From: an uncultured bacterium
Lineage (GTDB): Bacteria > Planctomycetota > UBA1135
DNA length: 64,000 nucleotides
Direction: 5' to 3'
NCBI GenBank assembly: GCA_937919925.1
Contig: CALFOT010000011.1
Coordinates: forward strand, 25,743-89,742
The translations under genes and the position numbers were made by a program. Shown in pieces: positions 1-64,000 of the stretch. The notes under the pieces were generated by a model. That model made no database searches and had not been told where the DNA came from. It saw only the letters and a list, made by a program, of their open reading frames with translations. Position 1 is the stretch's first letter, and each line of letters opens with the position of its first letter.

Positions 1-384
1 CTCACGTTCCTGCAACAAAGCCTCCAATAAAAATGGCGCCGTACCAATGCGTTGGCGTGCGACTGCAACGGCTGCTTCACCGACGGCCGGCAACAAAGCC
101 ATCTGCACCTTGCTGGCTAAGCGACACAACGCCGCCCAACCTGCGGCATCCAAGGCCAACACCTGAGCACTAACCCCTTCCACCAACAAACGCATGCCCA
201 ACAGTGGTTTGATGCCTTGCGCCACACATGCCTTTTGAAAAGGTACTGCCCCCCACAATCCATTGAGATCGGCCATACCCAGAGCGTCAATATTGCCTGC
301 CGCTGCACAAGCAGCCAACTCTTCGACCCGCGATGCGCCCCAATGGAACGACCAAGGCGTTGCTACAGAGAGTTGCGCAACCAC
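1..384 (-). CDS. dnaE2: Error-prone DNA polymerase III alpha (DnaE2-like), N-terminal fragment
   Basis: This gene is cut by the left edge, and only about 128 N-terminal codons are visible. The frame reads as a PHP-domain start: 'SFHWGASRVEELAACAAAG' followed by 'DALGMADLNGLWGAVPFQKA' and 'GIKPLLGMRLL'. This matches the usual DnaE order of an S-F-L-x-G-A-S-like motif, then a T-D-x-x-G-like motif, then I-K-P-I-x-G. The DnaE family extends primers; the DnaE2 branch does so at lesions. The proposed start is GTG at 384, which overlaps the end of dinB by about 20 nt, so the two are probably translationally coupled within the lexA operon. The metal-binding histidines normally found at the domain start are absent. 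Assignment to DnaE2 rather than DnaE1 rests on operon context. The gene is missing from the ORF track because it runs off the window. Confidence 0.72.
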   Translation of the reverse strand, partial: MVAQLSVATPWSFHWGASRVEELAACAAAGNIDALGMADLNGLWGAVPFQKACVAQGIKPLLGMRLLVEGVSAQVLALDAAGWAALCRLASKVQMALLPAVGEAAVAVARQRIGTAPFLLEALLQERE

Positions 385-1556
385 AAGCGATCCCCGCTTT
401 GTACCGACTGCTCACCGTATTTTTTGCGGATTTTATCCTGCACCGCAATACGTTCCCGTTGCACCACACGTTCTTTTTCAAACAGACCGCCTTGCCAAAA
501 ACCACGCTCTAAACCCGTAAAGCGCACGCCCAACAAACGCACCAGAGTGCGCCGTTTCAGCATGCGGTCTAGCTGCTGTTGCGCGACCTCCCACCATTCC
601 AAATCATGGTCACTCGGTGCTGGCAAAGTAAAATCACGCGTTTCGGTGACAAAATCGGCATAGCGCACTTTCACACTTAAGGTGCGCGCTAAAAAACCCT
701 CGGCGCGCAACTCTACGCAGGCCTTTTCGAGTAACTTTTGCAAGCGCCCGCGCAACACTTTGAGATCATCAAGATCTTCTGCAAAAGTGCGTTCATGCCC
801 CAGCGACTTACGTTCGGGGCGCTCCCAAGGCGGGCAAACAGGGGTTTCATCCACCCCGCGCGCGCGCCGCTGCATGGATGCACCATAACTTCCAAACACT
901 TCTTCTAGGAACCAGCCTGCAGTGCTGGCCAAAACCCCAAGTTGATCAATGTGGAAATCGCGCAACCGTTTGGCCGTCACCGGCCCAATGCCCGGCATCA
1001 CCTTCACCGGTAAAGGCGCAAAAAAACGCGGCTCCTGGCCAGGCCGGACATCGAATAAACCACACGGTTTGGCGAAACCCGAAGCCACTTTACTCACCAA
1101 ACGATTACTCGAAATACCAATGGTAAGATCCAACCGTAAACGCTCTTTGACCTCGCGACGCATCGAATCGGCCGCATCCAACGCATTGCCAAACAAATGA
1201 TGAGTGCCACTCAGATCCAAATAGGCCTCATCGACCGAGACTTTCTCAACGAGCGGAGTATAGTTGCCAATCAACTCAAAAACCGCCTTGGAAGCACGAC
1301 TATACATACCATGGCTGCCACCAACGCGAATCAAATCTGGGCATAAACGGAATGCTTGGCCCATTGGCATGGCCGAATGTACACCAAACTGGCGCGCCTC
1401 ATAAGAGGCTGCCGCCACCACGCCACGTGTTTCAGGTGAGCCGCCGACGACCACTGGCCGCCCATATAAACGCGGATCCAAAACCCTTTCTACCGACACG
1501 AAGAAGGCATCTAAATCCACGTGCAAAATTGAGCGCCCGTGGTTGGAAATATTCAC
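363..1556 (-). CDS. dinB: DNA polymerase IV (Y-family translesion polymerase)
   Basis: A 397-residue Y-family polymerase that copies past damaged bases. The palm catalytic motifs are intact: 'HVDLDAFFVSVE' near residue 12 and 'SVDEAYLDLSG' near residue 108 carry the metal-binding acidic residues. A helix-hairpin-helix thumb motif ('VMPGIGPVTAKRL') and a little-finger domain follow. Near the C-terminus 'QGGLFEKE' fits the QxxLF beta-clamp-binding motif. The active-site residues distinguish it from ImuB, the inactive Y-family protein usual in dnaE2 cassettes. The GTG start overlaps the stop of the upstream S24-like gene (GTGA), and dnaE2 follows with an overlap, so damage-inducible co-expression from the lexA promoter is likely. 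Confidence 0.93.
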   Translation of the reverse strand: MNISNHGRSILHVDLDAFFVSVERVLDPRLYGRPVVVGGSPETRGVVAAASYEARQFGVHSAMPMGQAFRLCPDLIRVGGSHGMYSRASKAVFELIGNYTPLVEKVSVDEAYLDLSGTHHLFGNALDAADSMRREVKERLRLDLTIGISSNRLVSKVASGFAKPCGLFDVRPGQEPRFFAPLPVKVMPGIGPVTAKRLRDFHIDQLGVLASTAGWFLEEVFGSYGASMQRRARGVDETPVCPPWERPERKSLGHERTFAEDLDDLKVLRGRLQKLLEKACVELRAEGFLARTLSVKVRYADFVTETRDFTLPAPSDHDLEWWEVAQQQLDRMLKRRTLVRLLGVRFTGLERGFWQGGLFEKERVVQRERIAVQDKIRKKYGEQSVQSGDRLWLRNSL

Positions 1557-1903
1557 GCCCCTTGATGGCCACTACCGAACTGACGTAAACGCCCAACCAC
1601 CACGCCCCGCACCTTGGCCGGCTGTTCATCCGATGGCGGCGGAAAACCACCGACGCCCTTAAAAGACAAGTCTTCCTGCACGCGCGCCAAAGCCAGCGTG
1701 CGCGCGAGGCCAGTCCACCACACAACCAAATCGCCAACTTCTACATCCACGCCCTCGGTGATTGCGAAAACATCGCCATCTTGAAGGTTTTCATCATCTG
1801 CGACGGCAACCCCGCGCAGGGCTAAGAAAAAGGTGTTCTTACGGTTGGCGAATTGCCCCGCCTGACCATCCATTTTGACTTCTTCTAACATGACTGCGCT
1901 CAT
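1553..1903 (-). CDS. LexA/S24-like domain protein lacking the catalytic dyad
   Basis: A 116-residue protein between lexA and dinB. Its core 'NLQDGDVFAITEGVDVEVGD' and the final 'VRGVVVGRLRQFG' line up by eye with the C-terminal peptidase domain of the neighbouring LexA ('GILDGDLLLVQQASSANSGE' and 'LAGRVVGVMRWW'). The position of the catalytic serine in LexA ('GDSM') is occupied by a Val-Ala stretch. The lysine region ('EATVKRY') corresponds to 'LALARV'. It therefore looks like an S24 beta-fold without protease activity and without a helix-turn-helix. A good Shine-Dalgarno (AAAGGAG) precedes the ATG, and the stop overlaps the dinB start. It could be a UmuD-like partner of the polymerases or a non-cleavable LexA partner; both are inference. 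Confidence 0.6.
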   Translation of the reverse strand: MSAVMLEEVKMDGQAGQFANRKNTFFLALRGVAVADDENLQDGDVFAITEGVDVEVGDLVVWWTGLARTLALARVQEDLSFKGVGGFPPPSDEQPAKVRGVVVGRLRQFGSGHQGA

Positions 1904-1929
1904 TTTTTTTTACTCTCCTTTGCCTCTCT

Positions 1930-2568
1930 TTATGCCCACCATCGCATCACGCCGACCACCCGGCCGGCCAGACTGAAATGATCCTCACGCCGCACCACAA
2001 TATCTTCCATGTTGGCATTTTCTGGCCGCAACACCACAAAATCCCGCTGCGGTAAATAACGCTTTACCGTGGCTTCCATAGCTTCGCCTTCGCCGATCAA
2101 AGCCACAACAATTTCACCGCTATTGGCGCTACTTGCCTGCTGCACAAGCAGTAAATCCCCATCCAAGATGCCGGCGTCGATCATCGAATCTCCCGCCACG
2201 CGCAGCGCAAAATCAGCCGCACTGCCAGCCAGGCGCGGCAAGCTCCCCTGGTGGTTTTCGAGCGCCAAAATGGGCAAACCCGCAGCAACCTGGCCCAAAA
2301 TAGGGATAGTTTCTGCCGAACTATGGCCGATATTTGTAGTGCAAAGATGAATGGACCGCGAAGAACGCCCCAATTTCAGATAACCCTTACGCTCCAGCGC
2401 CCGAAGATGAAAATCTGCGGTTTGCGGGCTTACACCAAGGCTAACTCCAAGCTCGGCACGCGTGGGCGGACGCCCCAAAGCTGCCAAAACTTGCTGGAGA
2501 GCCGCGAGTGCGGCGCGTTGGCGCGGACTCAGCGGTTCCAGATTCATGAGGTGGGCAGACACAGCCAT
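1930..2568 (-). CDS. lexA: LexA repressor (SOS regulator, S24 autoprotease)
   Basis: About 212 residues. The N-terminal winged helix-turn-helix covers residues 14-73 ('SPRQRAALAALQQVL' to 'ERKGYLKLG'). The Ala-Gly self-cleavage site is at about residues 96-97 ('QVAAGLP'), and the catalytic dyad is Ser128 ('GDSM') and Lys169 ('EATVKRY'). LexA represses damage-response genes until RecA filaments trigger self-cleavage. The ORF track starts at 2640, but that extension crosses the promoter. ATG 2568 lies 7 nt after a TATACT -10 box, which would give a leaderless mRNA; ATG 2547 is the alternative. No Shine-Dalgarno precedes either. It heads the cassette lexA - S24-like - dinB - dnaE2. Confidence 0.93.
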   Translation of the reverse strand: MAVSAHLMNLEPLSPRQRAALAALQQVLAALGRPPTRAELGVSLGVSPQTADFHLRALERKGYLKLGRSSRSIHLCTTNIGHSSAETIPILGQVAAGLPILALENHQGSLPRLAGSAADFALRVAGDSMIDAGILDGDLLLVQQASSANSGEIVVALIGEGEAMEATVKRYLPQRDFVVLRPENANMEDIVVRREDHFSLAGRVVGVMRWWA

Positions 2569-2575
2569 CTCGGCG

Positions 2576-2603
2576 AGTATATGACAAATATCATATAGCA
2601 CAA
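2576..2603 (-). promoter_or_regulatory. lexA promoter with candidate LexA operator palindrome
   Basis: On the minus strand a -35 box TTGTGC (2598-2603) is followed after 16 nt by a -10 box TATACT (2576-2581). Between and overlapping these is a perfect inverted repeat, TATATGA-N6-TCATATA (2578-2597). A palindrome filling the -35/-10 spacer of lexA is the classic position for autoregulation. The motif differs from the known E. coli (CTGT-N8-ACAG), Bacillus (GAAC-N4-GTTC) and alphaproteobacterial boxes. The same site lies about 50 bp upstream of the divergent gene at 2649. That LexA binds here is inference. Confidence 0.6.
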
Positions 2604-2648
2604 GCGCCAACCCTCCAAAAACGGTAACCAAGCTACACAAACGCTACG

Positions 2649-5600
2649 ATGACACTCATGCAAACGCCTGTACGGCTTGTACTTTTGGCACTGCTCGGCT
2701 CCTGCGCCAGCGCCACTTCCACAGCTCCGTCTGAAACTCCTCGTGGTGATCACGGTAGTACTTTCACCGACGTAGTCGATCAACCCGCGCAAGAACCTGC
2801 GCCCGCCATCCAGGAGCCCACAGCTGGCCCACTGCAAGAGCCCGTCGGCAGCACCAAGCCGCTGACAACAGCGCCACCGCCGCCGACTGAAGCGGATGCC
2901 GCCCAGCTCTACCTCAATGGCGATGTGCCCGCAGCACTTAAACTCTATACGCAGTTGATGGCGCGCACGATTACCGATTTACGCACAGCAGAGGCGCCGA
3001 CTCAACCGAACACCGCAGCCGACCCCATCGCTGCCGCACGTCTACGCGCCGAACTGGAGTGGCTCTTGGTGAGTTTCCGCAAAGCCGCCAAAATGAGCGG
3101 ACACGACGGACTATGTCGGGAGCTACTCGGCTCGCTCGCCATCAACGAAAGCGATGGCAACGTGTGGGCACTCACCCGTTGGTGCTACCCGCAAGCGGCG
3201 CAGGATCTCAGCAAACTCACCAACTGGCAGTTCGTCGGCCCGTTTGATAACGAACGTGGCGTGGCTCTTGATCGGCAGCTCGCACCCGAGACCGATCCCA
3301 ATAGCCTGACTGCTTTCGCTGGCAAAGTACGCCCGGTTGCTTGGCGTACCACACCGCCAACGTCGGCCGCCGATGGTGTGCTTGATTTTTCGCTGCTACT
3401 CACACCGGCGGAACAAACGGCTGTGATGCTGCGTACGTGGGTGAACTCCGCTATCGACCAAGACGCGTTCTTGATGCTGGGTATCGCCGGTGAAGCACGC
3501 GTGTGGCACGATGGCACCACGGTGCTGCATGCTGGCGGTGAACATGAGTTACATTTTGATGCGCTTGCTGCGCCACTCAAATTGCACGCCGGTTGGAATG
3601 AGATTGCCATGAAACTTGGCAGTCGTGATCATGCGCCGCGTTTCGAAGCGCGCTTGATTGACGCCGTAACCGGCCGCGCATTGCACCTCGAAGACAACTC
3701 CACTCCACCGGCCACGCTGCTGCCGCAAATCCTCAGCGCCGCGGATCCACAAAAAGTGATTTTGGCGCCTCCTGGAGCTATCGCCTATTACTTGGCGACC
3801 ACTTATGTTGCGCCCGAAAACGCAGAGGCTTACCATCGCTTGGGCGTTTTACAGGATTGGTACAAAACCGCGCCGAAATCGATGTTTCCAGGCCGCGAAG
3901 ACCTACGTACTGCTGTAGAACTGGCACCAACAGAACTACGCTATCGCGTCGATTACGCCACCGCGTTGTTCCCTGGAAAGGATATCGATGCCGCAGAAGC
4001 GGACCTAAATCCGTGGCTCCAACAAGCCCAATTGATTCTGGAGCAAGAGCCCGGCCAAGTGTTTACCAACTTGCAGCGCGTGATGGCGGTACTGCATTAC
4101 CAGCACATTGAAAATTTGGGGTTGGAGGCTATCGCCCGTTTAGAAGCCGCCGGTCATGAGGAACCGTGGCTGCTTCGTGCTAAGGCTGCTGTCTACGCTG
4201 CCTTTGACCACGATGACCTTGCGCATGCAACACAAATGCGCATTCTTGAGCATCCGCAGATTGATCAGTACCCAACGATTCAGCTGACCGCGGCACGCCA
4301 AGCGCTACGCCGAGGCAGCCCAGAGCTATTGGCAATCTTGCAGAAAACTTTCGCGGCGACCGACAACAACTACGCTTTCGCCAGCATCGTTGAGTGGCAG
4401 CGTCAACAACGCGCACAGTTTGATGCCACACTTGAGTTAAACGAACTCGAACAACTGATGGCGCGCCAGCCATGGAGTTCCGCAACCTTGCGTGACTGCG
4501 CCAAACGTTTCCAGTCGCAGGGTAATCTTGAGGTGGCGTTTGCATTGCTCGATCGCGCGCTAATGTTGAAGCCAGAGTCAGCTGCAAATTTGGCCTTGCT
4601 GGCGCGCCTGCATCTTGCCGCTGGGCAAATCGAAGAAACGATCATTGCGCTAGAGCAAGAGCTCAATATCGATTTTACCAACGAAGATGAGCAACGCTTA
4701 CTGGACCACCTCCAGTCGTTGGATGGTGCCACTTTTGATGCGCCTTATCACGAAAGTTTGGCTGCCATTTTGGAGCGCAACAACACTTCTGATGGCAACT
4801 TGGCCAGCGTCGATTACAGCCACGAATACCTGCTCTACCGCAGTGTGGTGCGCGTCAATCCAGACAGCACGGCTAGCCGCTACTATCGTAAAGTCATGCG
4901 CGTGTTGAACGTCAACGGCGTGCGCGAGCTAGATGAAATTACATTCCCATTCCGTTGGGGCGATGAAGATCTGCGCGTGCTCACCGTGAATGTCTTGCAC
5001 CCGGATGGCAGCACCGAAACCGCAAAAACCAACCGTGGTTGGCGCGCAAGCCAAGTGGATTTGCCACGCCTTCAAGTGGGCGACATCATCGATTTAGAGT
5101 GGAAAATCAGCGATCTCCACACCACCTACTTTGGCAAATACTTCGCCATTGATCACTCTATGACAGCAGATCGTTCGGTACCCACACACGAAAGCCAGTT
5201 GGTGCTTTTAGTGCCGGATGAACTGCCTTTGGAGTTCCATACGATTCGTTTGGAAGGCGCGCAAGCGGAAGTTGGCGCAACGGCTGCTTTTGGCACCAGC
5301 CATACTTGGACGGTGCACGATTTAGCACCCCAGCGGATTGAAAATTTGATGCCCCACGCCGAAGAAACAGTGGCGCGCGTGCAAGCTAGCTCCTACACCT
5401 CGTGGGATGATTTTGGCGCTTGGTGGTGGAACTTAATTGATGCCGGCATCACCGTATCTCCTGAGATGAAAACCAAAGTTGCCCAACTCACCGCAGACAA
5501 GCATGATCTGCGTGAACAGGTGGCGGCAATCTATGGGTTTGTTGCGAATGACATTCGTTACAACGCTTGGGAGTTCGGCGTACATGGTTATCAACCTTAC

Positions 5601-6668
5601 ACCGCGCCCGTCATCTTCAGCCGCCAATTTGGCGACTGCAAAGACAAATCCATTCTCCTGCGCGCCATGCTTTCGGAAATCGGCGTAGAAGCTTATCCAG
5701 TGCTCCTCTTGCGCTCGGCGGATGGTCGGCACGGTGGACGACGGCATGAAGAAGACCTGAGTTTGGCAATGGTCGATCACTTCAACCACTGCATCGCTTA
5801 CATTCCGGCGCAACAAGATTTGCCGGCAATGTTTGTTGACGGCACTGCACGCTTGCATCCGCTGGATGTGCTGCCATACGATGACCGCGGCGCGCAAGTG
5901 CTGGTGGTAAAGCCCGAGGGCATTGAACGCGTGCGTATCCCCTTCTCGGAGGCCGCCGACAACACCCGCGCCGAGCACTACACGATTTCCTATGAAAGCA
6001 ACGGCAGTGCTGCTGTCGAAATGTTTCTCACCCCGCAAGGCCGCTGGGATCCAACCTACCGCAATGCTTTTGCTGGTGGTGATCAAAAGCGTAAAGAAAC
6101 GGTCGAGAACATGTTGTCGGCCCAACTTGGTCCGCTGGATGGCGATGTGACTTACGACATTCAAGATGTGGAGCAACTCAACAACCCGCTGCGTCTGCTG
6201 TTCGGCGCCAAAGCCACTAGCCTGGCGCGCGTGGTTGATGGTCACCTAGAAATCCCGGCGATGCTGAACCCGCTCAATCTGCTGCAAAACACTGCCGCCG
6301 AAGCAGAACGTACTACCGATTTGCTGTTGGATAGCCCTTGGGTCCGCGCGATCACCATCGATGTTGAACTCCCTGAAGGTTGGAACATGGATGTACTGCC
6401 CGCGGCGATTGACGTCAGTAATCACGACGCCAGCTACCAGTGGAATGTGGTACGCAGCAAAACTGGCCTGCGCATTAGCGAACGTTATGCCCTGCTCACC
6501 CACCGCATCCCGGTGGCGCGTTACCCAGCTTTCCGCGCACTGTGCCGCGTCATCGATAACAGCCAAGACCGCTACTTGGAAGTAACTGCTTCACTGCCCC
6601 CGGAGACGGAAGAAACCCTCCAAGCTGTCCCTGTAGAAGCCTCCGTAAAAGATAAGGAGGACAAGTAA
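2649..6668 (+). CDS. Exported DUF3857/transglutaminase-like protein with repeat region (active-type)
   Basis: A 1339-residue protein with an N-terminal lipoprotein-type signal ('LLALLGSCAS') and a Pro/Glu-rich linker. A long helical, TPR-like region follows to about residue 690, then a DUF3857 domain at about 720-900 ('RYYRKVMRVLNVNGVRELDE', 'LPRLQVGDIIDLEW') and a transglutaminase-like fold. The cysteine of 'FGDCKDKS' (about 997), the histidine of 'DHFNHCIAY' (about 1047) and the aspartate of 'FVDGTAR' (about 1063) form a plausible triad. Such proteins are predicted to be periplasmic or outer-membrane anchored; substrates are not established. Its TAA overlaps the next start (TAATG), a paralogue of the same layout. 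It is divergent from lexA. ATG 2658 is an alternative start. Confidence 0.8.
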   Translation: MTLMQTPVRLVLLALLGSCASATSTAPSETPRGDHGSTFTDVVDQPAQEPAPAIQEPTAGPLQEPVGSTKPLTTAPPPPTEADAAQLYLNGDVPAALKLYTQLMARTITDLRTAEAPTQPNTAADPIAAARLRAELEWLLVSFRKAAKMSGHDGLCRELLGSLAINESDGNVWALTRWCYPQAAQDLSKLTNWQFVGPFDNERGVALDRQLAPETDPNSLTAFAGKVRPVAWRTTPPTSAADGVLDFSLLLTPAEQTAVMLRTWVNSAIDQDAFLMLGIAGEARVWHDGTTVLHAGGEHELHFDALAAPLKLHAGWNEIAMKLGSRDHAPRFEARLIDAVTGRALHLEDNSTPPATLLPQILSAADPQKVILAPPGAIAYYLATTYVAPENAEAYHRLGVLQDWYKTAPKSMFPGREDLRTAVELAPTELRYRVDYATALFPGKDIDAAEADLNPWLQQAQLILEQEPGQVFTNLQRVMAVLHYQHIENLGLEAIARLEAAGHEEPWLLRAKAAVYAAFDHDDLAHATQMRILEHPQIDQYPTIQLTAARQALRRGSPELLAILQKTFAATDNNYAFASIVEWQRQQRAQFDATLELNELEQLMARQPWSSATLRDCAKRFQSQGNLEVAFALLDRALMLKPESAANLALLARLHLAAGQIEETIIALEQELNIDFTNEDEQRLLDHLQSLDGATFDAPYHESLAAILERNNTSDGNLASVDYSHEYLLYRSVVRVNPDSTASRYYRKVMRVLNVNGVRELDEITFPFRWGDEDLRVLTVNVLHPDGSTETAKTNRGWRASQVDLPRLQVGDIIDLEWKISDLHTTYFGKYFAIDHSMTADRSVPTHESQLVLLVPDELPLEFHTIRLEGAQAEVGATAAFGTSHTWTVHDLAPQRIENLMPHAEETVARVQASSYTSWDDFGAWWWNLIDAGITVSPEMKTKVAQLTADKHDLREQVAAIYGFVANDIRYNAWEFGVHGYQPYTAPVIFSRQFGDCKDKSILLRAMLSEIGVEAYPVLLLRSADGRHGGRRHEEDLSLAMVDHFNHCIAYIPAQQDLPAMFVDGTARLHPLDVLPYDDRGAQVLVVKPEGIERVRIPFSEAADNTRAEHYTISYESNGSAAVEMFLTPQGRWDPTYRNAFAGGDQKRKETVENMLSAQLGPLDGDVTYDIQDVEQLNNPLRLLFGAKATSLARVVDGHLEIPAMLNPLNLLQNTAAEAERTTDLLLDSPWVRAITIDVELPEGWNMDVLPAAIDVSNHDASYQWNVVRSKTGLRISERYALLTHRIPVARYPAFRALCRVIDNSQDRYLEVTASLPPETEETLQAVPVEASVKDKEDK

Positions 6669-9600
6669 TGATTACCATTCTCGCCATTTCCACACTGCTG
6701 CTTGCTAGCCCAGCCGCAACTCTGCAAACAGCGCAAGTTTCTACCTCCAAGCTCAGCTCGGAATTAATTGTCGGCCACCCGGGTTTGTTCAACGGTGACG
6801 TGGATAGCGTGCGCAACGATCTGCTCGAAGCCATGCTCAACGATCGGTCGTCGCCGCTGCTTGGCGCCGCCGCCCATCAAGCTCTGTTGCTAAGCGAATA
6901 TTGTTCAACCAATATGGATCCAACTCTGTTGGCGCAGTTGATTGAAGGCGTCGATAACGGCGCCGCATCGGCCGACATTCGTAGCCTTTATATACAGGAG
7001 TTGCAACGCAGCCGCTTCCAAGATATCTCGCCCTTGCAGCTGCCACAGCGCCCACCACACCAGAATGATTTGTTCGATCACTGGTTCACCAATTGGCGTG
7101 TACTGCAGCCATGGGGCGAACTGGATCACCCTACCCCAATGCGCGCAGCCACCATCCCGCCCGATCCGCGGCAGCTGCAAGTGGTGGATCCGGCGAATGG
7201 CCAAACCCGCACTTGGCAAACTCTTACCCGCACCTCCAACCGCACTTGGATTCGGCCAGATAACCTAGCTTGGCAAAATGTCGGCTGTGGTTATGCCGCA
7301 CTTTGGGTGCGCGCTGAACCGCAAGTTGCCATGCTCGAACTGCATGCCGATGAAGCCATGCGTGCGTGGTGGAACGGCATGCCCACTTTCGAAGCTCTGC
7401 GTGAAGGTTTGCCCGAACGCAAAGACACCTTCCAAGCTTATGTGAATGTACAAGCTGGTTGGAACTTGCTGTTGGTCCAGTACGAAAACGGTCAGGACCT
7501 GTTTCTCGGCGGCCGCTTGTTGACGCGCGATGGCCGCTTGTTGCCATTCTATGAGTGGGAAGACGCAACCAGCGCCCCGGAGTTGCCTGCAGTGCCAATG
7601 CCTGCTGAAATTTTAGATTTGGCCTATTGGCAGCCGCTTGGCAATGATCCTTGGGATGTGATTTTGCGTTGCGCTTTAGCCTTGCATCACAATCGTGCCG
7701 ACTTGGCACTGGCGACTCCAGAACCACCGGCTATGAGCAACCAGCAAATGGCTGCATGGCTGAATTGGCAGCATCATGCTTACCGTCAGGCCTACCACTT
7801 ATCACCTTCTGTAGTGCGCAATCGCTTACTCGAAATTGAAGCGCGCAGTAGTGAATTAGCCTGCAATGATGTCGGCTTGGAACTCTTCGCAGCCGCTCGT
7901 TTGCAAGAAGAAGATAAACGAGAAGAAGCACTTACACTGACCCGTGCGCTCGTCGCAGCACACCCCGATATTTACGCTGCCCGTAGGCTAGAAGCGGCCA
8001 TTCTGCTCGAAATCGACCGCAGCGGCACTTTAGCCCAACCGGTGATTGAAGCGATAGCCGCCAGTTTTCCTCAAGCCGATTGGCCTTTGGAACAACTGGA
8101 GTCTTTTGCCACGGACCACGGCGACCGCGCGCGTGCTTTATTATACGCCAAAGCGCGCTTGACGACGAACACCGAAGGTGGCTGGAATCTGATTGATTTG
8201 TTACTCGAAAGCAGCGATCCCGAGCAAATTCAACTTGCTCATGATTTATTCGCTCGCGCCGCCTTCGAGGAGCCCGATCATTACAGCACCAAGCGCATAC
8301 AGCGCCAGCTGTGGCACATTGATGGCAAGCAAGATAAAGTGTTGGCGGAGTTGCGCGCCGAGGTCGTGCGCACGCCCAACTTTATCGATGCCTACCGCCG
8401 CTTGGCCGAGTATCAAATTCGTCATGGCGAGTTAGCCGCAGCCACCCAGGCCTACGAAACGATTTTGAATCTTGACCCAAGTAATGAACAGGCTTTACGA
8501 ACTCTAAAGGTGCTTGCGAACCAAGATGACGCCGCCGAATTTTTCGCCACTTTTGGTCCGGATGTCGCGGCGCAGTTGGCCCAGCGGCAAAGCATTGCTG
8601 GCGACAACTCCACCGCCATGCTGCTCGATAGTGGCATGGTTTACATGCTCGCCGACGGAGGCTTGATTTACCGCGTTCACAATCTCGATTTAGCCCTCGA
8701 CCGCAATGGCACCGAAGTTCTGCATGAAATGGGCGTGGTTGGCTCTCCGCAGCTAGCACGCATCATCACCAGTGATGGTGGGATTTTGGAACCCCACCAG
8801 GTTAATGATAGCTTTGTGATGCCTTCGCTTGATCCGGGTGATGTCATTGAAACCGTATACGACCGCTACATTCCCGGTTTATTTGGACTGGCTGCAAACC
8901 CTGGTATATGGAACTTTTCCTCCTTCGAACAACCGTTTGCGTTGAGTCGCTGGGTTATTTTTGTACCGAATGGTGCGCCAGGATTTTTGCGCGAACATAA
9001 TTTTGATGGTGGTCATGAGGTGCTTGATTGGAAGAATGGCAAAGTTCATATTTTCAATCGCGCCGAAAATGCCCGCCTGGAACCTGAGGTTCTGATGCCG
9101 TCGGAAATGGAACTCCTGCCGTGGGTTGCTTTTGGCAATGATACTCCCCTGGAACGGGTGGCAGAAAAATGGCGCACCTACTTCCTGTGGCAAACGTCGC
9201 TCCCCGCCGATACCGAACTTGAGCTGCGCACCTTCCTGGCAACCCTCGATCAATCGGGAAGCAATCTTGAAAAAGCACAACGTATTTACGCGGCCGTCAC
9301 CCAACTGATTTTGGATTTCAATGATGACGGGAACTTGGTGGATGTCTGGACTCTCAAGCGTGGCAACCCCACCTTCTTGTTGTCCGCTCTGTACCGTCTG
9401 GCCGGCATCCCCCATGAGTGGTCTTTGCTGCAAACGAGTGCACCGGAACTGAAGGAAAATCCTCTCACCCCCTTCACCAGCGGCGCCGACTTCGTCTACC
9501 CAGCTCTGCGCGTTGCGGAAGCGGGCGCCGAGCCTGTGTGGATGTTGTTGTTGACGCGCGGCACACCCTTTGGCGAATTGAGCCCCGCCCTGCTTGGTGC

Positions 9601-10426
9601 TCCCGCCATGGTGTTGGAGCCCCAAGGCTACCGCCTTGAGGAAGTTTCGCGCGACGGATTAAATGAGTTGTGGGATATGGATCTCCACATTGCTTACGCC
9701 ATCAAAGCCGATGATTCTGCTGCCGCCATCGGCAAACTCACCATGGGTGGCGTGCAAGGTGCCGCAATCCGCGAAGCTCTCGCGCAACTGTCGCCGCAAG
9801 AAATCGATCAAGCCTTACGTCAGCTCTCTGCGCAAATGGTTAAAGGGTTGAATTTGCGAACCGCGCAAGTTAGCGATATGGAAATCACCGGTGGACCATT
9901 GGTGATTGACTTTGACGGCGTCATCCCTGAATTTGTGCAGCGCCGTGAAAACAGCAATGGCGCGCGTTTGCGCATCCCGGAACTTGGCCTAGCAGATGGG
10001 CTCGGGCCAGCCGAGCGCCAGTACAACTTCGTGATGCGTGCGGCGCAGCGTGTCCGCACCAGCGTACAACTGGATACTGGCAGCGGCTGGACTCTAGAGT
10101 ACGGTCCGGAAAACAGTAGTGAAATCCGTGATGGCTTCCGCTATGACTTCGCCGTGGAGAAAGATGCGCAACACCTCTTGGTGAGGCGCACTCTGGAAAT
10201 GCGCGGTACCGCAATCTCGGCTGCGGATTTCCCATCTTTCATCGCCACAATGAAAGCATTGGAAAATCAAGAAACGCGCGCAGTTCGCCTCACCGAAGTT
10301 GTGGGTGAAGAGGTGCTCGAACCAGCTCTTGAGGAAGCTGTGCTTGAGGAAGCTCCTCTTGAGGAAGCTGTGCTTGAGAATACGGTTGGGAATGAAGATC
10401 CCGAAACCGAAACTCAAGAACTGTAA
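6668..10426 (+). CDS. Exported DUF3857/transglutaminase-like paralogue lacking the catalytic cysteine
   Basis: A 1252-residue protein with a cleavable signal peptide. Its layout matches its upstream neighbour: helical repeats ('FIDAYRRLAEYQIRHGELAA' is TPR-like), a DUF3857-like middle ('SLDPGDVIETVYDRY') and a transglutaminase-like C-terminal part. Where the neighbour has 'FGDCKDKSILLRAML', this protein has 'RGNPTFLLSALYRLAGIPHE', so the catalytic cysteine is missing. The equivalent histidine and aspartate are not evident. It may be a structural or substrate-binding partner. A strong Shine-Dalgarno (AAGGAGGAC) sits inside the end of the upstream gene. The C-terminus carries LEEA(V/P) repeats from a 15-bp tandem DNA repeat. 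Its 3' end overlaps convergent gshA by 13 bp. Confidence 0.75.
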   Translation: MITILAISTLLLASPAATLQTAQVSTSKLSSELIVGHPGLFNGDVDSVRNDLLEAMLNDRSSPLLGAAAHQALLLSEYCSTNMDPTLLAQLIEGVDNGAASADIRSLYIQELQRSRFQDISPLQLPQRPPHQNDLFDHWFTNWRVLQPWGELDHPTPMRAATIPPDPRQLQVVDPANGQTRTWQTLTRTSNRTWIRPDNLAWQNVGCGYAALWVRAEPQVAMLELHADEAMRAWWNGMPTFEALREGLPERKDTFQAYVNVQAGWNLLLVQYENGQDLFLGGRLLTRDGRLLPFYEWEDATSAPELPAVPMPAEILDLAYWQPLGNDPWDVILRCALALHHNRADLALATPEPPAMSNQQMAAWLNWQHHAYRQAYHLSPSVVRNRLLEIEARSSELACNDVGLELFAAARLQEEDKREEALTLTRALVAAHPDIYAARRLEAAILLEIDRSGTLAQPVIEAIAASFPQADWPLEQLESFATDHGDRARALLYAKARLTTNTEGGWNLIDLLLESSDPEQIQLAHDLFARAAFEEPDHYSTKRIQRQLWHIDGKQDKVLAELRAEVVRTPNFIDAYRRLAEYQIRHGELAAATQAYETILNLDPSNEQALRTLKVLANQDDAAEFFATFGPDVAAQLAQRQSIAGDNSTAMLLDSGMVYMLADGGLIYRVHNLDLALDRNGTEVLHEMGVVGSPQLARIITSDGGILEPHQVNDSFVMPSLDPGDVIETVYDRYIPGLFGLAANPGIWNFSSFEQPFALSRWVIFVPNGAPGFLREHNFDGGHEVLDWKNGKVHIFNRAENARLEPEVLMPSEMELLPWVAFGNDTPLERVAEKWRTYFLWQTSLPADTELELRTFLATLDQSGSNLEKAQRIYAAVTQLILDFNDDGNLVDVWTLKRGNPTFLLSALYRLAGIPHEWSLLQTSAPELKENPLTPFTSGADFVYPALRVAEAGAEPVWMLLLTRGTPFGELSPALLGAPAMVLEPQGYRLEEVSRDGLNELWDMDLHIAYAIKADDSAAAIGKLTMGGVQGAAIREALAQLSPQEIDQALRQLSAQMVKGLNLRTAQVSDMEITGGPLVIDFDGVIPEFVQRRENSNGARLRIPELGLADGLGPAERQYNFVMRAAQRVRTSVQLDTGSGWTLEYGPENSSEIRDGFRYDFAVEKDAQHLLVRRTLEMRGTAISAADFPSFIATMKALENQETRAVRLTEVVGEEVLEPALEEAVLEEAPLEEAVLENTVGNEDPETETQEL
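10328..10381 (+). repeat. 15-bp tandem repeat encoding LEEAV/P
   Basis: The unit CTTGAGGAAGCT plus three bases (GTG, CCT, GTG) is repeated three times, and a fourth partial copy follows. It encodes an acidic Leu-Glu-Glu-Ala-(Val/Pro) repeat at the C-terminus of the second transglutaminase-like protein. Near-identical copies suggest slippage and possible length variation between strains. Confidence 0.9.
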
Positions 10427-11721
10427 GAACAACAATAGGGAGCGAGGATGGATTGAAGATCTGCTCCAGCACCTTTGCGCGTGATCTCAGCGGCGGTACG
10501 TTCGGCAAGCGAACGGCCGTCGGCGAGTAACTCGCGTAGCGGATCCAAAAAGGGTTCCGCGCTGGCCGACGGTTTCGCCATCTTCAGCAACTCGCGGGCA
10601 AAATCAAGCAACGGTTTGCCGTCAGGTGTCGCTCCAGCAAGAGCCGAACGATGGGCCCGATGCCAGGTTTCGAGGCGTTCTCCGAAACTCCAATGCGCCG
10701 TCAGAGCCGCTGCATGCTGCAGCGCATCCTGGTTGTAAAACAAACCCTCCACCAACGCCGCAAGGGCCAGGGCGTACTCCGGTGGCACCGTATCGGCGCA
10801 GCGCAGTTCGACCTGCGGGCGAAAACGAACTTCAGGGAATGGCGTTGAGAGATGTAAATCCCAATCGGCCTCGGTGGCTTCCCCTGACTGCATAAAATCG
10901 CGAAAACTCGCACCGCGCTTATCCACCAGCTTGCCATCTCTTTCAATAAACAGCATGGGCACATCTAACACCCAATCGATGTAATCATCAAAGGTGCTGT
11001 CGGGCGCGATCAGTGTTTCAATCAAGCCACAGCGCGAATTGTCGGTTTTTGTCCAAACATGGCCGCGCCAGCTCATATAACCACTTAACTCCCCCGCACG
11101 CACCAGCGAGTTCGCGAAAATCGCGTTAAACAGCGGGGCAAGTTGAAACACCGTGCGCAGCTTCAACATGGCATCTTCTTCGTGGTAGTGGTCAAAGTTG
11201 ATCTGCACGCCCGCAGTCGCTTTCATCATCCAAATACCCAGCTCACCAGCTTGCTGCAGCCACGGTTCCAAATAGTTGTAGCGGCTTTTGGGCAAACGCC
11301 GAATATCCTCTGGGCGAGAACTTGGATTGGCGCCTAAGGCGAGAAAGCAGTAACCCTTTTCTGCGCGCAACTGGGCCAATAAACTGCGGTAGTGCCCAAC
11401 TTCACCTTGGAGTGCCGGTAAATCCACACAGGGCGTGGAGCCGAACTCAATCTGTGCACCTGGCTCCAGAGTGATGGCGCGGCCATCAGGAGCGGTGAGG
11501 CCCACCAAGTAACCTTGATCGAAATACTCACGCCAGCCAGTCTTTGCCGCTAAGCTCTTGAGGATTTCTTCGACCCCATCCGGGCCAAAATAGGACACGG
11601 TTTTGCCGCTGGAGTTGAGAATGAATTGTTCAAACTCTAGCCCCAACTTGCCGGAGCCTTGTGGGCGGTGGCCCTTTTCAAGAGCAGCACGTAGCTGCGA
11701 ACGGTTGGTCAAAATGGTCAT
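10414..11721 (-). CDS. gshA: Glutamate-cysteine ligase (GCS2, plant/proteobacterial type)
   Basis: About 435 residues. It ligates glutamate and cysteine with ATP to form gamma-glutamylcysteine, the first step of glutathione synthesis. Family features include 'GKLGLEFEQFI' near the N-terminus, 'ITLEPGAQIEFGSTP', and the central 'TAGVQINFDHYHEEDA' and 'YMSWRGHVWTKTD' segments. The ORF track begins at 11757, but those extra codons lie inside the tRNA-Sec gene. ATG 11721 is chosen because it starts 7 nt after the tRNA 3' end. No Shine-Dalgarno fits in that gap, so translation initiation is unusual or the mRNA is processed at the tRNA end. No gshB is present in the window. Confidence 0.88.
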   Translation of the reverse strand: MTILTNRSQLRAALEKGHRPQGSGKLGLEFEQFILNSSGKTVSYFGPDGVEEILKSLAAKTGWREYFDQGYLVGLTAPDGRAITLEPGAQIEFGSTPCVDLPALQGEVGHYRSLLAQLRAEKGYCFLALGANPSSRPEDIRRLPKSRYNYLEPWLQQAGELGIWMMKATAGVQINFDHYHEEDAMLKLRTVFQLAPLFNAIFANSLVRAGELSGYMSWRGHVWTKTDNSRCGLIETLIAPDSTFDDYIDWVLDVPMLFIERDGKLVDKRGASFRDFMQSGEATEADWDLHLSTPFPEVRFRPQVELRCADTVPPEYALALAALVEGLFYNQDALQHAAALTAHWSFGERLETWHRAHRSALAGATPDGKPLLDFARELLKMAKPSASAEPFLDPLRELLADGRSLAERTAAEITRKGAGADLQSILAPYCCSYSS

Positions 11722-11728
11722 GACAGGA

Positions 11729-11825
11729 TGGCGGGAGTGCATGGGAATCGAACCCACCGGGCGCCGCCGTGCGACACCCCACCGGCTTTGAAGGCCAGAC
11801 AGGACACCAGCCCCGATCCACTCCC
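11729..11825 (-). tRNA. selC: Selenocysteine tRNA (anticodon UCA)
   Basis: The minus strand folds as a tRNA-Sec of about 97 nt including an encoded CCA. The acceptor begins GGGAGTG and ends CACTCCCG-CCA. The D-stem has 6 bp (CGGGGC/GTCCTG) around a TGGT loop. The anticodon arm CTGGC-CTTCAAA-GCCGG carries anticodon TCA, and the loop matches that of E. coli selC. A long GC-rich variable arm (GGGGTGTCGCACGGCGGCGCCC) is followed by a T-arm with TTCGATT. The eighth acceptor position appears to be G-G, a small departure from the usual 8-bp stem. selD lies 58 nt upstream and gshA begins 7 nt downstream, so one transcript could carry all three. Confidence 0.95.
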
Positions 11826-11883
11826 TCCTGTTGGACGCACATGATAGCGAACGCCAGCTGATGGTTACTCGATTCCACGATTT

Positions 11884-12912
11884 TCAAGACAAAACTACTT
11901 GGGCTGGACCTTCGCGAACTTCCCCCACCCAACTAAAAGGTTCTTCAGCGGGCATCGCATCTTCGAAATCGCGACAACGCTCGGCCGGCACACAAATCAG
12001 CAAGCCGCCGGAAGTTTCGGCATCGAAACCAATGCTACTGAACCACTCGGGCACGCCTGCATCGATGGTGACTAAGGAAGCTAAAGTTTCGCGGCCACGC
12101 GCGGCTCCACCGGAGAATACGCCGTTTTGGGCATGTGCGGCGGCACCTTGGTAAAGCGGCACCGCGGCACTTTCCAGGTGCAAAACCATGTTCGAGGCGC
12201 GGGCGATATTCCCAGCGTGACCGAGTAAGCCAAAACCGGTGATGTCGGTGCCCGCTTTCACACCCGCAGCGCGCATCGCACGCGCGCCATATTGATTCAA
12301 GCGGCGCATCATCGCAATTGCTGCCGCCAGCTCTGCGGCCGAGGCCAAGCCGCGTTTATCCGCAATCGTTACCGAGGCAGATCCCACCGGCTTGGTGAGT
12401 GCTAGGCGATCCCCCGGACGTGCTGCCCCATTGGTGACCAGAAATTCCTCATCCACCTCGCCGTAGACCGCGAAGCCAAACAAAGGTTCTTCCACCAAAA
12501 CGGAATGGCCACCGACCCACAAGGCGCCGGCTTCCAGTACCACTTCTACAGCAGCTTTAAAAAGCGGCTCAAGAATGTCCTGACCCCATTCGCGTGGAAA
12601 GCCGGCGAGGTTCAGCACCACACTCGGTTCGCCACCGGAGGCGTAAATATCCGACAAAGAGTTAGCCGCAGCAATCGCGCCATAAGCAGCGGCATCATCC
12701 ACCACCGGAGGGAAAAAATCGACCGTATGCAAGCCAACTTTGCCATTGGCCTGCCGAATGGCGCCAACATCATCGTAACCGTCAGGGCCGGCGAGAAGAT
12801 GAGGCGACTGCGCTGCGGGTGCAACCACTCGCAAAACTTGCGAGAGTTGCCCCTGGGGTAGTTTGGCCGCTCAGCCACCGCTGGCTGCGTAATCGGTTAG
12901 ACGTTTCGTCAT
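11884..12912 (-). CDS. selD: Selenophosphate synthetase, itself a selenoprotein (Sec14)
   Basis: About 342 residues when read through an in-frame TGA. It makes selenophosphate from selenide and ATP, the selenium donor for SelA. From ATG 12912 the frame reads MTKRLTDYAASGG-U-AAKLPQG. The TGA at 12871-12873 falls exactly at the family's catalytic Cys/Sec position (S-G-G-[C/U]-x-x-K). Downstream, 'TVDFFPPVVDDAAAYGAIAA' and 'GGHSVLVEEPLFG' are typical SelD segments. The ORF track starts only at 12834 because it treats TGA as stop, losing 26 residues. Adjacent selC and the nearby selA support decoding as selenocysteine. A hairpin follows the UGA at the expected distance. Confidence 0.95.
12822..12849 (-). 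promoter_or_regulatory. SECIS-like hairpin downstream of the selD UGA
   Basis: In the selD message the sequence CAAC-T-CTCGCAA-GTT-TTGCGAG-TG-GTTG forms a perfect 7-bp stem with a GTT loop, extended by 4 bp beyond a small internal loop. The loop begins 33 nt after the UGA codon, within the usual spacing of bacterial SECIS elements that bind SelB. The assignment is from position and fold only. Confidence 0.65.
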
Positions 12913-13004
12913 GGCAAGATTTTAGCGAAAAAAGCCTTAAAATGAGGTTTTTGCTTAGGGAATCAGGCAATTAGGTCGATTTATCTAAGTTTCCACTTTT
13001 TCTG

Positions 13005-15584
13005 GTGGACTCCTTTGTTGCCTTGAAAGTTGCCGACATCACTAGTTTCTGGAATTTTTTGGTTGGATTTTCCAGTCAGGATGAGTCCGGGGTTCGGCGT
13101 AATTCTCGATTTGCCAGCTATGTGTTTTTTGTCATCGGCGCGCCGTATTTTGTTTTTTGGTATTGGGCCGGAATCCCTGCAGCCTCCTATGCAATTGCCG
13201 TCGGCGAACTGATGAGTGTGGGTGCCTTAATTTGGCACCAGCAAGGGCGCTCCGCCTACGTGGCTGCCAATGTGCAGCTTTATTACTTCACTGGACTCCT
13301 GATTTGGCTGTTGTATCCGCTCGGCGGGGTCGGTTCGATTGCATCCGCTTGGTTGCTGACGCCCCCGCTACTGGCGGCAGTGATGATTGGTTTCCGCAGT
13401 TGTGCGGTCACTTCCATGATGAGTTTGAGTGCCGCTGTCGGTTACTGGGCCTGGGAAGTCTATTTTGGCGCTATCCCCAACCAAGTGCCAGCCTACGCTC
13501 ACGATGCCTTTAACCTCATTGAAATCACCGGAGCCCTTTCTGCTGTGGTCATGCTGACCGGTGTGTTGGTGGCGAGCACGCGCAGCGAACAAATGAAGCG
13601 CCAGCGTGCCGAAGAAGGTTTGCAGGCTACTGTGCAGCAGATCAAGGATGGTATTTTTGTGGTCGAATGGCAAGACCACAACGCGCAACCAGGCAACTTG
13701 GAAATTGTGCTGAGTAACGCCGCTGGTCACGCCATTTTGGCGGATATGCCCGAAGCTCCCTTGGACTTGGAGCAATGGTTCCAAAGTGGGCCAGCAGAAC
13801 AACATTTGGTGCACCTTGCGCGCTCCACCAAAATCCATCAAACAGTTCACTTGGTTCATCCATTTTCCGATAAACGTTTTGATATCAACGTGGCGCACTG
13901 GGGCAGCCGCCTGATTTTGACTTTGCATGATGTCACCAGCCGCGCCCTCACCGAAGAGCAGCTCAAAAAGGCCAGCCAACACGCGAATGAGGCCAACCGC
14001 GCAAAGAGCGATTTTTTAGCCAATATGAGCCACGAAATTCGCACACCGATGAATGGCATCATTGGTATGGCCGAGCTCGCGCTCGAAACCGAGTTGGACC
14101 CCGACCAATTTGAGTTTTTAAGCACCATTCGCAGTTGTGCGGATTCGATGCTCAATTTACTCAATGACATACTTGACCTTTCCAGGATTGAAGCGGGCAA
14201 GATGGAACTGGAAGCCATCGAATTTAATCTCCATGAAGTATTAGAAATTGTACAAGACAACCTTAGCGCCCGCGCCACCATCAAAGATGTGGAGTGGAAC
14301 GCTTTGGCTGCGGAGGAAGTTCCATCCACCTTGGTTGGAGATCCGACCCGCCTCGGTCAAATCCTCCTGAACCTCGCCGGCAACGCAATGAAATTCACTT
14401 CACAAGGCGAGGTCGCCGTTGAGGTAGATGTGGTGAACCGTAGCGAAGATGAAGTTCGCTTGCGTTTTGAAGTGCGCGACACCGGTACTGGCATTGCCGA
14501 AGATGCCTTAGCCACTCTGTTTGAAAAATTCACGCAAGCCGATTCCTCCACCACGCGCACGCACGGCGGTTCGGGTCTGGGGTTGGCGATTACGCGTGAA
14601 TTGGTGGATTTAATGGATGGCCGGCTTGGGGCACTCAGTACCCTCGGAGAAGGCTCGGTTTTCTGGGTGGAACTTGATTTTCCCGTAGTAAAGAACCGTG
14701 TTTCCAGTTCCGGTACCGCCGAACAGTTAGTCGGGCGGCGCGTGCTCATCGTGGATGATACGGCCACCAACCAGAGAGTCTTGTCCGCACAAATCCGGCG
14801 TATGGGATGCCGCTATGAAACCGCCGATAACGCCACCCAAGCACTGGCGCGGATTCAGGAAGCCGTCGCCGCAGGGGATGCTTTCGCGGTCATGATAAGT
14901 GATAAACACATGCCTGGCATGAGTGGCATGCAGTTAGCTCATCAAATCCGCCAAGACAGTTCTTTGGATGAGTTACGGATGATGTTGATGTCGTCCAATC
15001 ACGACCGCGGCGATAGTGTGCTGGCACGTACTTCCGGTTTCTGCTCGCATTTAACCAAACCCGTGAAGTTTCCACACTTGAAGCGTGAGTTACTGCAAAT
15101 TCTAGGTGACCAGACTCCTACTCAGCAAAACCACCGGCGGCAGGCGGCGCTCACGGTGGAAGCAAAGGATGAACTCTCACAAAATGATTTGAAGAGCATC
15201 ACGGGTAGAGTTTTACTAGCCGAGGACAATCCGGTAAACCGCAAGCTTGCAGAACGCATGCTGGCAAAAACGGGAGTGGAAGTCACGTCGGTTGGTAACG
15301 GTTTGGAAGCCTTGCACGCAGTGGCCAGTGGAATGTTTGATTTGGTATTCATGGATTGCCAAATGCCTGAACTCGATGGTTATGAAGCCACCCAAAGGAT
15401 TCGTGCTCTGAGCCCTCCCCACAGCACGATCCCAGTGATTGCCTTAACCGCAAACGCGATGGTGGGCGACCGGCGCAAATGCATGTCGGCGGGCATGGAT
15501 GACTACCTCTCCAAGCCGCTGCACCAGGAACGGCTATTTGAAGCTTTGCGTAAGTGGCTCGTCGGCGACCGACATCGCGCCTAA
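13005..15584 (+). CDS. Hybrid sensor histidine kinase with two receiver domains
   Basis: An 859-residue signalling protein. About six membrane segments occupy residues 35-190, followed by a PAS-like region to about 310 and a short coiled coil. The HisKA motif '[19 protein letters not shown]' has its phospho-histidine near residue 343. The HATPase domain carries 'GTGIAEDAL' and 'GGSGLGLAI'. Two receiver domains follow, with acceptor aspartates near 632 ('MISDKHMPG') and 783 ('[11 protein letters not shown]'). The layout fits a phosphorelay kinase, but no Hpt domain or partner regulator is adjacent. The GTG start at 13005 is the first available in frame and has no clear Shine-Dalgarno. It is divergent from selD. 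The input signal is unknown. Confidence 0.9.
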
Positions 15585-15610
15585 GCCATTCTCTCTGCTA
15601 TTTTGGGCGC

Positions 15611-16927
15611 ATGCACTTTCGCCCCTCCCCACGCCTTTTGCTGGTGGCGCTGTTCCTGTTCGGCTATCCTTCTTGGGGGTTTGCTGCGCCACAAGCGCCA
15701 GCCAAAGCGCCCAGCAACAAGCAACAAACCCAGCTGGTCGAAGAATATATGGCACTCGACTTGCGTGACCACCATGCCTTCGAGCGTGGCATGGCGATTG
15801 TTGCCGAGCTGCAAGCGGTGTCCCTGGCGCGCGCCCAAGAGCTAAGCAAATGGCGCAAGAGTTTGGCTAAACTCGACCTCAAAGCCCACCGCACTTTGGA
15901 GAAAAAATCCGGCCACTATTTTTATTGGGAGAAGCAGCGCAGCGGTTTTTTCATTGTTGGCGGCAATACCAAAAAACCCCGTGGTTTGTTAATTGGCATG
16001 CATGGTGGCGGACTCGGCTCTGGCGATGCCAATAGCAGTGCAGGAGCATTTTCCGCAGCGGTGAGCGCCTTGGATTTAGTTGGCATTTTCCCTGAGGTAC
16101 TCGAAAAAACCGAGTGTGGATGGACGGATTCTGGAACGGAGGAGTGGGTTATGGATTTAGTCGACGCGGCCATTCGCACTTGGGATATCGATCCCAATAT
16201 GGTGTTTTTCTCGGGGCATTCCATGGGTGGTTATGGCAGTTGGACTTTAGGCGGTCATCACGCCGATCGCGTGGCGGCTTTGGCCCCTTCTGCGGGTGCA
16301 CCCACGCCGGTTTACGACAAACCCGGTGGCGTCATCGTGGAAATTGATACGGGGATCGTAGCCAACCTTCGTAATGTACCGATGGTGGTTTACCAGAGTC
16401 TGGATGATCCACGCGTTCCACCGGACGCCAATCAAGCGGCCGTCAAAGATGTGGACAAAGCACGCGCACTTTGGGGGGGCTACGAAAATTTTGAATACTG
16501 GCAAGTTAATAGCCGCGCCCATGATTTGCCCGAAGGCGGTATGCGCGCTTTGTTGGACCGCATCATGCACTTTGTGCGCGAACCGCTGCCCCAAAAAATC
16601 GTCTGGCAACCTCACCTAGACTGGAAACATCAGTTCCACTGGTTGTGGTGGGAAAAGCCGATTTATGACGCCATCATCGTGGCGGAATTGGATCGTGAGA
16701 ACAATACCATTCGCATCCAGAGCAGTGCCGACCTCAACGGCCTATGGGTGCTACTTGATGAGCGGCTCGTCAATATGAAAAAGGAAGTCGTCATCCTAGT
16801 CAACGGCGTCGAAACGAATCGTGCCGTGCCTCAACCCAACCTCGGTGCCCTCCTACTGACTACCTCTGGCGCAGATACAGAGCTTTCTTTCTGTGCGCGC
16901 TTGCCCATCCGTGGTAACGTGAAATGA
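15611..16927 (+). CDS. Exported alpha/beta hydrolase (esterase or peptidase-like)
   Basis: About 438 residues from ATG 15611, which begins a clear signal peptide ('LLLVALFLFGYPSWGFAAP'). The ORF track's longer start lacks this logic and overlaps the kinase. The nucleophile elbow is 'FSGHSMGGYGSW' (Ser about 203) in an alpha/beta-hydrolase fold. 'GLLIGMHGGGLGSG' supplies the oxyanion-hole strand, and the late Asp/His appear in 'YQSLDDPRVPP' and 'SRAHDLPEGG'. This resembles LpqC or phospholipase/carboxylesterase-type secreted enzymes. The stop overlaps the start of the GH38-like gene (ATGA), so the pair may degrade an acylated glycan. The substrate cannot be told from the sequence. Confidence 0.75.
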   Translation: MHFRPSPRLLLVALFLFGYPSWGFAAPQAPAKAPSNKQQTQLVEEYMALDLRDHHAFERGMAIVAELQAVSLARAQELSKWRKSLAKLDLKAHRTLEKKSGHYFYWEKQRSGFFIVGGNTKKPRGLLIGMHGGGLGSGDANSSAGAFSAAVSALDLVGIFPEVLEKTECGWTDSGTEEWVMDLVDAAIRTWDIDPNMVFFSGHSMGGYGSWTLGGHHADRVAALAPSAGAPTPVYDKPGGVIVEIDTGIVANLRNVPMVVYQSLDDPRVPPDANQAAVKDVDKARALWGGYENFEYWQVNSRAHDLPEGGMRALLDRIMHFVREPLPQKIVWQPHLDWKHQFHWLWWEKPIYDAIIVAELDRENNTIRIQSSADLNGLWVLLDERLVNMKKEVVILVNGVETNRAVPQPNLGALLLTTSGADTELSFCARLPIRGNVK

Positions 16928-19521
16928 TGCTTTTGGGTCTACTCTTTGCATTTCCATTTGGTCTTGCGCCACAGACGGATGCGCCGAGCACCGTGCAAAC
17001 CATTTACGTTGTCGAGTTTTGTCACGCCGATGTTGGTTTCGATGCCCCGCCATCGGAAATGGCCCACAATAACTATATCCGCTTGCTCGATGCGCTCGAC
17101 TTGATGGATGTGTGGCCCACCTACCATTGGACAGTAGAAACCACTCATCAGCTGGAAGGTTTTTTGCAACGCGCATCTTTCGCCGACGTACAGCGCCTGA
17201 AGATTCGCTTGGCCCAAGGTCGGATTGCACTCGGGGCAAACTACTCCAGCCTCCATTCGGCAAATTGCGGCGAAGAGGAAATGAATCGCTTGGCCTATGC
17301 CGCAGCAAAATATGATGCGTTGTTCGGACATACATCACGTACTGCTTTCCTCGATGATGTACCCGGATTCAGCACTGCTGTGCCACGCGTTCTTAGTGCT
17401 TCCGGATTCCCGTATGCGGTGCTGGGGCCCAACGATTTTATTGGCGGCGTAGCAGATATCCCTCTTAACGAGCGCCCCTTCTGGTGGCAAGGTTCGGATG
17501 GATCGCGCACCCTGACTTGGCAAAACTACGGTTCCTACGCCGAGGGATATTTAGATTGGGGTCTCACCAGCCTTGCCAACGCGGAACATTTTATTCCGCT
17601 ACGCTTGCAAGAATTCGCGGCCGCCGGTTATGCCTACGATTCCATTTTGGTCTCGCGCGCCTTTGATAATACTTACCCGAATGCGAGCATGGCATCGTTA
17701 GCGGCTCAGTGGAACAGCACCCACACCGTTCCGCAAATCAAACTCGCCACGGCCGCGCAGTTTTTTGATCATCTGCTCGCCACTTACGGCGACGTCTTTC
17801 CCACCTACGCAGGCGATGGCTCCGGCGGTTGGGATGACAACACCATGGTTACGCCGGCATCCACCTCGCTCGTGCGGCGTAGCCGTGCCGGCCTCGCTGA
17901 TTTAGAAGCGCTACGAGCGGCGCTATTTCATTCCGACGGTCTGTCCTATCCCGGACGCCAGTTGCAGCGTGCTTGGCGCCGCATCTTGACCTTTAATGAA
18001 CATTCCGGCGGTGGCGCTGGATGGCCTGGGCATTTAAGTTTGGCCGATGTGGAAAAGGAGAATCGCGAATTCGTGCAAATGGCCACTGACGCGGATGAAA
18101 TTTTCCACAGCAACCTCAGTATTGCTCTGCAAACGCACGGGCCAGCGGTAGTGCCTCTAGGCGAAGCTGGATTGGTGGTTTACAACCCTCTGGGCGCAGC
18201 CTATAGCGGAATTGTTGAAATTGACACCGGCGCTTCGCAAGCCGCTGATTTACGTTTGGCTGGGATTGGTGGTCGTCCCGATGCAACTTTTCGTTGGCTT
18301 GATAACCAACGCCGCACGCTAGCAGTGAAAGTTGTTTTACCGGCACGCGGGTGGGCGCGCTGGCAAGTCACTGGCGGCGGCACCACTGCCCCACCGCCAA
18401 CCTGGAGCTCAGGGCAAAGTGTCGCTGCTGGCCCGTTCACTTTCACAGTCGACCCGAACACCGGAGTGGCCACGGAGTGGTTGGATGGCGCCAACGGAAT
18501 CGATTGGTTGCGCAACACCACAACCCACCCTTTTGGTGGTCTCGAAGGAGGCACCAACATGGAAACCTTCTTCAGCATTTGGCGTGACATGAATCCTCCC
18601 ATTGCGGGGATTGAAATAGAAAGTGCTGCGCCGCTCTTTCGACGCATCCGTGTGCTTGGCCCGAGCGGCGGTAATTGGATACGCGAGTATCGCGTTTATG
18701 AACAGGAAGCGCGCGTGGATGTACTGCTGCGTTTCCGCCGTTCCGATGTTCCATTTGTATCGTTCGCCAATCACTCGCTGCATATTGGCATGAGTTTCCC
18801 TGCGGCATTAAGCGCCCCAACGGTCCTCACGCTGGATGGACCCGATGGACATTATCAGCCGGAAACAGATTCGCTTCCTGGTGCGCAGTTAGCTCACTTC
18901 GGTGCCTCTACTGGCGCCACCTTACGTGGCGTGAATGGCCGCTGGATATCTGTAAGCTCGCTCGATACACCAACCATCGACGTTGGTGAAATCAGTGGTG
19001 CAGCTGCCACGATCATGGAAACCGATGAAACGGCATTGACCTGGAAGTTGATCCGCCACCACAGTGAAGCGCAAGTGTTAGGCGGTGCAATTGTGCCTAT
19101 TGAAGTCGAACCTGGTCTAGCGGATTTATTGCAATATGAATTCAAGGTACGAGTTGGAGATAGCTCTGTAGCACCTCCCAGCCGCGCGACCCAGCAACGC
19201 GATTTATCCCCGCCATTCGCTAATTGGGTGCCACTCGGCCAAGCCCTTGCGCCCACCGCCACCGGCAGTTTTCTTGATGTTTCTGGCCCCGCAACAGTAA
19301 CTTGCTGGAAACGCAGTGAAGACAACTCAGGCACGGTGTTGCGCTTACGTGCTCACAGTAACGGCGGCAGCGTGACGATTGCGCCACCCCCGTTTAGCTA
19401 TTCCAGCGTGTGGCGCTGTGATTTAGTGGAGCGCCCTATTACGCCGCTGTTGCCAACTGGAGCGCCAGTAATTCTGAATCTGGCAGCCGAGGAAGTGGTC
19501 ACCATTCTGTTTCTCGATTGA
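16924..19521 (+). CDS. Exported GH38-like glycosidase (alpha-mannosidase family fold)
   Basis: An 865-residue protein with a signal peptide. 'EFCHADVGFDAPP' near residue 36 fits the H-x-D zinc-ligand motif of GH38. 'FLDDVPGFSTAVP' (about residue 143) fits the region with the nucleophile and metal-ligand aspartate. 'TFNEHSGGGAGWPG' (about 359) fits the late metal-binding histidine. C-terminal beta domains resemble those of GH38 enzymes ('GLVVYNPLG', 'GGLEGGTNMETF'). The family retains anomeric configuration and needs zinc; substrate specificity is not readable. It is translationally coupled to the preceding esterase-like gene. Overall similarity to classical mannosidases looks low, so related uncharacterised families such as DUF5054 are an alternative. 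Confidence 0.65.
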   Translation: MMLLGLLFAFPFGLAPQTDAPSTVQTIYVVEFCHADVGFDAPPSEMAHNNYIRLLDALDLMDVWPTYHWTVETTHQLEGFLQRASFADVQRLKIRLAQGRIALGANYSSLHSANCGEEEMNRLAYAAAKYDALFGHTSRTAFLDDVPGFSTAVPRVLSASGFPYAVLGPNDFIGGVADIPLNERPFWWQGSDGSRTLTWQNYGSYAEGYLDWGLTSLANAEHFIPLRLQEFAAAGYAYDSILVSRAFDNTYPNASMASLAAQWNSTHTVPQIKLATAAQFFDHLLATYGDVFPTYAGDGSGGWDDNTMVTPASTSLVRRSRAGLADLEALRAALFHSDGLSYPGRQLQRAWRRILTFNEHSGGGAGWPGHLSLADVEKENREFVQMATDADEIFHSNLSIALQTHGPAVVPLGEAGLVVYNPLGAAYSGIVEIDTGASQAADLRLAGIGGRPDATFRWLDNQRRTLAVKVVLPARGWARWQVTGGGTTAPPPTWSSGQSVAAGPFTFTVDPNTGVATEWLDGANGIDWLRNTTTHPFGGLEGGTNMETFFSIWRDMNPPIAGIEIESAAPLFRRIRVLGPSGGNWIREYRVYEQEARVDVLLRFRRSDVPFVSFANHSLHIGMSFPAALSAPTVLTLDGPDGHYQPETDSLPGAQLAHFGASTGATLRGVNGRWISVSSLDTPTIDVGEISGAAATIMETDETALTWKLIRHHSEAQVLGGAIVPIEVEPGLADLLQYEFKVRVGDSSVAPPSRATQQRDLSPPFANWVPLGQALAPTATGSFLDVSGPATVTCWKRSEDNSGTVLRLRAHSNGGSVTIAPPPFSYSSVWRCDLVERPITPLLPTGAPVILNLAAEEVVTILFLD

Positions 19522-19529
19522 ATCGCGCT

Positions 19530-20909
19530 TCAACTGGCGTTTTCGAACAGTTGCTGTAACAGCAGTTGTTCGCTGCTGGAAACGGTGCGCATATCCAGCA
19601 GCACGCCACCATCTTGAATACGTGCAAAAACCGGCGGCTCCGCAGCGCGTAGCCATTGCGCCAATTGCTCCGCATCGCGTTGTGCGTGGTGAACCAGCAC
19701 TCCGGCACTGGGCAAATCTGCGGTAGGTGACGCACCAGAACCAACCCGCCCGGCACAGGCCATCACACCGGCGCAAAAACCATTTGCGGCACGATTGATG
19801 GCGTCGGCAAGTTGGCTAGCAGTTGCATGCAGTTGCGCGGTGGTGAGCGCCAAGCGTTGCAACGCCGGAATCCGCGCGCATGCGGCTGCGTTACCGAGTG
19901 CGTGGATGGACAACACCGCTTCCAATGCGGCAAGAATCGTTTTATCCAAACGTAAACAACGCGTGAGCATGTCGCGGCGTAAACGTTCCACCAAAGGTTT
20001 GGCGCCCACGATCAATCCAGCTTGCGGTCCGCCGAGTAACTTATCGCCAGAGAAGGTCACCAAATCACAGCCATCTGCCAGCGATTTCTGCACCGAGTGT
20101 TCGTTCTCCAACCCGCCCAACTCGGTACCGTTCAACACCCCACTGCCTAAATCGTAGACCAACGGCAAACCGCGCGCGTGGCAGGCGTTCGCGAGCTCTT
20201 GCATGGCGGGTTCTGTGGTGAAGCCTTCGATGCGAAAGTTGCTCGGGTGAATGCGCAGCACCAAAGACACCGCCGGATCTTCCATCGCGGTTTCAAAATC
20301 CTTTAGGTGCACGCGGTTCGTAGTACCCACTTCGACCATCTCAGCCCCCGCCGCAGCGATGACTTCTGGCATGCGGTAGGAGCCGCCGATTTCCACCAGC
20401 TCCGAACGCGCAACCACTACTTTCCGCCCACGCGCCAACGCAGAAACCGCCAGCAGTACGGTGGCGGCGTTGTTGTTGACCGGTAAACCTGCTTCGGCAC
20501 CGGTGACGCGCGCCAGTAATTCCGAAACCGGGCGATCGCGGCGCCCGCGACCACCCGTTTTGCGATCGATTTCACACAACGAGGCCCCGGCAACCGCAGC
20601 GGCGGCATCCACGGCCTCTTGCGGCCAAGGCGCACGGCCCAAGTTGGTATGTAACACCACTCCAGTGGCGTTGATGGCGCCACGCAGCTGCAACGACGGC
20701 AGCACCTGCAGGAAAGCCGACACCTGAGTCCAGAAAGCCGCATCCACGCCAGCTTGCGGCTCGCCAGCCTTGCGCAAAGCACGCACACCATCCAGAGCAC
20801 GACTACAAGCCGCGCGACAGGCCTCGCGGCCAAAGCTCTCGAGGCCACGCTGAGCGCAACTCTCAAGAATTTCATTCATCGAAGGAATACGGGGAGGATT
20901 CTCGGCCAT
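19530..20909 (-). CDS. selA: L-seryl-tRNA(Sec) selenium transferase
   Basis: A 459-residue PLP enzyme converting seryl-tRNA(Sec) to selenocysteinyl-tRNA(Sec) with selenophosphate. Diagnostic stretches include 'GAINATGVVLHTNLGRAPWP', 'VNNNAATVLLAVSALARG' and the PLP-lysine motif 'SFSGDKLLGGPQAGLIVG' (Lys about 290). Length is typical of SelA. With selC and selD about 7 kb away, the Sec biosynthetic set is complete in this window except for selB. The start ATG 20909 is only 21 bp from the divergent recJ start, and no promoter can be separated for each gene. Confidence 0.96.
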   Translation of the reverse strand: MAENPPRIPSMNEILESCAQRGLESFGREACRAACSRALDGVRALRKAGEPQAGVDAAFWTQVSAFLQVLPSLQLRGAINATGVVLHTNLGRAPWPQEAVDAAAAVAGASLCEIDRKTGGRGRRDRPVSELLARVTGAEAGLPVNNNAATVLLAVSALARGRKVVVARSELVEIGGSYRMPEVIAAAGAEMVEVGTTNRVHLKDFETAMEDPAVSLVLRIHPSNFRIEGFTTEPAMQELANACHARGLPLVYDLGSGVLNGTELGGLENEHSVQKSLADGCDLVTFSGDKLLGGPQAGLIVGAKPLVERLRRDMLTRCLRLDKTILAALEAVLSIHALGNAAACARIPALQRLALTTAQLHATASQLADAINRAANGFCAGVMACAGRVGSGASPTADLPSAGVLVHHAQRDAEQLAQWLRAAEPPVFARIQDGGVLLDMRTVSSSEQLLLQQLFENAS

Positions 20910-20930
20910 GGGAATCCTAGAATCTTAGGG

Positions 20931-22691
20931 ATGAGTAGCACGGCTGTCGCATCGCAATTTCGTTGGAAATTGCAGCCCTCGGATCCGGGTACTCGGGATC
21001 GCCTGGCTCAAGGTCTCGAATTACGCCCATTGGTAGCCCAGTTGTTGCTTAATCGCGGCATTTCCACCCTGGAAGAGGCCAATCTTTTTACCAAGGCGTC
21101 GCTGGCCGAACTGCCGGATCCCACCACTGTGCCGGGCTTCCAGGATGCCCTCGCCGCGCTCGAGCGGGCGCGAGCTGGCCATTATAAAGTTTTGATTCAT
21201 GGCGATTACGATGTTGACGGCACCTGTGGCGCGGTTTTACTGCACCACTTGATGAACCGACTCGGGCTGGAATCCGAGGTTTTCATCCCCGACCGCGTGC
21301 GTGATGGTTACAGCTTTGGCGTCAACAGCATCGCGGCGATTCACGCTTGCGGGGCCAAGCTAGTGATTGCTGTGGATAACGGCACTACGGCGATCCAGCC
21401 GTTAAAGCAGCTCAAAGAGGCTGGGATTGAAGTGATTGTGGTCGATCACCACCTGCCCGGCCCAGAACTGCCCGAATGTGCGGCGCTGATGAACCCGTGG
21501 GTGCGCGGGGAAGATGGCGAACTGCAGGTCTTCCCGGAGTTTTGTGGAACAGCAGTGGCTTGGTTACTCACTTGGGGAGTGCTGCGCCACATACTTGGCG
21601 GTGAGCAGTTAGCGGAAAAAGACCGGCGCTTTTTATTCGACTGCCTCGGCTACGCGGCCATCGCCACCATTTGCGACGTCATGCCGTTACGTGGACCAAA
21701 CCGCGGCATCGTCAATCATGGTTTAGCAACTTTGCGTGAATCAAGTTTTCCTGGTCTGCGCGCGTTGGTGAAAAGTGCGGGCATTCGCGATACCCCCAGC
21801 GCCAGCGATATCGGCTTTCGCATTGGTCCACGCTTGAATGCCGCTGGGCGGTTGTTTCAAGCCGATCTTGCTTTCCAAACTTTGGCCACCACCAAGGCTC
21901 CCGAGGCCGATATTTTGTGTGCGCAACTAGAAGCATTGAATCTAGAGCGGCGGTTGATTCAAACACGCGAAGTTGCTGCTTTGCACGGCATGGTCGAAGA
22001 GCAATTTCAGCGCGGTGATGGAGTGATTTTTAGTGGCCACGCCGATGCCCATTTTGGCGTACTTGGCATTGTCGCCAGCCAAATTATGGAACGTACCGGA
22101 TTGCCGAGTTTGTTATGGGCTGAATGCACTCCCGGTGTGGCACGTGGTAGTGCACGTTCGCCCGAGGGATATCACCTAGTCAAGATTCTCGATCACGCGG
22201 CGGAATTTTTGATTGGCTATGGAGGTCACGCACGCGCCGCCGGTTTTCACTTTAAGCCCGAACATGCCGAGCAAGTTGCTGCAGCCTTACGCGCAGGTGC
22301 AGCACAACTACCCAAAGCTGAACCAGCAGCACTCACCATTGATTGCGAAATTGGGCCCGCAGAAATCGATCGCGCCACGGTCCATGCCATCGAAGCCCTC
22401 AAACCATTTGGCCAAGGCTTTGCCGAACCACTTTTTCTGTGCAGCGGCGCACGTCTAGCGGTGGCGCCAAAATTTATTGGCGACGGCTCCCACGTGGAGC
22501 TGCGCTTAGAACGTGATGGCCAGGTGGTCCGCGCTTTAGGCTGGCGTTTGGCCGAACGGCTACGTGATTTCCAAATCGGCGACGCCATCGATGTGGTGGT
22601 GAACGTCGGGCTCAATCATTTCCGCGGCAGTAGCTCGGTCGAATGGACTATCCGCGATTTCCGCTCCTGCCCTCAAACGAGTGTTGTCTAA
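20931..22691 (+). CDS. recJ: Single-stranded-DNA-specific exonuclease RecJ
   Basis: About 586 residues from ATG 20931; the ORF track's extension runs antisense through selA. RecJ degrades single-stranded DNA 5' to 3' in recombination and mismatch repair. The DHH phosphoesterase motifs are present: 'IHGDYDVDGTCGAVLL', 'AVDNGTTAI', 'VVDHHLPGPELP' and 'GRLNAAGRL'-like 'GPRLNAAGRLF'. The DHHA1 domain ends in 'IGYGGHARAAGFHF', and an OB-fold C-terminus ends in 'LNHFRGSSSVEWTIRDFR'. The next gene starts directly after the stop, suggesting co-transcription with the VTT protein and polA. Confidence 0.96.
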   Translation: MSSTAVASQFRWKLQPSDPGTRDRLAQGLELRPLVAQLLLNRGISTLEEANLFTKASLAELPDPTTVPGFQDALAALERARAGHYKVLIHGDYDVDGTCGAVLLHHLMNRLGLESEVFIPDRVRDGYSFGVNSIAAIHACGAKLVIAVDNGTTAIQPLKQLKEAGIEVIVVDHHLPGPELPECAALMNPWVRGEDGELQVFPEFCGTAVAWLLTWGVLRHILGGEQLAEKDRRFLFDCLGYAAIATICDVMPLRGPNRGIVNHGLATLRESSFPGLRALVKSAGIRDTPSASDIGFRIGPRLNAAGRLFQADLAFQTLATTKAPEADILCAQLEALNLERRLIQTREVAALHGMVEEQFQRGDGVIFSGHADAHFGVLGIVASQIMERTGLPSLLWAECTPGVARGSARSPEGYHLVKILDHAAEFLIGYGGHARAAGFHFKPEHAEQVAAALRAGAAQLPKAEPAALTIDCEIGPAEIDRATVHAIEALKPFGQGFAEPLFLCSGARLAVAPKFIGDGSHVELRLERDGQVVRALGWRLAERLRDFQIGDAIDVVVNVGLNHFRGSSSVEWTIRDFRSCPQTSVV

Positions 22692-23309
22692 ATGAAAATC
22701 CCTGTAGTTGCCCAGATTATGAGTGGCGCACGCCGTCTGTATGACTGGATGCTTGCTTTTGCTGACAAACCGTACGCAACCCGTGCATTGTTTGTTTTGT
22801 CCTTTGCCGAATCGAGTTTCTTTCCGATTCCACCGGATCCACTGCTGATGGCCATGGGTGCCAGTAAACCGCAGCGGGCAATTGGGTTCGCAGCCATCAC
22901 CACCGTGGCGTCGGTGCTGGGCGGAATCTTTGGTTTTGCCATCGGGCATTTTTTAATGGACACCGTGGGCACTTGGCTGCTCGATATTTATGATTCCGAG
23001 CGCCACACATGGACGAAAATTGAAGATTGGTTTGGCGAGTATGGCTTGATGGCTTTGCTGCTCGCCGCCATTACACCGATTCCATTCAAGGTGTTCACCA
23101 TCGCCAGTGGTGCGATGGCGGCAATCGGTTTGTGGCCGTTTATTGGCGCTTGCTTGGTCGGCCGGGGCTTCCGCTTTTTCCTCGAAGGGATTTTGTTGCG
23201 CTATTTCGGTCAGCCCATTGTGAAATGGATGGATAAGTGGTTTGACCTTGCCGCGGTTGCCTTTGCAGTCTTACTCATTGGCGGCTTTGTGCTGCTGAAA
23301 TACCTCTAA
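22692..23309 (+). CDS. VTT/YqaA-family (DedA-related) membrane protein
   Basis: A 205-residue inner-membrane protein. The segment 'FAESSFFPIPPDPLLMAMG' and the glycine-rich reentrant region 'LGGIFGFAIGHFLMD' are typical of YqaA/DedA-like VTT proteins. 'AAITPIPFKVFTIASGAMA' is the second conserved half. Relatives are linked to lipid scrambling or membrane homeostasis, but the role of YqaA members is not well established. It starts immediately after the recJ stop and ends two bases before polA, so it is inside a recJ-polA transcript. Confidence 0.88.
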   Translation: MKIPVVAQIMSGARRLYDWMLAFADKPYATRALFVLSFAESSFFPIPPDPLLMAMGASKPQRAIGFAAITTVASVLGGIFGFAIGHFLMDTVGTWLLDIYDSERHTWTKIEDWFGEYGLMALLLAAITPIPFKVFTIASGAMAAIGLWPFIGACLVGRGFRFFLEGILLRYFGQPIVKWMDKWFDLAAVAFAVLLIGGFVLLKYL

Positions 23310-23311
23310 CC

Positions 23312-26215
23312 ATGCTGTTCACCCCTCCCGAACGCCCGTTGCTGCTGGTCATCGATGGCACCGCCCTAGCCTTCCGCGCGTTTTTTGCGATTCGTGGTTT
23401 AACCGATGGTGAAGGCCGCCCTTCTGGTGCTTTGTATGGATACATCGCCGCTCTGTTGCGTGCGCTTGAGGATCATCCTGCAACCAGCGTGGTGGTGGCG
23501 TGGGATCGTAGTGAACCTACTTTCCGCCACTTGATGGATGCTACTTACAAGGCCAATCGCGAAGACCTTGATGAAGATTTACGCATGCAGTTTCCATGGA
23601 TGCGCGAGGTCACGGAGTTGATGGGCATACCATCACTCGATCAAGCCGGCTTCGAGGCCGACGACATCATTGCATCTTTGGGAGTTCAAGCATCCGCCAA
23701 GGGCTGGGCGGTGCGTATGTTTACTGCGGATAAAGATTTGGCACAAGTCGTCAGCGAACACGTGCTGCAATGCCCACCACCCAAACAAAGTGGTGATGCC
23801 GTCATCCTTGGTCCGAATGAAATTGAAGAAAAGTACGGTCTGCCACCCACCCAAATGGCGCAGTGGCAGGCATTGGTTGGCGATAGTGCCGATAATATTA
23901 AGGGTATGCCTGGAGTGGGCCCCAAACGCGCCACTCAGTTGTTACAAAAATACGCCGATTTGGAGGATGTACTAGCCCGCGGGCCACAGGAGGAAAAAGG
24001 CAAGCTGGCGGAGAACCTAGCAGAACACGCGGATTCTGTGCGTTTGGCTTTGAAAATGGTGACGATGGTCACGGATATGGAAGTGCCTGCGGCTGCAGAT
24101 TTGGCGCCTGCGATTGCCGACTTCGTGGCCGTTCAGGAATTCTGTACGAACCATAATCTCAACACCTTAGCGAAGCGCTTTGCTGAGTTTTCTAAGTCGG
24201 GAAGTTTGCCCGGTTTGAGCTCAACAAAAGTTACAACGACCAGCGTCGCGCCCACTCCGGTTACCAGCCGTAGCGCGGCAAGCCCTACTCCTTTCAACCT
24301 CACGCCTTCACTCTTTGGTGCCAGTGAAGGTCCAGCCAGCGCTGCAACAACCGCCTCTGGCACTCTCGATTCCGCCACCACACGCGCCACTGCTGCAATG
24401 CTTGCAGGCGATTACCGCTTGGTGAAAACAACCGACGATTTGATTGCGTTGCGCGATGGTTTATTTGCTTCGGATGGTTTTGCGTTTGATACCGAAACCA
24501 CCAGTATTGACCCAATGCGCGCCAAATTAGTGGGTATGTCTTTTTCTTGGGAGCTAGGCAAAGCTTGGTATGTCGCGGAAAATTTACAGCCACCCGCACT
24601 TGGCCCTGATGGCGAAGACGCCGTTGAATTCTTGCGCGGCGTACTCGAAGACCCAACCATTCGCAAGTATGGTCAAAATCTCAAATACGATGCCCATGTG
24701 ATGCGTCGCCGTGGGGTGAAAATCCAGGGCTGGGAGTTTGACACGATGATTGCGCATTGCCTTGTAGATCCTGCCAGTGCCCATAATCTGGATGCGATGT
24801 CCTTACATATGTTAGGCATTGAAAAAATCCCCACCAAGGCTTTGCTGGGCAGCGGCAAAAACGTGCTCACGATGGATTTGGTGCCGATTGAGGTTGTTGC
24901 CGAATACGCTTGCGAAGACGCCGATGCAACCTTCCGTTTGGTGGCTCCGTTACGCGCCGGACTCATAAACGCCGGTGCCGAAAAACTTTTTCAGGATGTC
25001 GAGATGCCACTCGTGGGCGTGCTCGAACGTATGGAAGCTGAAGGCATCACTGTGGATCGCGAGCGTTTGGCCGAAATGCGTATCACGCTGGGTAAACGCC
25101 AATTAGAGTTGGAGCGCAAGGTGTTTGATTTGGCCGGCGAGCCGTTCAACTTAAATTCGCCGAAACAGCTTGGCCCGATTCTGTTTGAGCGGCTCAAGAT
25201 TCAAGAAATAGCTGGCGTCAAACGCGTGGCGACTACCAAAACTGGTTACAAAACCGATGCCGAAACGATGGAGAAGTATGCTGGTATTGCGATTGTCGAT
25301 GCACTGCTGGAGTACCGAAAAATCACCAAGTTAATTGGCACCTATGTGGATGCGCTGCCCGGTTATGTGCATCCAGAAACTGGGCGTATTCATAGTTCCT
25401 TTAACCAAGCAGTGGCAAGCACGGGGCGCTTATCGTCAAGTAACCCGAACCTGCAAAACATTCCCATCCGTAGCGATGCCGGCCGCGAGATTCGTCGCGC
25501 CTTCATTCCGCGCCAGGCTGGCTGGGTGTTGTTATCAGCCGATTATTCGCAAGTCGAACTACGCGTGGTTGCTCACCTTTCCCAAGACCCTGCCTTGATT
25601 TCAGCTTTCCGCGACGGCGCCGATGTGCACGCACGTACCGCATCTTTGGTGTTTGGTGTGGCTGCTGAGGATGTCGATAGCGAAATGCGTTCGCGCGCCA
25701 AAGCCATCAACTTCGGCATTCTCTACGGCATGGGTGCACAACGCCTTGCCCGCGAAACTGGGTTCTCTTTTAAAGAAGCACAAAATTTCATCGAGCAATA
25801 CTTCGAAGCTCTGCCAGGCGTGCGCAAATGGCTCGATCAAACCTTGGAAGATGCGCGCGCAACTGGGGAGGTGCGCACATTACTTGGCCGCCACCGCCCA
25901 GCTGACGGCGTGAATTCAAGCGATGGCCGAGTGCGCTCCGCTGCGGAAAACGTAGCCGTCAACACGCCGGTACAAGGCAGTGCCGCCGATTTAATCAAGG
26001 TGGCGATGTTGCATGTCGAAGCCCGCATACTCAAAGAGGGACTGGCAGCGCGCATGATTTTGCAGGTCCACGATGAGTTGGTTTTCGACTGTCCACAAAG
26101 TGAGGTGGAGCAGCTATCCATCCTAGTCCGCGAGGAAATGGAATCTGCCTTTCCGCTCGACGTGCCCCTCAAAGTAGACTTAGACTACGGCCCTGATTGG
26201 GCGAGTGCCCACTAA
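23312..26215 (+). CDS. polA: DNA polymerase I
   Basis: A 967-residue polymerase for Okazaki-fragment processing and repair. The 5'-3' nuclease domain occupies roughly residues 1-295 ('VIDGTALAFRAFFAIRGL', 'FTADKDLAQVV', 'GVGPKRATQLL'). A low-complexity Ser/Thr/Pro linker follows at about 300-360. The 3'-5' exonuclease keeps its acidic residues ('FAFDTETTSID', 'NLKYDAHV', 'YACEDADAT'), so proofreading is probably active. The polymerase domain contains 'LLSADYSQVELRVVAHLS', 'RSRAKAINFGILYGMGA' and 'MILQVHDELVFDCP'. No Shine-Dalgarno precedes the ATG. Confidence 0.97.
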   Translation: MLFTPPERPLLLVIDGTALAFRAFFAIRGLTDGEGRPSGALYGYIAALLRALEDHPATSVVVAWDRSEPTFRHLMDATYKANREDLDEDLRMQFPWMREVTELMGIPSLDQAGFEADDIIASLGVQASAKGWAVRMFTADKDLAQVVSEHVLQCPPPKQSGDAVILGPNEIEEKYGLPPTQMAQWQALVGDSADNIKGMPGVGPKRATQLLQKYADLEDVLARGPQEEKGKLAENLAEHADSVRLALKMVTMVTDMEVPAAADLAPAIADFVAVQEFCTNHNLNTLAKRFAEFSKSGSLPGLSSTKVTTTSVAPTPVTSRSAASPTPFNLTPSLFGASEGPASAATTASGTLDSATTRATAAMLAGDYRLVKTTDDLIALRDGLFASDGFAFDTETTSIDPMRAKLVGMSFSWELGKAWYVAENLQPPALGPDGEDAVEFLRGVLEDPTIRKYGQNLKYDAHVMRRRGVKIQGWEFDTMIAHCLVDPASAHNLDAMSLHMLGIEKIPTKALLGSGKNVLTMDLVPIEVVAEYACEDADATFRLVAPLRAGLINAGAEKLFQDVEMPLVGVLERMEAEGITVDRERLAEMRITLGKRQLELERKVFDLAGEPFNLNSPKQLGPILFERLKIQEIAGVKRVATTKTGYKTDAETMEKYAGIAIVDALLEYRKITKLIGTYVDALPGYVHPETGRIHSSFNQAVASTGRLSSSNPNLQNIPIRSDAGREIRRAFIPRQAGWVLLSADYSQVELRVVAHLSQDPALISAFRDGADVHARTASLVFGVAAEDVDSEMRSRAKAINFGILYGMGAQRLARETGFSFKEAQNFIEQYFEALPGVRKWLDQTLEDARATGEVRTLLGRHRPADGVNSSDGRVRSAAENVAVNTPVQGSAADLIKVAMLHVEARILKEGLAARMILQVHDELVFDCPQSEVEQLSILVREEMESAFPLDVPLKVDLDYGPDWASAH

Positions 26216-26221
26216 AAATCT

Positions 26222-27916
26222 ATGCCGCATTTGGAAGGCTTGTTGATGATCGGAATCCTGCTAGCCGCAGGTGTTTTGGGTGGTTGGGTTGCGCGCTTGT
26301 TGCGCTTGCCCACTCTTACCGGATATCTAGCTGCGGGCATAGGCATACACCTGCTTGCGAATCAAGGTTACCTCCAGCCCGATACTCTCGAAGACTTGCG
26401 GAATCCGGTCAATGATCTCGCGATTGCCCTTGCCCTATTTATTCTTGGCGGACAATTCAAACTGCGGGCTCGCAGCGGCGGCCCTTCTGGAATGAGTGCT
26501 TTGCTGCGTGTTTCGTTAGTTGAATCCGCGTTTACCTTCTCCGTAGTGGCTGGACTCTGCTTGGCTGTTTTGGGCTCTCTTCCGGGCGCGGTTTTGTTAG
26601 GCATCATGGCGATTGCAGTAGCGCCGGCTACCACCCTCGAGGTCCTACACGAATACGAGGCTAAAGGTGCGGCCACGCAAAAGATAAAACAACTTACCGC
26701 ATTGTCCAATGTGTGGGCGGTGTTTCTATTTGAGTTGGCTTTGCTTATTCTGATCGCACTCGATGGCGGAGAAACCAGCATCATGGATCCGATCTGGGAT
26801 GTATTCGGCTCTCTGCTCTACGGATTCCTTGCGGGGCATGCGCTGATTTTAATGCAGGAGCGCGTGGGCCGCGCCAACTACGCCGTACCGCTACTTGCCG
26901 TAATCCTTCTCACCATTGGCGCCTGCGAACTAACAGACGTGCCGCATATGCTGGCCTTCCTCGCTACAGGCGCTGTGGTGGTGAATCGCTCGCAACTTTT
27001 TCCACGCATTACTGCGGCCATGGATGTGTATGCGCAACCCGCCATCGTGTTGTTTTTTGTGCTGAGCGGTTCCCACTTAGATTTCAGCATGTTGGTCTCC
27101 AACTGGCTGGCTGTGGGTATTTATGTACTCGCGCGCACCCTCGGCAAAACTTTAGGCGCCCATGTTGGCCTATACGGTTTGAAGGCGATACAACCGAATC
27201 GCCACGGGCAAAATCCGCCGATAGGTTTAGCCCTGTTGTGCCAAGCCGGTGCCGCCATTGCCTTGGCTGGTTATGTAGAGTCCTACGATCCCGTATTAGG
27301 TAAACAACTGTTGGCCATTATTCTTGGCTCGGTGATTTTCTTCGAGCTGTTTGGCCCCATTTTGGTCAAAAAAGTAACTGTTGCTGCGGGCGAAGTGAGC
27401 TTGGGTAACCTCATCGCACACACCGCAGACCGTGAAGGCCGACGTGGTTGGCGTGCAGCCCTACGCGCAACTTTGGGCCACCATTACGCGGGGAAAGGAC
27501 AGGATCCAATGCAGATTACCGTCGAGCGTTTTATGCGCCCAGATACCACCGCGCTGCAAGGTAACGCCAACATGGATGTCATCCTGCGTTTTGCCAACAG
27601 TTCGCCTTTCAACCATTTCCCAGTGATTGATCCGCAAGGCCTATTGGTGGGTGTAGTCACGCTCGCGGACCTAAGCCAAATCGCCTACGACAAACGTACA
27701 GCTGCCTTAGTCACCGCCGAGGACATGGCTACGTTGAGCCCCGTAGAAGCATCGCTGACTGCCACCACTACCTTGCCAGAGGCTCTCGAGTTCTTTAAAC
27801 ACTTCCCTGGCAACACCGCCGCAGTGATTGCCAGTGCACAGCAGCCCACCCTCATCGGAATGGTCGAGCGAAGTGAAGTTCTTCACCTCGCTCGACGTTT
27901 AGATGACAGCGTTTAG
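26222..27916 (+). CDS. CPA2-family cation:proton antiporter with C-terminal CBS pair
   Basis: A 564-residue membrane transporter. The first 380 residues hold about 12 hydrophobic segments with CPA2 features ('LPTLTGYLAAGIGIHL', 'FILGGQFKLRAR', 'VAPATTLEVLHEYEAKG'). This resembles Kef/Nap-type Na+ or K+/H+ antiporters. Instead of a TrkA-N domain, the C-terminus has two CBS-like motifs ('VERFMRPDTTALQGNANMD' and 'NHFPVIDPQGLLVGVVTL'), which commonly sense adenine nucleotides. The gene follows polA by 6 nt. It is convergent with the SPFH operon with only 6 bp between stops. The ion transported cannot be assigned. Confidence 0.82.
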   Translation: MPHLEGLLMIGILLAAGVLGGWVARLLRLPTLTGYLAAGIGIHLLANQGYLQPDTLEDLRNPVNDLAIALALFILGGQFKLRARSGGPSGMSALLRVSLVESAFTFSVVAGLCLAVLGSLPGAVLLGIMAIAVAPATTLEVLHEYEAKGAATQKIKQLTALSNVWAVFLFELALLILIALDGGETSIMDPIWDVFGSLLYGFLAGHALILMQERVGRANYAVPLLAVILLTIGACELTDVPHMLAFLATGAVVVNRSQLFPRITAAMDVYAQPAIVLFFVLSGSHLDFSMLVSNWLAVGIYVLARTLGKTLGAHVGLYGLKAIQPNRHGQNPPIGLALLCQAGAAIALAGYVESYDPVLGKQLLAIILGSVIFFELFGPILVKKVTVAAGEVSLGNLIAHTADREGRRGWRAALRATLGHHYAGKGQDPMQITVERFMRPDTTALQGNANMDVILRFANSSPFNHFPVIDPQGLLVGVVTLADLSQIAYDKRTAALVTAEDMATLSPVEASLTATTTLPEALEFFKHFPGNTAAVIASAQQPTLIGMVERSEVLHLARRLDDSV

Positions 27917-27922
27917 GCGAGC

Positions 27923-28984
27923 CTAATCACCAACTAACATCTTGGTCAGCTCACTGAGATTCAAAATCGTAGGCACCGCCGGATCGTCGCTATTCAAAAT
28001 GACGCTTGGGATGTTTAGATTTTCCGCAGCTTGCAGCGCCAATAAAATGCGACCGCCTTCCGAGTTTAAAGCCAAAGTACGCAGCTCATTGCGTAACGCT
28101 TCTGCCATTTCCAACGCTAGCTGACCAGTGGCTTCTGCAATCACCTTTTCAGCGTCGCCTTCGGCTTTCATTTCCGCGGCGTAAACATTAGCATCTGCAC
28201 GAATAGTGGCGATGAGAACGTCGTATTCCGATTTCTTCTCTTGCACCTTCTTGTCCCAACCCTGAGTCAAGGCCTTTTCTGCCGCAACGATTTTGCTGTC
28301 ATACAGATTGACCGTTTTCTCTTCTTCGGCGACCTTAGTTTGAGCTTGGTCCAGCAAAGCTTTCTGACGCAAAAACTGTTTATCTTGGAGTTTCTCTTCG
28401 TATTCCGGCTGGAAACGTAAGCGTCGAATCAAAATCGATTCCGCCTTGCAATGAAACTCAAGTAAATCTTGGTTCATGATAGGCAGAACGTTATCCACCA
28501 AGCTCAGGCGCGCATCAGTCAACTGCAAAGATTCCGATGTGAGCTTAGAAAGTTGGTCTCGCAGAATTGCCGTCACCTTAGACTTCACCCGATCCTGGTA
28601 CTGAATTTTCAGACCTTCGTCGACGATTTCCCAAGCCTCGCCAGCAATAATTTTGTACGTCACCGAAACTTCGTAGGTGACGACGTTGCCGTCGGCAGCA
28701 CGAATTTCTAATGGCTTTTCAAAATTATCAGTTTCACTCCGTCCGCGCGATCCGGGATCGGTGGTGTAGTGCAGGAAGTGTGTGGTGGCCGGCAAGAAAT
28801 GCCACTTGTGGTAACCGCTAATGCCAACATGAAATCCCGTAGGGAAATCAGCTTGAACAATACCACTACCGCCCCACTGGCTTTGTTTGACGCCGATGGT
28901 TGCTGGCGGAACGCGTTTGAGCAGCAGCGCCACAAACAGCGGCGTCAGAATGAACAGAACCAAAATGGCTATGAGTTTTTTCAT
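27923..28984 (-). CDS. SPFH/band-7 membrane protein (second gene of a pair)
   Basis: A 353-residue protein with one N-terminal membrane anchor ('KLIAILVLFILTPLFVALLL'). An SPFH domain follows ('GNVVTYEVSVTYKII', 'LRDQLSKLTSESLQLTDARL'), then a long charged coiled coil at about 200-300. Band-7 proteins assemble into large ring or cage complexes at the inner membrane; HflC/HflK around FtsH is the known example. Its ATG overlaps the stop of the upstream SPFH gene (ATGA). No ftsH or protease gene is adjacent. It belongs to an HflKC/prohibitin-like pair but is too divergent to name. Confidence 0.8.
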   Translation of the reverse strand: MKKLIAILVLFILTPLFVALLLKRVPPATIGVKQSQWGGSGIVQADFPTGFHVGISGYHKWHFLPATTHFLHYTTDPGSRGRSETDNFEKPLEIRAADGNVVTYEVSVTYKIIAGEAWEIVDEGLKIQYQDRVKSKVTAILRDQLSKLTSESLQLTDARLSLVDNVLPIMNQDLLEFHCKAESILIRRLRFQPEYEEKLQDKQFLRQKALLDQAQTKVAEEEKTVNLYDSKIVAAEKALTQGWDKKVQEKKSEYDVLIATIRADANVYAAEMKAEGDAEKVIAEATGQLALEMAEALRNELRTLALNSEGGRILLALQAAENLNIPSVILNSDDPAVPTILNLSELTKMLVGD

Positions 28985-30198
28985 CGGTTGCTACCTTCTT
29001 TTACTGCAGCACCTGGAACAGCGCCTAAATGTTCAATCCGAATCGGTGCCGGATCCCGCCGATACGGCACGATCTCAAATACAATCTTGGCAAATTTACG
29101 CGCCAGCTCTTCGCGCACGAGTATGTCACCACGCGCAGCAAGCGCCTCAACTTTGGCCGTCAAACCTTGCGCCTCTTTACGCGCCTGAAGTTCTAAACCG
29201 CGCGCTTCTTGAACTAGCCGACGTTCTGCGGCCTGACCAGCTCCTACCATCTGAATGCGATAAGCATCAGCATCTTTAGTAAGGCGCACAGCAAATTTCT
29301 CTTCGCTGATCCGATCGTTCTCCAAGCTACCAAGTAGCAATTCATACTCCGTGGCTTTATCGCGTTCGATGTTGGCCAAGCGCCGTTCCCGCGCAAGCAC
29401 CAGTTGCATCGCTTCAGCTTTTAACTTTTCGACATCTTGTTCGGCGACCTTACGATCCTCAATGGCACGCTCGTATTTCGGTTCGAATTTGGGCTTGGGT
29501 GTGATGATTTGCATAATCTCAATACCATGCGCATTCATCATTTCATTCAAGCGAGCTTCTGCGGCTCGTGCAGCAACGCTCAAGTTCGACATCTCAGTAA
29601 CCTGCTCGGCAGAAAAGCGACCGAACTCATCGCGCAGCACAGAACGAGCAAAAGATTTGACCCAGTTTTGCTTAAAGCCTTCCCCAAAGCCGGAATCATG
29701 TAAGACCACGTTGGCAAGACCAGGAATGATTTTGTACTGAATCTCTAGGGTCTCAAACCAAAAATTCGAGCCATCCTTGGCGCGTACCGTCAGCTTGCTC
29801 ACCAAGTTCGCGTGTTTATCCGTTTCCCCTTCCATCGTGAAATTGTTCGGAGATTTGTCGAACACGAACGCTTGCGAGATGAAGGGCAAGAAAATCTTGT
29901 AGCCCGGATTGTTGACGATTTCTTCTTCGCCCGTCACGTAATTTACAATCACTGCCACTTCCGTATCTTTGACCTCAATGATGCCGCCTTTGCCTGAAAC
30001 AAATGCGCCCACTATGAAAATCAGGAAGAGCAGCACAATCGCACCAGTGAAAACGGCCTTTTTGTTGACATCTGGCATTTGTGGCATTTGTGGCATCTGT
30101 GGCCCACCACCTGCAGGTGGTGGACGGCGAGGAGGACGGGGCGGGCGTGGCGGATTTCCGCCACCACCCAGATCAGGAAAGTCGGAGGGTGTAGTCAT
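28981..30198 (-). CDS. SPFH/band-7 membrane protein with proline-rich N-terminus (first gene of a pair)
   Basis: A 405-residue protein. The first 45 residues are Pro/Gly/Arg-rich ('PPRPPRPPRRPPPAGGGP') and contain three PQM repeats. One membrane segment follows ('AVFTGAIVLLFLIFIVGAFV'), then an SPFH domain and a coiled-coil tail ('ARERRLANIERDKATEYE'). The order soluble proline/glycine-rich leader, single TM, SPFH and coiled coil resembles HflK. The downstream gene is the HflC-like partner with a 4-nt overlap. The two presumably form a hetero-oligomeric ring. Confidence 0.8.
   Translation of the reverse strand: MTTPSDFPDLGGGGNPPRPPRPPRRPPPAGGGPQMPQMPQMPDVNKKAVFTGAIVLLFLIFIVGAFVSGKGGIIEVKDTEVAVIVNYVTGEEEIVNNPGYKIFLPFISQAFVFDKSPNNFTMEGETDKHANLVSKLTVRAKDGSNFWFETLEIQYKIIPGLANVVLHDSGFGEGFKQNWVKSFARSVLRDEFGRFSAEQVTEMSNLSVAARAAEARLNEMMNAHGIEIMQIITPKPKFEPKYERAIEDRKVAEQDVEKLKAEAMQLVLARERRLANIERDKATEYELLLGSLENDRISEEKFAVRLTKDADAYRIQMVGAGQAAERRLVQEARGLELQARKEAQGLTAKVEALAARGDILVREELARKFAKIVFEIVPYRRDPAPIRIEHLGAVPGAAVKEGSNR
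30074..30100 (+). repeat. 9-bp tandem repeat in the SPFH leader
   Basis: GGCATTTGT is repeated three times (the third copy has one change) on the plus strand. On the minus strand it encodes the Pro-Gln-Met repeats in the cytoplasmic leader of the first SPFH protein. Confidence 0.85.
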
Positions 30199-30250
30199 CG
30201 GTTTGGATTACGCGCAGGATACCCGCTTTGAAGGTGATAACGGGGCCTCT

Positions 30251-31237
30251 ATGCTGCGCCTTGTGATTTCATTGAAACGCCTACGCTTCAGCCGATTGCC
30301 AGCGCTGGTATTCGTTGGCTTGGTGCTTTTTTCCGGGCTTGCCTTTATGGGCATGGTGCTTAACGCAACGAGCTTATTCACGCATTTCCACTTCTATTTG
30401 GCCCTGTCTTGGGGATTATGGCTGCTGGCCTTTGCTTCCTTGCCTCGTCTGCGCCGCTGCTTCTGGGTGCCTAAGCGAATTTTTCAGGTTGGCACAGTCA
30501 TGCTACTGGCGCATAGCGGCGCAGTCGGCAGCCTGTGGATTGGCGCTGCCCAACCCGATCTCGCTTCACCCAACCACCTCGACATTGTCTGGTTTAACAG
30601 CCATCATCAACTGGCTGGAATCACCGATTTGGAAAAACTTCTGGCGCCCAACCTTCCGGATATCATCGCGATCGCCGAGGTTGGGCCTGAGGTGGAGTTG
30701 GATCTGCCCGGTTTCAACTACATCTGGCGCAGCAGCCAGAATTCTGGAATGCTGATCGCTTCGCGTTTTCCCCTCGAAAATCAGCGCATTCTGGCTTCTT
30801 CTGCGGGTGCCCGCGATCAACTGCTCGTCGACGTCATCGTCGAGCGCCGCCGTTTCAAACTCATGGCCGTGCATCTGCGCAAACCTTATGAACGAGGGCA
30901 AATCGACGAATTGAAAGCCATCGCGGCAACCGTAGTAAAATTGAGCGACGTCATCGTGGTTGGTGATTTCAACACCACTCCTTGGTCCGCACAGTTTCGC
31001 AACTTATGTCGAGATGCCGAACTGCAGCATGCCGGTGCCGGCTTTGGCTTACTCAATTCCTTTGGCCTCAGCCGCTGGAGACTTTTCCCAATTCCCATTG
31101 ATCACATGCTGATGAAAGGGGCCATTGGAATTGAAAGTATTGCAGTGCTGCCGTGGTTAAATAGTGACCACCACCCCATCCGCGCAAGGTTTCTGTTAGG
31201 AACTCCACGCGGTCGCAAGGCGCGCAGCGACCACTGA
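30251..31237 (+). CDS. Membrane-anchored endonuclease/exonuclease/phosphatase (EEP) family protein
   Basis: About 328 residues. The ORF track begins at 29969 inside the antisense SPFH gene; ATG 30251 begins the hydrophobic region and is preferred. About three membrane segments (residues 15-110) precede an EEP domain. The EEP signatures are 'IIAIAEVGPEVELDLPGF', 'VVGDFNTTPWSAQF' and 'LNSDHHPIRARF', giving the Asp/Asn/His catalytic set. Family members hydrolyse phosphodiesters in nucleic acids or lipids, and the membrane-anchored type has no fixed substrate. A homologue lacking the membrane part lies at 57090-57785. The 3' end overlaps convergent miaA by 42 bp. Confidence 0.78.
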   Translation: MLRLVISLKRLRFSRLPALVFVGLVLFSGLAFMGMVLNATSLFTHFHFYLALSWGLWLLAFASLPRLRRCFWVPKRIFQVGTVMLLAHSGAVGSLWIGAAQPDLASPNHLDIVWFNSHHQLAGITDLEKLLAPNLPDIIAIAEVGPEVELDLPGFNYIWRSSQNSGMLIASRFPLENQRILASSAGARDQLLVDVIVERRRFKLMAVHLRKPYERGQIDELKAIAATVVKLSDVIVVGDFNTTPWSAQFRNLCRDAELQHAGAGFGLLNSFGLSRWRLFPIPIDHMLMKGAIGIESIAVLPWLNSDHHPIRARFLLGTPRGRKARSDH

Positions 31238-32113
31238 GGCTGCTTGTTCGGGCTGCATGGCCACGCGGCGTAAATCCGTAAAGGAACGCAGCCAAGTCAT
31301 TTGCCGGCGGATTAATACATTGGTCTTAAAAACCGCGCGTTGCAAAGCATCTTCCAAGCTGCAGCGGCCTTCTAAATAATCGCGTAGCTGCCAATAACCA
31401 ATCGCCTTGCCAGCACTGCGGCTAAAGCCCTTGCCATCCAGTAGCGTTTGAATTTCCTGTAAAAGGCCAGCGTCGACCATGGCTTGAAAACGACTTGCGA
31501 CCCGTTGATGCAACACTTCGCGTGGCCATTCCAATAAGGCTGCCGGTTCGCCGATGGTGGTGCGTTGCCCCCACTGCTCCTGCCAGTCACTCATAGATTT
31601 CCCAGTGGTGCGCCACACGCCCAGCGCGCGTACGAGGCGGCGCGTATCGTTGGGATGAATGCGTTGGGCAGCATTGTGATCGACCGCTTCTAGTTGCGCG
31701 CGCAGGGCACTGGGGCCATTTTGCTGCAGCTCGGTATCCAACTCACGTTGAAGTTCGGGGCTGGTGTCAGGGATATCCAGCAACCCAAATACCAAAGCTT
31801 TGAACCACATGATGGTGCCGCCAACATAAAGTATTTTTTTTCCCCGCGCTTGGACTGCAGCTTCCGCAGCAGCCGCGGCCTGCAAATAACGGGCGACGGA
31901 AAACTCCTCCGAGGCCTCTACCAAATTAATCAAATGATGTGGTACCGCAGCCAGCTCTGCAGCACTAGGCTTGGCGGTACCGATATCCATGCCACGATAG
32001 ACCAACATCGAATCCAAGGACAAGATTTCTGCATCTAACAATCCAGCCAGCTCCAAGGCCACCGCCGTCTTGCCTGATGCCGTTGGACCCAACAAAAAAA
32101 ACCGCGCGGCCAC
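31196..32113 (-). CDS. miaA: tRNA dimethylallyltransferase
   Basis: A 305-residue enzyme that adds a dimethylallyl group to A37 of tRNAs reading UNN codons. The P-loop 'FLLGPTASGKTAVALELA', 'LSLDSMLVYRGMDIGTAKP' and 'VPHHLINLVEASEEFS' are family hallmarks. 'YVGGTIMWFKAL' and the C-terminal 'IGYWQLRDYLEG' also match, although the usual G-T-x-L-Y is here G-T-I-M-W. It follows the M16 pair on the same strand with 6 nt between. Its 3' end overlaps the convergent EEP gene. Confidence 0.95.
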   Translation of the reverse strand: MAARFFLLGPTASGKTAVALELAGLLDAEILSLDSMLVYRGMDIGTAKPSAAELAAVPHHLINLVEASEEFSVARYLQAAAAAEAAVQARGKKILYVGGTIMWFKALVFGLLDIPDTSPELQRELDTELQQNGPSALRAQLEAVDHNAAQRIHPNDTRRLVRALGVWRTTGKSMSDWQEQWGQRTTIGEPAALLEWPREVLHQRVASRFQAMVDAGLLQEIQTLLDGKGFSRSAGKAIGYWQLRDYLEGRCSLEDALQRAVFKTNVLIRRQMTWLRSFTDLRRVAMQPEQAASVVAARLATAWSS

Positions 32114-32119
32114 CCTTCT

Positions 32120-33403
32120 TTACTCCGACGGCATTAATACCGCCACCGCTGATTGCTGAGGCTGAAACAACTCGGTGGCACGGGCGCGAACATCTTCAAA
32201 GGTGATTTCACCCAGCACATCAAGCATCAAAAATGGCGGCACCTCGCCGAGTAAACTGGAGAGAATGCTGCCAGCGAGTGCCGTCGGCGTTTGGAGTCCA
32301 CTAATCAATCCGCCCCAGGCAGCACGTTTCAGACGTTCAAAATCTGCAAGCGCTGGCCCCTTATGAGCGAAAGCTTCCGCCGCAGCCCGAATCTCCGTCA
32401 CAAAAGTTTTTGGGTCATCGCACAGACCACTCGCAATCACGTGGCCCCAGTCGGAATCGCCCGACCAATGACAACCAAAGCTATCGTCAATCACGCCGCG
32501 CTGATAAAGATCCGCGTGGGTATCACTGGCCATGTCAAATGCCAAATCCAGCACCAAACTACTCAGCAAGCGCGTGCGCAAGCGCTCACGACCATCTGCT
32601 ACGCCAGTTTCTGCCCGCCATCCAATCCACACATGCGGACGGGTGACCGGAAATTTTTCCTCTAGCCATTCCGCTGCGGGGCAACTTGGTTCGCTGGGGT
32701 AAAGTTTCGTGGCCAGCGGAGTAGGATCGAGATCGAGGCGCGGCTCAAGGTAAGCGAGCACCTCTTCTACATCAAAATCACCCGCCAGCGCAAGGCGCAT
32801 CGCTCGGGGTCGATAAAAGCCGTCATAACAATCCTGCAAGTGTTGGGCATGGATGGAACGCACATCCTCCACCGTGCCGCCCGGCTCAACGCGAATTCCA
32901 TGTTTGGAATACAACGCTTCATGGAGCAAAAAAGTACCGCGAAAACCGGGATGATCAGCGTACATGCGCACCTCCTGCTCAATGATGCCGCGTTCTTTTT
33001 CGACGCGCTCCTCAGTAATCAATGGGTGCTGCACAAAATCTACCAGCACATCCAAACATTCATGAAAACGCGAGGCCGTGGTGAAGTGGTAAGTAGTTGT
33101 ACGAAACGATGTGCCGCCATTGAAGCGCGCGCCGAGTTTGCCGAAACGGTCAAAAACCTTTTCTTCTGTGCCTTCGAACAGCTTGTGTTCTAAGTAATGC
33201 GCACTGCCGCCAGGTACTTCCACGACGGCGCCCGAAGGCATTTGAAAGTGGGTATCGGTACTGCCAAAGCGCAAACCGAAATGCCCTGATGAGGTACTAA
33301 AACCTGGCGTGCGACACAAAGCTATTTGCGTGCCCGCGGCGCTTTCTGCCAAAACTACAGTTTCACCGCTTTGCTCGTGGTGGATGGTTTGGGTGATTTT
33401 CAT
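32120..33403 (-). CDS. M16-family zinc peptidase (catalytic partner, YfmH-like)
   Basis: A 427-residue protein. The inverted zinc motif HxxEH is present as 'GGSAHYLEHKLFEGTEE', and the third ligand glutamate is in 'ERGIIEQEVRMYADHP'. The exact 'HYLEHKLFEG' context is typical of Bacillus YfmH/YlmH-type insulinase proteins. These are paired with a YfmF-like protein lacking the motif, as here. Its ATG overlaps the stop of that partner (33400-33403). Biological substrates of such pairs are little known. Confidence 0.88.
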   Translation of the reverse strand: MKITQTIHHEQSGETVVLAESAAGTQIALCRTPGFSTSSGHFGLRFGSTDTHFQMPSGAVVEVPGGSAHYLEHKLFEGTEEKVFDRFGKLGARFNGGTSFRTTTYHFTTASRFHECLDVLVDFVQHPLITEERVEKERGIIEQEVRMYADHPGFRGTFLLHEALYSKHGIRVEPGGTVEDVRSIHAQHLQDCYDGFYRPRAMRLALAGDFDVEEVLAYLEPRLDLDPTPLATKLYPSEPSCPAAEWLEEKFPVTRPHVWIGWRAETGVADGRERLRTRLLSSLVLDLAFDMASDTHADLYQRGVIDDSFGCHWSGDSDWGHVIASGLCDDPKTFVTEIRAAAEAFAHKGPALADFERLKRAAWGGLISGLQTPTALAGSILSSLLGEVPPFLMLDVLGEITFEDVRARATELFQPQQSAVAVLMPSE

Positions 33404-34683
33404 GATACCTTTCCAGACAACATATAGGCCAAATCAGGCACCAGCAAACGCGCGGCCTCGGCGATTTCTTGCGGTTGCAAATCTTGTAACAATGCGGCCC
33501 GCGCTGCCGGGGAGCGATGCAAACCAAGGCTATGCTCGCGCACAAAGTAATTGGCCAACTCATGGCCAGAATCCGCAAGGCCGCGCAAACGGTCTAAGCG
33601 ATTGACCAACACCATTTCCATTTCTTCGGCGGTAGGACCGTTTGCTTGCAAATCAAGCAGCTGGGTATCCACTTCAGCCCGCACTTCTTCATAAGCGCTG
33701 GCATCAATCCCGGCGGCCACCGTAACCAAACCTTTGCGCGCGCGCTGGGTTGCGTAGATGCCATAAGCCAAGGATTTTTCTTCCCGCACTACGCGGAACA
33801 AACGCCCATGCGAGCCGCCGCCTAGTACCGAGCATGCAAAGCCTAGAGCTTCCACAAGTCGCTTGCTAGATGGTTCCGCATAACGAAACCCGTAGTGGAA
33901 CTGCGCCTGATCCATCTCTAACTCTTCTTTCACTTCGCGCACTGCTGCCGGCACCGGGCGACTGATTTCCGTCAGCGTGACCACGTTGTTACGGTGGCCA
34001 AAAACATCCGCAAGCCAAGCTGAGATGATATCGGGATCACAGGGCCCAACCACAACGGCGGTAATCCGCGCGCGCGCGAGTAACTCCAGCCGCGCGGCTT
34101 CCAAATCGGCGGCCGTCAACGCGGCTACCGCCTCTTCAGAATCCCAAGATTGCAGACCATAGGGCTCGTGCGCACACATCAATCGCAAAAAACGTTCTTC
34201 GGCATAACTTGGGCGATCATCTTTGCGCTCAGCAAGGCGTTGCAACAACAGCGCACGCTCGCGGGCGACGACTTGCTCATCAAAAGGGCTGCCATCTTGG
34301 CCTCGTCGTGGTTGCTCCAACAGTTGCTGCACCAGAGTGAGCAACTGCGGCACCACGGTAGTGCCGGAGGGCAAAAAACGCTCACCTACCCAAGCCAAAC
34401 TCACATCCAAGCGGTGATCTTCGCCGTTACGCCCGGTGTCAAGAGAACAGCCCGCGCCGTAGGCCGCTTGCAGGGCGCGTGACAGGTCGCGACGCGTGGG
34501 CAGTGCTGCGGAGCCCTGTTGCAGCACCTCGGACAACAGCGTGCGGGCGGCACGGCCAGCATCCAGCGGCATGTCCAGCGAAAGCCCAAGTTGGGCGCGC
34601 TTGAACCGAGGTTCAGGCAAACACAGCAGTTCCACACCGGGAGCTGGCTGACGAAGTTCGGGAATGGTCTGCAAGAAGCCCAT
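33400..34683 (-). CDS. M16-family peptidase-like protein without zinc motif (YfmF-like partner)
   Basis: A 427-residue M16-fold protein. The N-terminal half lacks HxxEH where the partner has it ('LSLDMPLDAGRAARTLLSEV'). C-terminal M16 features remain ('CSVLGGGSHGRLFRVVREEK', 'SLAYGIYATQRARKGLVTV'). The arrangement inactive first, active second, equal length and 4-nt overlap suggests a heterodimer, as in other bacterial M16B pairs. The start lies 37 bp from a divergent gene, so both promoters must share a very small space. Confidence 0.82.
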   Translation of the reverse strand: MGFLQTIPELRQPAPGVELLCLPEPRFKRAQLGLSLDMPLDAGRAARTLLSEVLQQGSAALPTRRDLSRALQAAYGAGCSLDTGRNGEDHRLDVSLAWVGERFLPSGTTVVPQLLTLVQQLLEQPRRGQDGSPFDEQVVARERALLLQRLAERKDDRPSYAEERFLRLMCAHEPYGLQSWDSEEAVAALTAADLEAARLELLARARITAVVVGPCDPDIISAWLADVFGHRNNVVTLTEISRPVPAAVREVKEELEMDQAQFHYGFRYAEPSSKRLVEALGFACSVLGGGSHGRLFRVVREEKSLAYGIYATQRARKGLVTVAAGIDASAYEEVRAEVDTQLLDLQANGPTAEEMEMVLVNRLDRLRGLADSGHELANYFVREHSLGLHRSPAARAALLQDLQPQEIAEAARLLVPDLAYMLSGKVS

Positions 34684-34720
34684 GTGACGCGTATCCTAGG
34701 CGAGCCGACGCCCCATTCCG

Positions 34721-35683
34721 ATGCCGAAATTCTTCCTACTTACTGTGCCACTGTTGTGGTTGACTTCTATCGCTGCTGCCCAAGAGCTTGAGGTTCCTGC
34801 TTTAGAGACCCCTGCAGGCGTCGTCGAGACCACCGCCCAAGTGGTTGCACCCGCCCAGCAACCAGCAGACTCCGCAACTCCCCTCCTTGAAATCCCCACC
34901 GGTTTCGCCGCTGTAGGAAGCATCACGGATTCCAATGCACTCCTCTTGGAAATCGCCAGCGCCCAGTTCGCCGCCAAAGACCCAAGTTTGGTCGCGGGCA
35001 TTCGCTTGAAGCTCTACTTAAAAGAGCGTGAAGATGGTCACGCCAGTGAAGTTGGCTTTGCCTTGGTCTATCGACTTCATCCACGCGAAATCATTCGTTT
35101 GGAAATCGAAGATGCCGAGCGCGGTACGTCGGTGCAAAAAGGCTTCGATGGCAGCGATTATTGGCTCACCGAAGACGGCAAAGAAAAACAAATCCTCAGC
35201 GGGCATGAGTTTGGCAAAGACCGTGAATCCATCGAAGATGCCATGGATTTGTGTTCCGACCTCATGCTGATGCTCGATTTCCGCCAGCTTGAAAAACGTA
35301 ATATGCCGCGTGCCGTGTTGCAGCATCAAGACGGCCGCCGCATTTTAGTGGGTGACATCAAACGCCGCGAAGGCAGCAAATGGCGTTACCACTTGTGGCT
35401 ATCCAAGGATAACCTGCAGCCGCATCGTTTAGAGTTGGCCCGAGCAGTCGAAACGAAAGAAACCGCCGCGTTGGTGCCGCCGGAGAGTGCATTAGAAACG
35501 CAGCCTGGCGCACCGCCAACGACTACCATCGAATATCAGCGCTTCGAGCTGATGGCCTATGAAGCTTTCGACGGCCGCTTTATCCCCCGCTTGGTGGAAA
35601 TGTTTCCCACTCCATTTTCAAGCGACGCAGACTTGCCAGCGCGGATTCTACAGATCCACCAGTTTGAATGGGTAGCTAACTAA
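34721..35683 (+). CDS. Secreted protein of unknown function
   Basis: A 320-residue protein with a signal peptide ('FFLLTVPLLWLTSIAAAQ') followed by a Pro/Ala/Thr-rich linker. The body is a beta-rich domain ('IRLKLYLKERED', 'VYRLHPREIIRLEIEDAER', 'GFDGSDYWLTEDGKEKQIL') that loosely recalls LolA/LolB-like or outer-membrane lipoprotein-sorting folds. No motif is specific enough to name it. It stands alone between the M16 operon and convergent mutL. Confidence 0.7.
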   Translation: MPKFFLLTVPLLWLTSIAAAQELEVPALETPAGVVETTAQVVAPAQQPADSATPLLEIPTGFAAVGSITDSNALLLEIASAQFAAKDPSLVAGIRLKLYLKEREDGHASEVGFALVYRLHPREIIRLEIEDAERGTSVQKGFDGSDYWLTEDGKEKQILSGHEFGKDRESIEDAMDLCSDLMLMLDFRQLEKRNMPRAVLQHQDGRRILVGDIKRREGSKWRYHLWLSKDNLQPHRLELARAVETKETAALVPPESALETQPGAPPTTTIEYQRFELMAYEAFDGRFIPRLVEMFPTPFSSDADLPARILQIHQFEWVAN

Positions 35684-35691
35684 ACGCGGCC

Positions 35692-37446
35692 TTAACGGCG
35701 GAAAAAGGCTTTTTCAAGGTCTTCGATGGACAGCAGAATTCGCACCGGGCGGCCGTGTGCACAAGTGCGATCTTGTGGCAAATTGGCGCCGCGCTGCAAT
35801 AAACTTTGTAGTGCCTCGCGATCAACATAATCTCCGGCCATCACCGCGCCGCGACAAGCCATCGAAAAAAGCATCTCTTCTTGAATCATTTCTGGCGAGG
35901 CCGCGCGGTTCTCGGCGGCCATTTCAAGCAAATCCATCACCAGCTTTTCAGGGTGTAAGCGCGTTAGGCGTGCTGGCACTCCACGAATCGCCAAGGTGGT
36001 GGCGCCGAAGGCATCCACATCCACGCCGAGTCGCAAAAAAGTTTTCTGCCATCCGAGCAGTAACTCCAACTCGGTACGGCTTAAATCCACTAAAGCTGGC
36101 ACCAGCAATGGTTGCATGACCACCTGCCCCTGACGGATCTCGCGACGCAATTCCTCGAGGTTGACGCGTTCATGCAAAGCGTGTTGATCAATGATTTCCA
36201 CCCCCCCCGCCACCGGCCGAAAGAGGAAGGTATTGGCAATCGACAAAAACTCAGCTGCGGCGGGTTGCGCGGCGCTGGTCAGTGGAAGTTGTGCTGCAAC
36301 GGCGCTGGCAAGATCCAGGCGTTGCGCTGATGAGGTACGTAAATCATCCGGCCGCTGCCAACTTGGCGCTGGAAAGCTGTGGCTGCTAGTCGCCCCGCCA
36401 GAGGATGAGGTTTCCGCCACTGCCGAGCCAAACACGCCCACCGAACGGGTTGCCCAAGTGGACGCCGCCAAGCATTGGCGCAAAGTACTCACGACGGTAC
36501 CGAAAACGATGCGTTCGTCGCGAAACCGCACCTCGGTTTTTTGCGGGTGGACATTCACATCCACACGCTCGGGATCAAGGTGTAAGGCTAAAAACAAAGT
36601 GGGGTAATAGCCAATCGGTACATATTCTTTGACCCCTTCGCGCACCGCGCGCAACAGTCTTGCATCGCGCACCCAGCGACCATTTAAGAATAAATGCACG
36701 CGACGTGCATCCCGCCGCGCACTTTCTGGAGGCCCAATACGAGCGCTACACGATAGCCCCTCGCCAGGCCGGTCCAGAGCGATCATCCGCTGGGCAATAT
36801 GGGCACCAAACACGCTAGCACAACGAGCGCTGAGATCATCGTCGGCACGCACTTCAAACATCAAGCGGCCATTGTTCTCACACCGAAAAGCTACGCCCTC
36901 ATGGACCAAAGCCAAACGCTCCACCCATGCCACACAATGCCCTGCCTCAGTGCTGGCTTGTTTCATAAACTTGCGCCGTGCGGGCAATTCGGCGAACAAG
37001 TCAGCGACGATAAAGCGCGTGCCTTTGACTGCGGCAGCATCACGGACTTCACCGACCACACCAAAATCCACCTTCAAACTAGCGCCAGCAGGGTTGTGGG
37101 GCGTGCGTGAAATCACCTCCAGACGCGCCACCGAAGCAATCGAAGCGAGAGCCTCACCGCGAAATCCCAAAGATGCAATCGCCTCTAAATCAGCGCTAGA
37201 ACTAAGCTTGCTGGTGGCATGAGAAGTGACCGCGAGCACAAGTTCCGCGGCAACAATGCCATGGCCATTATCGCGCACTTCGATGCGGCGCAGACCGCCA
37301 TCGAGCAAGATCACATCAATGCTGGTTGCGCCGGCATCCAGCGCATTCTCAACCAACTCTTTGACTACGGAAGAAGGCCGCTCAACCACTTCGCCAGCGG
37401 CAATCTGATCGACCACAACCGCATCTAACTTGCGAATTGGACTCAT
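35692..37446 (-). CDS. mutL: DNA mismatch repair protein MutL (endonuclease type)
   Basis: About 584 residues. The GHKL ATPase motifs are complete: 'KELVENALDAGATSIDV', 'VRDNGHGI', 'ATSKLSSSADLEAIASLGFRGEAL'-type motif, and 'TRFIVADLFAELPARRKF'. The C-terminal domain carries the endonuclease motif DQHAxxExxxxE ('IIDQHALHERVNLEE') and 'CAHGRPV', so this MutL should nick DNA itself, as in organisms without MutH. ATG 37446 fits the conserved MSPIRKL start; the ORF track is 21 residues longer. The ATG overlaps the holA stop (ATGA). mutS is not in the window. Confidence 0.95.
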   Translation of the reverse strand: MSPIRKLDAVVVDQIAAGEVVERPSSVVKELVENALDAGATSIDVILLDGGLRRIEVRDNGHGIVAAELVLAVTSHATSKLSSSADLEAIASLGFRGEALASIASVARLEVISRTPHNPAGASLKVDFGVVGEVRDAAAVKGTRFIVADLFAELPARRKFMKQASTEAGHCVAWVERLALVHEGVAFRCENNGRLMFEVRADDDLSARCASVFGAHIAQRMIALDRPGEGLSCSARIGPPESARRDARRVHLFLNGRWVRDARLLRAVREGVKEYVPIGYYPTLFLALHLDPERVDVNVHPQKTEVRFRDERIVFGTVVSTLRQCLAASTWATRSVGVFGSAVAETSSSGGATSSHSFPAPSWQRPDDLRTSSAQRLDLASAVAAQLPLTSAAQPAAAEFLSIANTFLFRPVAGGVEIIDQHALHERVNLEELRREIRQGQVVMQPLLVPALVDLSRTELELLLGWQKTFLRLGVDVDAFGATTLAIRGVPARLTRLHPEKLVMDLLEMAAENRAASPEMIQEEMLFSMACRGAVMAGDYVDREALQSLLQRGANLPQDRTCAHGRPVRILLSIEDLEKAFFRR

Positions 37447-38588
37447 GTTTGTTTGCGCCGAAAAACGCGGAAGGCTAGGTATTCCAGTGCGCGCGAGCTG
37501 TTCCGCCATCCGGAAATCTTGACATTAGTTTCCGCTTCGACCAAACACTCCAGCACTAAGGCTAAAAACTTTTCGTTACAAACGGCTAAGCGTTTTTCCA
37601 TGCGCCGCACCACCGGCATACTCGGACGCGAACCCGCGGCGCTAAGTGCTTCTTCGATAGGGCTACCACCATCGACCGCAGCGCGCACCAGAGCAGTCTT
37701 GGTACGTTCGCGCACCAGGGTGGAAAGTATCATGCCAAATGCTTCACGAGCAGCAAGACGTCGGCCATCCCACGAGCGCATGCCCACCGCATCCAAACTG
37801 CGTATCAGTTTCAATGCCGTGCCAGAATCACCACTCAAAATCGCATCCGTGAAATCAAATGCCGTGCCTTCTGCACTGCGCGCAGCAACTTGCCGGACTT
37901 CGTCTTCGCCGATGCTTTCGATGCCGAGCAAGCCAAAATGTTCGAGTGCCTGAACCAAATCATTGGGGCGCGCGCCGGCGAGTTGTACCAGCAAGCCAGC
38001 GGCACCGCGCTGTAGGCGCAAACTGCGTGCTGCCGCTTCGGCAGTAACGAAAATAGCAGCTTCTGAGGCATCTGGATCCGGGCGCCACGGCGGAGGATCA
38101 GCATACAAACCACGAAAGCGCACTTTCTCAACGCCTTTGCGCCGGGTGCTAGAAAGTTCTTTGGCGCCTTTGGATGCGCCACCGCCCACTTGCAGCACAA
38201 TCCATTCTGGTCCGGAATCACTGGCTGCACAATCCAGCAGGGCTGCCGTTAACCGCGGCCATTTGCTCAGAGCCTTGGACGCACGCCCAAGAATCAAAGC
38301 TTGGCGACTTGCGAACAACGATGGCGAGGCCAGAAAACTATCCACCAAATCCGGTGAAAAATCTGGCGCGGCGCAATCCAAATCGAGCAAGTCGAGTTCC
38401 GCAATACCACGGCCAAAAGTACGCGCAGCAGCGAGGATTTGCTCACCGAACCAGGCTTCCTCTTCGCCACTGGTGGGTGGCAAAATCAACAGCAACTTGG
38501 GTAACTCTCCGACGCTAGCACGCGCACACCACGCGCGGCAACTGGTGCCGGGATCAGGAACTTTTTTCTTCGGCGCTGCTGCAGCCAT
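37443..38588 (-). CDS. holA: DNA polymerase III delta subunit (clamp-loader wrench)
   Basis: About 381 residues. The protein has the HolA plan: a divergent N-terminal AAA+-like part ('LLILPPTSGEEEAWFGEQIL'), 'LFASRQALILGRASKALSKW', 'LLVQLAGARPNDLVQALEHF' and a helical C-terminal collar domain ('RALEYLAFRVFR'). HolA opens the sliding clamp in the clamp loader. Sequence identity in this family is low, so the call rests on domain order and context. ATG 38588 overlaps the ubiA stop (TGATG); GTG 38591 is the alternative. It is coupled to both ubiA and mutL. Confidence 0.72.
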   Translation of the reverse strand: MAAAAPKKKVPDPGTSCRAWCARASVGELPKLLLILPPTSGEEEAWFGEQILAAARTFGRGIAELDLLDLDCAAPDFSPDLVDSFLASPSLFASRQALILGRASKALSKWPRLTAALLDCAASDSGPEWIVLQVGGGASKGAKELSSTRRKGVEKVRFRGLYADPPPWRPDPDASEAAIFVTAEAAARSLRLQRGAAGLLVQLAGARPNDLVQALEHFGLLGIESIGEDEVRQVAARSAEGTAFDFTDAILSGDSGTALKLIRSLDAVGMRSWDGRRLAAREAFGMILSTLVRERTKTALVRAAVDGGSPIEEALSAAGSRPSMPVVRRMEKRLAVCNEKFLALVLECLVEAETNVKISGWRNSSRALEYLAFRVFRRKQT

Positions 38589-39469
38589 CACCCTAGATTA
38601 GCCGCGCCGCCCGTCCATGCCATGTCGAGCCACAGCGCCACAAAAAACAGCACTCCCACCCAAGAATTCACGCGGAAAAATACCAACGGCACGCGCTCCA
38701 AGCGGCCACCACGGAGCAACCAATGCTCAAAACCAAGTAAGGCCGCAATCGTGAGGAGCCCCAAAGAATAAAAAGCCCCCAATGCTGCACGCTGACCGAC
38801 GATGACCCAGGCAGCCACAGCCAGCCCGTACAGCACCATAGAGCCAATCCGCGTGACCGTACTACCGAAGCGCGCCGGGAAAGAGTACAGGCCTTCGCGG
38901 CGGTCGTGAGGGATGTCTTGGATGGCATAAAGCAAGTCAAAGCCGCTCACCCACGCCACCACCCCAAGCCCCACCCACAGTGGTGTATCCCAACCACTTT
39001 GAAAACTCTTCGCCACGGCTAACCACGCACCCGCAGGGGCTAGACCCAGAGCCACCCCAAGCCCAAGATGACACAGCCAACTAAGGTGCTTGAGTTTGGA
39101 GTAGCCGAGCAACACCACCAAGACCGGTAACGCCAACCAGCCACAAAGCGGTGCCAAGGCGAATGCGGCAGCTACGAAAACCACGCTGCTCACAGCGGTG
39201 AACAAAACGGCAAAACGTAGCGATAGAGCACCCGTCACCAATTCACGGGTGGCGGTGCGCGGATTGGTGGCATCCAGGGTGCGGTCAGAAATGCGGTTGA
39301 AGGCCATCCCAGCCGAACGCGCGGCCACAGCGGCAAGCACAATCAGCCATAAATCCAGCCCATTGGGCAAGCCACCAGCGGCAAGCCAGGCACCAGCCAA
39401 AGCAAAAGGCAAGGCGAACACCGAGTGTTCGAATTTGATCATACGCAAAGTCGTGGTGAGCGAAGTCAT
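38588..39469 (-). CDS. ubiA: UbiA-family prenyltransferase (UbiA/MqnP-like)
   Basis: About 293 residues with roughly eight membrane segments. The start 'LRMIKFEHSVFALPFALAGA' and the first aspartate motif 'NRISDRTLDATNPRTATREL' are characteristic. The second motif region is 'LYAIQDIPHDRREGLYS'. It transfers a polyprenyl chain to an aromatic quinone precursor. The 'KFEHSVFALPFA' signature is common in MqnP of the futalosine menaquinone pathway, so MqnP is as likely as 4-hydroxybenzoate prenyltransferase. ATG 39469 overlaps the ubiX stop. It sits in a ubiE/menG-CPBP-ubiX-ubiA run. Confidence 0.9.
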   Translation of the reverse strand: MTSLTTTLRMIKFEHSVFALPFALAGAWLAAGGLPNGLDLWLIVLAAVAARSAGMAFNRISDRTLDATNPRTATRELVTGALSLRFAVLFTAVSSVVFVAAAFALAPLCGWLALPVLVVLLGYSKLKHLSWLCHLGLGVALGLAPAGAWLAVAKSFQSGWDTPLWVGLGVVAWVSGFDLLYAIQDIPHDRREGLYSFPARFGSTVTRIGSMVLYGLAVAAWVIVGQRAALGAFYSLGLLTIAALLGFEHWLLRGGRLERVPLVFFRVNSWVGVLFFVALWLDMAWTGGAANLG

Positions 39470-40077
39470 GCGCAAGGCCCCACGCCACCATCCCACGGGG
39501 GAAGGCAATCTTGCTGAATTCCACAGCAGTTCAAAATCTTGCCGCAAACTTGGTTGACTAAATCAGCAATGCTCTGAGGCCTTTGATAGAAACCTGGAGA
39601 TGCCGGCAAAATCGTCGCCCCTGCCCAAGCCAAACGGGATAGGCAATCGATATGTTGCCGCGAGAGTGGGCTTTCGCGTGGTACCACCAAGAGCTGCTTG
39701 CCTTCTTTAAGCGCCACTTGCGCCGCACGTTCAATCAAGTTGGAGGCGCTACCGTAAGCAATCGCCGCAATCGTACTTAAGGAACAAGGCACGAGTAACA
39801 CCGCGTCGCCAATCGCGGTACCGGAAGCTGGTGGTGCACCGATATCGTGATGAGGCCATAGACGTAAACCAGCGGGAGCTGCTTGCCCGTCTAATAACAC
39901 GGCTGGGTCATCCAACAGGCGGATATCCATTTCTTCCCAAAGTACCCGACGGGCCGCGGCGGAGTAAATCAAATCCACCTCAACACCGGCGGCAAGCAAC
40001 AACTGCAGGGTACGAACGGCATAACATGCCCCACTGGCGCCAGAAACGCCAAGGACAACTTTGTGGATGGGGCTCAT
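39466..40077 (-). CDS. ubiX: Flavin prenyltransferase UbiX
   Basis: About 203 residues. UbiX attaches dimethylallyl to FMN to make prenylated FMN, the cofactor of UbiD-type decarboxylases in quinone synthesis. 'VVLGVSGASGACYAVRTLQ' is the FMN-binding start. 'LVPCSLSTIAAIAYGSASNL' and 'VVPRESPLSRQHIDCLSRLA' are family motifs. ATG 40077 gives the conserved N-terminus; the ORF track adds 19 spurious residues. It starts two bases after the CPBP stop and overlaps ubiA. No UbiD is visible in this window. Confidence 0.95.
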   Translation of the reverse strand: MSPIHKVVLGVSGASGACYAVRTLQLLLAAGVEVDLIYSAAARRVLWEEMDIRLLDDPAVLLDGQAAPAGLRLWPHHDIGAPPASGTAIGDAVLLVPCSLSTIAAIAYGSASNLIERAAQVALKEGKQLLVVPRESPLSRQHIDCLSRLAWAGATILPASPGFYQRPQSIADLVNQVCGKILNCCGIQQDCLPPWDGGVGPCA

Positions 40078-40079
40078 GA

Positions 40080-40838
40080 TCAGGATGGAAGGAGTAAGTA
40101 AATCGCATCGTAAGCAAAATGCGCATAAGCACAAACCGCCAAGCCACGAAAGATAAACAAGAGGCCAAAACTTAAGCCGGCAATGGTGCGGAAGGCTAAG
40201 ACATCGGGCTCGAAAGCTTGGGTGTTGCCATAGAGGCCATGGGCCGCAGCGAAGGTGAAGGCAGAGAACAACAAGGCCAAAAAAAGCGCTAAACGCCGCG
40301 AGGTGAGCTCCGCGGCAAAATGGCGAAACAGAAAATTGAGCGCCAGAGCCACAGCGCCAAGGCCAATGAGCCGAAACAACAGTTCTTCATAGAGCCCTGC
40401 ACCGGCAGCGACCGCCAGGCTCGTATGCACCGATCCCAGGCTCGCACTTGCAACCGCAAAGCCAGTGCGGGCTTCTCCCAACCACAACGGGGAAGCCGCC
40501 AGAGGCAGCCAGCGAGTGAGAGCCATCAAGCCTGGTCCGAGTACCACAGCCCAAACAAGGCCCTCCAGCAAGATCAAGACCGCGCCACCGCGCCACGGCA
40601 AGCTTAGCGCTTGGATCCGTCCTACGGCCCACAAAAAGCACACCGCCAAAAGGATCCACAATACCGTGATTCCAGTGCTTCCAGCCCACTCCAAAACGGA
40701 TTCCACCAAAAAAAAAGTTTCTAATTGTGCGCCGTGGCGGCCGCTGAGATGGAGCAAGGCCAAAGGTAGGAGCATGAACAAACTCACCGCAGGATCGCGC
40801 GTGGCTTCGCCGAGGCGCCGGATTTCGTGGCGCGTCAT
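40080..40838 (-). CDS. CPBP-family intramembrane protease
   Basis: About 252 residues with multiple hydrophobic segments. The Abi/CPBP motif EExxxR is 'GLYEELLFRLIGLG', and the later histidine motifs may be 'FAAAHGLYG' and 'AYAHFAYDAIY'. Such proteins belong to the Rce1-like glutamate protease group. Bacterial members act in signalling, bacteriocin immunity or unknown roles. ATG 40838 overlaps the ubiE stop and is preferred over the longer ORF. Its place inside a quinone operon suggests co-expression rather than a proven link. Confidence 0.83.
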   Translation of the reverse strand: MTRHEIRRLGEATRDPAVSLFMLLPLALLHLSGRHGAQLETFFLVESVLEWAGSTGITVLWILLAVCFLWAVGRIQALSLPWRGGAVLILLEGLVWAVVLGPGLMALTRWLPLAASPLWLGEARTGFAVASASLGSVHTSLAVAAGAGLYEELLFRLIGLGAVALALNFLFRHFAAELTSRRLALFLALLFSAFTFAAAHGLYGNTQAFEPDVLAFRTIAGLSFGLLFIFRGLAVCAYAHFAYDAIYLLLPS

Positions 40839-41542
40839 AACGCGGAACTCTCCTTGCGCGCCAGAAACAAACGCGCAACACCACCCGCTAATGCCAAGTT
40901 CTGTTCCACCACAAAACCAGCTTCTTTTAGCCAAAGAGAAAACTCGCTTGGTGTGGCGAAGTTGTCAACGCTTGCTGGTAGGTAGCGGTATGCACCGCTG
41001 CGGCCCGCGCGCACAATTTTCGCGAGCAAAGGTAAGACATGCAGAAAGTAGAAACGAAACAAGCTGCGCCAAACTGGATTTGGAATCGGGAAAAACTCCA
41101 AAATAGCCAGCCGCCCACCGCTCTGCAAAACTCGTTGGCATTCCCGTAATCCGCGTTGTGGATCTTCAACATTACGAATGCCAAAGGCTATGGTGACGGC
41201 CGCGAAGCTAGCGTCCGCAAATGGCAAGGCTTGGGCGTCGGCCTGCAGCCAACACATTTGCCGCGGCAAACGACGGTCTTTGTGCAGCGCTGCCTGCAAC
41301 ATCGGCAAAGTGAAATCAGCAGCACACACCGCGGCACCGCAATCCGCCAAAGCCAGAGCCAAATCGCCGGTGCCGCAGCAAAGATCCAGGACCTCACTAC
41401 CCGGCGGTAAATCCAAACAACGGATGGCACGCCGACGCCACGCCCGATCGATACCGAAACTAAGCAGGCGGTTTAAAAAATCGTAGCGCGGCGCAATTTC
41501 GCCGAACATCGCCTGAATCTCCTGTCCTGGAGGAGCTGCCAT
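40835..41542 (-). CDS. ubiE: Demethylmenaquinone/ubiquinone methyltransferase
   Basis: A 235-residue class I SAM methyltransferase catalysing the C-methylation late in menaquinone or ubiquinone synthesis. 'MFGEIAPRYDFLNRLLSFG' is the signature start of MenG/UbiE. 'EVLDLCCGTGDLAL' is the SAM-binding motif, and 'VTIAFGIRNVEDPQRGLRE' is the second family motif. It heads the operon toward CPBP, ubiX, ubiA, holA and mutL. With MqnP-like UbiA downstream, menaquinone is the more likely product. Confidence 0.94.
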   Translation of the reverse strand: MAAPPGQEIQAMFGEIAPRYDFLNRLLSFGIDRAWRRRAIRCLDLPPGSEVLDLCCGTGDLALALADCGAAVCAADFTLPMLQAALHKDRRLPRQMCWLQADAQALPFADASFAAVTIAFGIRNVEDPQRGLRECQRVLQSGGRLAILEFFPIPNPVWRSLFRFYFLHVLPLLAKIVRAGRSGAYRYLPASVDNFATPSEFSLWLKEAGFVVEQNLALAGGVARLFLARKESSAL

Positions 41543-41585
41543 GTGAGTCTATTGTCTAGTCGCCGGAGGTCCGGGTAAAGCAAAG

Positions 41586-41613
41586 ACGGCTCCTTCCCAA
41601 AGGAAGGAGCCGT
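41586..41613 (-). terminator. Rho-independent terminator for the large lipoprotein gene
   Basis: ACGGCTCCTTCC and GGAAGGAGCCGT form a perfect 12-bp stem around a 4-nt loop. On the minus strand it is followed by a T-rich stretch (CTTTGCTTT), directly downstream of the gene ending at 41656 and upstream of ubiE. It separates the two transcription units. Confidence 0.85.
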
Positions 41614-41655
41614 TGCAGGAAGCCTAAAGCGGCTTCACCAACAAGCCTCTGCGGC

Positions 41656-44600
41656 TTATTGACGCCAGTAATGACAGAGAATCGAGGCCCCCGGCACCTT
41701 AATCGGCTCTACAAACGGAAGCCCTGTGCTTAACTCGATGACATCGACCAAACCATTCGAGTTCGCTGCGAACAAGAACCGAGGGGTAGAAACCGGTGCA
41801 GCACCGCGGTGCATACCTTTGCCCGAATGCATCACAAAGCCACCAATGCTCTGGTACAAAGGCTGGGTCGTATCACCAATGTTATTCAAATCATCCAAGG
41901 CTAGGTCCAAAATCGCCGAAGATGAGAAAACTCCAGAGAGCTGCTTTTGCAAGCCCCATTCTTTGGAACGGCGGTTTGGGTCAGAAAAGCCCGGCGCATC
42001 ACGCAAGACCACTACGCCAAAAGGAGAACTAGAAAGGATGATTTGATCGACTATGCCCTGACCACCTGAAGAATAAGCCACATACACACCGTGTTGGCTA
42101 TTCGAAGGATCCATGGTCATGGCACTTGCATTGGAAAAGCCGGTGCGGCCTTCCAGCGTAGGTGCGCCAATGAAGTCGTCATAACCAATGCCTTGGATGC
42201 CATCGGGGCCCGACTCAAAAATGGTCATCTCCCCAGTAGAGGAAATGAGGTAAGCATAGTACAGACCAGTTCCGTAACCGAAACCGGCATCGCGATCGCC
42301 AACCGCCAAAAGACGTGGGTTGTTCACACCAGGAATGACTTTGCGCGTGGTAAAGGCACCAGCCTCAATGATGGCCATCGAACCGCTACGCTCACAGATG
42401 ACCAAGATATCTTCGCCATCAGGTTGCCAAACAATTTCTGTTGGACCAAGTCCAAGACGATTGTTCACCGCATCAAAGATTTGGGTCGTTTTGACGACTT
42501 GATGGAAAGTGGGCGAATTCGGATCGGTGTCAATGAAAGTAATGGTGCTCGGCCCAGTATTGGTCACTGCAAGAGTGTTCAAGTCTGGGGACATCGCCAA
42601 GTCGCCTGGGCTCGAAACTGGAATTCGGTCTATCACCGTCATGCGGTTGCTATTGAGCACGACCACTTGACTACCGGAACTATCTAGCACGTAGAGGAAG
42701 TGACCAATCTGCTGACGAATGACGAAGCTCGGGCAACCGGGTTGGGTGGGTGCAGGGCCGTAGAAGTTAAAGCCGGGGTAGCTGGCCGATTCACTCAACA
42801 AGCCACTAGGGCCATTACCACCAATCGTGCCGAAAGCATTGCCAAAAGTCAGACGGTTCACCAAACCACCGTTCAGTTGCGTGGGCTCTTCCGTCTGGAT
42901 GACCGGCGAGTAACAAGCAGGCGCTAACTGAATCCGAGGTGGGTTCGGATGAGGTGCGAAAGAGATGCCATTGCCGGTGCGGAAAATACCCCCAGCAAGA
43001 GGGTGAGTCTGGAACGCCGAACTTGCACAAAGGTTACGCCCGCCAGAAAGGCACATCGAATTGTTGAAGGCCACATCCAAAGAGTGACCGAGCATCATGT
43101 CGATTACCGTGCCAACCGAATCGGAACCAATCAGTTGCGTTTGCAGCGAAGAGTTCTGGGCCAAAGTCATGACGCCGCGTGACCCACCAGCGATGGTTGT
43201 CGTAGCCGCAGACAAGGGCGGAAACAAACCGGCAATCTGCAAGTTCGGGTTAAACGGAAACTTCGAGACGTCGCCAGCGACAGGGTTGCCGTCAATATCG
43301 AACTCGACGTTGTAGAACGGGTTGTTGGTGTCGTGCGTTGGATCACCGGTACCTTGACCAAAACCATCTAGGTCAATAACCCGGATACCACCGGTAACAC
43401 CGCCACCATTGGAAGCTACGACGATGGCGCCAGGAGCCACTGGAACGTTGACCATGCCGACACAATCGGAACCAATCGTGAAGCTAACTGCGGTGGATTC
43501 ACTCGAGCCCGCATTGACATTGAGGAACAAGTCTTGCAAGGCACTGTGGAAGTTCGTGACCGTGGCCACTGCTTGCGCGCCGAATGGATCCATGCCAGGA
43601 AAGTTCACTACCGGCACGATGCGGTATTCCGTGAAGTTAAACGGACTTACTGGTACAGCGGTGTAGGGCAGTGGAATGCTCTGTCCGGGAGGTGGATCTC
43701 CGGGGCGTACTGGGGGCAGAAATTCCACGGTGAACTGACTGGACAGTGCAGGTGGCACCAGACCAGGAATCGGGCCTACGGAGTGTGGCTGCACGGCTTC
43801 ACTAAAACTCCAGCGAATGTCTTGATCGCAAGGAATATCCGTTGCGAGATCGCGTGGAGTGGTCACAGCATCTCCACCGATACCATCAAGGAGTGGTCCT
43901 GGAGCCGTTAAATCGGGCTCAACCATCGAGGTAGCTACGCCGCCATTTTCAAGGTAGCGGTTATCTGCAGACAGCACACCACCGATGACAGACCCCTCTT
44001 CGATGCCTTTGATGACCACGCGAATCACTCGATTCGATGGGAAAGTTTCGTAAGTAGAAAGGTTGCTATCCGAATCGACCACAAACACAAAAGTGTTCTG
44101 ATTGATAAATGCGCCCGCGTTGACGAAGGAACCATCCACAACGCCATTGACATCATCGTTCGTTCCTGGGAAACCAATTCCAGGATTCGTCTCATTGCCA
44201 CTGCGATCCACAAGGCTGGCTGAAACGCCATTCTGCCCGTTTGCCGTAACCCAGGTCTCCAGGGTTGGTCCGGAACCGAAGTAAGTGCGGCCATTGATGA
44301 AGCCGCGGCCCTGGATGATGGTGCTCGCACCGGTGCTTTGATCATAAGCAACCACCGAAATCGCACCGGTCAAACCGTTATTCGACAAACCCGCTGCGGT
44401 GGGATCCAGTACCGACTCTGTTTTCAGCGAACGCGAGAACTTCACCGCAACAAAGTGGTTGCCCTTGACGTTGTTCGGGTTCACGGCTCCAGCCTTCCAT
44501 GGAGTTGGAGGCTTCACCGGGTTCAATACGGTCGACGGATTGTCGAGCAAATCTTGAATGGTGCGAATCTCGATGACTTGAGAAGTCGGGAGACCGTTAG

Positions 44601-44793
44601 AAGGGTTTGCAACTGGAATCACATAAGGCAACAAGCGGCCAAAGCCGTTGCTGACCTCAACGATATTCATCGTATCGGAAGACGAATTCGAATCACTCTT
44701 TAGAGGGCTGGCGCCCTGATTCAAATTGAAACAGGAAACTGCGCCCAGCAAAGCTGTTAGCGCAACGGTTTGAAGTAAGATCTTTGATTCCAT
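41656..44793 (-). CDS. Very large lipoprotein with Ig-like N-terminal half and beta-propeller C-terminal half
   Basis: About 1045 residues from ATG 44793, which starts a lipoprotein-like signal ('TALLGAVSCFNLN'). The N-terminal half is beta-rich and resembles bacterial Ig-like repeats ('ATDIPCDQDIRWSFSEAV'). The C-terminal half contains propeller-type blades ('LYVLDSSGSQVVVLNSNRM', 'GDLAMSPDLNTLAVTNTG', 'EIVWQPDGEDILVICERSG') like YVTN/surface-layer proteins. A cell-surface binding or scaffold role is inferred. The protein ends at 'CHYWRQ' and is followed by a strong terminator. It is monocistronic, unlike most of its neighbours. No enzymatic motif was recognised. Confidence 0.72.
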   Translation of the reverse strand: MESKILLQTVALTALLGAVSCFNLNQGASPLKSDSNSSSDTMNIVEVSNGFGRLLPYVIPVANPSNGLPTSQVIEIRTIQDLLDNPSTVLNPVKPPTPWKAGAVNPNNVKGNHFVAVKFSRSLKTESVLDPTAAGLSNNGLTGAISVVAYDQSTGASTIIQGRGFINGRTYFGSGPTLETWVTANGQNGVSASLVDRSGNETNPGIGFPGTNDDVNGVVDGSFVNAGAFINQNTFVFVVDSDSNLSTYETFPSNRVIRVVIKGIEEGSVIGGVLSADNRYLENGGVATSMVEPDLTAPGPLLDGIGGDAVTTPRDLATDIPCDQDIRWSFSEAVQPHSVGPIPGLVPPALSSQFTVEFLPPVRPGDPPPGQSIPLPYTAVPVSPFNFTEYRIVPVVNFPGMDPFGAQAVATVTNFHSALQDLFLNVNAGSSESTAVSFTIGSDCVGMVNVPVAPGAIVVASNGGGVTGGIRVIDLDGFGQGTGDPTHDTNNPFYNVEFDIDGNPVAGDVSKFPFNPNLQIAGLFPPLSAATTTIAGGSRGVMTLAQNSSLQTQLIGSDSVGTVIDMMLGHSLDVAFNNSMCLSGGRNLCASSAFQTHPLAGGIFRTGNGISFAPHPNPPRIQLAPACYSPVIQTEEPTQLNGGLVNRLTFGNAFGTIGGNGPSGLLSESASYPGFNFYGPAPTQPGCPSFVIRQQIGHFLYVLDSSGSQVVVLNSNRMTVIDRIPVSSPGDLAMSPDLNTLAVTNTGPSTITFIDTDPNSPTFHQVVKTTQIFDAVNNRLGLGPTEIVWQPDGEDILVICERSGSMAIIEAGAFTTRKVIPGVNNPRLLAVGDRDAGFGYGTGLYYAYLISSTGEMTIFESGPDGIQGIGYDDFIGAPTLEGRTGFSNASAMTMDPSNSQHGVYVAYSSGGQGIVDQIILSSSPFGVVVLRDAPGFSDPNRRSKEWGLQKQLSGVFSSSAILDLALDDLNNIGDTTQPLYQSIGGFVMHSGKGMHRGAAPVSTPRFLFAANSNGLVDVIELSTGLPFVEPIKVPGASILCHYWRQ

Positions 44794-45017
44794 GGGGTTC
44801 TCACGCAGGACCAGACAAGTCCGATGACCGTGACAGGAGCAACAATCATGCCATCCCCTGACGCGCCTGCCTAGCACTACAGTGCAAGCAATTTACCACA
44901 GAGAGTGCGGTTTCGCACGCCTGCTGCCTAGTGGCCCCATCATACTCTTTTCTGATTGGCCCAGTTATCTGCGGTCTTCATTGGCAATCCGTGCCGTCAG
45001 CGGGCAAAATCAGAGTC
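44794..45017. other. Divergent regulatory region between the lipoprotein gene and ruvB
   Basis: This 224-bp region is the largest gene-free stretch. It contains a perfect 5-bp-arm palindrome GCACT-AC-AGTGC at 44874-44885 and a small hairpin GTGCG-GTTT-CGCAC. Both could be regulatory for either divergent gene. No tRNA, riboswitch or ORF was recognised, and no convincing promoter boxes were found. Confidence 0.4.
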
Positions 45018-46037
45018 ATGCGCCAGTCCTCCACCTTCGAACCCGGAATCTCCGAGGGCGGCGAAATCGATTTCGAACGCGGCCTCCAACCGCAAGACTT
45101 CTCAGAGTTTCTCGGCCAAAAAAATCTGCTCGAGCCGCTGCAGCTGATGATTCGAGCCTCTGCAGCTCGTCAGGAAACTCTCGAACACCTGCTTTTCACG
45201 GGTCTGCCGGGCCTCGGCAAGACCTCCTTGGCCATGGCTTTGGCCAAAGAAATCGGCGCACCGCTGAAAATGACCAGTGGCCCAGCCCTGAGCCGCGCCA
45301 AGGATCTCGTCGGCATCCTGAGCCAGCTGGAGAAGGGCACGCTGCTCTTCATCGATGAAATCCACCGTCTGCCCACCGAAGTGGAGGAATATTTATATGG
45401 GGCAATGGATCGCTTTCAGATTGAGTGGACTTTCGACGCCGGTGTGCATGCGCGGCTCCTGAAGTTGGATCTGAAGCCGTTTACGCTGGTTGGCGCCACC
45501 ACGCGGGAGGCCTTGCTGACGCCCCCATTCCGATCCCGTTTTGGCCATCATCTGCGGTTTGAACCTTATTCCGAAGAGGCGCTGGCAGCGATTTTGCAAC
45601 GCTCCGCAAAATTGTTGCGCATTCACCTTGAGGAGGATGCCACCACCGTTTTGGCGGAACACGCCCGCGGCACGCCGCGGATTGCCAATCGCCTGTTGCG
45701 GCGCGCACGCGATATTGCGCAGCTCGAAAATGACAACCGCGTGAATCGCGCCGTGGTGAAGCGCACCTTCCAATTGCTGGAAATCGATGCACGTGGATTA
45801 GAGCGCCCCGATCGACGCGTACTCGAAGCGCTCGCCCAAGCTGGCGGCCGTCCGCTGGGTTTGAAAAACCTTGGCGTCGCTGTTGGCGAGGCCGAAGACA
45901 CCATTGCTGAAGTGATCGAGCCCTGGTTGATTCGCCAAGGTCTGTTGATGCGCACGCCACAAGGCCGGCTCCTAACCCCGCAAGGCTGGGTAGCTCTTGG
46001 TCTGCCGGCTCCTGCAACGGATGAAACCGCGGGTTGA
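45018..46037 (+). CDS. ruvB: Holliday junction branch migration helicase RuvB
   Basis: About 339 residues from ATG 45018; the longer ORF start lacks support. RuvB is the hexameric motor that drives Holliday junction migration. 'LQPQDFSEFLGQKNLLEPL' starts the conserved region. 'FTGLPGLGKTSLAMALA' is Walker A, 'GTLLFIDEIHRLPTEVEEYL' is Walker B, and 'FTLVGATTREALLTPPFRSRFG' contains sensor I and the arginine finger. The winged-helix domain follows ('GGRPLGLKNLGVAVGE'). ruvA and ruvC are not in the window. A SpoIID protein and tgt follow in the same direction. Confidence 0.97.
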   Translation: MRQSSTFEPGISEGGEIDFERGLQPQDFSEFLGQKNLLEPLQLMIRASAARQETLEHLLFTGLPGLGKTSLAMALAKEIGAPLKMTSGPALSRAKDLVGILSQLEKGTLLFIDEIHRLPTEVEEYLYGAMDRFQIEWTFDAGVHARLLKLDLKPFTLVGATTREALLTPPFRSRFGHHLRFEPYSEEALAAILQRSAKLLRIHLEEDATTVLAEHARGTPRIANRLLRRARDIAQLENDNRVNRAVVKRTFQLLEIDARGLERPDRRVLEALAQAGGRPLGLKNLGVAVGEAEDTIAEVIEPWLIRQGLLMRTPQGRLLTPQGWVALGLPAPATDETAG

Positions 46038-47263
46038 TGAACCATCAGGCGCGTAGTCTTGGTTGGACGTTGCTGCTGTTGCTGGCCCTTTGGGCTGCCA
46101 GCCGCTTACTTTTCCCGACCGCAGCCCCACCCACAGCCGCCACCGCGCCGCTTTGCAATCCAACTATCTTTGTCGAGTTAACGGCACTGCGTGGCAACGC
46201 CCCCATCGATGTAGAAATCACCGGTAGCTGGCGTTTGCGCAACGCCAATACCCCCGCTGAGCAAGAACTTCACGCCGGCAGTGGTGGTCTGCGCGGACCT
46301 TTGGCCCTCACCACCATCGGCATCCAACTGGAAGCCTATCGCACCAAACTGAGCCATTTGATTCTCGAAGCGGACGGCAACCAAGCTCTTCGCCTGAATA
46401 CTTATCTCTACCCTGGGCGTCTCCATATCCGCGTGGTGTCGGACGATCGATCCGCGTTAGGGAAATCCATGCGCTTATCGCTAGAGCTACCGCTGGAGGA
46501 TTATGTCCTCGGGGTGGTGTGTGGCGAAATGGCGACGATGGTGCCGCAAGCGCACGCCGCGTTGTGCGCGCAAGCGATTGCCGCGCGCTCTTACGCCCTC
46601 TACCGGCTCGGCCAAGGGCGGTTGTTAAAAGACAACACCGGCGATCAAGTATTCACCAGCACCGATTTTATTACTGAACAAGCGCGCGCAGCGGTCTTGG
46701 CAACCCGCGGCTTGGTGTTGCGTTGGGACGGCGAACCGCTGCCTGCCTTTTTCCACGCCAACTGCGGCGGCGGCACCGCCAATGCTTTCGATGCCGCTTT
46801 CTCACCCGTCGCCATCGCTCCCCTTGCGGGCGTGTTAGAAGCCGCCTGCCGCACCCCACTTGGGCTGTGGGAGCAAACAGTAACCGCCGCCGATTTGGAT
46901 GGTTTGGCACAGCGCTATCAACTTGGCTCGTGGCTCAAAGCCATCGCCATTCAGGCAGTAGACAGCAGCGGGCGTCAGTTACAACTCCGCTTGATCGGCC
47001 CCGCTGAGCACATCGATGTTCCCGCAGATGCGGTGCGCGCAGCCTTGCACTTGCCGTCTACGCAAATCGAAGATATGCAGCGGCTAGCCGATGGCAGTTT
47101 GATTTTTACTGGCTACGGCTCCGGGCATGGCGTCGGGCTGTGCCAGAATGGCGCGATGCGTTTATCAATCAATGGCGCGACGTATGCAGAGATCCTTGCG
47201 CATTATTACCCTAGTGCGCAACTGGTGCCGCTGACCGCGGACCTGGAACTGCTACTCCCTTAG
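46037..47263 (+). CDS. SpoIID/LytB-domain protein (peptidoglycan-acting, membrane-anchored)
   Basis: About 408 residues. An N-terminal membrane segment ('GWTLLLLLALWAASRLLF') precedes the SpoIID domain. That domain has 'LPLEDYVLGVVCGEMATMVP', 'ALCAQAIAARSYALYRLGQ' and 'YGSGHGVGLCQNGAM'. SpoIID relatives are lytic transglycosylases on denuded glycan strands, or amidase enhancers. The conserved catalytic glutamate corresponds to 'GEM'. The GSGHGVGLCQ motif here has Cys where many have Ser. ATG 46037 overlaps the ruvB stop; TTG 46034 is an alternative. A cell-wall role outside sporulation is likely. Confidence 0.85.
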   Translation: MNHQARSLGWTLLLLLALWAASRLLFPTAAPPTAATAPLCNPTIFVELTALRGNAPIDVEITGSWRLRNANTPAEQELHAGSGGLRGPLALTTIGIQLEAYRTKLSHLILEADGNQALRLNTYLYPGRLHIRVVSDDRSALGKSMRLSLELPLEDYVLGVVCGEMATMVPQAHAALCAQAIAARSYALYRLGQGRLLKDNTGDQVFTSTDFITEQARAAVLATRGLVLRWDGEPLPAFFHANCGGGTANAFDAAFSPVAIAPLAGVLEAACRTPLGLWEQTVTAADLDGLAQRYQLGSWLKAIAIQAVDSSGRQLQLRLIGPAEHIDVPADAVRAALHLPSTQIEDMQRLADGSLIFTGYGSGHGVGLCQNGAMRLSINGATYAEILAHYYPSAQLVPLTADLELLLP

Positions 47264-47266
47264 CCC

Positions 47267-48409
47267 GTGTCCTTCCGCTTCCTCCACCATCAAGGCGTCG
47301 CCGACGGCCCGCGCCTTGGAACTCTGGTGACTCCGCACGGCGAAGTCTCCACTCCAACTTTTATGCCGGTTGCAACCCGTGGCATGGTGCGCGGACCTTG
47401 GCCCGATCGCCTGCGCCCGATGGGTGTGGAAATGATGCTCGCCAATAGTTTTCATCTGGCCGCGCGTCCGGGTGTGGAAACGGTGCAAAAACTGGGCGGC
47501 CTCCACAAGATTATGGCTTGGGATGGGCCGGTATTGATGGATTCCGGGGGGTTCCAGGCCTTTTCGTTGGCGGCGATTTCAAAGGTCACGGATGACGGCG
47601 TGAAGATTGCGCATCCTGTTCACGGTGCCATGGTGGACTGGACTCCCAAGGTCGCTTTCGATGTACAAGCAGCGTTAGCTCCCGATGTTGCGATGTTACT
47701 CGATGAATGTCCGGCCGATCCGCGTGATCGCATATCCGTTGCGCTTGCAGTACGCCGCACTTTGTTGTGGGCGCGTATGCAGCGCGATATGCATGAAGCC
47801 CGCGGCGGTGCGTCCAGTGGCCAAGCACAGTTTGGTATTGTTCAGGGCGGTGTGTTCGAAGATTTACGCGGCGAGTGTGCGCGCGGTTTAGTCGCGATGG
47901 ATTTTGACGGCTATGCCATTGGCGGCGTCAGTGTCGGCGAAGGCCATGAGGCGATGATGGATGGAGTGCGCCATTCCACGCAGCTGCTGCCCGTAGATAA
48001 GGCGCGTTATTTAATGGGCGTCGGCACGCCCCTCGATTTGGTCGAATCCGTGGCGCGCGGCATTGATATGTTCGATTGCGTTTACCCCACTCGCAGTGGC
48101 CGTTTTGGCACGGTGCTCACCGATGAGGGCCCGTATCATTTACACAACGCCAAATTCGCAGCGGATCCACGGCCGTTGGTGCCGGGTTGCGATTGTGACG
48201 CGTGCCTCACCGGAGTACCGCGTGGGATTTTGCGCGCCGGATTGAAATCGCATGAGTTTCTACCCCCGTCGCTACTCGCACATCACAACTTGCACTACTT
48301 AATCCACTTGATGAAACGGATACGCTTGGCCATCGCGGATGGCAGTTTCGAAGAGTTGCGTGCAGCGATTAACTTTGCTTACCGCCGCGTAGAGCCGCCA
48401 CAGCTGTAA
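47267..48409 (+). CDS. tgt: Queuine/preQ1 tRNA-guanine transglycosylase
   Basis: A 380-residue enzyme exchanging guanine 34 for preQ1 in GUN-anticodon tRNAs. Hallmarks: 'TPTFMPVATRGMVRGPWPD', 'MAWDGPVLMDSGGFQAFSL' with the catalytic aspartate, 'FGIVQGGVFEDLRGECARGL', 'GYAIGGVSVGEGHEAMMDG' and 'DMFDCVYPTRSGRFGTVLT' with the nucleophile aspartate. The zinc-binding Cys/His set appears in 'PGCDCDACLTGV'. The start is GTG 47267, 3 nt after the SpoIID gene. Its end overlaps convergent cstA by 41 bp. Confidence 0.96.
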   Translation: MSFRFLHHQGVADGPRLGTLVTPHGEVSTPTFMPVATRGMVRGPWPDRLRPMGVEMMLANSFHLAARPGVETVQKLGGLHKIMAWDGPVLMDSGGFQAFSLAAISKVTDDGVKIAHPVHGAMVDWTPKVAFDVQAALAPDVAMLLDECPADPRDRISVALAVRRTLLWARMQRDMHEARGGASSGQAQFGIVQGGVFEDLRGECARGLVAMDFDGYAIGGVSVGEGHEAMMDGVRHSTQLLPVDKARYLMGVGTPLDLVESVARGIDMFDCVYPTRSGRFGTVLTDEGPYHLHNAKFAADPRPLVPGCDCDACLTGVPRGILRAGLKSHEFLPPSLLAHHNLHYLIHLMKRIRLAIADGSFEELRAAINFAYRRVEPPQL

Positions 48410-50102
48410 AGCTCACGCCCACGCCAATCAACACCAACAAAATGGTGATGGTGAGCAGAAGCGTTTGCTCACTGCGCTGAAAATCAAGCAACTTTCTGAC
48501 CAAGGCAAACATGGTGATGGCAATCATGAAAACTGCGGGGATGGCCACGGGCCAGTAATTGCGGCCCTGCTTTTTCAAATAAACGGTGGCTGTTAACAGC
48601 GCCAAGCCGGCAATGAGCTGGTTCGTGCCGCCGAACAAAGTCCACAGAGTGAGGCCGGCAGGTTTACCGTCAATTTCATAGAAAGCGAAAAAAATGATGG
48701 CGGCGCAGGCCATGGCAGTAGCCACGAAACGATTGCCGAGCAGTTGGCCGCATGGCCCAAGGCCACGGATTTTGGTTAGCGTAACGCCGATTTCCTCGAT
48801 GTTGAAGCGCAGCAAACGAGTGGCGGAATCGAGGGTGGTCAAAGCAAAGGAAACCACCACCATGGCAACCAAAGTCGTAGCCAATTCCGTCGGCACGCCA
48901 AGTTCTTGTAGGAATGAGGCTGAGCCACGAATAAAAACGCCAAGTTTCGCGCCAAGACTTGCCGATACCGCACCCCAGTTCACATAAAGCTTGGCCCAAG
49001 CACTACCACTAGAAAACGTGGTGGTACACGCCAATACTGCAATCAGACCAAGCAGAGATTCTGCAATCATGCCGCCATAGCCGATGGCACGGGCATGGGT
49101 TTCTCGATCCAGCTGACGCGCAGTGGTGCCGCTGGCCACTAAAGAATGGAAGCCGCTGGCTGCGCCACAGGCGATGGTGATAAAGACAAAAGGGAAAATT
49201 GGTGGTGCCCCAGTAGGGCTTGGGTTGAACGCGGGTGCGTCAAAAGTTGGGGCTTGCAGGAAGAAGCCGGTGTACATCAGCACCAAGCCAAGCACCAAAA
49301 GCAAAGAGTTGAGGAAGTCTCTGGCTTGCAATAACAACCACACCGGCAACACGCTGGCGGCGTAAGCATAAACCATCAAAATCCAAATCCAAGTGTTCTG
49401 CAGCGGCCAGGAGCTGCGCTCGAAACCAAGGGTTGGGTAAACATAGCCAAGCCCAATCAGAGCCAGGAGTGCGGCAAAACCACCCAGGGTTACTGGTAAT
49501 AAAGGCTTCTTTTTGACATACAGCAACCACCCACAAACCATCGCTACAAGCATCAAGCCGGCCGACGGCATGGCCACTTCCGGAAAGCTCGTGGTAGCAA
49601 GATGGAGCGCGTTAGGTTGAAAATCATCATTCCAGGAGAACAGCAACGAAATGATGTAAACGAATACTCCCATCGCCAAGGCTACACCAAATAAAATCAA
49701 GGCTAAAAAAAGTGCTTTGGCTTTGGCTCCAAGAATACTTTCACACAAACCACCAATACTTTCGCCGCGATGACGAACACTCAAAACAATGGCGGCAAAA
49801 TCATGCACGCAGCCCACCAACAGCGAACCGAACACCACCCACATTAGCGCCGGCAGCCAGCCCCAAAACACGGCTACTGCCGGTCCTAACATGGGCGCCA
49901 AACCGGCAATGGAAGCAAAATGGTGGCCAAACAGTACGAATGGGCGCGTTGGCACAAAGTCAATGCCATCGGCTAAGGCGTGAGCGGGCGTGACGGCAGC
50001 AGCATCGAGTACAAATACTTTCTGTGCTAGCCAGCGACTGTAATAGCGATAGCCCACTGCATAAATCAGCAGCGCTAGCAAAGTGACGAAGACCGCGTTC
50101 AA
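48369..50102 (-). CDS. cstA: Carbon starvation protein CstA (peptide/pyruvate transporter family)
   Basis: A 577-residue inner-membrane protein with about 16 hydrophobic segments. CstA signatures include 'YRYYSRWLAQKVFVLDA', 'PTRPFVLFGHHFASIAGLAP', 'GCVHDFAAIVLSVRHRGESI' and 'ASGTTARQLDRETHARAIGYGGM'. The family imports peptides or pyruvate when carbon is scarce. Length is close to the short form (about 550-600) rather than E. coli CstA (about 700). No LytS/LytT-type regulators are nearby. It follows the SH3b gene with a 3-nt gap. Confidence 0.93.
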   Translation of the reverse strand: MNAVFVTLLALLIYAVGYRYYSRWLAQKVFVLDAAAVTPAHALADGIDFVPTRPFVLFGHHFASIAGLAPMLGPAVAVFWGWLPALMWVVFGSLLVGCVHDFAAIVLSVRHRGESIGGLCESILGAKAKALFLALILFGVALAMGVFVYIISLLFSWNDDFQPNALHLATTSFPEVAMPSAGLMLVAMVCGWLLYVKKKPLLPVTLGGFAALLALIGLGYVYPTLGFERSSWPLQNTWIWILMVYAYAASVLPVWLLLQARDFLNSLLLVLGLVLMYTGFFLQAPTFDAPAFNPSPTGAPPIFPFVFITIACGAASGFHSLVASGTTARQLDRETHARAIGYGGMIAESLLGLIAVLACTTTFSSGSAWAKLYVNWGAVSASLGAKLGVFIRGSASFLQELGVPTELATTLVAMVVVSFALTTLDSATRLLRFNIEEIGVTLTKIRGLGPCGQLLGNRFVATAMACAAIIFFAFYEIDGKPAGLTLWTLFGGTNQLIAGLALLTATVYLKKQGRNYWPVAIPAVFMIAITMFALVRKLLDFQRSEQTLLLTITILLVLIGVGVSFTAVAALRGGKQS

Positions 50103-50105
50103 GTG

Positions 50106-51374
50106 TTAGTTCTGGCGCTCGGGCAAAATCCGCAATTCCGTGATCGCTAAAACGCGCCCTTCCGCCACGCTAGGGTCGACGCGCCAGGTGCCGCGCACCA
50201 CAATCTCGCGATTGAGAAAACCACGCAGATTCTGATGGCCATCGTAACTGTGTACCGAAACCGCACGCTGGCCGCGCACCACTCTAAAAGGAATGTTGGC
50301 ACTGACAGCCGGATGATACTCCACCCAACCCACTTCGACGGCGGTGCCGCTACCTTGGATGGCCCGTGGTTGCATCTCTGTTTCACGCAAGTGCTGCAGA
50401 GCCGTGGCACGGATAACATCGCCAGCGCTTTCCGCACGGCGCGCCATGGAAGCCAACGAAGCAAGATAGAAACCGCGCAAGCCATCCATGCGCGTCAGCG
50501 CGGTACGCGCGGCATCGATTTCTTTACGTTCGGTGCTATGCCAAATGATATTGCCATAAACCATTTCCAAGTTATCGAACTTGACCCGATTCCAAGAATC
50601 GTTGCTTTTGGTGACCGCGGCAGAGAGTTGCTGCAATTGGACATTCGCTAACGCCAGCGACTTGGCGGGCGCTAAGGCTACTTGGGCGGCGTCAAACGGA
50701 ATCCACACAGCAGCAACAGCAGATTCCGCTGCACCTGCGGCCTTGGAAGTCGACGCCGAGCTGGGCGTGGCGACACCTGCGCCGCCCTCCGCAGAGTCAA
50801 CTGCGGAAGTGACACCAGGCTCCCCGATTTCACGCGCGGATTCCGCTTCCATAGCGACCACTTCCGGCAGTGGCACTGCGGTGCGTGCATCGACTAAATC
50901 ACTCCAAATACGCTGCCACTGGCTCAACTCACGCGTTGGGAAAATTAAATTCTTGCTTAGCACCCAAGCAGCCACCTTCTCACTGCAACGCACATGCACC
51001 CAATCTCCATCCACCCCCAGACGGGTGACGATTTCGCCTTTGCTAAAGTGCCCCAAAGCATGGGATTCGGCCGACGTGGAGGGCAGCGGACGAATCCTTA
51101 CGCGGTCTTGGGTGATGGTGCCCAGGCCGCCATCAAAGACCACATAGTCTTGATGCACCCACACATCAAAACCGCCCGGCACGCGCACTTTTGACCACGG
51201 TACTAATTCGGCCACCACTTGCACCGCAAAGCCTTTCTCGACTTCGAGCACGGCGGCGGACTTATTGTCGTAGAAAGAGTGGATCACCGTTTTTTCGACG
51301 GCAATCTCAGCATAACGGGTATCGGCTTGCGCAGGTGCCGCCGGTAACAAAGTAAGAAGCAGGGTGGTCAGCAT
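50106..51374 (-). CDS. Exported SH3b-domain protein
   Basis: A 422-residue protein with a short signal peptide ('LLTLLPAAPAQA'). At least two bacterial SH3 modules follow: 'VEKGFAVQVVAELVPWSKVR' ending in 'VWVHQDYV', and 'VRIRPLPSTSAESHALGHFS' with 'GDWVHVRCSEKVAAWV'. A low-complexity Ala/Ser/Glu stretch (about 165-220) leads to a C-terminal helical part and a beta domain ('NREIVVRGTWRVDPSV'). SH3b domains often bind cell wall, so a periplasmic structural role is plausible. It lies between a PhoD-like lipoprotein and cstA on the same strand. Confidence 0.72.
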   Translation of the reverse strand: MLTTLLLTLLPAAPAQADTRYAEIAVEKTVIHSFYDNKSAAVLEVEKGFAVQVVAELVPWSKVRVPGGFDVWVHQDYVVFDGGLGTITQDRVRIRPLPSTSAESHALGHFSKGEIVTRLGVDGDWVHVRCSEKVAAWVLSKNLIFPTRELSQWQRIWSDLVDARTAVPLPEVVAMEAESAREIGEPGVTSAVDSAEGGAGVATPSSASTSKAAGAAESAVAAVWIPFDAAQVALAPAKSLALANVQLQQLSAAVTKSNDSWNRVKFDNLEMVYGNIIWHSTERKEIDAARTALTRMDGLRGFYLASLASMARRAESAGDVIRATALQHLRETEMQPRAIQGSGTAVEVGWVEYHPAVSANIPFRVVRGQRAVSVHSYDGHQNLRGFLNREIVVRGTWRVDPSVAEGRVLAITELRILPERQN

Positions 51375-51402
51375 GGTGGGTGCGAAAAATCGCTACTCCA
51401 GT

Positions 51403-52788
51403 TTAAGGCTGCAGGGCGCTCAAACGAAGCACTACCTGGCTTCCGAGTGGGTGGCCATAAACATCGTGAAGGCGGAAACTTAGGACCGGGCCGGTGGAGA
51501 AGTCGGCGGCTCCCGGGGCAGGGAAATGGAAATGGAGCATGCCGAAGTTCTCTACCGTCGCCAAAGTATGTGCGATGCGTTGCGGCACTGCGGCATCGGG
51601 TTGCGCCTCGCCAAGTTTCGCTGCCAACGGCGACGAAGTGAATTCCACCAGTGGATAACTACCCGGGCGTAGTTCCCGCAAAGCCTCGCCGATGTGCCGA
51701 TCGCCACTGAGGAAAAACACGCCGCTGACTTTTTTCTGCTGGATCAAATCCAGCAAGCGCGCGCGCTGTTGAGGGAACATATTCCACGTTTCAAAACGGT
51801 GATAAGTGGATAATACTTGGGTGCTCGAAACCACTACTTTGAAATCCGCGTGGGAGTTTTGCAGCCCCTGCTCGAGCCATTGCCATTGACCAGCGGATAA
51901 CAAAACTTTCTGCGGTCCATCGACGGCATCATTGGGGCTGCGGCCATAGCGGGTATCCAGGAAAAAAAACTCTACGCGCCCCCATGTAAACTGGAAAAAG
52001 ATGCCGTCGGTGGAGCTTAGGCCAGCCGCGGGGTTGGGCCAATACTCTTCGAACAGGCGTTTCGATTCGGCGCGCAAAGGAAAAGTGGAATCGGAATCAT
52101 TGGAGCCGTAGTCGTGGTCATCCCAAGTGGCGTATTGCGGTGTGTGCGCCAGCAAAGGTTGCAAACTCGAAATCGCACGTGCGCTTGACCAACGTTGCTC
52201 CATCAACTCGGGCTGCTCCCATTCGCGATGGGGTGCGGTGAAGTAGGTGTTATCGCCTAGCCACAGAAACAAATCCGGCTGTAGTGCATCAATGGCAGCA
52301 AAGATGGGCTGGGAAGGATCCAATCCCGATTCGCCCGCGCAACTTCCAAAGGCAACCGTGAAATCCTTAGCCGTGCCGTCAACGGGCGCCGTTTGAAAAA
52401 ACTGGCCGTGCACATCGGGCAGCCAGCGACCACGGAAATCCACCAAACGATAAGCGTAGCGGCTGGCAGGACGCAATCCAGTGATGCGCGCCACACCTCG
52501 AAAACCAGGGCCGTTTAACGCCAACAGACTGCGTGCGGATCCCTCCATTGCATCCTGCCAAATGCCATCCTCATCGGCCACGCGTACCTGCAGGCGATAC
52601 TGGACTGGGGCTGTTGCTTCAGCCCAAATGCGCACACTGGTGGCAGTAAGGTCACACAGCATCGGACCAGCACGCAGAGGACTTGCTGCGACTGGCGCCG
52701 CCAAGTTTGAGTAGCCACTGCAACAGCTCAACAGAGCGGCGCTGCCACAGCCAAAAAGCAAAGAAGGGAGGGAACGCCACTTGCGCAT
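51403..52788 (-). CDS. PhoD-like metallophosphatase lipoprotein
   Basis: About 461 residues from ATG 52788, with a lipoprotein signal ('GSAALLSCCSGY'). An Fn3-like N-terminal domain ('TATSVRIWAEATAPVQYRL', 'GLRPASRYAYRLVDF') is followed by the PhoD metallophosphatase domain. Metal-binding motifs are 'VAFGSCAGE', 'PDLFLWLGDNTYFT', 'TWDDHDYGSNDSD' and 'VFFLSGDRHIGEAL'. PhoD-type enzymes hydrolyse phosphodiesters and monoesters outside the cytoplasm and are often used for phosphate acquisition. No Pho-box was recognised. The start is 52 bp from the divergent rmuC start. Confidence 0.88.
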   Translation of the reverse strand: MRKWRSLPSLLFGCGSAALLSCCSGYSNLAAPVAASPLRAGPMLCDLTATSVRIWAEATAPVQYRLQVRVADEDGIWQDAMEGSARSLLALNGPGFRGVARITGLRPASRYAYRLVDFRGRWLPDVHGQFFQTAPVDGTAKDFTVAFGSCAGESGLDPSQPIFAAIDALQPDLFLWLGDNTYFTAPHREWEQPELMEQRWSSARAISSLQPLLAHTPQYATWDDHDYGSNDSDSTFPLRAESKRLFEEYWPNPAAGLSSTDGIFFQFTWGRVEFFFLDTRYGRSPNDAVDGPQKVLLSAGQWQWLEQGLQNSHADFKVVVSSTQVLSTYHRFETWNMFPQQRARLLDLIQQKKVSGVFFLSGDRHIGEALRELRPGSYPLVEFTSSPLAAKLGEAQPDAAVPQRIAHTLATVENFGMLHFHFPAPGAADFSTGPVLSFRLHDVYGHPLGSQVVLRLSALQP

Positions 52789-52840
52789 GCACTCTTTTAG
52801 CGACGCCAAGTGGTGTTTGTCATGGTGGTACACTGCCCTC

Positions 52841-54079
52841 ATGACGGAGTGGTGGGTTGGCTTAGGCGGAGTCTTGATTGGTGCGGTGCTTGGTTACGCA
52901 CTGGCGCATGCACGTCATCGCGCTGGCCTTGCTCAGGTACAACTGCTTGCCAAGGAATCAGAACGCCTGCTGCAACTACAAGTACACCAAATCAGCATGG
53001 ATTTTGCCGCAGCAAGTGCGCGCGCCGATGCCTTAGTCACCGCCCACGCCGCGGAAAAACGTTCTGCCGAGGACTTGCGCCGTGAGTTACGCGAATCCTT
53101 CCAAGCTCTTGCTAGCCAGGCTTTAAAAGACAATTCTACGGCTTTATTGGAGCGCACCGAGTTGAAGTTGAAACCCTTGGAAAAGCAGCTGTCGACTCTC
53201 GCGGAACAAACCCGTGAGTTAGAGAAAGTGCGCAACGAGACTGCCGGTGAGCTGAAGCAGCAGCTGAAGGCTTTGAACCTCAGCACCGTGGAGTTAGAAC
53301 GCCGCAGCCGAGATGTGGCGAAAGCTTTGCGTGGAAGTTCGCAAGCGCGTGGCCAGTGGGGTGAAATGGTGTTAGCGCGGGTTTTTGAGTTGGCCGGTAT
53401 GACGGAAGGAGTGCATTACACCAAGCAAGCGCAAATTGAAGGCGGTTTGCGCCCAGATTTCCAAGTGTTGTTACCCGGCGGTACCGCCATTCCAGTTGAC
53501 TCAAAGGTACCCATGGCAGCCTTCTTGGATGCCCAAAAGGAAGCTGACCCAGCACGACGTCGGGCTTTTCTCGAGCAACACGCGCGCGATTTGCGCGGCC
53601 ACGTGACCACCCTGAGCAGAAAAGACTACGCCGCGAATATGGCTGGCGAAATCGATTTCACGGTGATGTTTTTGCCTGGCGACCATTTGCTCGAGGCTGC
53701 TTTTCATACCGCTCCGCACTTGCAGGAAGAGGCGATGGAGCATGGGATTCTGCTTGCCACCCCTGTGACTTTGCTCGCCTTGTTAAAGACCGTAGCGATT
53801 TATTGGAAGCAAGACAAACTAGCGCGCGATGCCCAGCAGATTGCCGATGTCGCCAAAGAATACCACAAGCGGATGCGCACTTTTGTTGGACATCTTGAAA
53901 AAACTGGCGATGGTTTGAAGGCGGCCACGAAGGCTTACAACAAGGCCGTCGGCAGCTATAGCAAGCAGGTGCAACCGCAAGGCCGGCGCCTGGAGGAAAT
54001 GACTGGGGTTGCACCCAATCGCCTGATTGAGGAGCCGCTGCCGATCGAGGAAGAACCACGCGAAGATTTGCATGCTTAG
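52841..54079 (+). CDS. rmuC: RmuC-family DNA recombination protein
   Basis: About 412 residues from ATG 52841. An N-terminal membrane segment ('WVGLGGVLIGAVLGYAL') and a long coiled coil (residues 40-160) precede the RmuC nuclease-like domain. Family segments are 'GSSQARGQWGEMVLARVFELAGM', 'RPDFQVLLPGGTAIPVDSKVP' and 'LLATPVTLLALLKTVAIYWKQ'. E. coli rmuC limits recombination at inverted repeats; the fold is PD-(D/E)xK-like, with 'DFQV' and 'DSK' probably in the active site. Confidence 0.93.
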   Translation: MTEWWVGLGGVLIGAVLGYALAHARHRAGLAQVQLLAKESERLLQLQVHQISMDFAAASARADALVTAHAAEKRSAEDLRRELRESFQALASQALKDNSTALLERTELKLKPLEKQLSTLAEQTRELEKVRNETAGELKQQLKALNLSTVELERRSRDVAKALRGSSQARGQWGEMVLARVFELAGMTEGVHYTKQAQIEGGLRPDFQVLLPGGTAIPVDSKVPMAAFLDAQKEADPARRRAFLEQHARDLRGHVTTLSRKDYAANMAGEIDFTVMFLPGDHLLEAAFHTAPHLQEEAMEHGILLATPVTLLALLKTVAIYWKQDKLARDAQQIADVAKEYHKRMRTFVGHLEKTGDGLKAATKAYNKAVGSYSKQVQPQGRRLEEMTGVAPNRLIEEPLPIEEEPREDLHA

Positions 54080-54148
54080 GCATTTACTGGAAGAATGGTG
54101 CGCGTCACCACGTCCGATGGGTTCCTGCGGCCTGCGCCTTTCTCAATC

Positions 54149-54688
54149 ATGAAATACATCTTCGCTGTTCTGACTCTGCTTGCCCTGCTCCTCATCGCCT
54201 CTTTGGGCCAGGCTAGCCCAACCTCAGCTCCCCGTGCGGAAAACGTGGGGCAAAGTGAAAGTGGCAACTTAGTGTTCATTCAAAGTCAACCCAATGATTT
54301 GGAGGGTTGGGTGGATATCGCCCCACTTGGTTCTACGGCCCGCACAAACGATCGATCTGGCAACGTCGAAGGTTTGATTCATCTGCCTTTTAGCGCTTCT
54401 GGGGATACCAAAATTATTGTCAATATGGATTATGCGGAGTGGATTTTCACCACCGGCATCACCACCCAGGTCACCCAACTTGGTAACCGTGGAAGTGCCC
54501 AAATCATGCCCACGGAGCCTCGTATCTTGATGCTTTCCGCAATGAAAACCGATTCTTTGGCCGAAGTCTACCTGAGCGATAGCGCCACCATGGTGCCAAT
54601 GGACGGGCCAGACCAATACGCCATCAACGCGCACATGTTGCGTTGGGCAAAGATTCCGCTGGATGCGCATGTGAGCCTTTTAAAATGA
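54149..54688 (+). CDS. Secreted protein of unknown function
   Basis: About 179 residues from ATG 54149, which begins a signal peptide ('AVLTLLALLLIASLGQASP'). The rest is beta-rich ('GLIHLPFSASGDTKIIVNMD', 'ITTQVTQLGNRGSAQI') with no recognised family. Its stop overlaps the ATG of the SUMF1-fold lipoprotein (ATGA), so the two are co-translated and may act together at the cell envelope. Confidence 0.65.
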   Translation: MKYIFAVLTLLALLLIASLGQASPTSAPRAENVGQSESGNLVFIQSQPNDLEGWVDIAPLGSTARTNDRSGNVEGLIHLPFSASGDTKIIVNMDYAEWIFTTGITTQVTQLGNRGSAQIMPTEPRILMLSAMKTDSLAEVYLSDSATMVPMDGPDQYAINAHMLRWAKIPLDAHVSLLK

Positions 54689-55734
54689 TTCCGACAGGCT
54701 CCCAATCGCTCCTACTTGGGGCCTGCATCACCCTTTGTATGCTGACCGGCTGCGGCAAAGGCGAATTCGAAAACATCACGGCAACGGAGTTGACGGCGGT
54801 CCTTCCCACGAACCCGCCGCAGCCCTACCTCAGTGTAATTCCTGGCAGCGCCGTAAATTTTCAAATGGTGCCGCTAGCCGGTGGCCGTTTTCGCATGGGT
54901 TGCGATGCCACCGAACCAGGTGCTAAAAGCGGCGAAAGCCCGGCGCATGAAGTCCAAGTTGCGGGCTTTTGGATGGGCGCGTGTGAAGTCACTTGGGATG
55001 AATATCAGCTGTACCAGCTCGATGGCCTAGCACATGTGGATGGCGTCACCGGGCCCACTCCACCCTATGTGCCGATGAATTTCGGCATGCCGGTGGCAGG
55101 GCACCCTGCGATTTCCATGACCCAATACGCAGCGCGACAATACTGCAAATGGCTTTCTGGAAAGACCGGATTTTTTTATCGCTTACCCACGGAAGCGGAG
55201 TGGGAGTACGCCTGCCGTGCTGGTGAGCAGAGCGCGTATTCCTTTGGCGAAGATGTGCAGAACCTCGGCGATTACGCTTGGTATCGCGAAAATAGTAACG
55301 ATGCCTATCACGCCGTCGGCCAAAAAGCGCCCAATGCTTGGGGATTATTTGACATGCATGGCAACGTTGCCGAGTGGGTGTTGGATGGGTTTGATGCGCA
55401 ACTCTATGCCGAGCGCGCGCAGCAAGGTGCGCTGCTTGAAAATCCATTACATTGGGCCACTACCGAATACCAACGCGTCGTGCGGGGCGGTAGTTGGGAT
55501 GATGGCGCGGCGCTGCTGCGCAGTGCGGCACGGCGTGCTTCCACAGAAGATTGGAAGCAAGACGATCCGCAGATGCCACAAAGCATTTGGTATTTGACCA
55601 ACGCACGTTTTGTTGGCTTCCGCGTGGTGCGGCCGTATGACGAACCTGAAGCCAACGAACAACAACGTTATTGGGAAAGTCAAATTCCTGAGATTGTTGC
55701 AATTCAAGAACGTCAGCGGCGTGGCGAACGCTAA
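54685..55734 (+). CDS. SUMF1/FGE-fold lipoprotein, probably non-catalytic
   Basis: About 349 residues from ATG 54685, with a clean lipobox ('CMLTGCGKG'). The SUMF1 fold is clear: 'MVPLAGGRFRMGCDATEPG', 'GACEVTWDEYQLYQ', 'YCKWLSGKTGFFYRLPTEAE', 'WGLFDMHGNVAEWVLDGFD' and 'RVVRGGSWDDGAALLRSAAR'. In true formylglycine-generating enzymes the RGGSW region is followed by the two copper-binding cysteines; here that stretch has none. No sulfatase is nearby. It is better read as a structural or binding member of the family, anchored in a membrane. It is coupled to the upstream secreted protein. Confidence 0.83.
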   Translation: MIPTGSQSLLLGACITLCMLTGCGKGEFENITATELTAVLPTNPPQPYLSVIPGSAVNFQMVPLAGGRFRMGCDATEPGAKSGESPAHEVQVAGFWMGACEVTWDEYQLYQLDGLAHVDGVTGPTPPYVPMNFGMPVAGHPAISMTQYAARQYCKWLSGKTGFFYRLPTEAEWEYACRAGEQSAYSFGEDVQNLGDYAWYRENSNDAYHAVGQKAPNAWGLFDMHGNVAEWVLDGFDAQLYAERAQQGALLENPLHWATTEYQRVVRGGSWDDGAALLRSAARRASTEDWKQDDPQMPQSIWYLTNARFVGFRVVRPYDEPEANEQQRYWESQIPEIVAIQERQRRGER

Positions 55735-55760
55735 AGAATCTCTGTTCTATGATGGTGGTC

Positions 55761-57089
55761 ATGGACCGTCGCCACTTCCTTAAGACTTCTACTTCCGCTT
55801 CGCTGGCTGCTTTGATGGTAGGCCGTGGTTTTGCCCAAACCACTCTCGGTCCGCTCTTCGAGAGCGAATCGTTGGCGGGCAACGCGGCCGGCCAGGCGGA
55901 TTTGCGTATCGGATTGATCGGGTGTGGTGGACGCGGCACGGGTGCTGCCAGCCAAGCTCTCTCCACCGTCGGCGGAGTGCGCCTGGTTGCCATGGGCGAT
56001 GCTTTTTCGGACCGCTTGGAATCCTCCCTGGTGTCGCTGCAACAGTATCACCCTGATACCGTAGATGTGCCTCCAGAGCGTCGTTTTTGCGGTTTTGATG
56101 CTTATCAGCAAGTGATTGCGTGTGATGTTGATGTGCTGGTCATTGCCACTCCGCCGGGCTTTCGCCCGCTTCACTTTGAAGCTGGAGTTGCCGCAGGCAA
56201 GCACATCTTTATGGAAAAACCAGTTGCTGTCGACGGTCCCGGCATTCGCCGCGTCTTGGCCGCCGCACAAGTTGCCAAACAAAAACAGTTGAAGGTTGGG
56301 GTCGGCCTGCAGCGCCATCACCAGAATTCCTATTTAGAAACGATTCAACGATTACATGCTGGTGAGATTGGACGGATTACTTTGTTGCGCACTTACTGGA
56401 ACTCGGCAGGTGTGTGGGTGCGGCCGCGCGAACAAGGGCAAACGGAAATGGAATACCAAATGCGCAACTGGTATTACTTCAATTGGTTGTGCGGCGATCA
56501 CATTGTAGAACAACACATTCATAACCTGGATGTGGGCAACTGGATTATGCAAGGCTACCCAACCGAAGCGCAAGGCCAAGGCGGGCGCTTGTTACGCACC
56601 GGCATCGATCACGGCGAGATTTTTGACCATCACATGGTCGAATACACTTATGCCGACGGCACCCGCATGTTGTCGCAATGCCGTCACATGCCGGGTTGCT
56701 GGTCCTCGGTGGAAGAACACGCGCATGGCACCGAGGGCACTTGTGATGTGAGTGGTGCGCGCATTCGCCGCCATGATCAAGACAAGTTGCATTGGCGCTT
56801 CGAAGGTGATTCCCCGAATGCCTACCAAGTGGAGCACGATGATTTGTTCGCTGCGATCCGCAGTGGCACGTCTTACAACGAAGCGGAATACGGCGCTATG
56901 AGCACCATGACGGCCATCCTTGGGCGCATGGCAACCTACTGCGGCAAGGTCGTCAAAATGGAAGATGCGCTAGCTTCCAGTTTGGCGCTCACCCCATCTG
57001 CTTATGCCTTTGATGGCACCCCACCTTCGCTACCAGATGCCGACGGCCGCTACCCGATACCAATCCCTGGTGTGACCAAGTCCTATTGA
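55761..57089 (+). CDS. Tat-exported Gfo/Idh/MocA-family oxidoreductase
   Basis: About 442 residues. A Tat signal ('MDRRHFLKTSTSASLAALMV') begins at ATG 55761; ATG 55749 is possible. The Rossmann motif is 'RIGLIGCGGRGTGAASQAL', and 'HIFMEKPVAVDGPGIR' contains the family's EKP motif. The C-terminal part has 'LLRTYWNSAGVWVRPREQGQ', common in planctomycete-type secreted members. These enzymes carry tightly bound NAD(P) and act on sugars or keto-sugars in the periplasm. The next gene is convergent, its stop directly abutting this one. Confidence 0.88.
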   Translation: MDRRHFLKTSTSASLAALMVGRGFAQTTLGPLFESESLAGNAAGQADLRIGLIGCGGRGTGAASQALSTVGGVRLVAMGDAFSDRLESSLVSLQQYHPDTVDVPPERRFCGFDAYQQVIACDVDVLVIATPPGFRPLHFEAGVAAGKHIFMEKPVAVDGPGIRRVLAAAQVAKQKQLKVGVGLQRHHQNSYLETIQRLHAGEIGRITLLRTYWNSAGVWVRPREQGQTEMEYQMRNWYYFNWLCGDHIVEQHIHNLDVGNWIMQGYPTEAQGQGGRLLRTGIDHGEIFDHHMVEYTYADGTRMLSQCRHMPGCWSSVEEHAHGTEGTCDVSGARIRRHDQDKLHWRFEGDSPNAYQVEHDDLFAAIRSGTSYNEAEYGAMSTMTAILGRMATYCGKVVKMEDALASSLALTPSAYAFDGTPPSLPDADGRYPIPIPGVTKSY

Positions 57090-57785
57090 TCACTGCACCT
57101 GAAAATCGACAATCAAGGGCCGGTGATCCGAGCCTGTTTTCGCCCCTACCTCGCGATTGACAATGCGTACCCCGCTGCTGTACAGGCAGTGATCGATGGG
57201 GATTCCAAGGAGGGGAAAATAGGTCGGCCAGGTGGGCTGCAAACCGAAACCACGGCTGGAATCGTGTAATTCCGTTTCCGCAAGTAAGTGGCGGAACGGA
57301 TAACTCCACGGGGTGGCGTTGAAATCACCCACCACCATGACCGCATGAGGCAAGCTAGCAAGCACTTTTGGTAAAGCGGCCAAGCTGGAGTCGCGCTGCG
57401 CCGAGCGGCGCTTGTTCACCGGCGGAATTAAATGTAGCGCGAGTAGGTGGAAAGGGTGGCCCTCATTTTCAAAACTAGCCAGCAGCAAAGGAATCTGGTC
57501 CTCGAGCTCGAGAATTTCAAAATCTTGCAGCGGAACTTTGCTGTAAAGCGAGATACCAAAATTATCTTCACGCACTTCAGACTGATGAAATGGGTACGTC
57601 GTGCCGTACTGCGCTTGCAATTTTTGATGCCACCAGCTATTCAATTCCAGAAAAATAAGTAAGTCTGGTTGAGCCTCCTCGACGGCCTGAAAAACAGCCT
57701 CATTTTCATGGTTACTCGAAAGTAAATTGACCGACATCACCCGCACTGGATTGGCGGCTTTGGTGATGTCAAATGCAGTCTGCAC
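57090..57785 (-). CDS. EEP-family phosphodiesterase, 5'-truncated
   Basis: About 231 residues in the available frame, starting at GTG 57785. The EEP domain is complete: 'VMSVNLLSSNHENEAVFQAV', 'EAQPDLLIFLELNSWW', 'VMVVGDFNATPWSYPFRHLL' and 'AKTGSDHRPLIVDF'. Compared with the related gene at 30251, the N-terminal membrane segments are missing. The open frame upstream of GTG runs only into the antisense cytochrome coding sequence. No Shine-Dalgarno is seen. The 5' end overlaps a cytochrome gene that is also missing its beginning, which suggests a rearrangement or assembly joint at about 57774-57790. Function after truncation is doubtful. Confidence 0.68.
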   Translation of the reverse strand: MQTAFDITKAANPVRVMSVNLLSSNHENEAVFQAVEEAQPDLLIFLELNSWWHQKLQAQYGTTYPFHQSEVREDNFGISLYSKVPLQDFEILELEDQIPLLLASFENEGHPFHLLALHLIPPVNKRRSAQRDSSLAALPKVLASLPHAVMVVGDFNATPWSYPFRHLLAETELHDSSRGFGLQPTWPTYFPLLGIPIDHCLYSSGVRIVNREVGAKTGSDHRPLIVDFQVQ

Positions 57786-58765
57786 CGGGATATGCGGAAG
57801 TCGATTGCGTGGAATGTCATATTGGTAGCGGGATTGGTCATCTCATTAAATCGAAGCTAGCTGGAACGCGCCAGCTATGGGGCGTCATCACCAATGATTT
57901 TAATCGCCCAATTCAAACCCCTGTCCACAATCTTCGCCCCGCGATTGAGGTTTGTGGAACCTGCCACTTTCCAGAAAGTTTCCACGGCAACTTGATGCGT
58001 GTCATCGAGCAGTACGAGCCTGATCAGAACAATACTCGGACTGTCACGATTCTGAACATGCGCGTCGGCGGCGGCACCGGCCTGAATAAGAATGCGAGTG
58101 GCATTCACTCGCATGTGAATAGCGAAACTTCCATTCGTTACTACGCAAGTGATAACAAGCGCGAGAAAATTCTCGAGGTAGAGCAACACCAAGCTGACGG
58201 GAGCGTTCACGTTTGGCGTCACAATGACATGCCGATGCCCGAGGATCCTGATCCTGACCACTATCGTGATATGGATTGTGTGGATTGCCATAACCGGCCT
58301 ACGCATATTTTCTTGCCTCCTGATAAAGCACTGGATCGTCGCTTTGAGGAAGGCCTACTGGATAAATCCGTGCCGTGGCTGCGTGCCATTGGCGAAGAAA
58401 TCATCCGCGTGAAATACCCCAGCACTGCTGCCGCCATGGAAGGCATCGCAACCCTGCCAACCGTCTATAAAGAGCGTTATCCGCAGTTTTGGCAGGAATT
58501 CGGCGCCAGAGTTGAGGCCAGCGTTGCGCCGTTGCAGGATCTTCATAGCCTCTACGTTTACCCTGAGATGAACCTCGAGTGGAATACGTACAATTCTATG
58601 ATTGGCCACCCAACGGAACATACCGCAGCATGCTTCCGCTGCCACAACGGAGTCATGGAAGATGACCAAGGCGTTGCCATCACTACGGAATGCAATGCAT
58701 GCCACTTCGTGCTCGCCGATAAAGAACAGGATCCGATGATCCTGCGTATCCTCGAAGATCGCTAA
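57773..58765 (+). pseudogene. NapC/NirT-family multihaem cytochrome c, 5'-truncated
   Basis: About 330 residues in frame with five visible CxxCH haem-binding motifs: 'CVECHIG', 'CGTCHFP', 'CVDCHNR', 'CFRCHNG' and 'CNACHFV'. 'KSKLAGTRQLWGVITNDF' and 'TPVHNLRPA' are typical of this NapC/NirT-like group, which passes electrons from quinol to periplasmic reductases. The family normally starts with a membrane anchor and a first CxxCH; both are absent here. An in-frame stop lies three codons before the ATG. Without signal or anchor it could not receive haem, so it is probably a broken gene. No partner reductase is nearby. Confidence 0.7.
57774..57784. repeat. Perfect 11-bp inverted repeat at the EEP/cytochrome junction
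   Basis: TGCAG-T-CTGCA is perfectly palindromic apart from its central base. It sits where the homology of both flanking genes appears to stop. It may mark a recombination point, or it may be chance. Confidence 0.55.
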
Positions 58766-58780
58766 AGCGGCATTCCGAAA

Positions 58781-59995
58781 CTACACGGGTCGATAGTGGA
58801 TCAACTCTGGATCGGCAGGGTCGATGGTGCGTTTTTCTGCGGCTGATTGATACGCCGCCATTAACAAACGCATCACTTCCACGCCGTCGTGAAAAGTGAG
58901 CGAAGGTGCGCAACGCCCTAAGAAAGCATCCACAAAGTGACGGTTCTCGCCCGCGTAACCATAGTGAGCGGGCTCATTCGGAATCAACGGCATTTGCCCC
59001 TGCTCAGCGTTTTGCTTCTCCACCAAATCCTCCCCGGCCTGGCCGTGGACTTCTCTAGAGAAAAATACCTTGACGCCCGCATCGGCCATATCGACATCAA
59101 GCGAATACTCTGGTCCGAGCAATTGGAAAGTATGGCGCAAGCCGGCACCTACATAACACCACGAAGAGGATGTTTCAGTAAGCAGGATTTGACCGTCTTC
59201 GGTGCGCCATTTCACCGTTGCACGAGCGAAATCTTCACTATGATGGGCGGCCCAATCCACTTGGCTCGGAAAGCGTGCGCTCAGCTGTTTCGCATAGGCT
59301 GGCTGCGTCCATTTGAGGTTCTCGCAAGTGGCGGAAACTTCCAGCGGCACCAAAGACTCGCGCGCCGCGCCTGGTGCAGTGAGCAGCCAACGCGCCGCTT
59401 CGATGCTATGGCACATCATGTCGAGCAACACCCCACCCCCGGCAATCTCTGGCTGCCAAAACCAAGCCGAATGAGGCCCGGCATGTTCCTCCGCCGCGCG
59501 CGCCAAGTACGGCCGGCCTGCAATTTCGGCGCCGCGGCGCCATAACACTTCCTTGCTGCGCACCAACGAAGGGGCAAACAACATATCCTCGAGATAGCCT
59601 GTGGGCACGCCGATTTCCTCAGCGATGGCTTGTACTTGCAAAGCTTCGGCCAAGGTCCGTGCGAGTGGCTTTTCTAAACAAATGCCGCGCAATGGTGTTT
59701 TGCGCCGCCGGTTGCCAGCACGGATTTCCTCCATCACCGAGATCCGCGTATCGTTACGCGCACAAATCCACAAGGCATCAATATCTTCGCAGGCAGCAAG
59801 CTCCTCCGTCGAGGCGAAGGCGCGTGCATTAGGACCTACACGGAACTTCTTGGCCACGGCCACCGCTTCTTCGGCCGACGCCATGGAACCACTCGCCACG
59901 CCACCTACGCAGCAATCCCGGACTTCTACAAGAGATTGAATGTGGAAGCGTGTGATGAAGCCACCGCCCACAAAGCCGATACAAAGCTGTTTCAT
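58781..59995 (-). CDS. Cytoplasmic Gfo/Idh/MocA-family oxidoreductase
   Basis: A 404-residue protein without a signal peptide. 'CIGFVGGGFITRFHIQSLVE' is the NAD(P)-binding Rossmann start, and 'RGICLEKPLARTLAEA' carries the EKP motif. 'GGGVLLDMMCHSIEAARWLL' matches the conserved C-terminal-domain helix with the active-site histidine. It is likely to oxidise or reduce a sugar or inositol derivative. Its ATG overlaps the MFS gene stop, so it is the last gene of the operon DUF1080 protein - permease - oxidoreductase. Confidence 0.88.
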   Translation of the reverse strand: MKQLCIGFVGGGFITRFHIQSLVEVRDCCVGGVASGSMASAEEAVAVAKKFRVGPNARAFASTEELAACEDIDALWICARNDTRISVMEEIRAGNRRRKTPLRGICLEKPLARTLAEALQVQAIAEEIGVPTGYLEDMLFAPSLVRSKEVLWRRGAEIAGRPYLARAAEEHAGPHSAWFWQPEIAGGGVLLDMMCHSIEAARWLLTAPGAARESLVPLEVSATCENLKWTQPAYAKQLSARFPSQVDWAAHHSEDFARATVKWRTEDGQILLTETSSSWCYVGAGLRHTFQLLGPEYSLDVDMADAGVKVFFSREVHGQAGEDLVEKQNAEQGQMPLIPNEPAHYGYAGENRHFVDAFLGRCAPSLTFHDGVEVMRLLMAAYQSAAEKRTIDPADPELIHYRPV

Positions 59996-61284
59996 GAGTG
60001 GTGTGGAGTTGTGGGTTTACGTGGGTAAGCCACGAGCAAGATCAACAGACACACAATAGAGGCCCACATCGGCACGGAAAATAACTTGCGGTAATCGCCA
60101 GCAGCCCATTCCGAGACCCAGCCGGCAATCTTCGAACCCACAATGACCCCCACGCCCACGATGACAAGGTTGTAAAGATTCTGTGCACTCGCGCGCACAT
60201 CAACCGAGGTGTATTCATCCACCAGCATGAAGCAGACGAAAATGAAACAGCCAAAGCATACGCCGTGCAGAGCCACGCCCACGAGCAACGCGGCGCTGGA
60301 ATCAGCGCAGTATGCGAATAGCGCCATACGCGCGGCATAAGCAATCAAACCCAAACTCAAAATGCCACGTTTAGAAAAACGTTTCATCAGCGTTGGAATG
60401 AATCCAATCACCAAGACTTCCGTCATTTGTCCGATAGTCATGAAGCCGCCGCCGCCGACCCCAAAAATGCTCGAGAAAAAAGCGGGCGCCTGCAACTTGT
60501 GGTGGAGGAAGGATTCCGTATGCACAAAGTAGAACTGGTGGATACAACTAATCGGCACCGCAAGCAGAAACAACAGGAGTAAGGGCTGGCGTTTGATCTC
60601 CCCCAGAGCTTCCAGAGTGGCATTTTTTTGACCTGCTTTGGTTGGTGGAGTGTGAGGTAAGCTCAAGCAGAACACCCCCATCACGGCGCCCAGAATGGCA
60701 CTGAGGCGGAAGGCGTCGGCCTTGCCAGCGACTTGGGCTAGCAGTAAATCTGGGCCCGCCAAGTCGGCTGGGGAATGTTTCCATCCCAACCAGTGGCCCA
60801 TGCCGATTCCCACGGCAATCCACCCAAAGGTACCCCACAATCGCACTTTGCCAAAGTCGCGTTCGACGTCGGGCAAGTGATGAAAAGCAAGGGAATTGGT
60901 TAACGGCATGGTCGGTGAATAAACCAAACCGTAGAGCAGCGAGAAAATCAAAAAGCCGGGGAAACTTTCAATACTTGCCAGCTGCCAAATCAACGCCGCG
61001 CCCACCAAATGGCTGATGGCCAGCATTTTCTCGGTAGCAAACCAGCGGTCTGCCAGCTGCCCAGCCAGGAAAGGGCCGACGATCGCCCCCACCGCTCCTG
61101 CTGCAAACATGTAGCCAATTTCATCGCCATTCATGTTGCGGTAGTCACTCAAAAATGACCACAGAAACGGCAACCACGCTCCCCAAATGGCGTACTGCAA
61201 GAACATCATCACCGACAGTCGGCTGCGCAAACCTGATGCCAAAGGTGGCGCCCCGCCGTCAACCAAATTGGATGGACTGCTCAC
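59992..61284 (-). CDS. MFS permease of the nucleoside:H+ symporter (NupG/XapB-like) group
   Basis: A 430-residue transporter with about 12 membrane helices. 'LSVMMFLQYAIWGAWLPFLW' and 'DRWFATEKMLAISHLVGAAL' are typical of the nucleoside:H+ symporter-like MFS family. 'ERDFGKVRLWGTFGWIAVG' is another family segment. In planctomycetes such permeases often sit beside Gfo/Idh/MocA and DUF1080 genes, where they probably carry sugars. Overlaps with both neighbours (4 nt each) show one operon. The transported compound is inferred only from context. Confidence 0.85.
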   Translation of the reverse strand: MSSPSNLVDGGAPPLASGLRSRLSVMMFLQYAIWGAWLPFLWSFLSDYRNMNGDEIGYMFAAGAVGAIVGPFLAGQLADRWFATEKMLAISHLVGAALIWQLASIESFPGFLIFSLLYGLVYSPTMPLTNSLAFHHLPDVERDFGKVRLWGTFGWIAVGIGMGHWLGWKHSPADLAGPDLLLAQVAGKADAFRLSAILGAVMGVFCLSLPHTPPTKAGQKNATLEALGEIKRQPLLLLFLLAVPISCIHQFYFVHTESFLHHKLQAPAFFSSIFGVGGGGFMTIGQMTEVLVIGFIPTLMKRFSKRGILSLGLIAYAARMALFAYCADSSAALLVGVALHGVCFGCFIFVCFMLVDEYTSVDVRASAQNLYNLVIVGVGVIVGSKIAGWVSEWAAGDYRKLFSVPMWASIVCLLILLVAYPRKPTTPHHS

Positions 61285-64000
61285 TGCGCAAACTCTGTGA
61301 CACGAATGTTACGGAAACGCACCGGTGAAGTGTCGTCGTGGTTCTGCAAGCCAATGTAACCACGCGCCGAGCGCTCGCCGGTGTAGCGGTTCACGGTGAC
61401 GCCATTCACTTGCAAAACATATTCCTGACCAATCACAGTGATGCTGTAGTGGTTCCACTCTCCCACCGCTTTCGTTGGAACACTGGTTGGACCTTGAAAG
61501 GAGTAAATCGAACCCGTGTTGTGCTGATCCCCGGCTGTATCGCAAATTTGCAACTCATAGCCCTCATTCACCGCAATCCACGGATCATCACCTGGATCAG
61601 GGAAACGCACAAAAACCCCAGAGTTGTTGCCAGCATCGACTACTTGCCACTCCAGTTCGAGGCGGAAGTTGACGTAATCCTTGCCCGCGTACCACAACAG
61701 CCCCATGCCGCCGGTGGCTTTGATGCTGTCTCCATCCACAACAAAGGCGCCCGGACCAGCCATCCTCCAGCCCTGCTCAAGCGGATCGCCGCCATTCCAC
61801 AGGATGGTTTCTGCAATGGCTACCGGCGCAGAATCGCTTGGTGTTTCGATGGCACGTACTTCGAGATGGTCGAGCGTGAGCTCGGTGCCCGGAGTGAGCT
61901 CCGGGCGAATGAGAATACTGCCCGCTGGGAGTATGGATTCGGTTTCAATGTGGTTCACCAGAATTCCATTTAGCCACACTTTACACGTGGTACTGGCCTC
62001 TTGATTGCTGACCTTCACCTGCAACTCAAAAGGGATGCCGGGTTGCAGGAACTGGGTGAGAACCGGCTTGAATCCGTCAATAGAACCCGTTCGCGCACTT
62101 CCAGGGCCAGTGTGATTCAGCACCAAATGGATTCCGGGCTGTCCATCAGCCGTGCGCAAATCGATGGCTGCAGAACCGCCATCCGATAGCGTCACACGAC
62201 CACGCAATTCAAAATCGCTAAGATCTTCATCCACATCGGCTAGAGGCTGCCATGCCGCAGCCCCGCTGTCAGCAAGGGCTTCACCATTCTTGATTAAGCG
62301 TACGCGCACATCGCCCAACGCAACCAAACCGGCGCCGGCCTGAAAGCTGAGAGGCCCAACGGCAACCTCTTGGCCGCCATGCGCGCCACCGGTGGTTTCA
62401 GCAACTTCGGTGGCTCCAACAACCATGACGCCATCCACCGTAATCTGCTCAAACATCGCATTAGTGATTTTTTTGCCGGTGGCATCAAAGCGTGGTGCAT
62501 AAAAACGCCCACTCACGGTATGCCATTGCCCCGCACCTCGATAACCCTTGGCGCGCGCGCTTTTGCCGCCGATGATGCCACAACATTCCGCCGGATTATC
62601 AATCAGCTGCAGCTCATAACGATCCATTAAGAACAAGCCCGAATCACCGCCTTCCGGTAGCATGAAGTTAAAACGAAAATCGATATCGCCGAATTCCATT
62701 TTGGAGCGAAAATCTTTCACGCCAGGCGCACTATTGACCAAAGCGCCATTGCCCGGAGTTTCCAAAAACTGCTGCGGATTGGCCGGATCCAGCGCGGCAT
62801 CCACCAGTTTCCAGCCACTCTCCTGCCACGCATCAAAAGGATCCTGCCAGGTGAGGGTAAGCCAACCTTCCTCGCTTGCAGCCTTCTGCTGCGGCGGTTC
62901 CACTTTCACCGCAACTTGTTTGGTAGTGAGTGGGCCCTCTGGCAACTGATTGATGGTGTAATCAAATTCATCATGCAATAAGCCAGCACCCTCTAACTTG
63001 AAACGCACCGCATAGCCCGCTTCCAGTCCAGTGCAGCGCACGACTAAAGTTTTGCCGTCTGCCGACAACACTGCCGACGTCGCCGCAAGAGCGTGTTCGT
63101 GCATCAGTGGGGAACCATAATCCCACCACCAGTTGTAGTCGTAGGCACGCACGGAAATCTGCGCAAGCTCCGGTGCTTTCTCGAGCGGCTTTGTGAAGCC
63201 TATCTCAAAGCCATCTTGCAATAGATGAATACTTTGGTATTCAAGCGGCACGGCACCCGTCCAACGCAAACGGGAAACACCATTGCCTGGAGCCAAACCT
63301 CCCCATCCACGATTGGTGAAGCCGGCAAACAAACTGCCATCAGGGGCGAACTCGACGCGGAAGGCGCTGCCCACATCATGCCGAAACAGCACCGCTGCGC
63401 CTTGCAGTTGGCCTTGTACTTCCTCAAAGAGGGTGCGCAAAATCAAACCGTTGGTAAGTTCGGCGACCAACATCTGCTGGGCAAAAGGACCAAACTTGCC
63501 TGCGCTAGTATCAGGGACCAGGTTGCCAGTGGAGCGTGACCACTCGTATGGAAGCCACACGGCGGGTGGAGTGCGCGCGACATCGGGAGGCTCGGTGCTG
63601 CTCGGCGTACGCGCGCCATATCCGTATTTGCGCGTCCAGCGTTGCGAGGCTGGATGGCCAAAAAACTCGCCGCCTTGCACATGAAAAATGCCGCAGGCTG
63701 GCATCCAGTCGCCCTGGTTATCTGTGTAGAACAAGTTGTTCTGTAAATCCATGCCCAAACCTGCTGGGCTGCGTGCACCGCTTGCAAACGGCTTGGTTTT
63801 GCCATCAGGCTCCACTTTCAAAATCCAGCCGCGATGTTTGACTTTGCTGATGCCATGCCACCATTCTGGAGACCAGAAACCAACATTGGTACTGATATAG
63901 AAATTCCCCTCGGAGTCCATGGGTAAACCGAAGGCAAACTCGTGATAGTTACCACTCATGCCCCAATCTTGGCTCACCGTTTCAATGCGGTCACAAATTT
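61281..64000 (-). CDS. Large exported propeller protein with two DUF1080 (3-keto-disaccharide hydrolase-like) domains, partial
   Basis: At least 905 codons; the frame stays open through the right edge, so the GTG in the ORF track at 63977 is not the true start. The visible N-terminal part is a soluble-quinoprotein-type propeller ('SGNYHEFAFGLPMDSEGNFY', 'GARSPAGLGMDLQNNLFYTD', 'FRVEFAPDGSLFAGFTNRGW'). Two DUF1080-type beta-sandwich domains follow, at roughly residues 375-560 ('GLFLMDRYELQLIDN') and 735-898 ('NNSGVFVRFPDPGDDPWIAV', 'NEGYELQICDT'). DUF1080 domains act as 3-keto-glycoside hydrolases in characterised cases. It is coupled to the MFS gene, which fits extracellular keto-sugar degradation and uptake. 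Confidence 0.82.
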   Translation of the reverse strand, partial: ICDRIETVSQDWGMSGNYHEFAFGLPMDSEGNFYISTNVGFWSPEWWHGISKVKHRGWILKVEPDGKTKPFASGARSPAGLGMDLQNNLFYTDNQGDWMPACGIFHVQGGEFFGHPASQRWTRKYGYGARTPSSTEPPDVARTPPAVWLPYEWSRSTGNLVPDTSAGKFGPFAQQMLVAELTNGLILRTLFEEVQGQLQGAAVLFRHDVGSAFRVEFAPDGSLFAGFTNRGWGGLAPGNGVSRLRWTGAVPLEYQSIHLLQDGFEIGFTKPLEKAPELAQISVRAYDYNWWWDYGSPLMHEHALAATSAVLSADGKTLVVRCTGLEAGYAVRFKLEGAGLLHDEFDYTINQLPEGPLTTKQVAVKVEPPQQKAASEEGWLTLTWQDPFDAWQESGWKLVDAALDPANPQQFLETPGNGALVNSAPGVKDFRSKMEFGDIDFRFNFMLPEGGDSGLFLMDRYELQLIDNPAECCGIIGGKSARAKGYRGAGQWHTVSGRFYAPRFDATGKKITNAMFEQITVDGVMVVGATEVAETTGGAHGGQEVAVGPLSFQAGAGLVALGDVRVRLIKNGEALADSGAAAWQPLADVDEDLSDFELRGRVTLSDGGSAAIDLRTADGQPGIHLVLNHTGPGSARTGSIDGFKPVLTQFLQPGIPFELQVKVSNQEASTTCKVWLNGILVNHIETESILPAGSILIRPELTPGTELTLDHLEVRAIETPSDSAPVAIAETILWNGGDPLEQGWRMAGPGAFVVDGDSIKATGGMGLLWYAGKDYVNFRLELEWQVVDAGNNSGVFVRFPDPGDDPWIAVNEGYELQICDTAGDQHNTGSIYSFQGPTSVPTKAVGEWNHYSITVIGQEYVLQVNGVTVNRYTGERSARGYIGLQNHDDTSPVRFRNIRVTEFAQ

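Follow-up and report, generated by a model that had tools for sequence, protein, structure and literature searches.

A candidate LexA operator at the translesion-synthesis operon of a second LexA in an uncultured family of Planctomycetota

Introduction

LexA is known for operator changes during evolution, and 17 LexA motifs had been reported by 2021 (PMC8565304). Two LexA regulons within one genome, one of them serving a translesion cassette, are already known in Pseudomonas putida, with its lexA2-imuA-imuB-imuC(dnaE2) operon (Abella 2007, as related in PMC3901139 and PMC5261740). In Geobacter the operon reads lexA-imuB-C-polY, and no structure related to ImuB-C was found (PMC6511836); a LexA that omits recA is reported from this genus in a cited title, the box is GGTT-N10-AACC (PMC8565304), and GeoPolY-like polymerases have been reported from Planctomycetes also. 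Deinococcus possesses lexA-imuY-imuB-C-dnaE2 cassettes that are SOS-induced through RecA, for which the text of PMC8072749 gives no box. As for Planctomycetes, the LexA motif of E. coli is not recognised there according to one source (PMC3108266), and we found no planctomycete LexA box in the open literature searched.

The window analyzed here is a stretch of 64,000 nucleotides from an uncultured member of the Planctomycetota (contig CALFOT010000011.1, positions 25,743 to 89,742). An earlier note on this DNA proposed that a palindrome in the promoter of a lexA gene is a LexA box of a new kind. That reading appears largely right, although it missed that the LexA in question, here called LexA-B, is a second LexA linked to a cassette.

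Results

The palindrome and the lexA-B promoter

The features of the locus, by position in the window, are as follows.

2578-2597, no strand assigned: LexA-B box TATATGACAAATATCATATA, from the window sequence, pattern search and family alignment
2580-2595, within the LexA-B box: conserved 16-bp core TATGAYAWWTRTCATA
2598-2603, minus strand: -35-like hexamer TTGTGC of the lexA-B promoter; family columns keep cTTG
2576-2581, minus strand: -10-like hexamer TATACT, sharing bases with the box
1930-2568, minus strand: lexA-B, a LexA with S24 peptidase domain (TIGR00498 151.7 bits, above cut-off)
1553-1903, minus strand: orf116, UmuD'-like and lacking the catalytic Ser/Lys; in nearly every family member it stands second in the operon
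363-1556, minus strand: dinB, a Y-family polymerase of the Pol IV type in which the acidic catalytic motifs HVDLDAFF and SVDEAYLD are present
1-408, minus strand: dnaE2 (imuC), 5' part, overlapping the end of dinB and leaving the window at its left edge

The start codon of lexA-B occupies 2568-2566 on the minus strand, where the layout is TTGTGC, a 16-nt spacer, TATACT, 7 nt and ATG. As the earlier note had described, the palindrome occupies the spacer and overlaps the -10 hexamer, the sequence reading TATATGACAAATATCATATA. The lexA-B promoter escapes a strict sigma-70 scan; its -35 and -10 columns are nonetheless kept among relatives in the promoter alignment. Because the ATG follows the -10 by about 5-8 nt in most members, the lexA-B mRNA is likely leaderless. 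A divergent ORF of 1339 aa (2649-6668, plus strand) begins about 52 bp from the box, so that the two genes share the intergenic region in which box and promoter lie; another very long ORF follows at 6668-10426.

With up to three mismatches allowed, the 20-mer pattern matches the window twice, where 0.39 matches would be expected, and TATATGACAAATATCATATA is the only exact one. Genome-wide site counts also come from pattern searches with mismatches. Such a search of the window's own genome (G000; 138 contigs, 2.89 Mb, 87% complete) returns a single site within 0-1 mismatches of the refined 16-mer, that of the lexA-B promoter, and no strong LexA-B site elsewhere. Sites with two mismatches in the same genome were rejected as noise: their scores with the position weight matrix (PWM) do not exceed 12.5, and several lie inside coding frames.

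Genes of the operon

The lexA-B product scores over the cut-offs of PF01726, PF00717 and TIGR00498, which identify the winged HTH of LexA and the S24 domain, and its alignment displays the scissile Ala-Gly (VAAG), the serine (GDSM) and the lysine (EATVK). The recognition helix, QTADFHLRAL, is kept in the family and differs from that of LexA-A, the other LexA of the order, so the HTH had fairly been called unusual. The dnaE2 ORF extends beyond the window to G000:C11:22920 and comprises 1078 codons.

No library model matched orf116 at standard thresholds. Among its members S24 is the commonest Pfam match (7 of 14 reach E<=1, the best of them 5.6e-4), and profile-profile comparison with LexA gives P = 2e-5. 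The AlphaFold model (pLDDT 86) has the fold of UmuD' and the LexA C-domain, the best PDB matches being 1umu, 8gmt and 1ay9 (E 5e-4 to 1.4e-3). The conserved positions of orf116 include no GDSM and no equivalent of the catalytic lysine. The product of orf116 may be a mutasome subunit, and it may also be related to the unexplained ImuB-C domain of Geobacter.

The order lexA-B - orf116 - dinB holds in nearly all family members, and dnaE2 lies directly behind lexA-(orf116)-dinB in nine genomes, that of the window included. The operon thus unites dnaE2 with a Y-family gene and lexA, the combination that defines a cassette of this type, and contains neither imuA nor a catalytically dead ImuB. We do not class it as ImuABC because its second gene is orf116 and its polymerase is Pol IV-like, with intact acidic motifs.

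Conservation of the box in the family

The LexA-B protein served as query against 151 related genomes, and the upstream regions of same-family orthologs were compared; the family genomes are draft assemblies or MAGs with a completeness of about 73-90%. Immediately ahead of the lexA-B start codon, TATGAYAWWTRTCATA is found with at most three mismatches in 24 of 25 family genomes, among which G008 (locus L279) and G022 (L280) are counted: 18 have 0-1 mismatches, four have two and two have three. The outlier, G020, has a site with five mismatches and 1.5 bits. This genome is GC-rich; the box at its dinB-dnaE2 reads AATATCTGACGTTCGTCCTATACT, and the barely recognizable one at its lexA-B reads TCTGTCGGACGTCATA (L032, L187), a possible case of motif drift.

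In 20 promoters aligned on the box, the information content is 1.37 bits per column in the box versus 0.20 over the 30 most distal upstream columns; besides the box, conservation is confined to cTTG of the -35, TA.T of the -10 and a few g/c positions. The six-base spacer, previously taken to be free, is conserved too (YAWWTR), which corrects the earlier description, and the core is the 16-mer listed above. At no more than one mismatch, most family genomes have one site, at lexA-B, and the reversed control yields 0-1. Throughout the family the box and the lexA-B gene occur together, and the sampled sister families have neither. Among 392 Planctomycetota genomes there are few exact matches outside the family (five, besides G031), none of them near lexA. 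In G031 (family f7), two exact or near matches were dismissed as chance, both being within coding frames.

Relocated polymerase genes and recA

In five of the six genomes where dnaE2 or dinB-dnaE2 lies outside the lexA operon, the box is found at its own start.

G013: box at separate dnaE2, 33.0 bits
G018: box at separate dnaE2, 32.9 bits
G011: box at separate dnaE2, 21.5 bits
G019: box at separate dnaE2, 14.2 bits, weak
G020: box at separate dinB-dnaE2, 21.4 bits

As background, 205 kb of other DNA was scored, nearly all from the same family, and the PWM score peaked at 12.5. G016 has a separate dnaE2 without the box, and LexA was not detected in the G016 genome. The earlier note would have counted against a LexA box the absence of the motif from recA and other SOS promoters and from lexA upstream regions in relatives. 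Absence from recA was indeed found (0 of 23 recA loci), whereas other SOS genes in five genomes, and lexA in nearly all, have the box. The comparison suggests that the LexA-B regulon is essentially the lexA-B operon cassette.

A second LexA and its direct repeat

LexA-A, the type found across the order, is present in every family genome with LexA matches, except possibly G019; in the window's genome it is encoded at G000:C15:48034-48711. In a tree with 79 outgroup sequences chosen by similarity to LexA-B, the LexA-A of the family joins the LexA of the order (100/98), while LexA-B forms a separate clade (100/99) that adjoins the sampled gammaproteobacterial LexA group (95/95). The tree indicates that LexA-A is inherited vertically within the order. 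A duplication of LexA-A within the family as the source of LexA-B is not supported, since the tree puts LexA-B with the sampled gammaproteobacterial LexA.

An unbiased Gibbs search recovered a direct repeat, GTTAGGGTTTTGTTTGCC, upstream of lexA-A in 22 of 22 genomes. In 14 of 23 genomes the recA promoter has a match to its PWM that scores 11-21, a level reached in 0-3 of 100 shuffles, and the lexA-B promoter in the window has no such element (score 2.8). In four genomes of the genus, recA and lexA-A are the only sites within 0-1 mismatches of GTTAGGGTTTTGTTTGCC. The copies in the window's own genome are the following.

G000:C15:47852-47869, plus strand: direct repeat GTTAGGGTTTTGTTTGCC upstream of lexA-A
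G000:C4:2967-2984, minus strand: direct repeat GTTAGGGTTTTGTTTGCC upstream of recA

The recA copy reads GTAAGGGTTTTGTTAGGG and scores 15.3; the recA site of G009 reads GTTCGGGTTTTGTTC, and loci with the repeat include L246, L162, L252 and L256. We infer that LexA-A is the binder of the direct repeat, which makes the latter a candidate operator. Service of recA by this element would explain why recA has no LexA-B box.

Between the direct repeat and lexA-A lies a conserved short ORF whose product of about 30 aa has a single hydrophobic segment (for example MKQQLRNLKRSDLEAAAMITLLMLVFVCI), found in G000:C15 (L246/L282) and in most family genomes, with similar ORFs in L040 and L042 (families f7 and f8); it is possibly an SOS-induced small membrane peptide. 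A further LexA-like gene is located at G007:C21:16893-17824 (L176) beside a weak RecA-family match, perhaps ImuA-like, which suggests that this genome has a third LexA, or else an imuA cassette of the classical type.

Discussion

We put at about 0.88 the probability that the palindrome is the operator of LexA-B on a mutasome operon, relieved through RecA, with recA and LexA-A forming a separate circuit. A LexA-B dimer would bind the 16-bp box and exclude RNA polymerase: the operon (lexA-B - orf116 - dinB - dnaE2) has a single evident promoter, whose spacer the box fills and whose -10 it overlaps. On DNA damage, RecA filaments would bring about self-cleavage of LexA-B at the Ala-Gly bond through its Ser/Lys dyad, and the freed box would let the translesion-synthesis (mutasome) genes and lexA-B itself be made, while recA and LexA-A would run their own circuit through the direct-repeat element. 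Binding by LexA-B, repression and RecA-triggered induction are ascribed here by inference from the LexA family. LexA-B is most likely a mutasome-specific LexA, as is LexA2 of P. putida, because the boxes occur at lexA-B, dnaE2 and dinB and not at recA, where the LexA-A element is found instead.

One rival reading is a chance AT-rich palindrome around the -10 box with no regulator behind it. TATA-rich sequence is expected at a promoter, and when the upstream region is shuffled with its dinucleotides preserved, 8 of 100 versions contain a 20-bp palindrome as good; judged from its own genome alone, this one is no more than mildly unusual and constitutes weak evidence. Its significance comes from conservation across the family: the box is kept in 24 of 25 genomes while the LexA-B proteins are 50-80% identical and the flanks are not conserved, and it recurs at relocated dnaE2 and dinB. 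This footprint refutes the chance reading, whose probability is negligible. An inverted repeat could also fold as RNA, and the lexA transcript would then carry a hairpin in its 5' leader, as an attenuator or RNase site. The leader, however, folds no better than its shuffles (z = -0.17), and the box, lying upstream of and across the -10, would not be transcribed from the lexA-B promoter; we regard a hairpin as very unlikely.

It is less far-fetched, if still improbable, that the palindrome serves another regulator of the lexA-B operon and that LexA-B acts elsewhere or not there. In favour of this, the motif is unrelated to the known LexA boxes compared. Nevertheless, box and LexA-B gene are present together in the family and missing together in the sampled sister families, the targets are only lexA itself and two classical SOS polymerases, and besides the -35 and -10 no other conserved promoter element stands out. 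LexA genes, moreover, are usually autoregulated.

With a confidence slightly above even, we extend the operator reading to a joint picture of two SOS circuits, in which LexA-A would use the direct repeat GTTnGG-N5-GTTnG (11-bp period; lexA-A and recA) and LexA-B would use TATGATAWWTATCATA, at the mutasome only. The same picture comprises a mutasome of a new type, made of DinB, DnaE2 and a dead UmuD'-like subunit, a possible origin of LexA-B from a gammaproteobacterium-like source, and the novelty of both operators for Planctomycetota. A new LexA box for a second, mutasome-specific LexA is well supported by comparison of genomes, and one uncultured family thereby gains a testable box with unusually complete comparative support. 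It would present a clean case of two LexA in one genome dividing the SOS response between them, with one branch for recA and another for mutagenesis, and such a split is the starting situation of the duplication-and-divergence model of LexA motif change.

Comparison with known systems

The box had been said not to match well-known LexA motifs, and none of 13 motifs fits it, each having at least four mismatches within the box; motifs quoted in PMC8565304 and PMC3789691 are among them. The set covers Enterobacteria, Bacillus, Alphaproteobacteria, Xanthomonas, Geobacter, Bdellovibrio, Bacteroidetes, Leptospira, Verrucomicrobia, Fibrobacter, P. putida LexA2, cyanobacteria and Magnetococcus. The E. 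coli box CTGT-N8-ACAG is likewise a palindrome over the promoter with TG...CA in each half, but reads TGT-N8-ACA where LexA-B has TGA-N6-TCA. The LexA-B half-sites are thus 2 bp closer and flanked by TAT/ATA, with four mismatches among the eight fixed E. coli bases. The 11-bp period of the LexA-A repeat resembles the alphaproteobacterial GTTC-N7-GTTC layout.

As in Geobacter, lexA is followed by a small beta-rich gene and an apparently active Y-family polymerase, and an autoregulated LexA would leave recA out; the Geobacter box, however, is unrelated and its operon has no dnaE2. The place of orf116 corresponds to that of ImuB-C in the Geobacter operon. The Deinococcus cassettes share with the present one four genes headed by lexA, the lack of imuA and the terminal dnaE2, and differ in having an ImuY that is predicted to be inactive and a small gene placed between imuY and dnaE2. 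The LexA2 box of P. putida, GTAC-N4-GTGC, has five mismatches within the LexA-B box, and P. putida has imuA and imuB where this family has the UmuD'-like orf116 and a DinB with intact catalytic motifs. The likeness to P. putida lies in the arrangement: a second lexA heads a translesion-synthesis operon and would control it apart from the LexA that governs the general SOS response.
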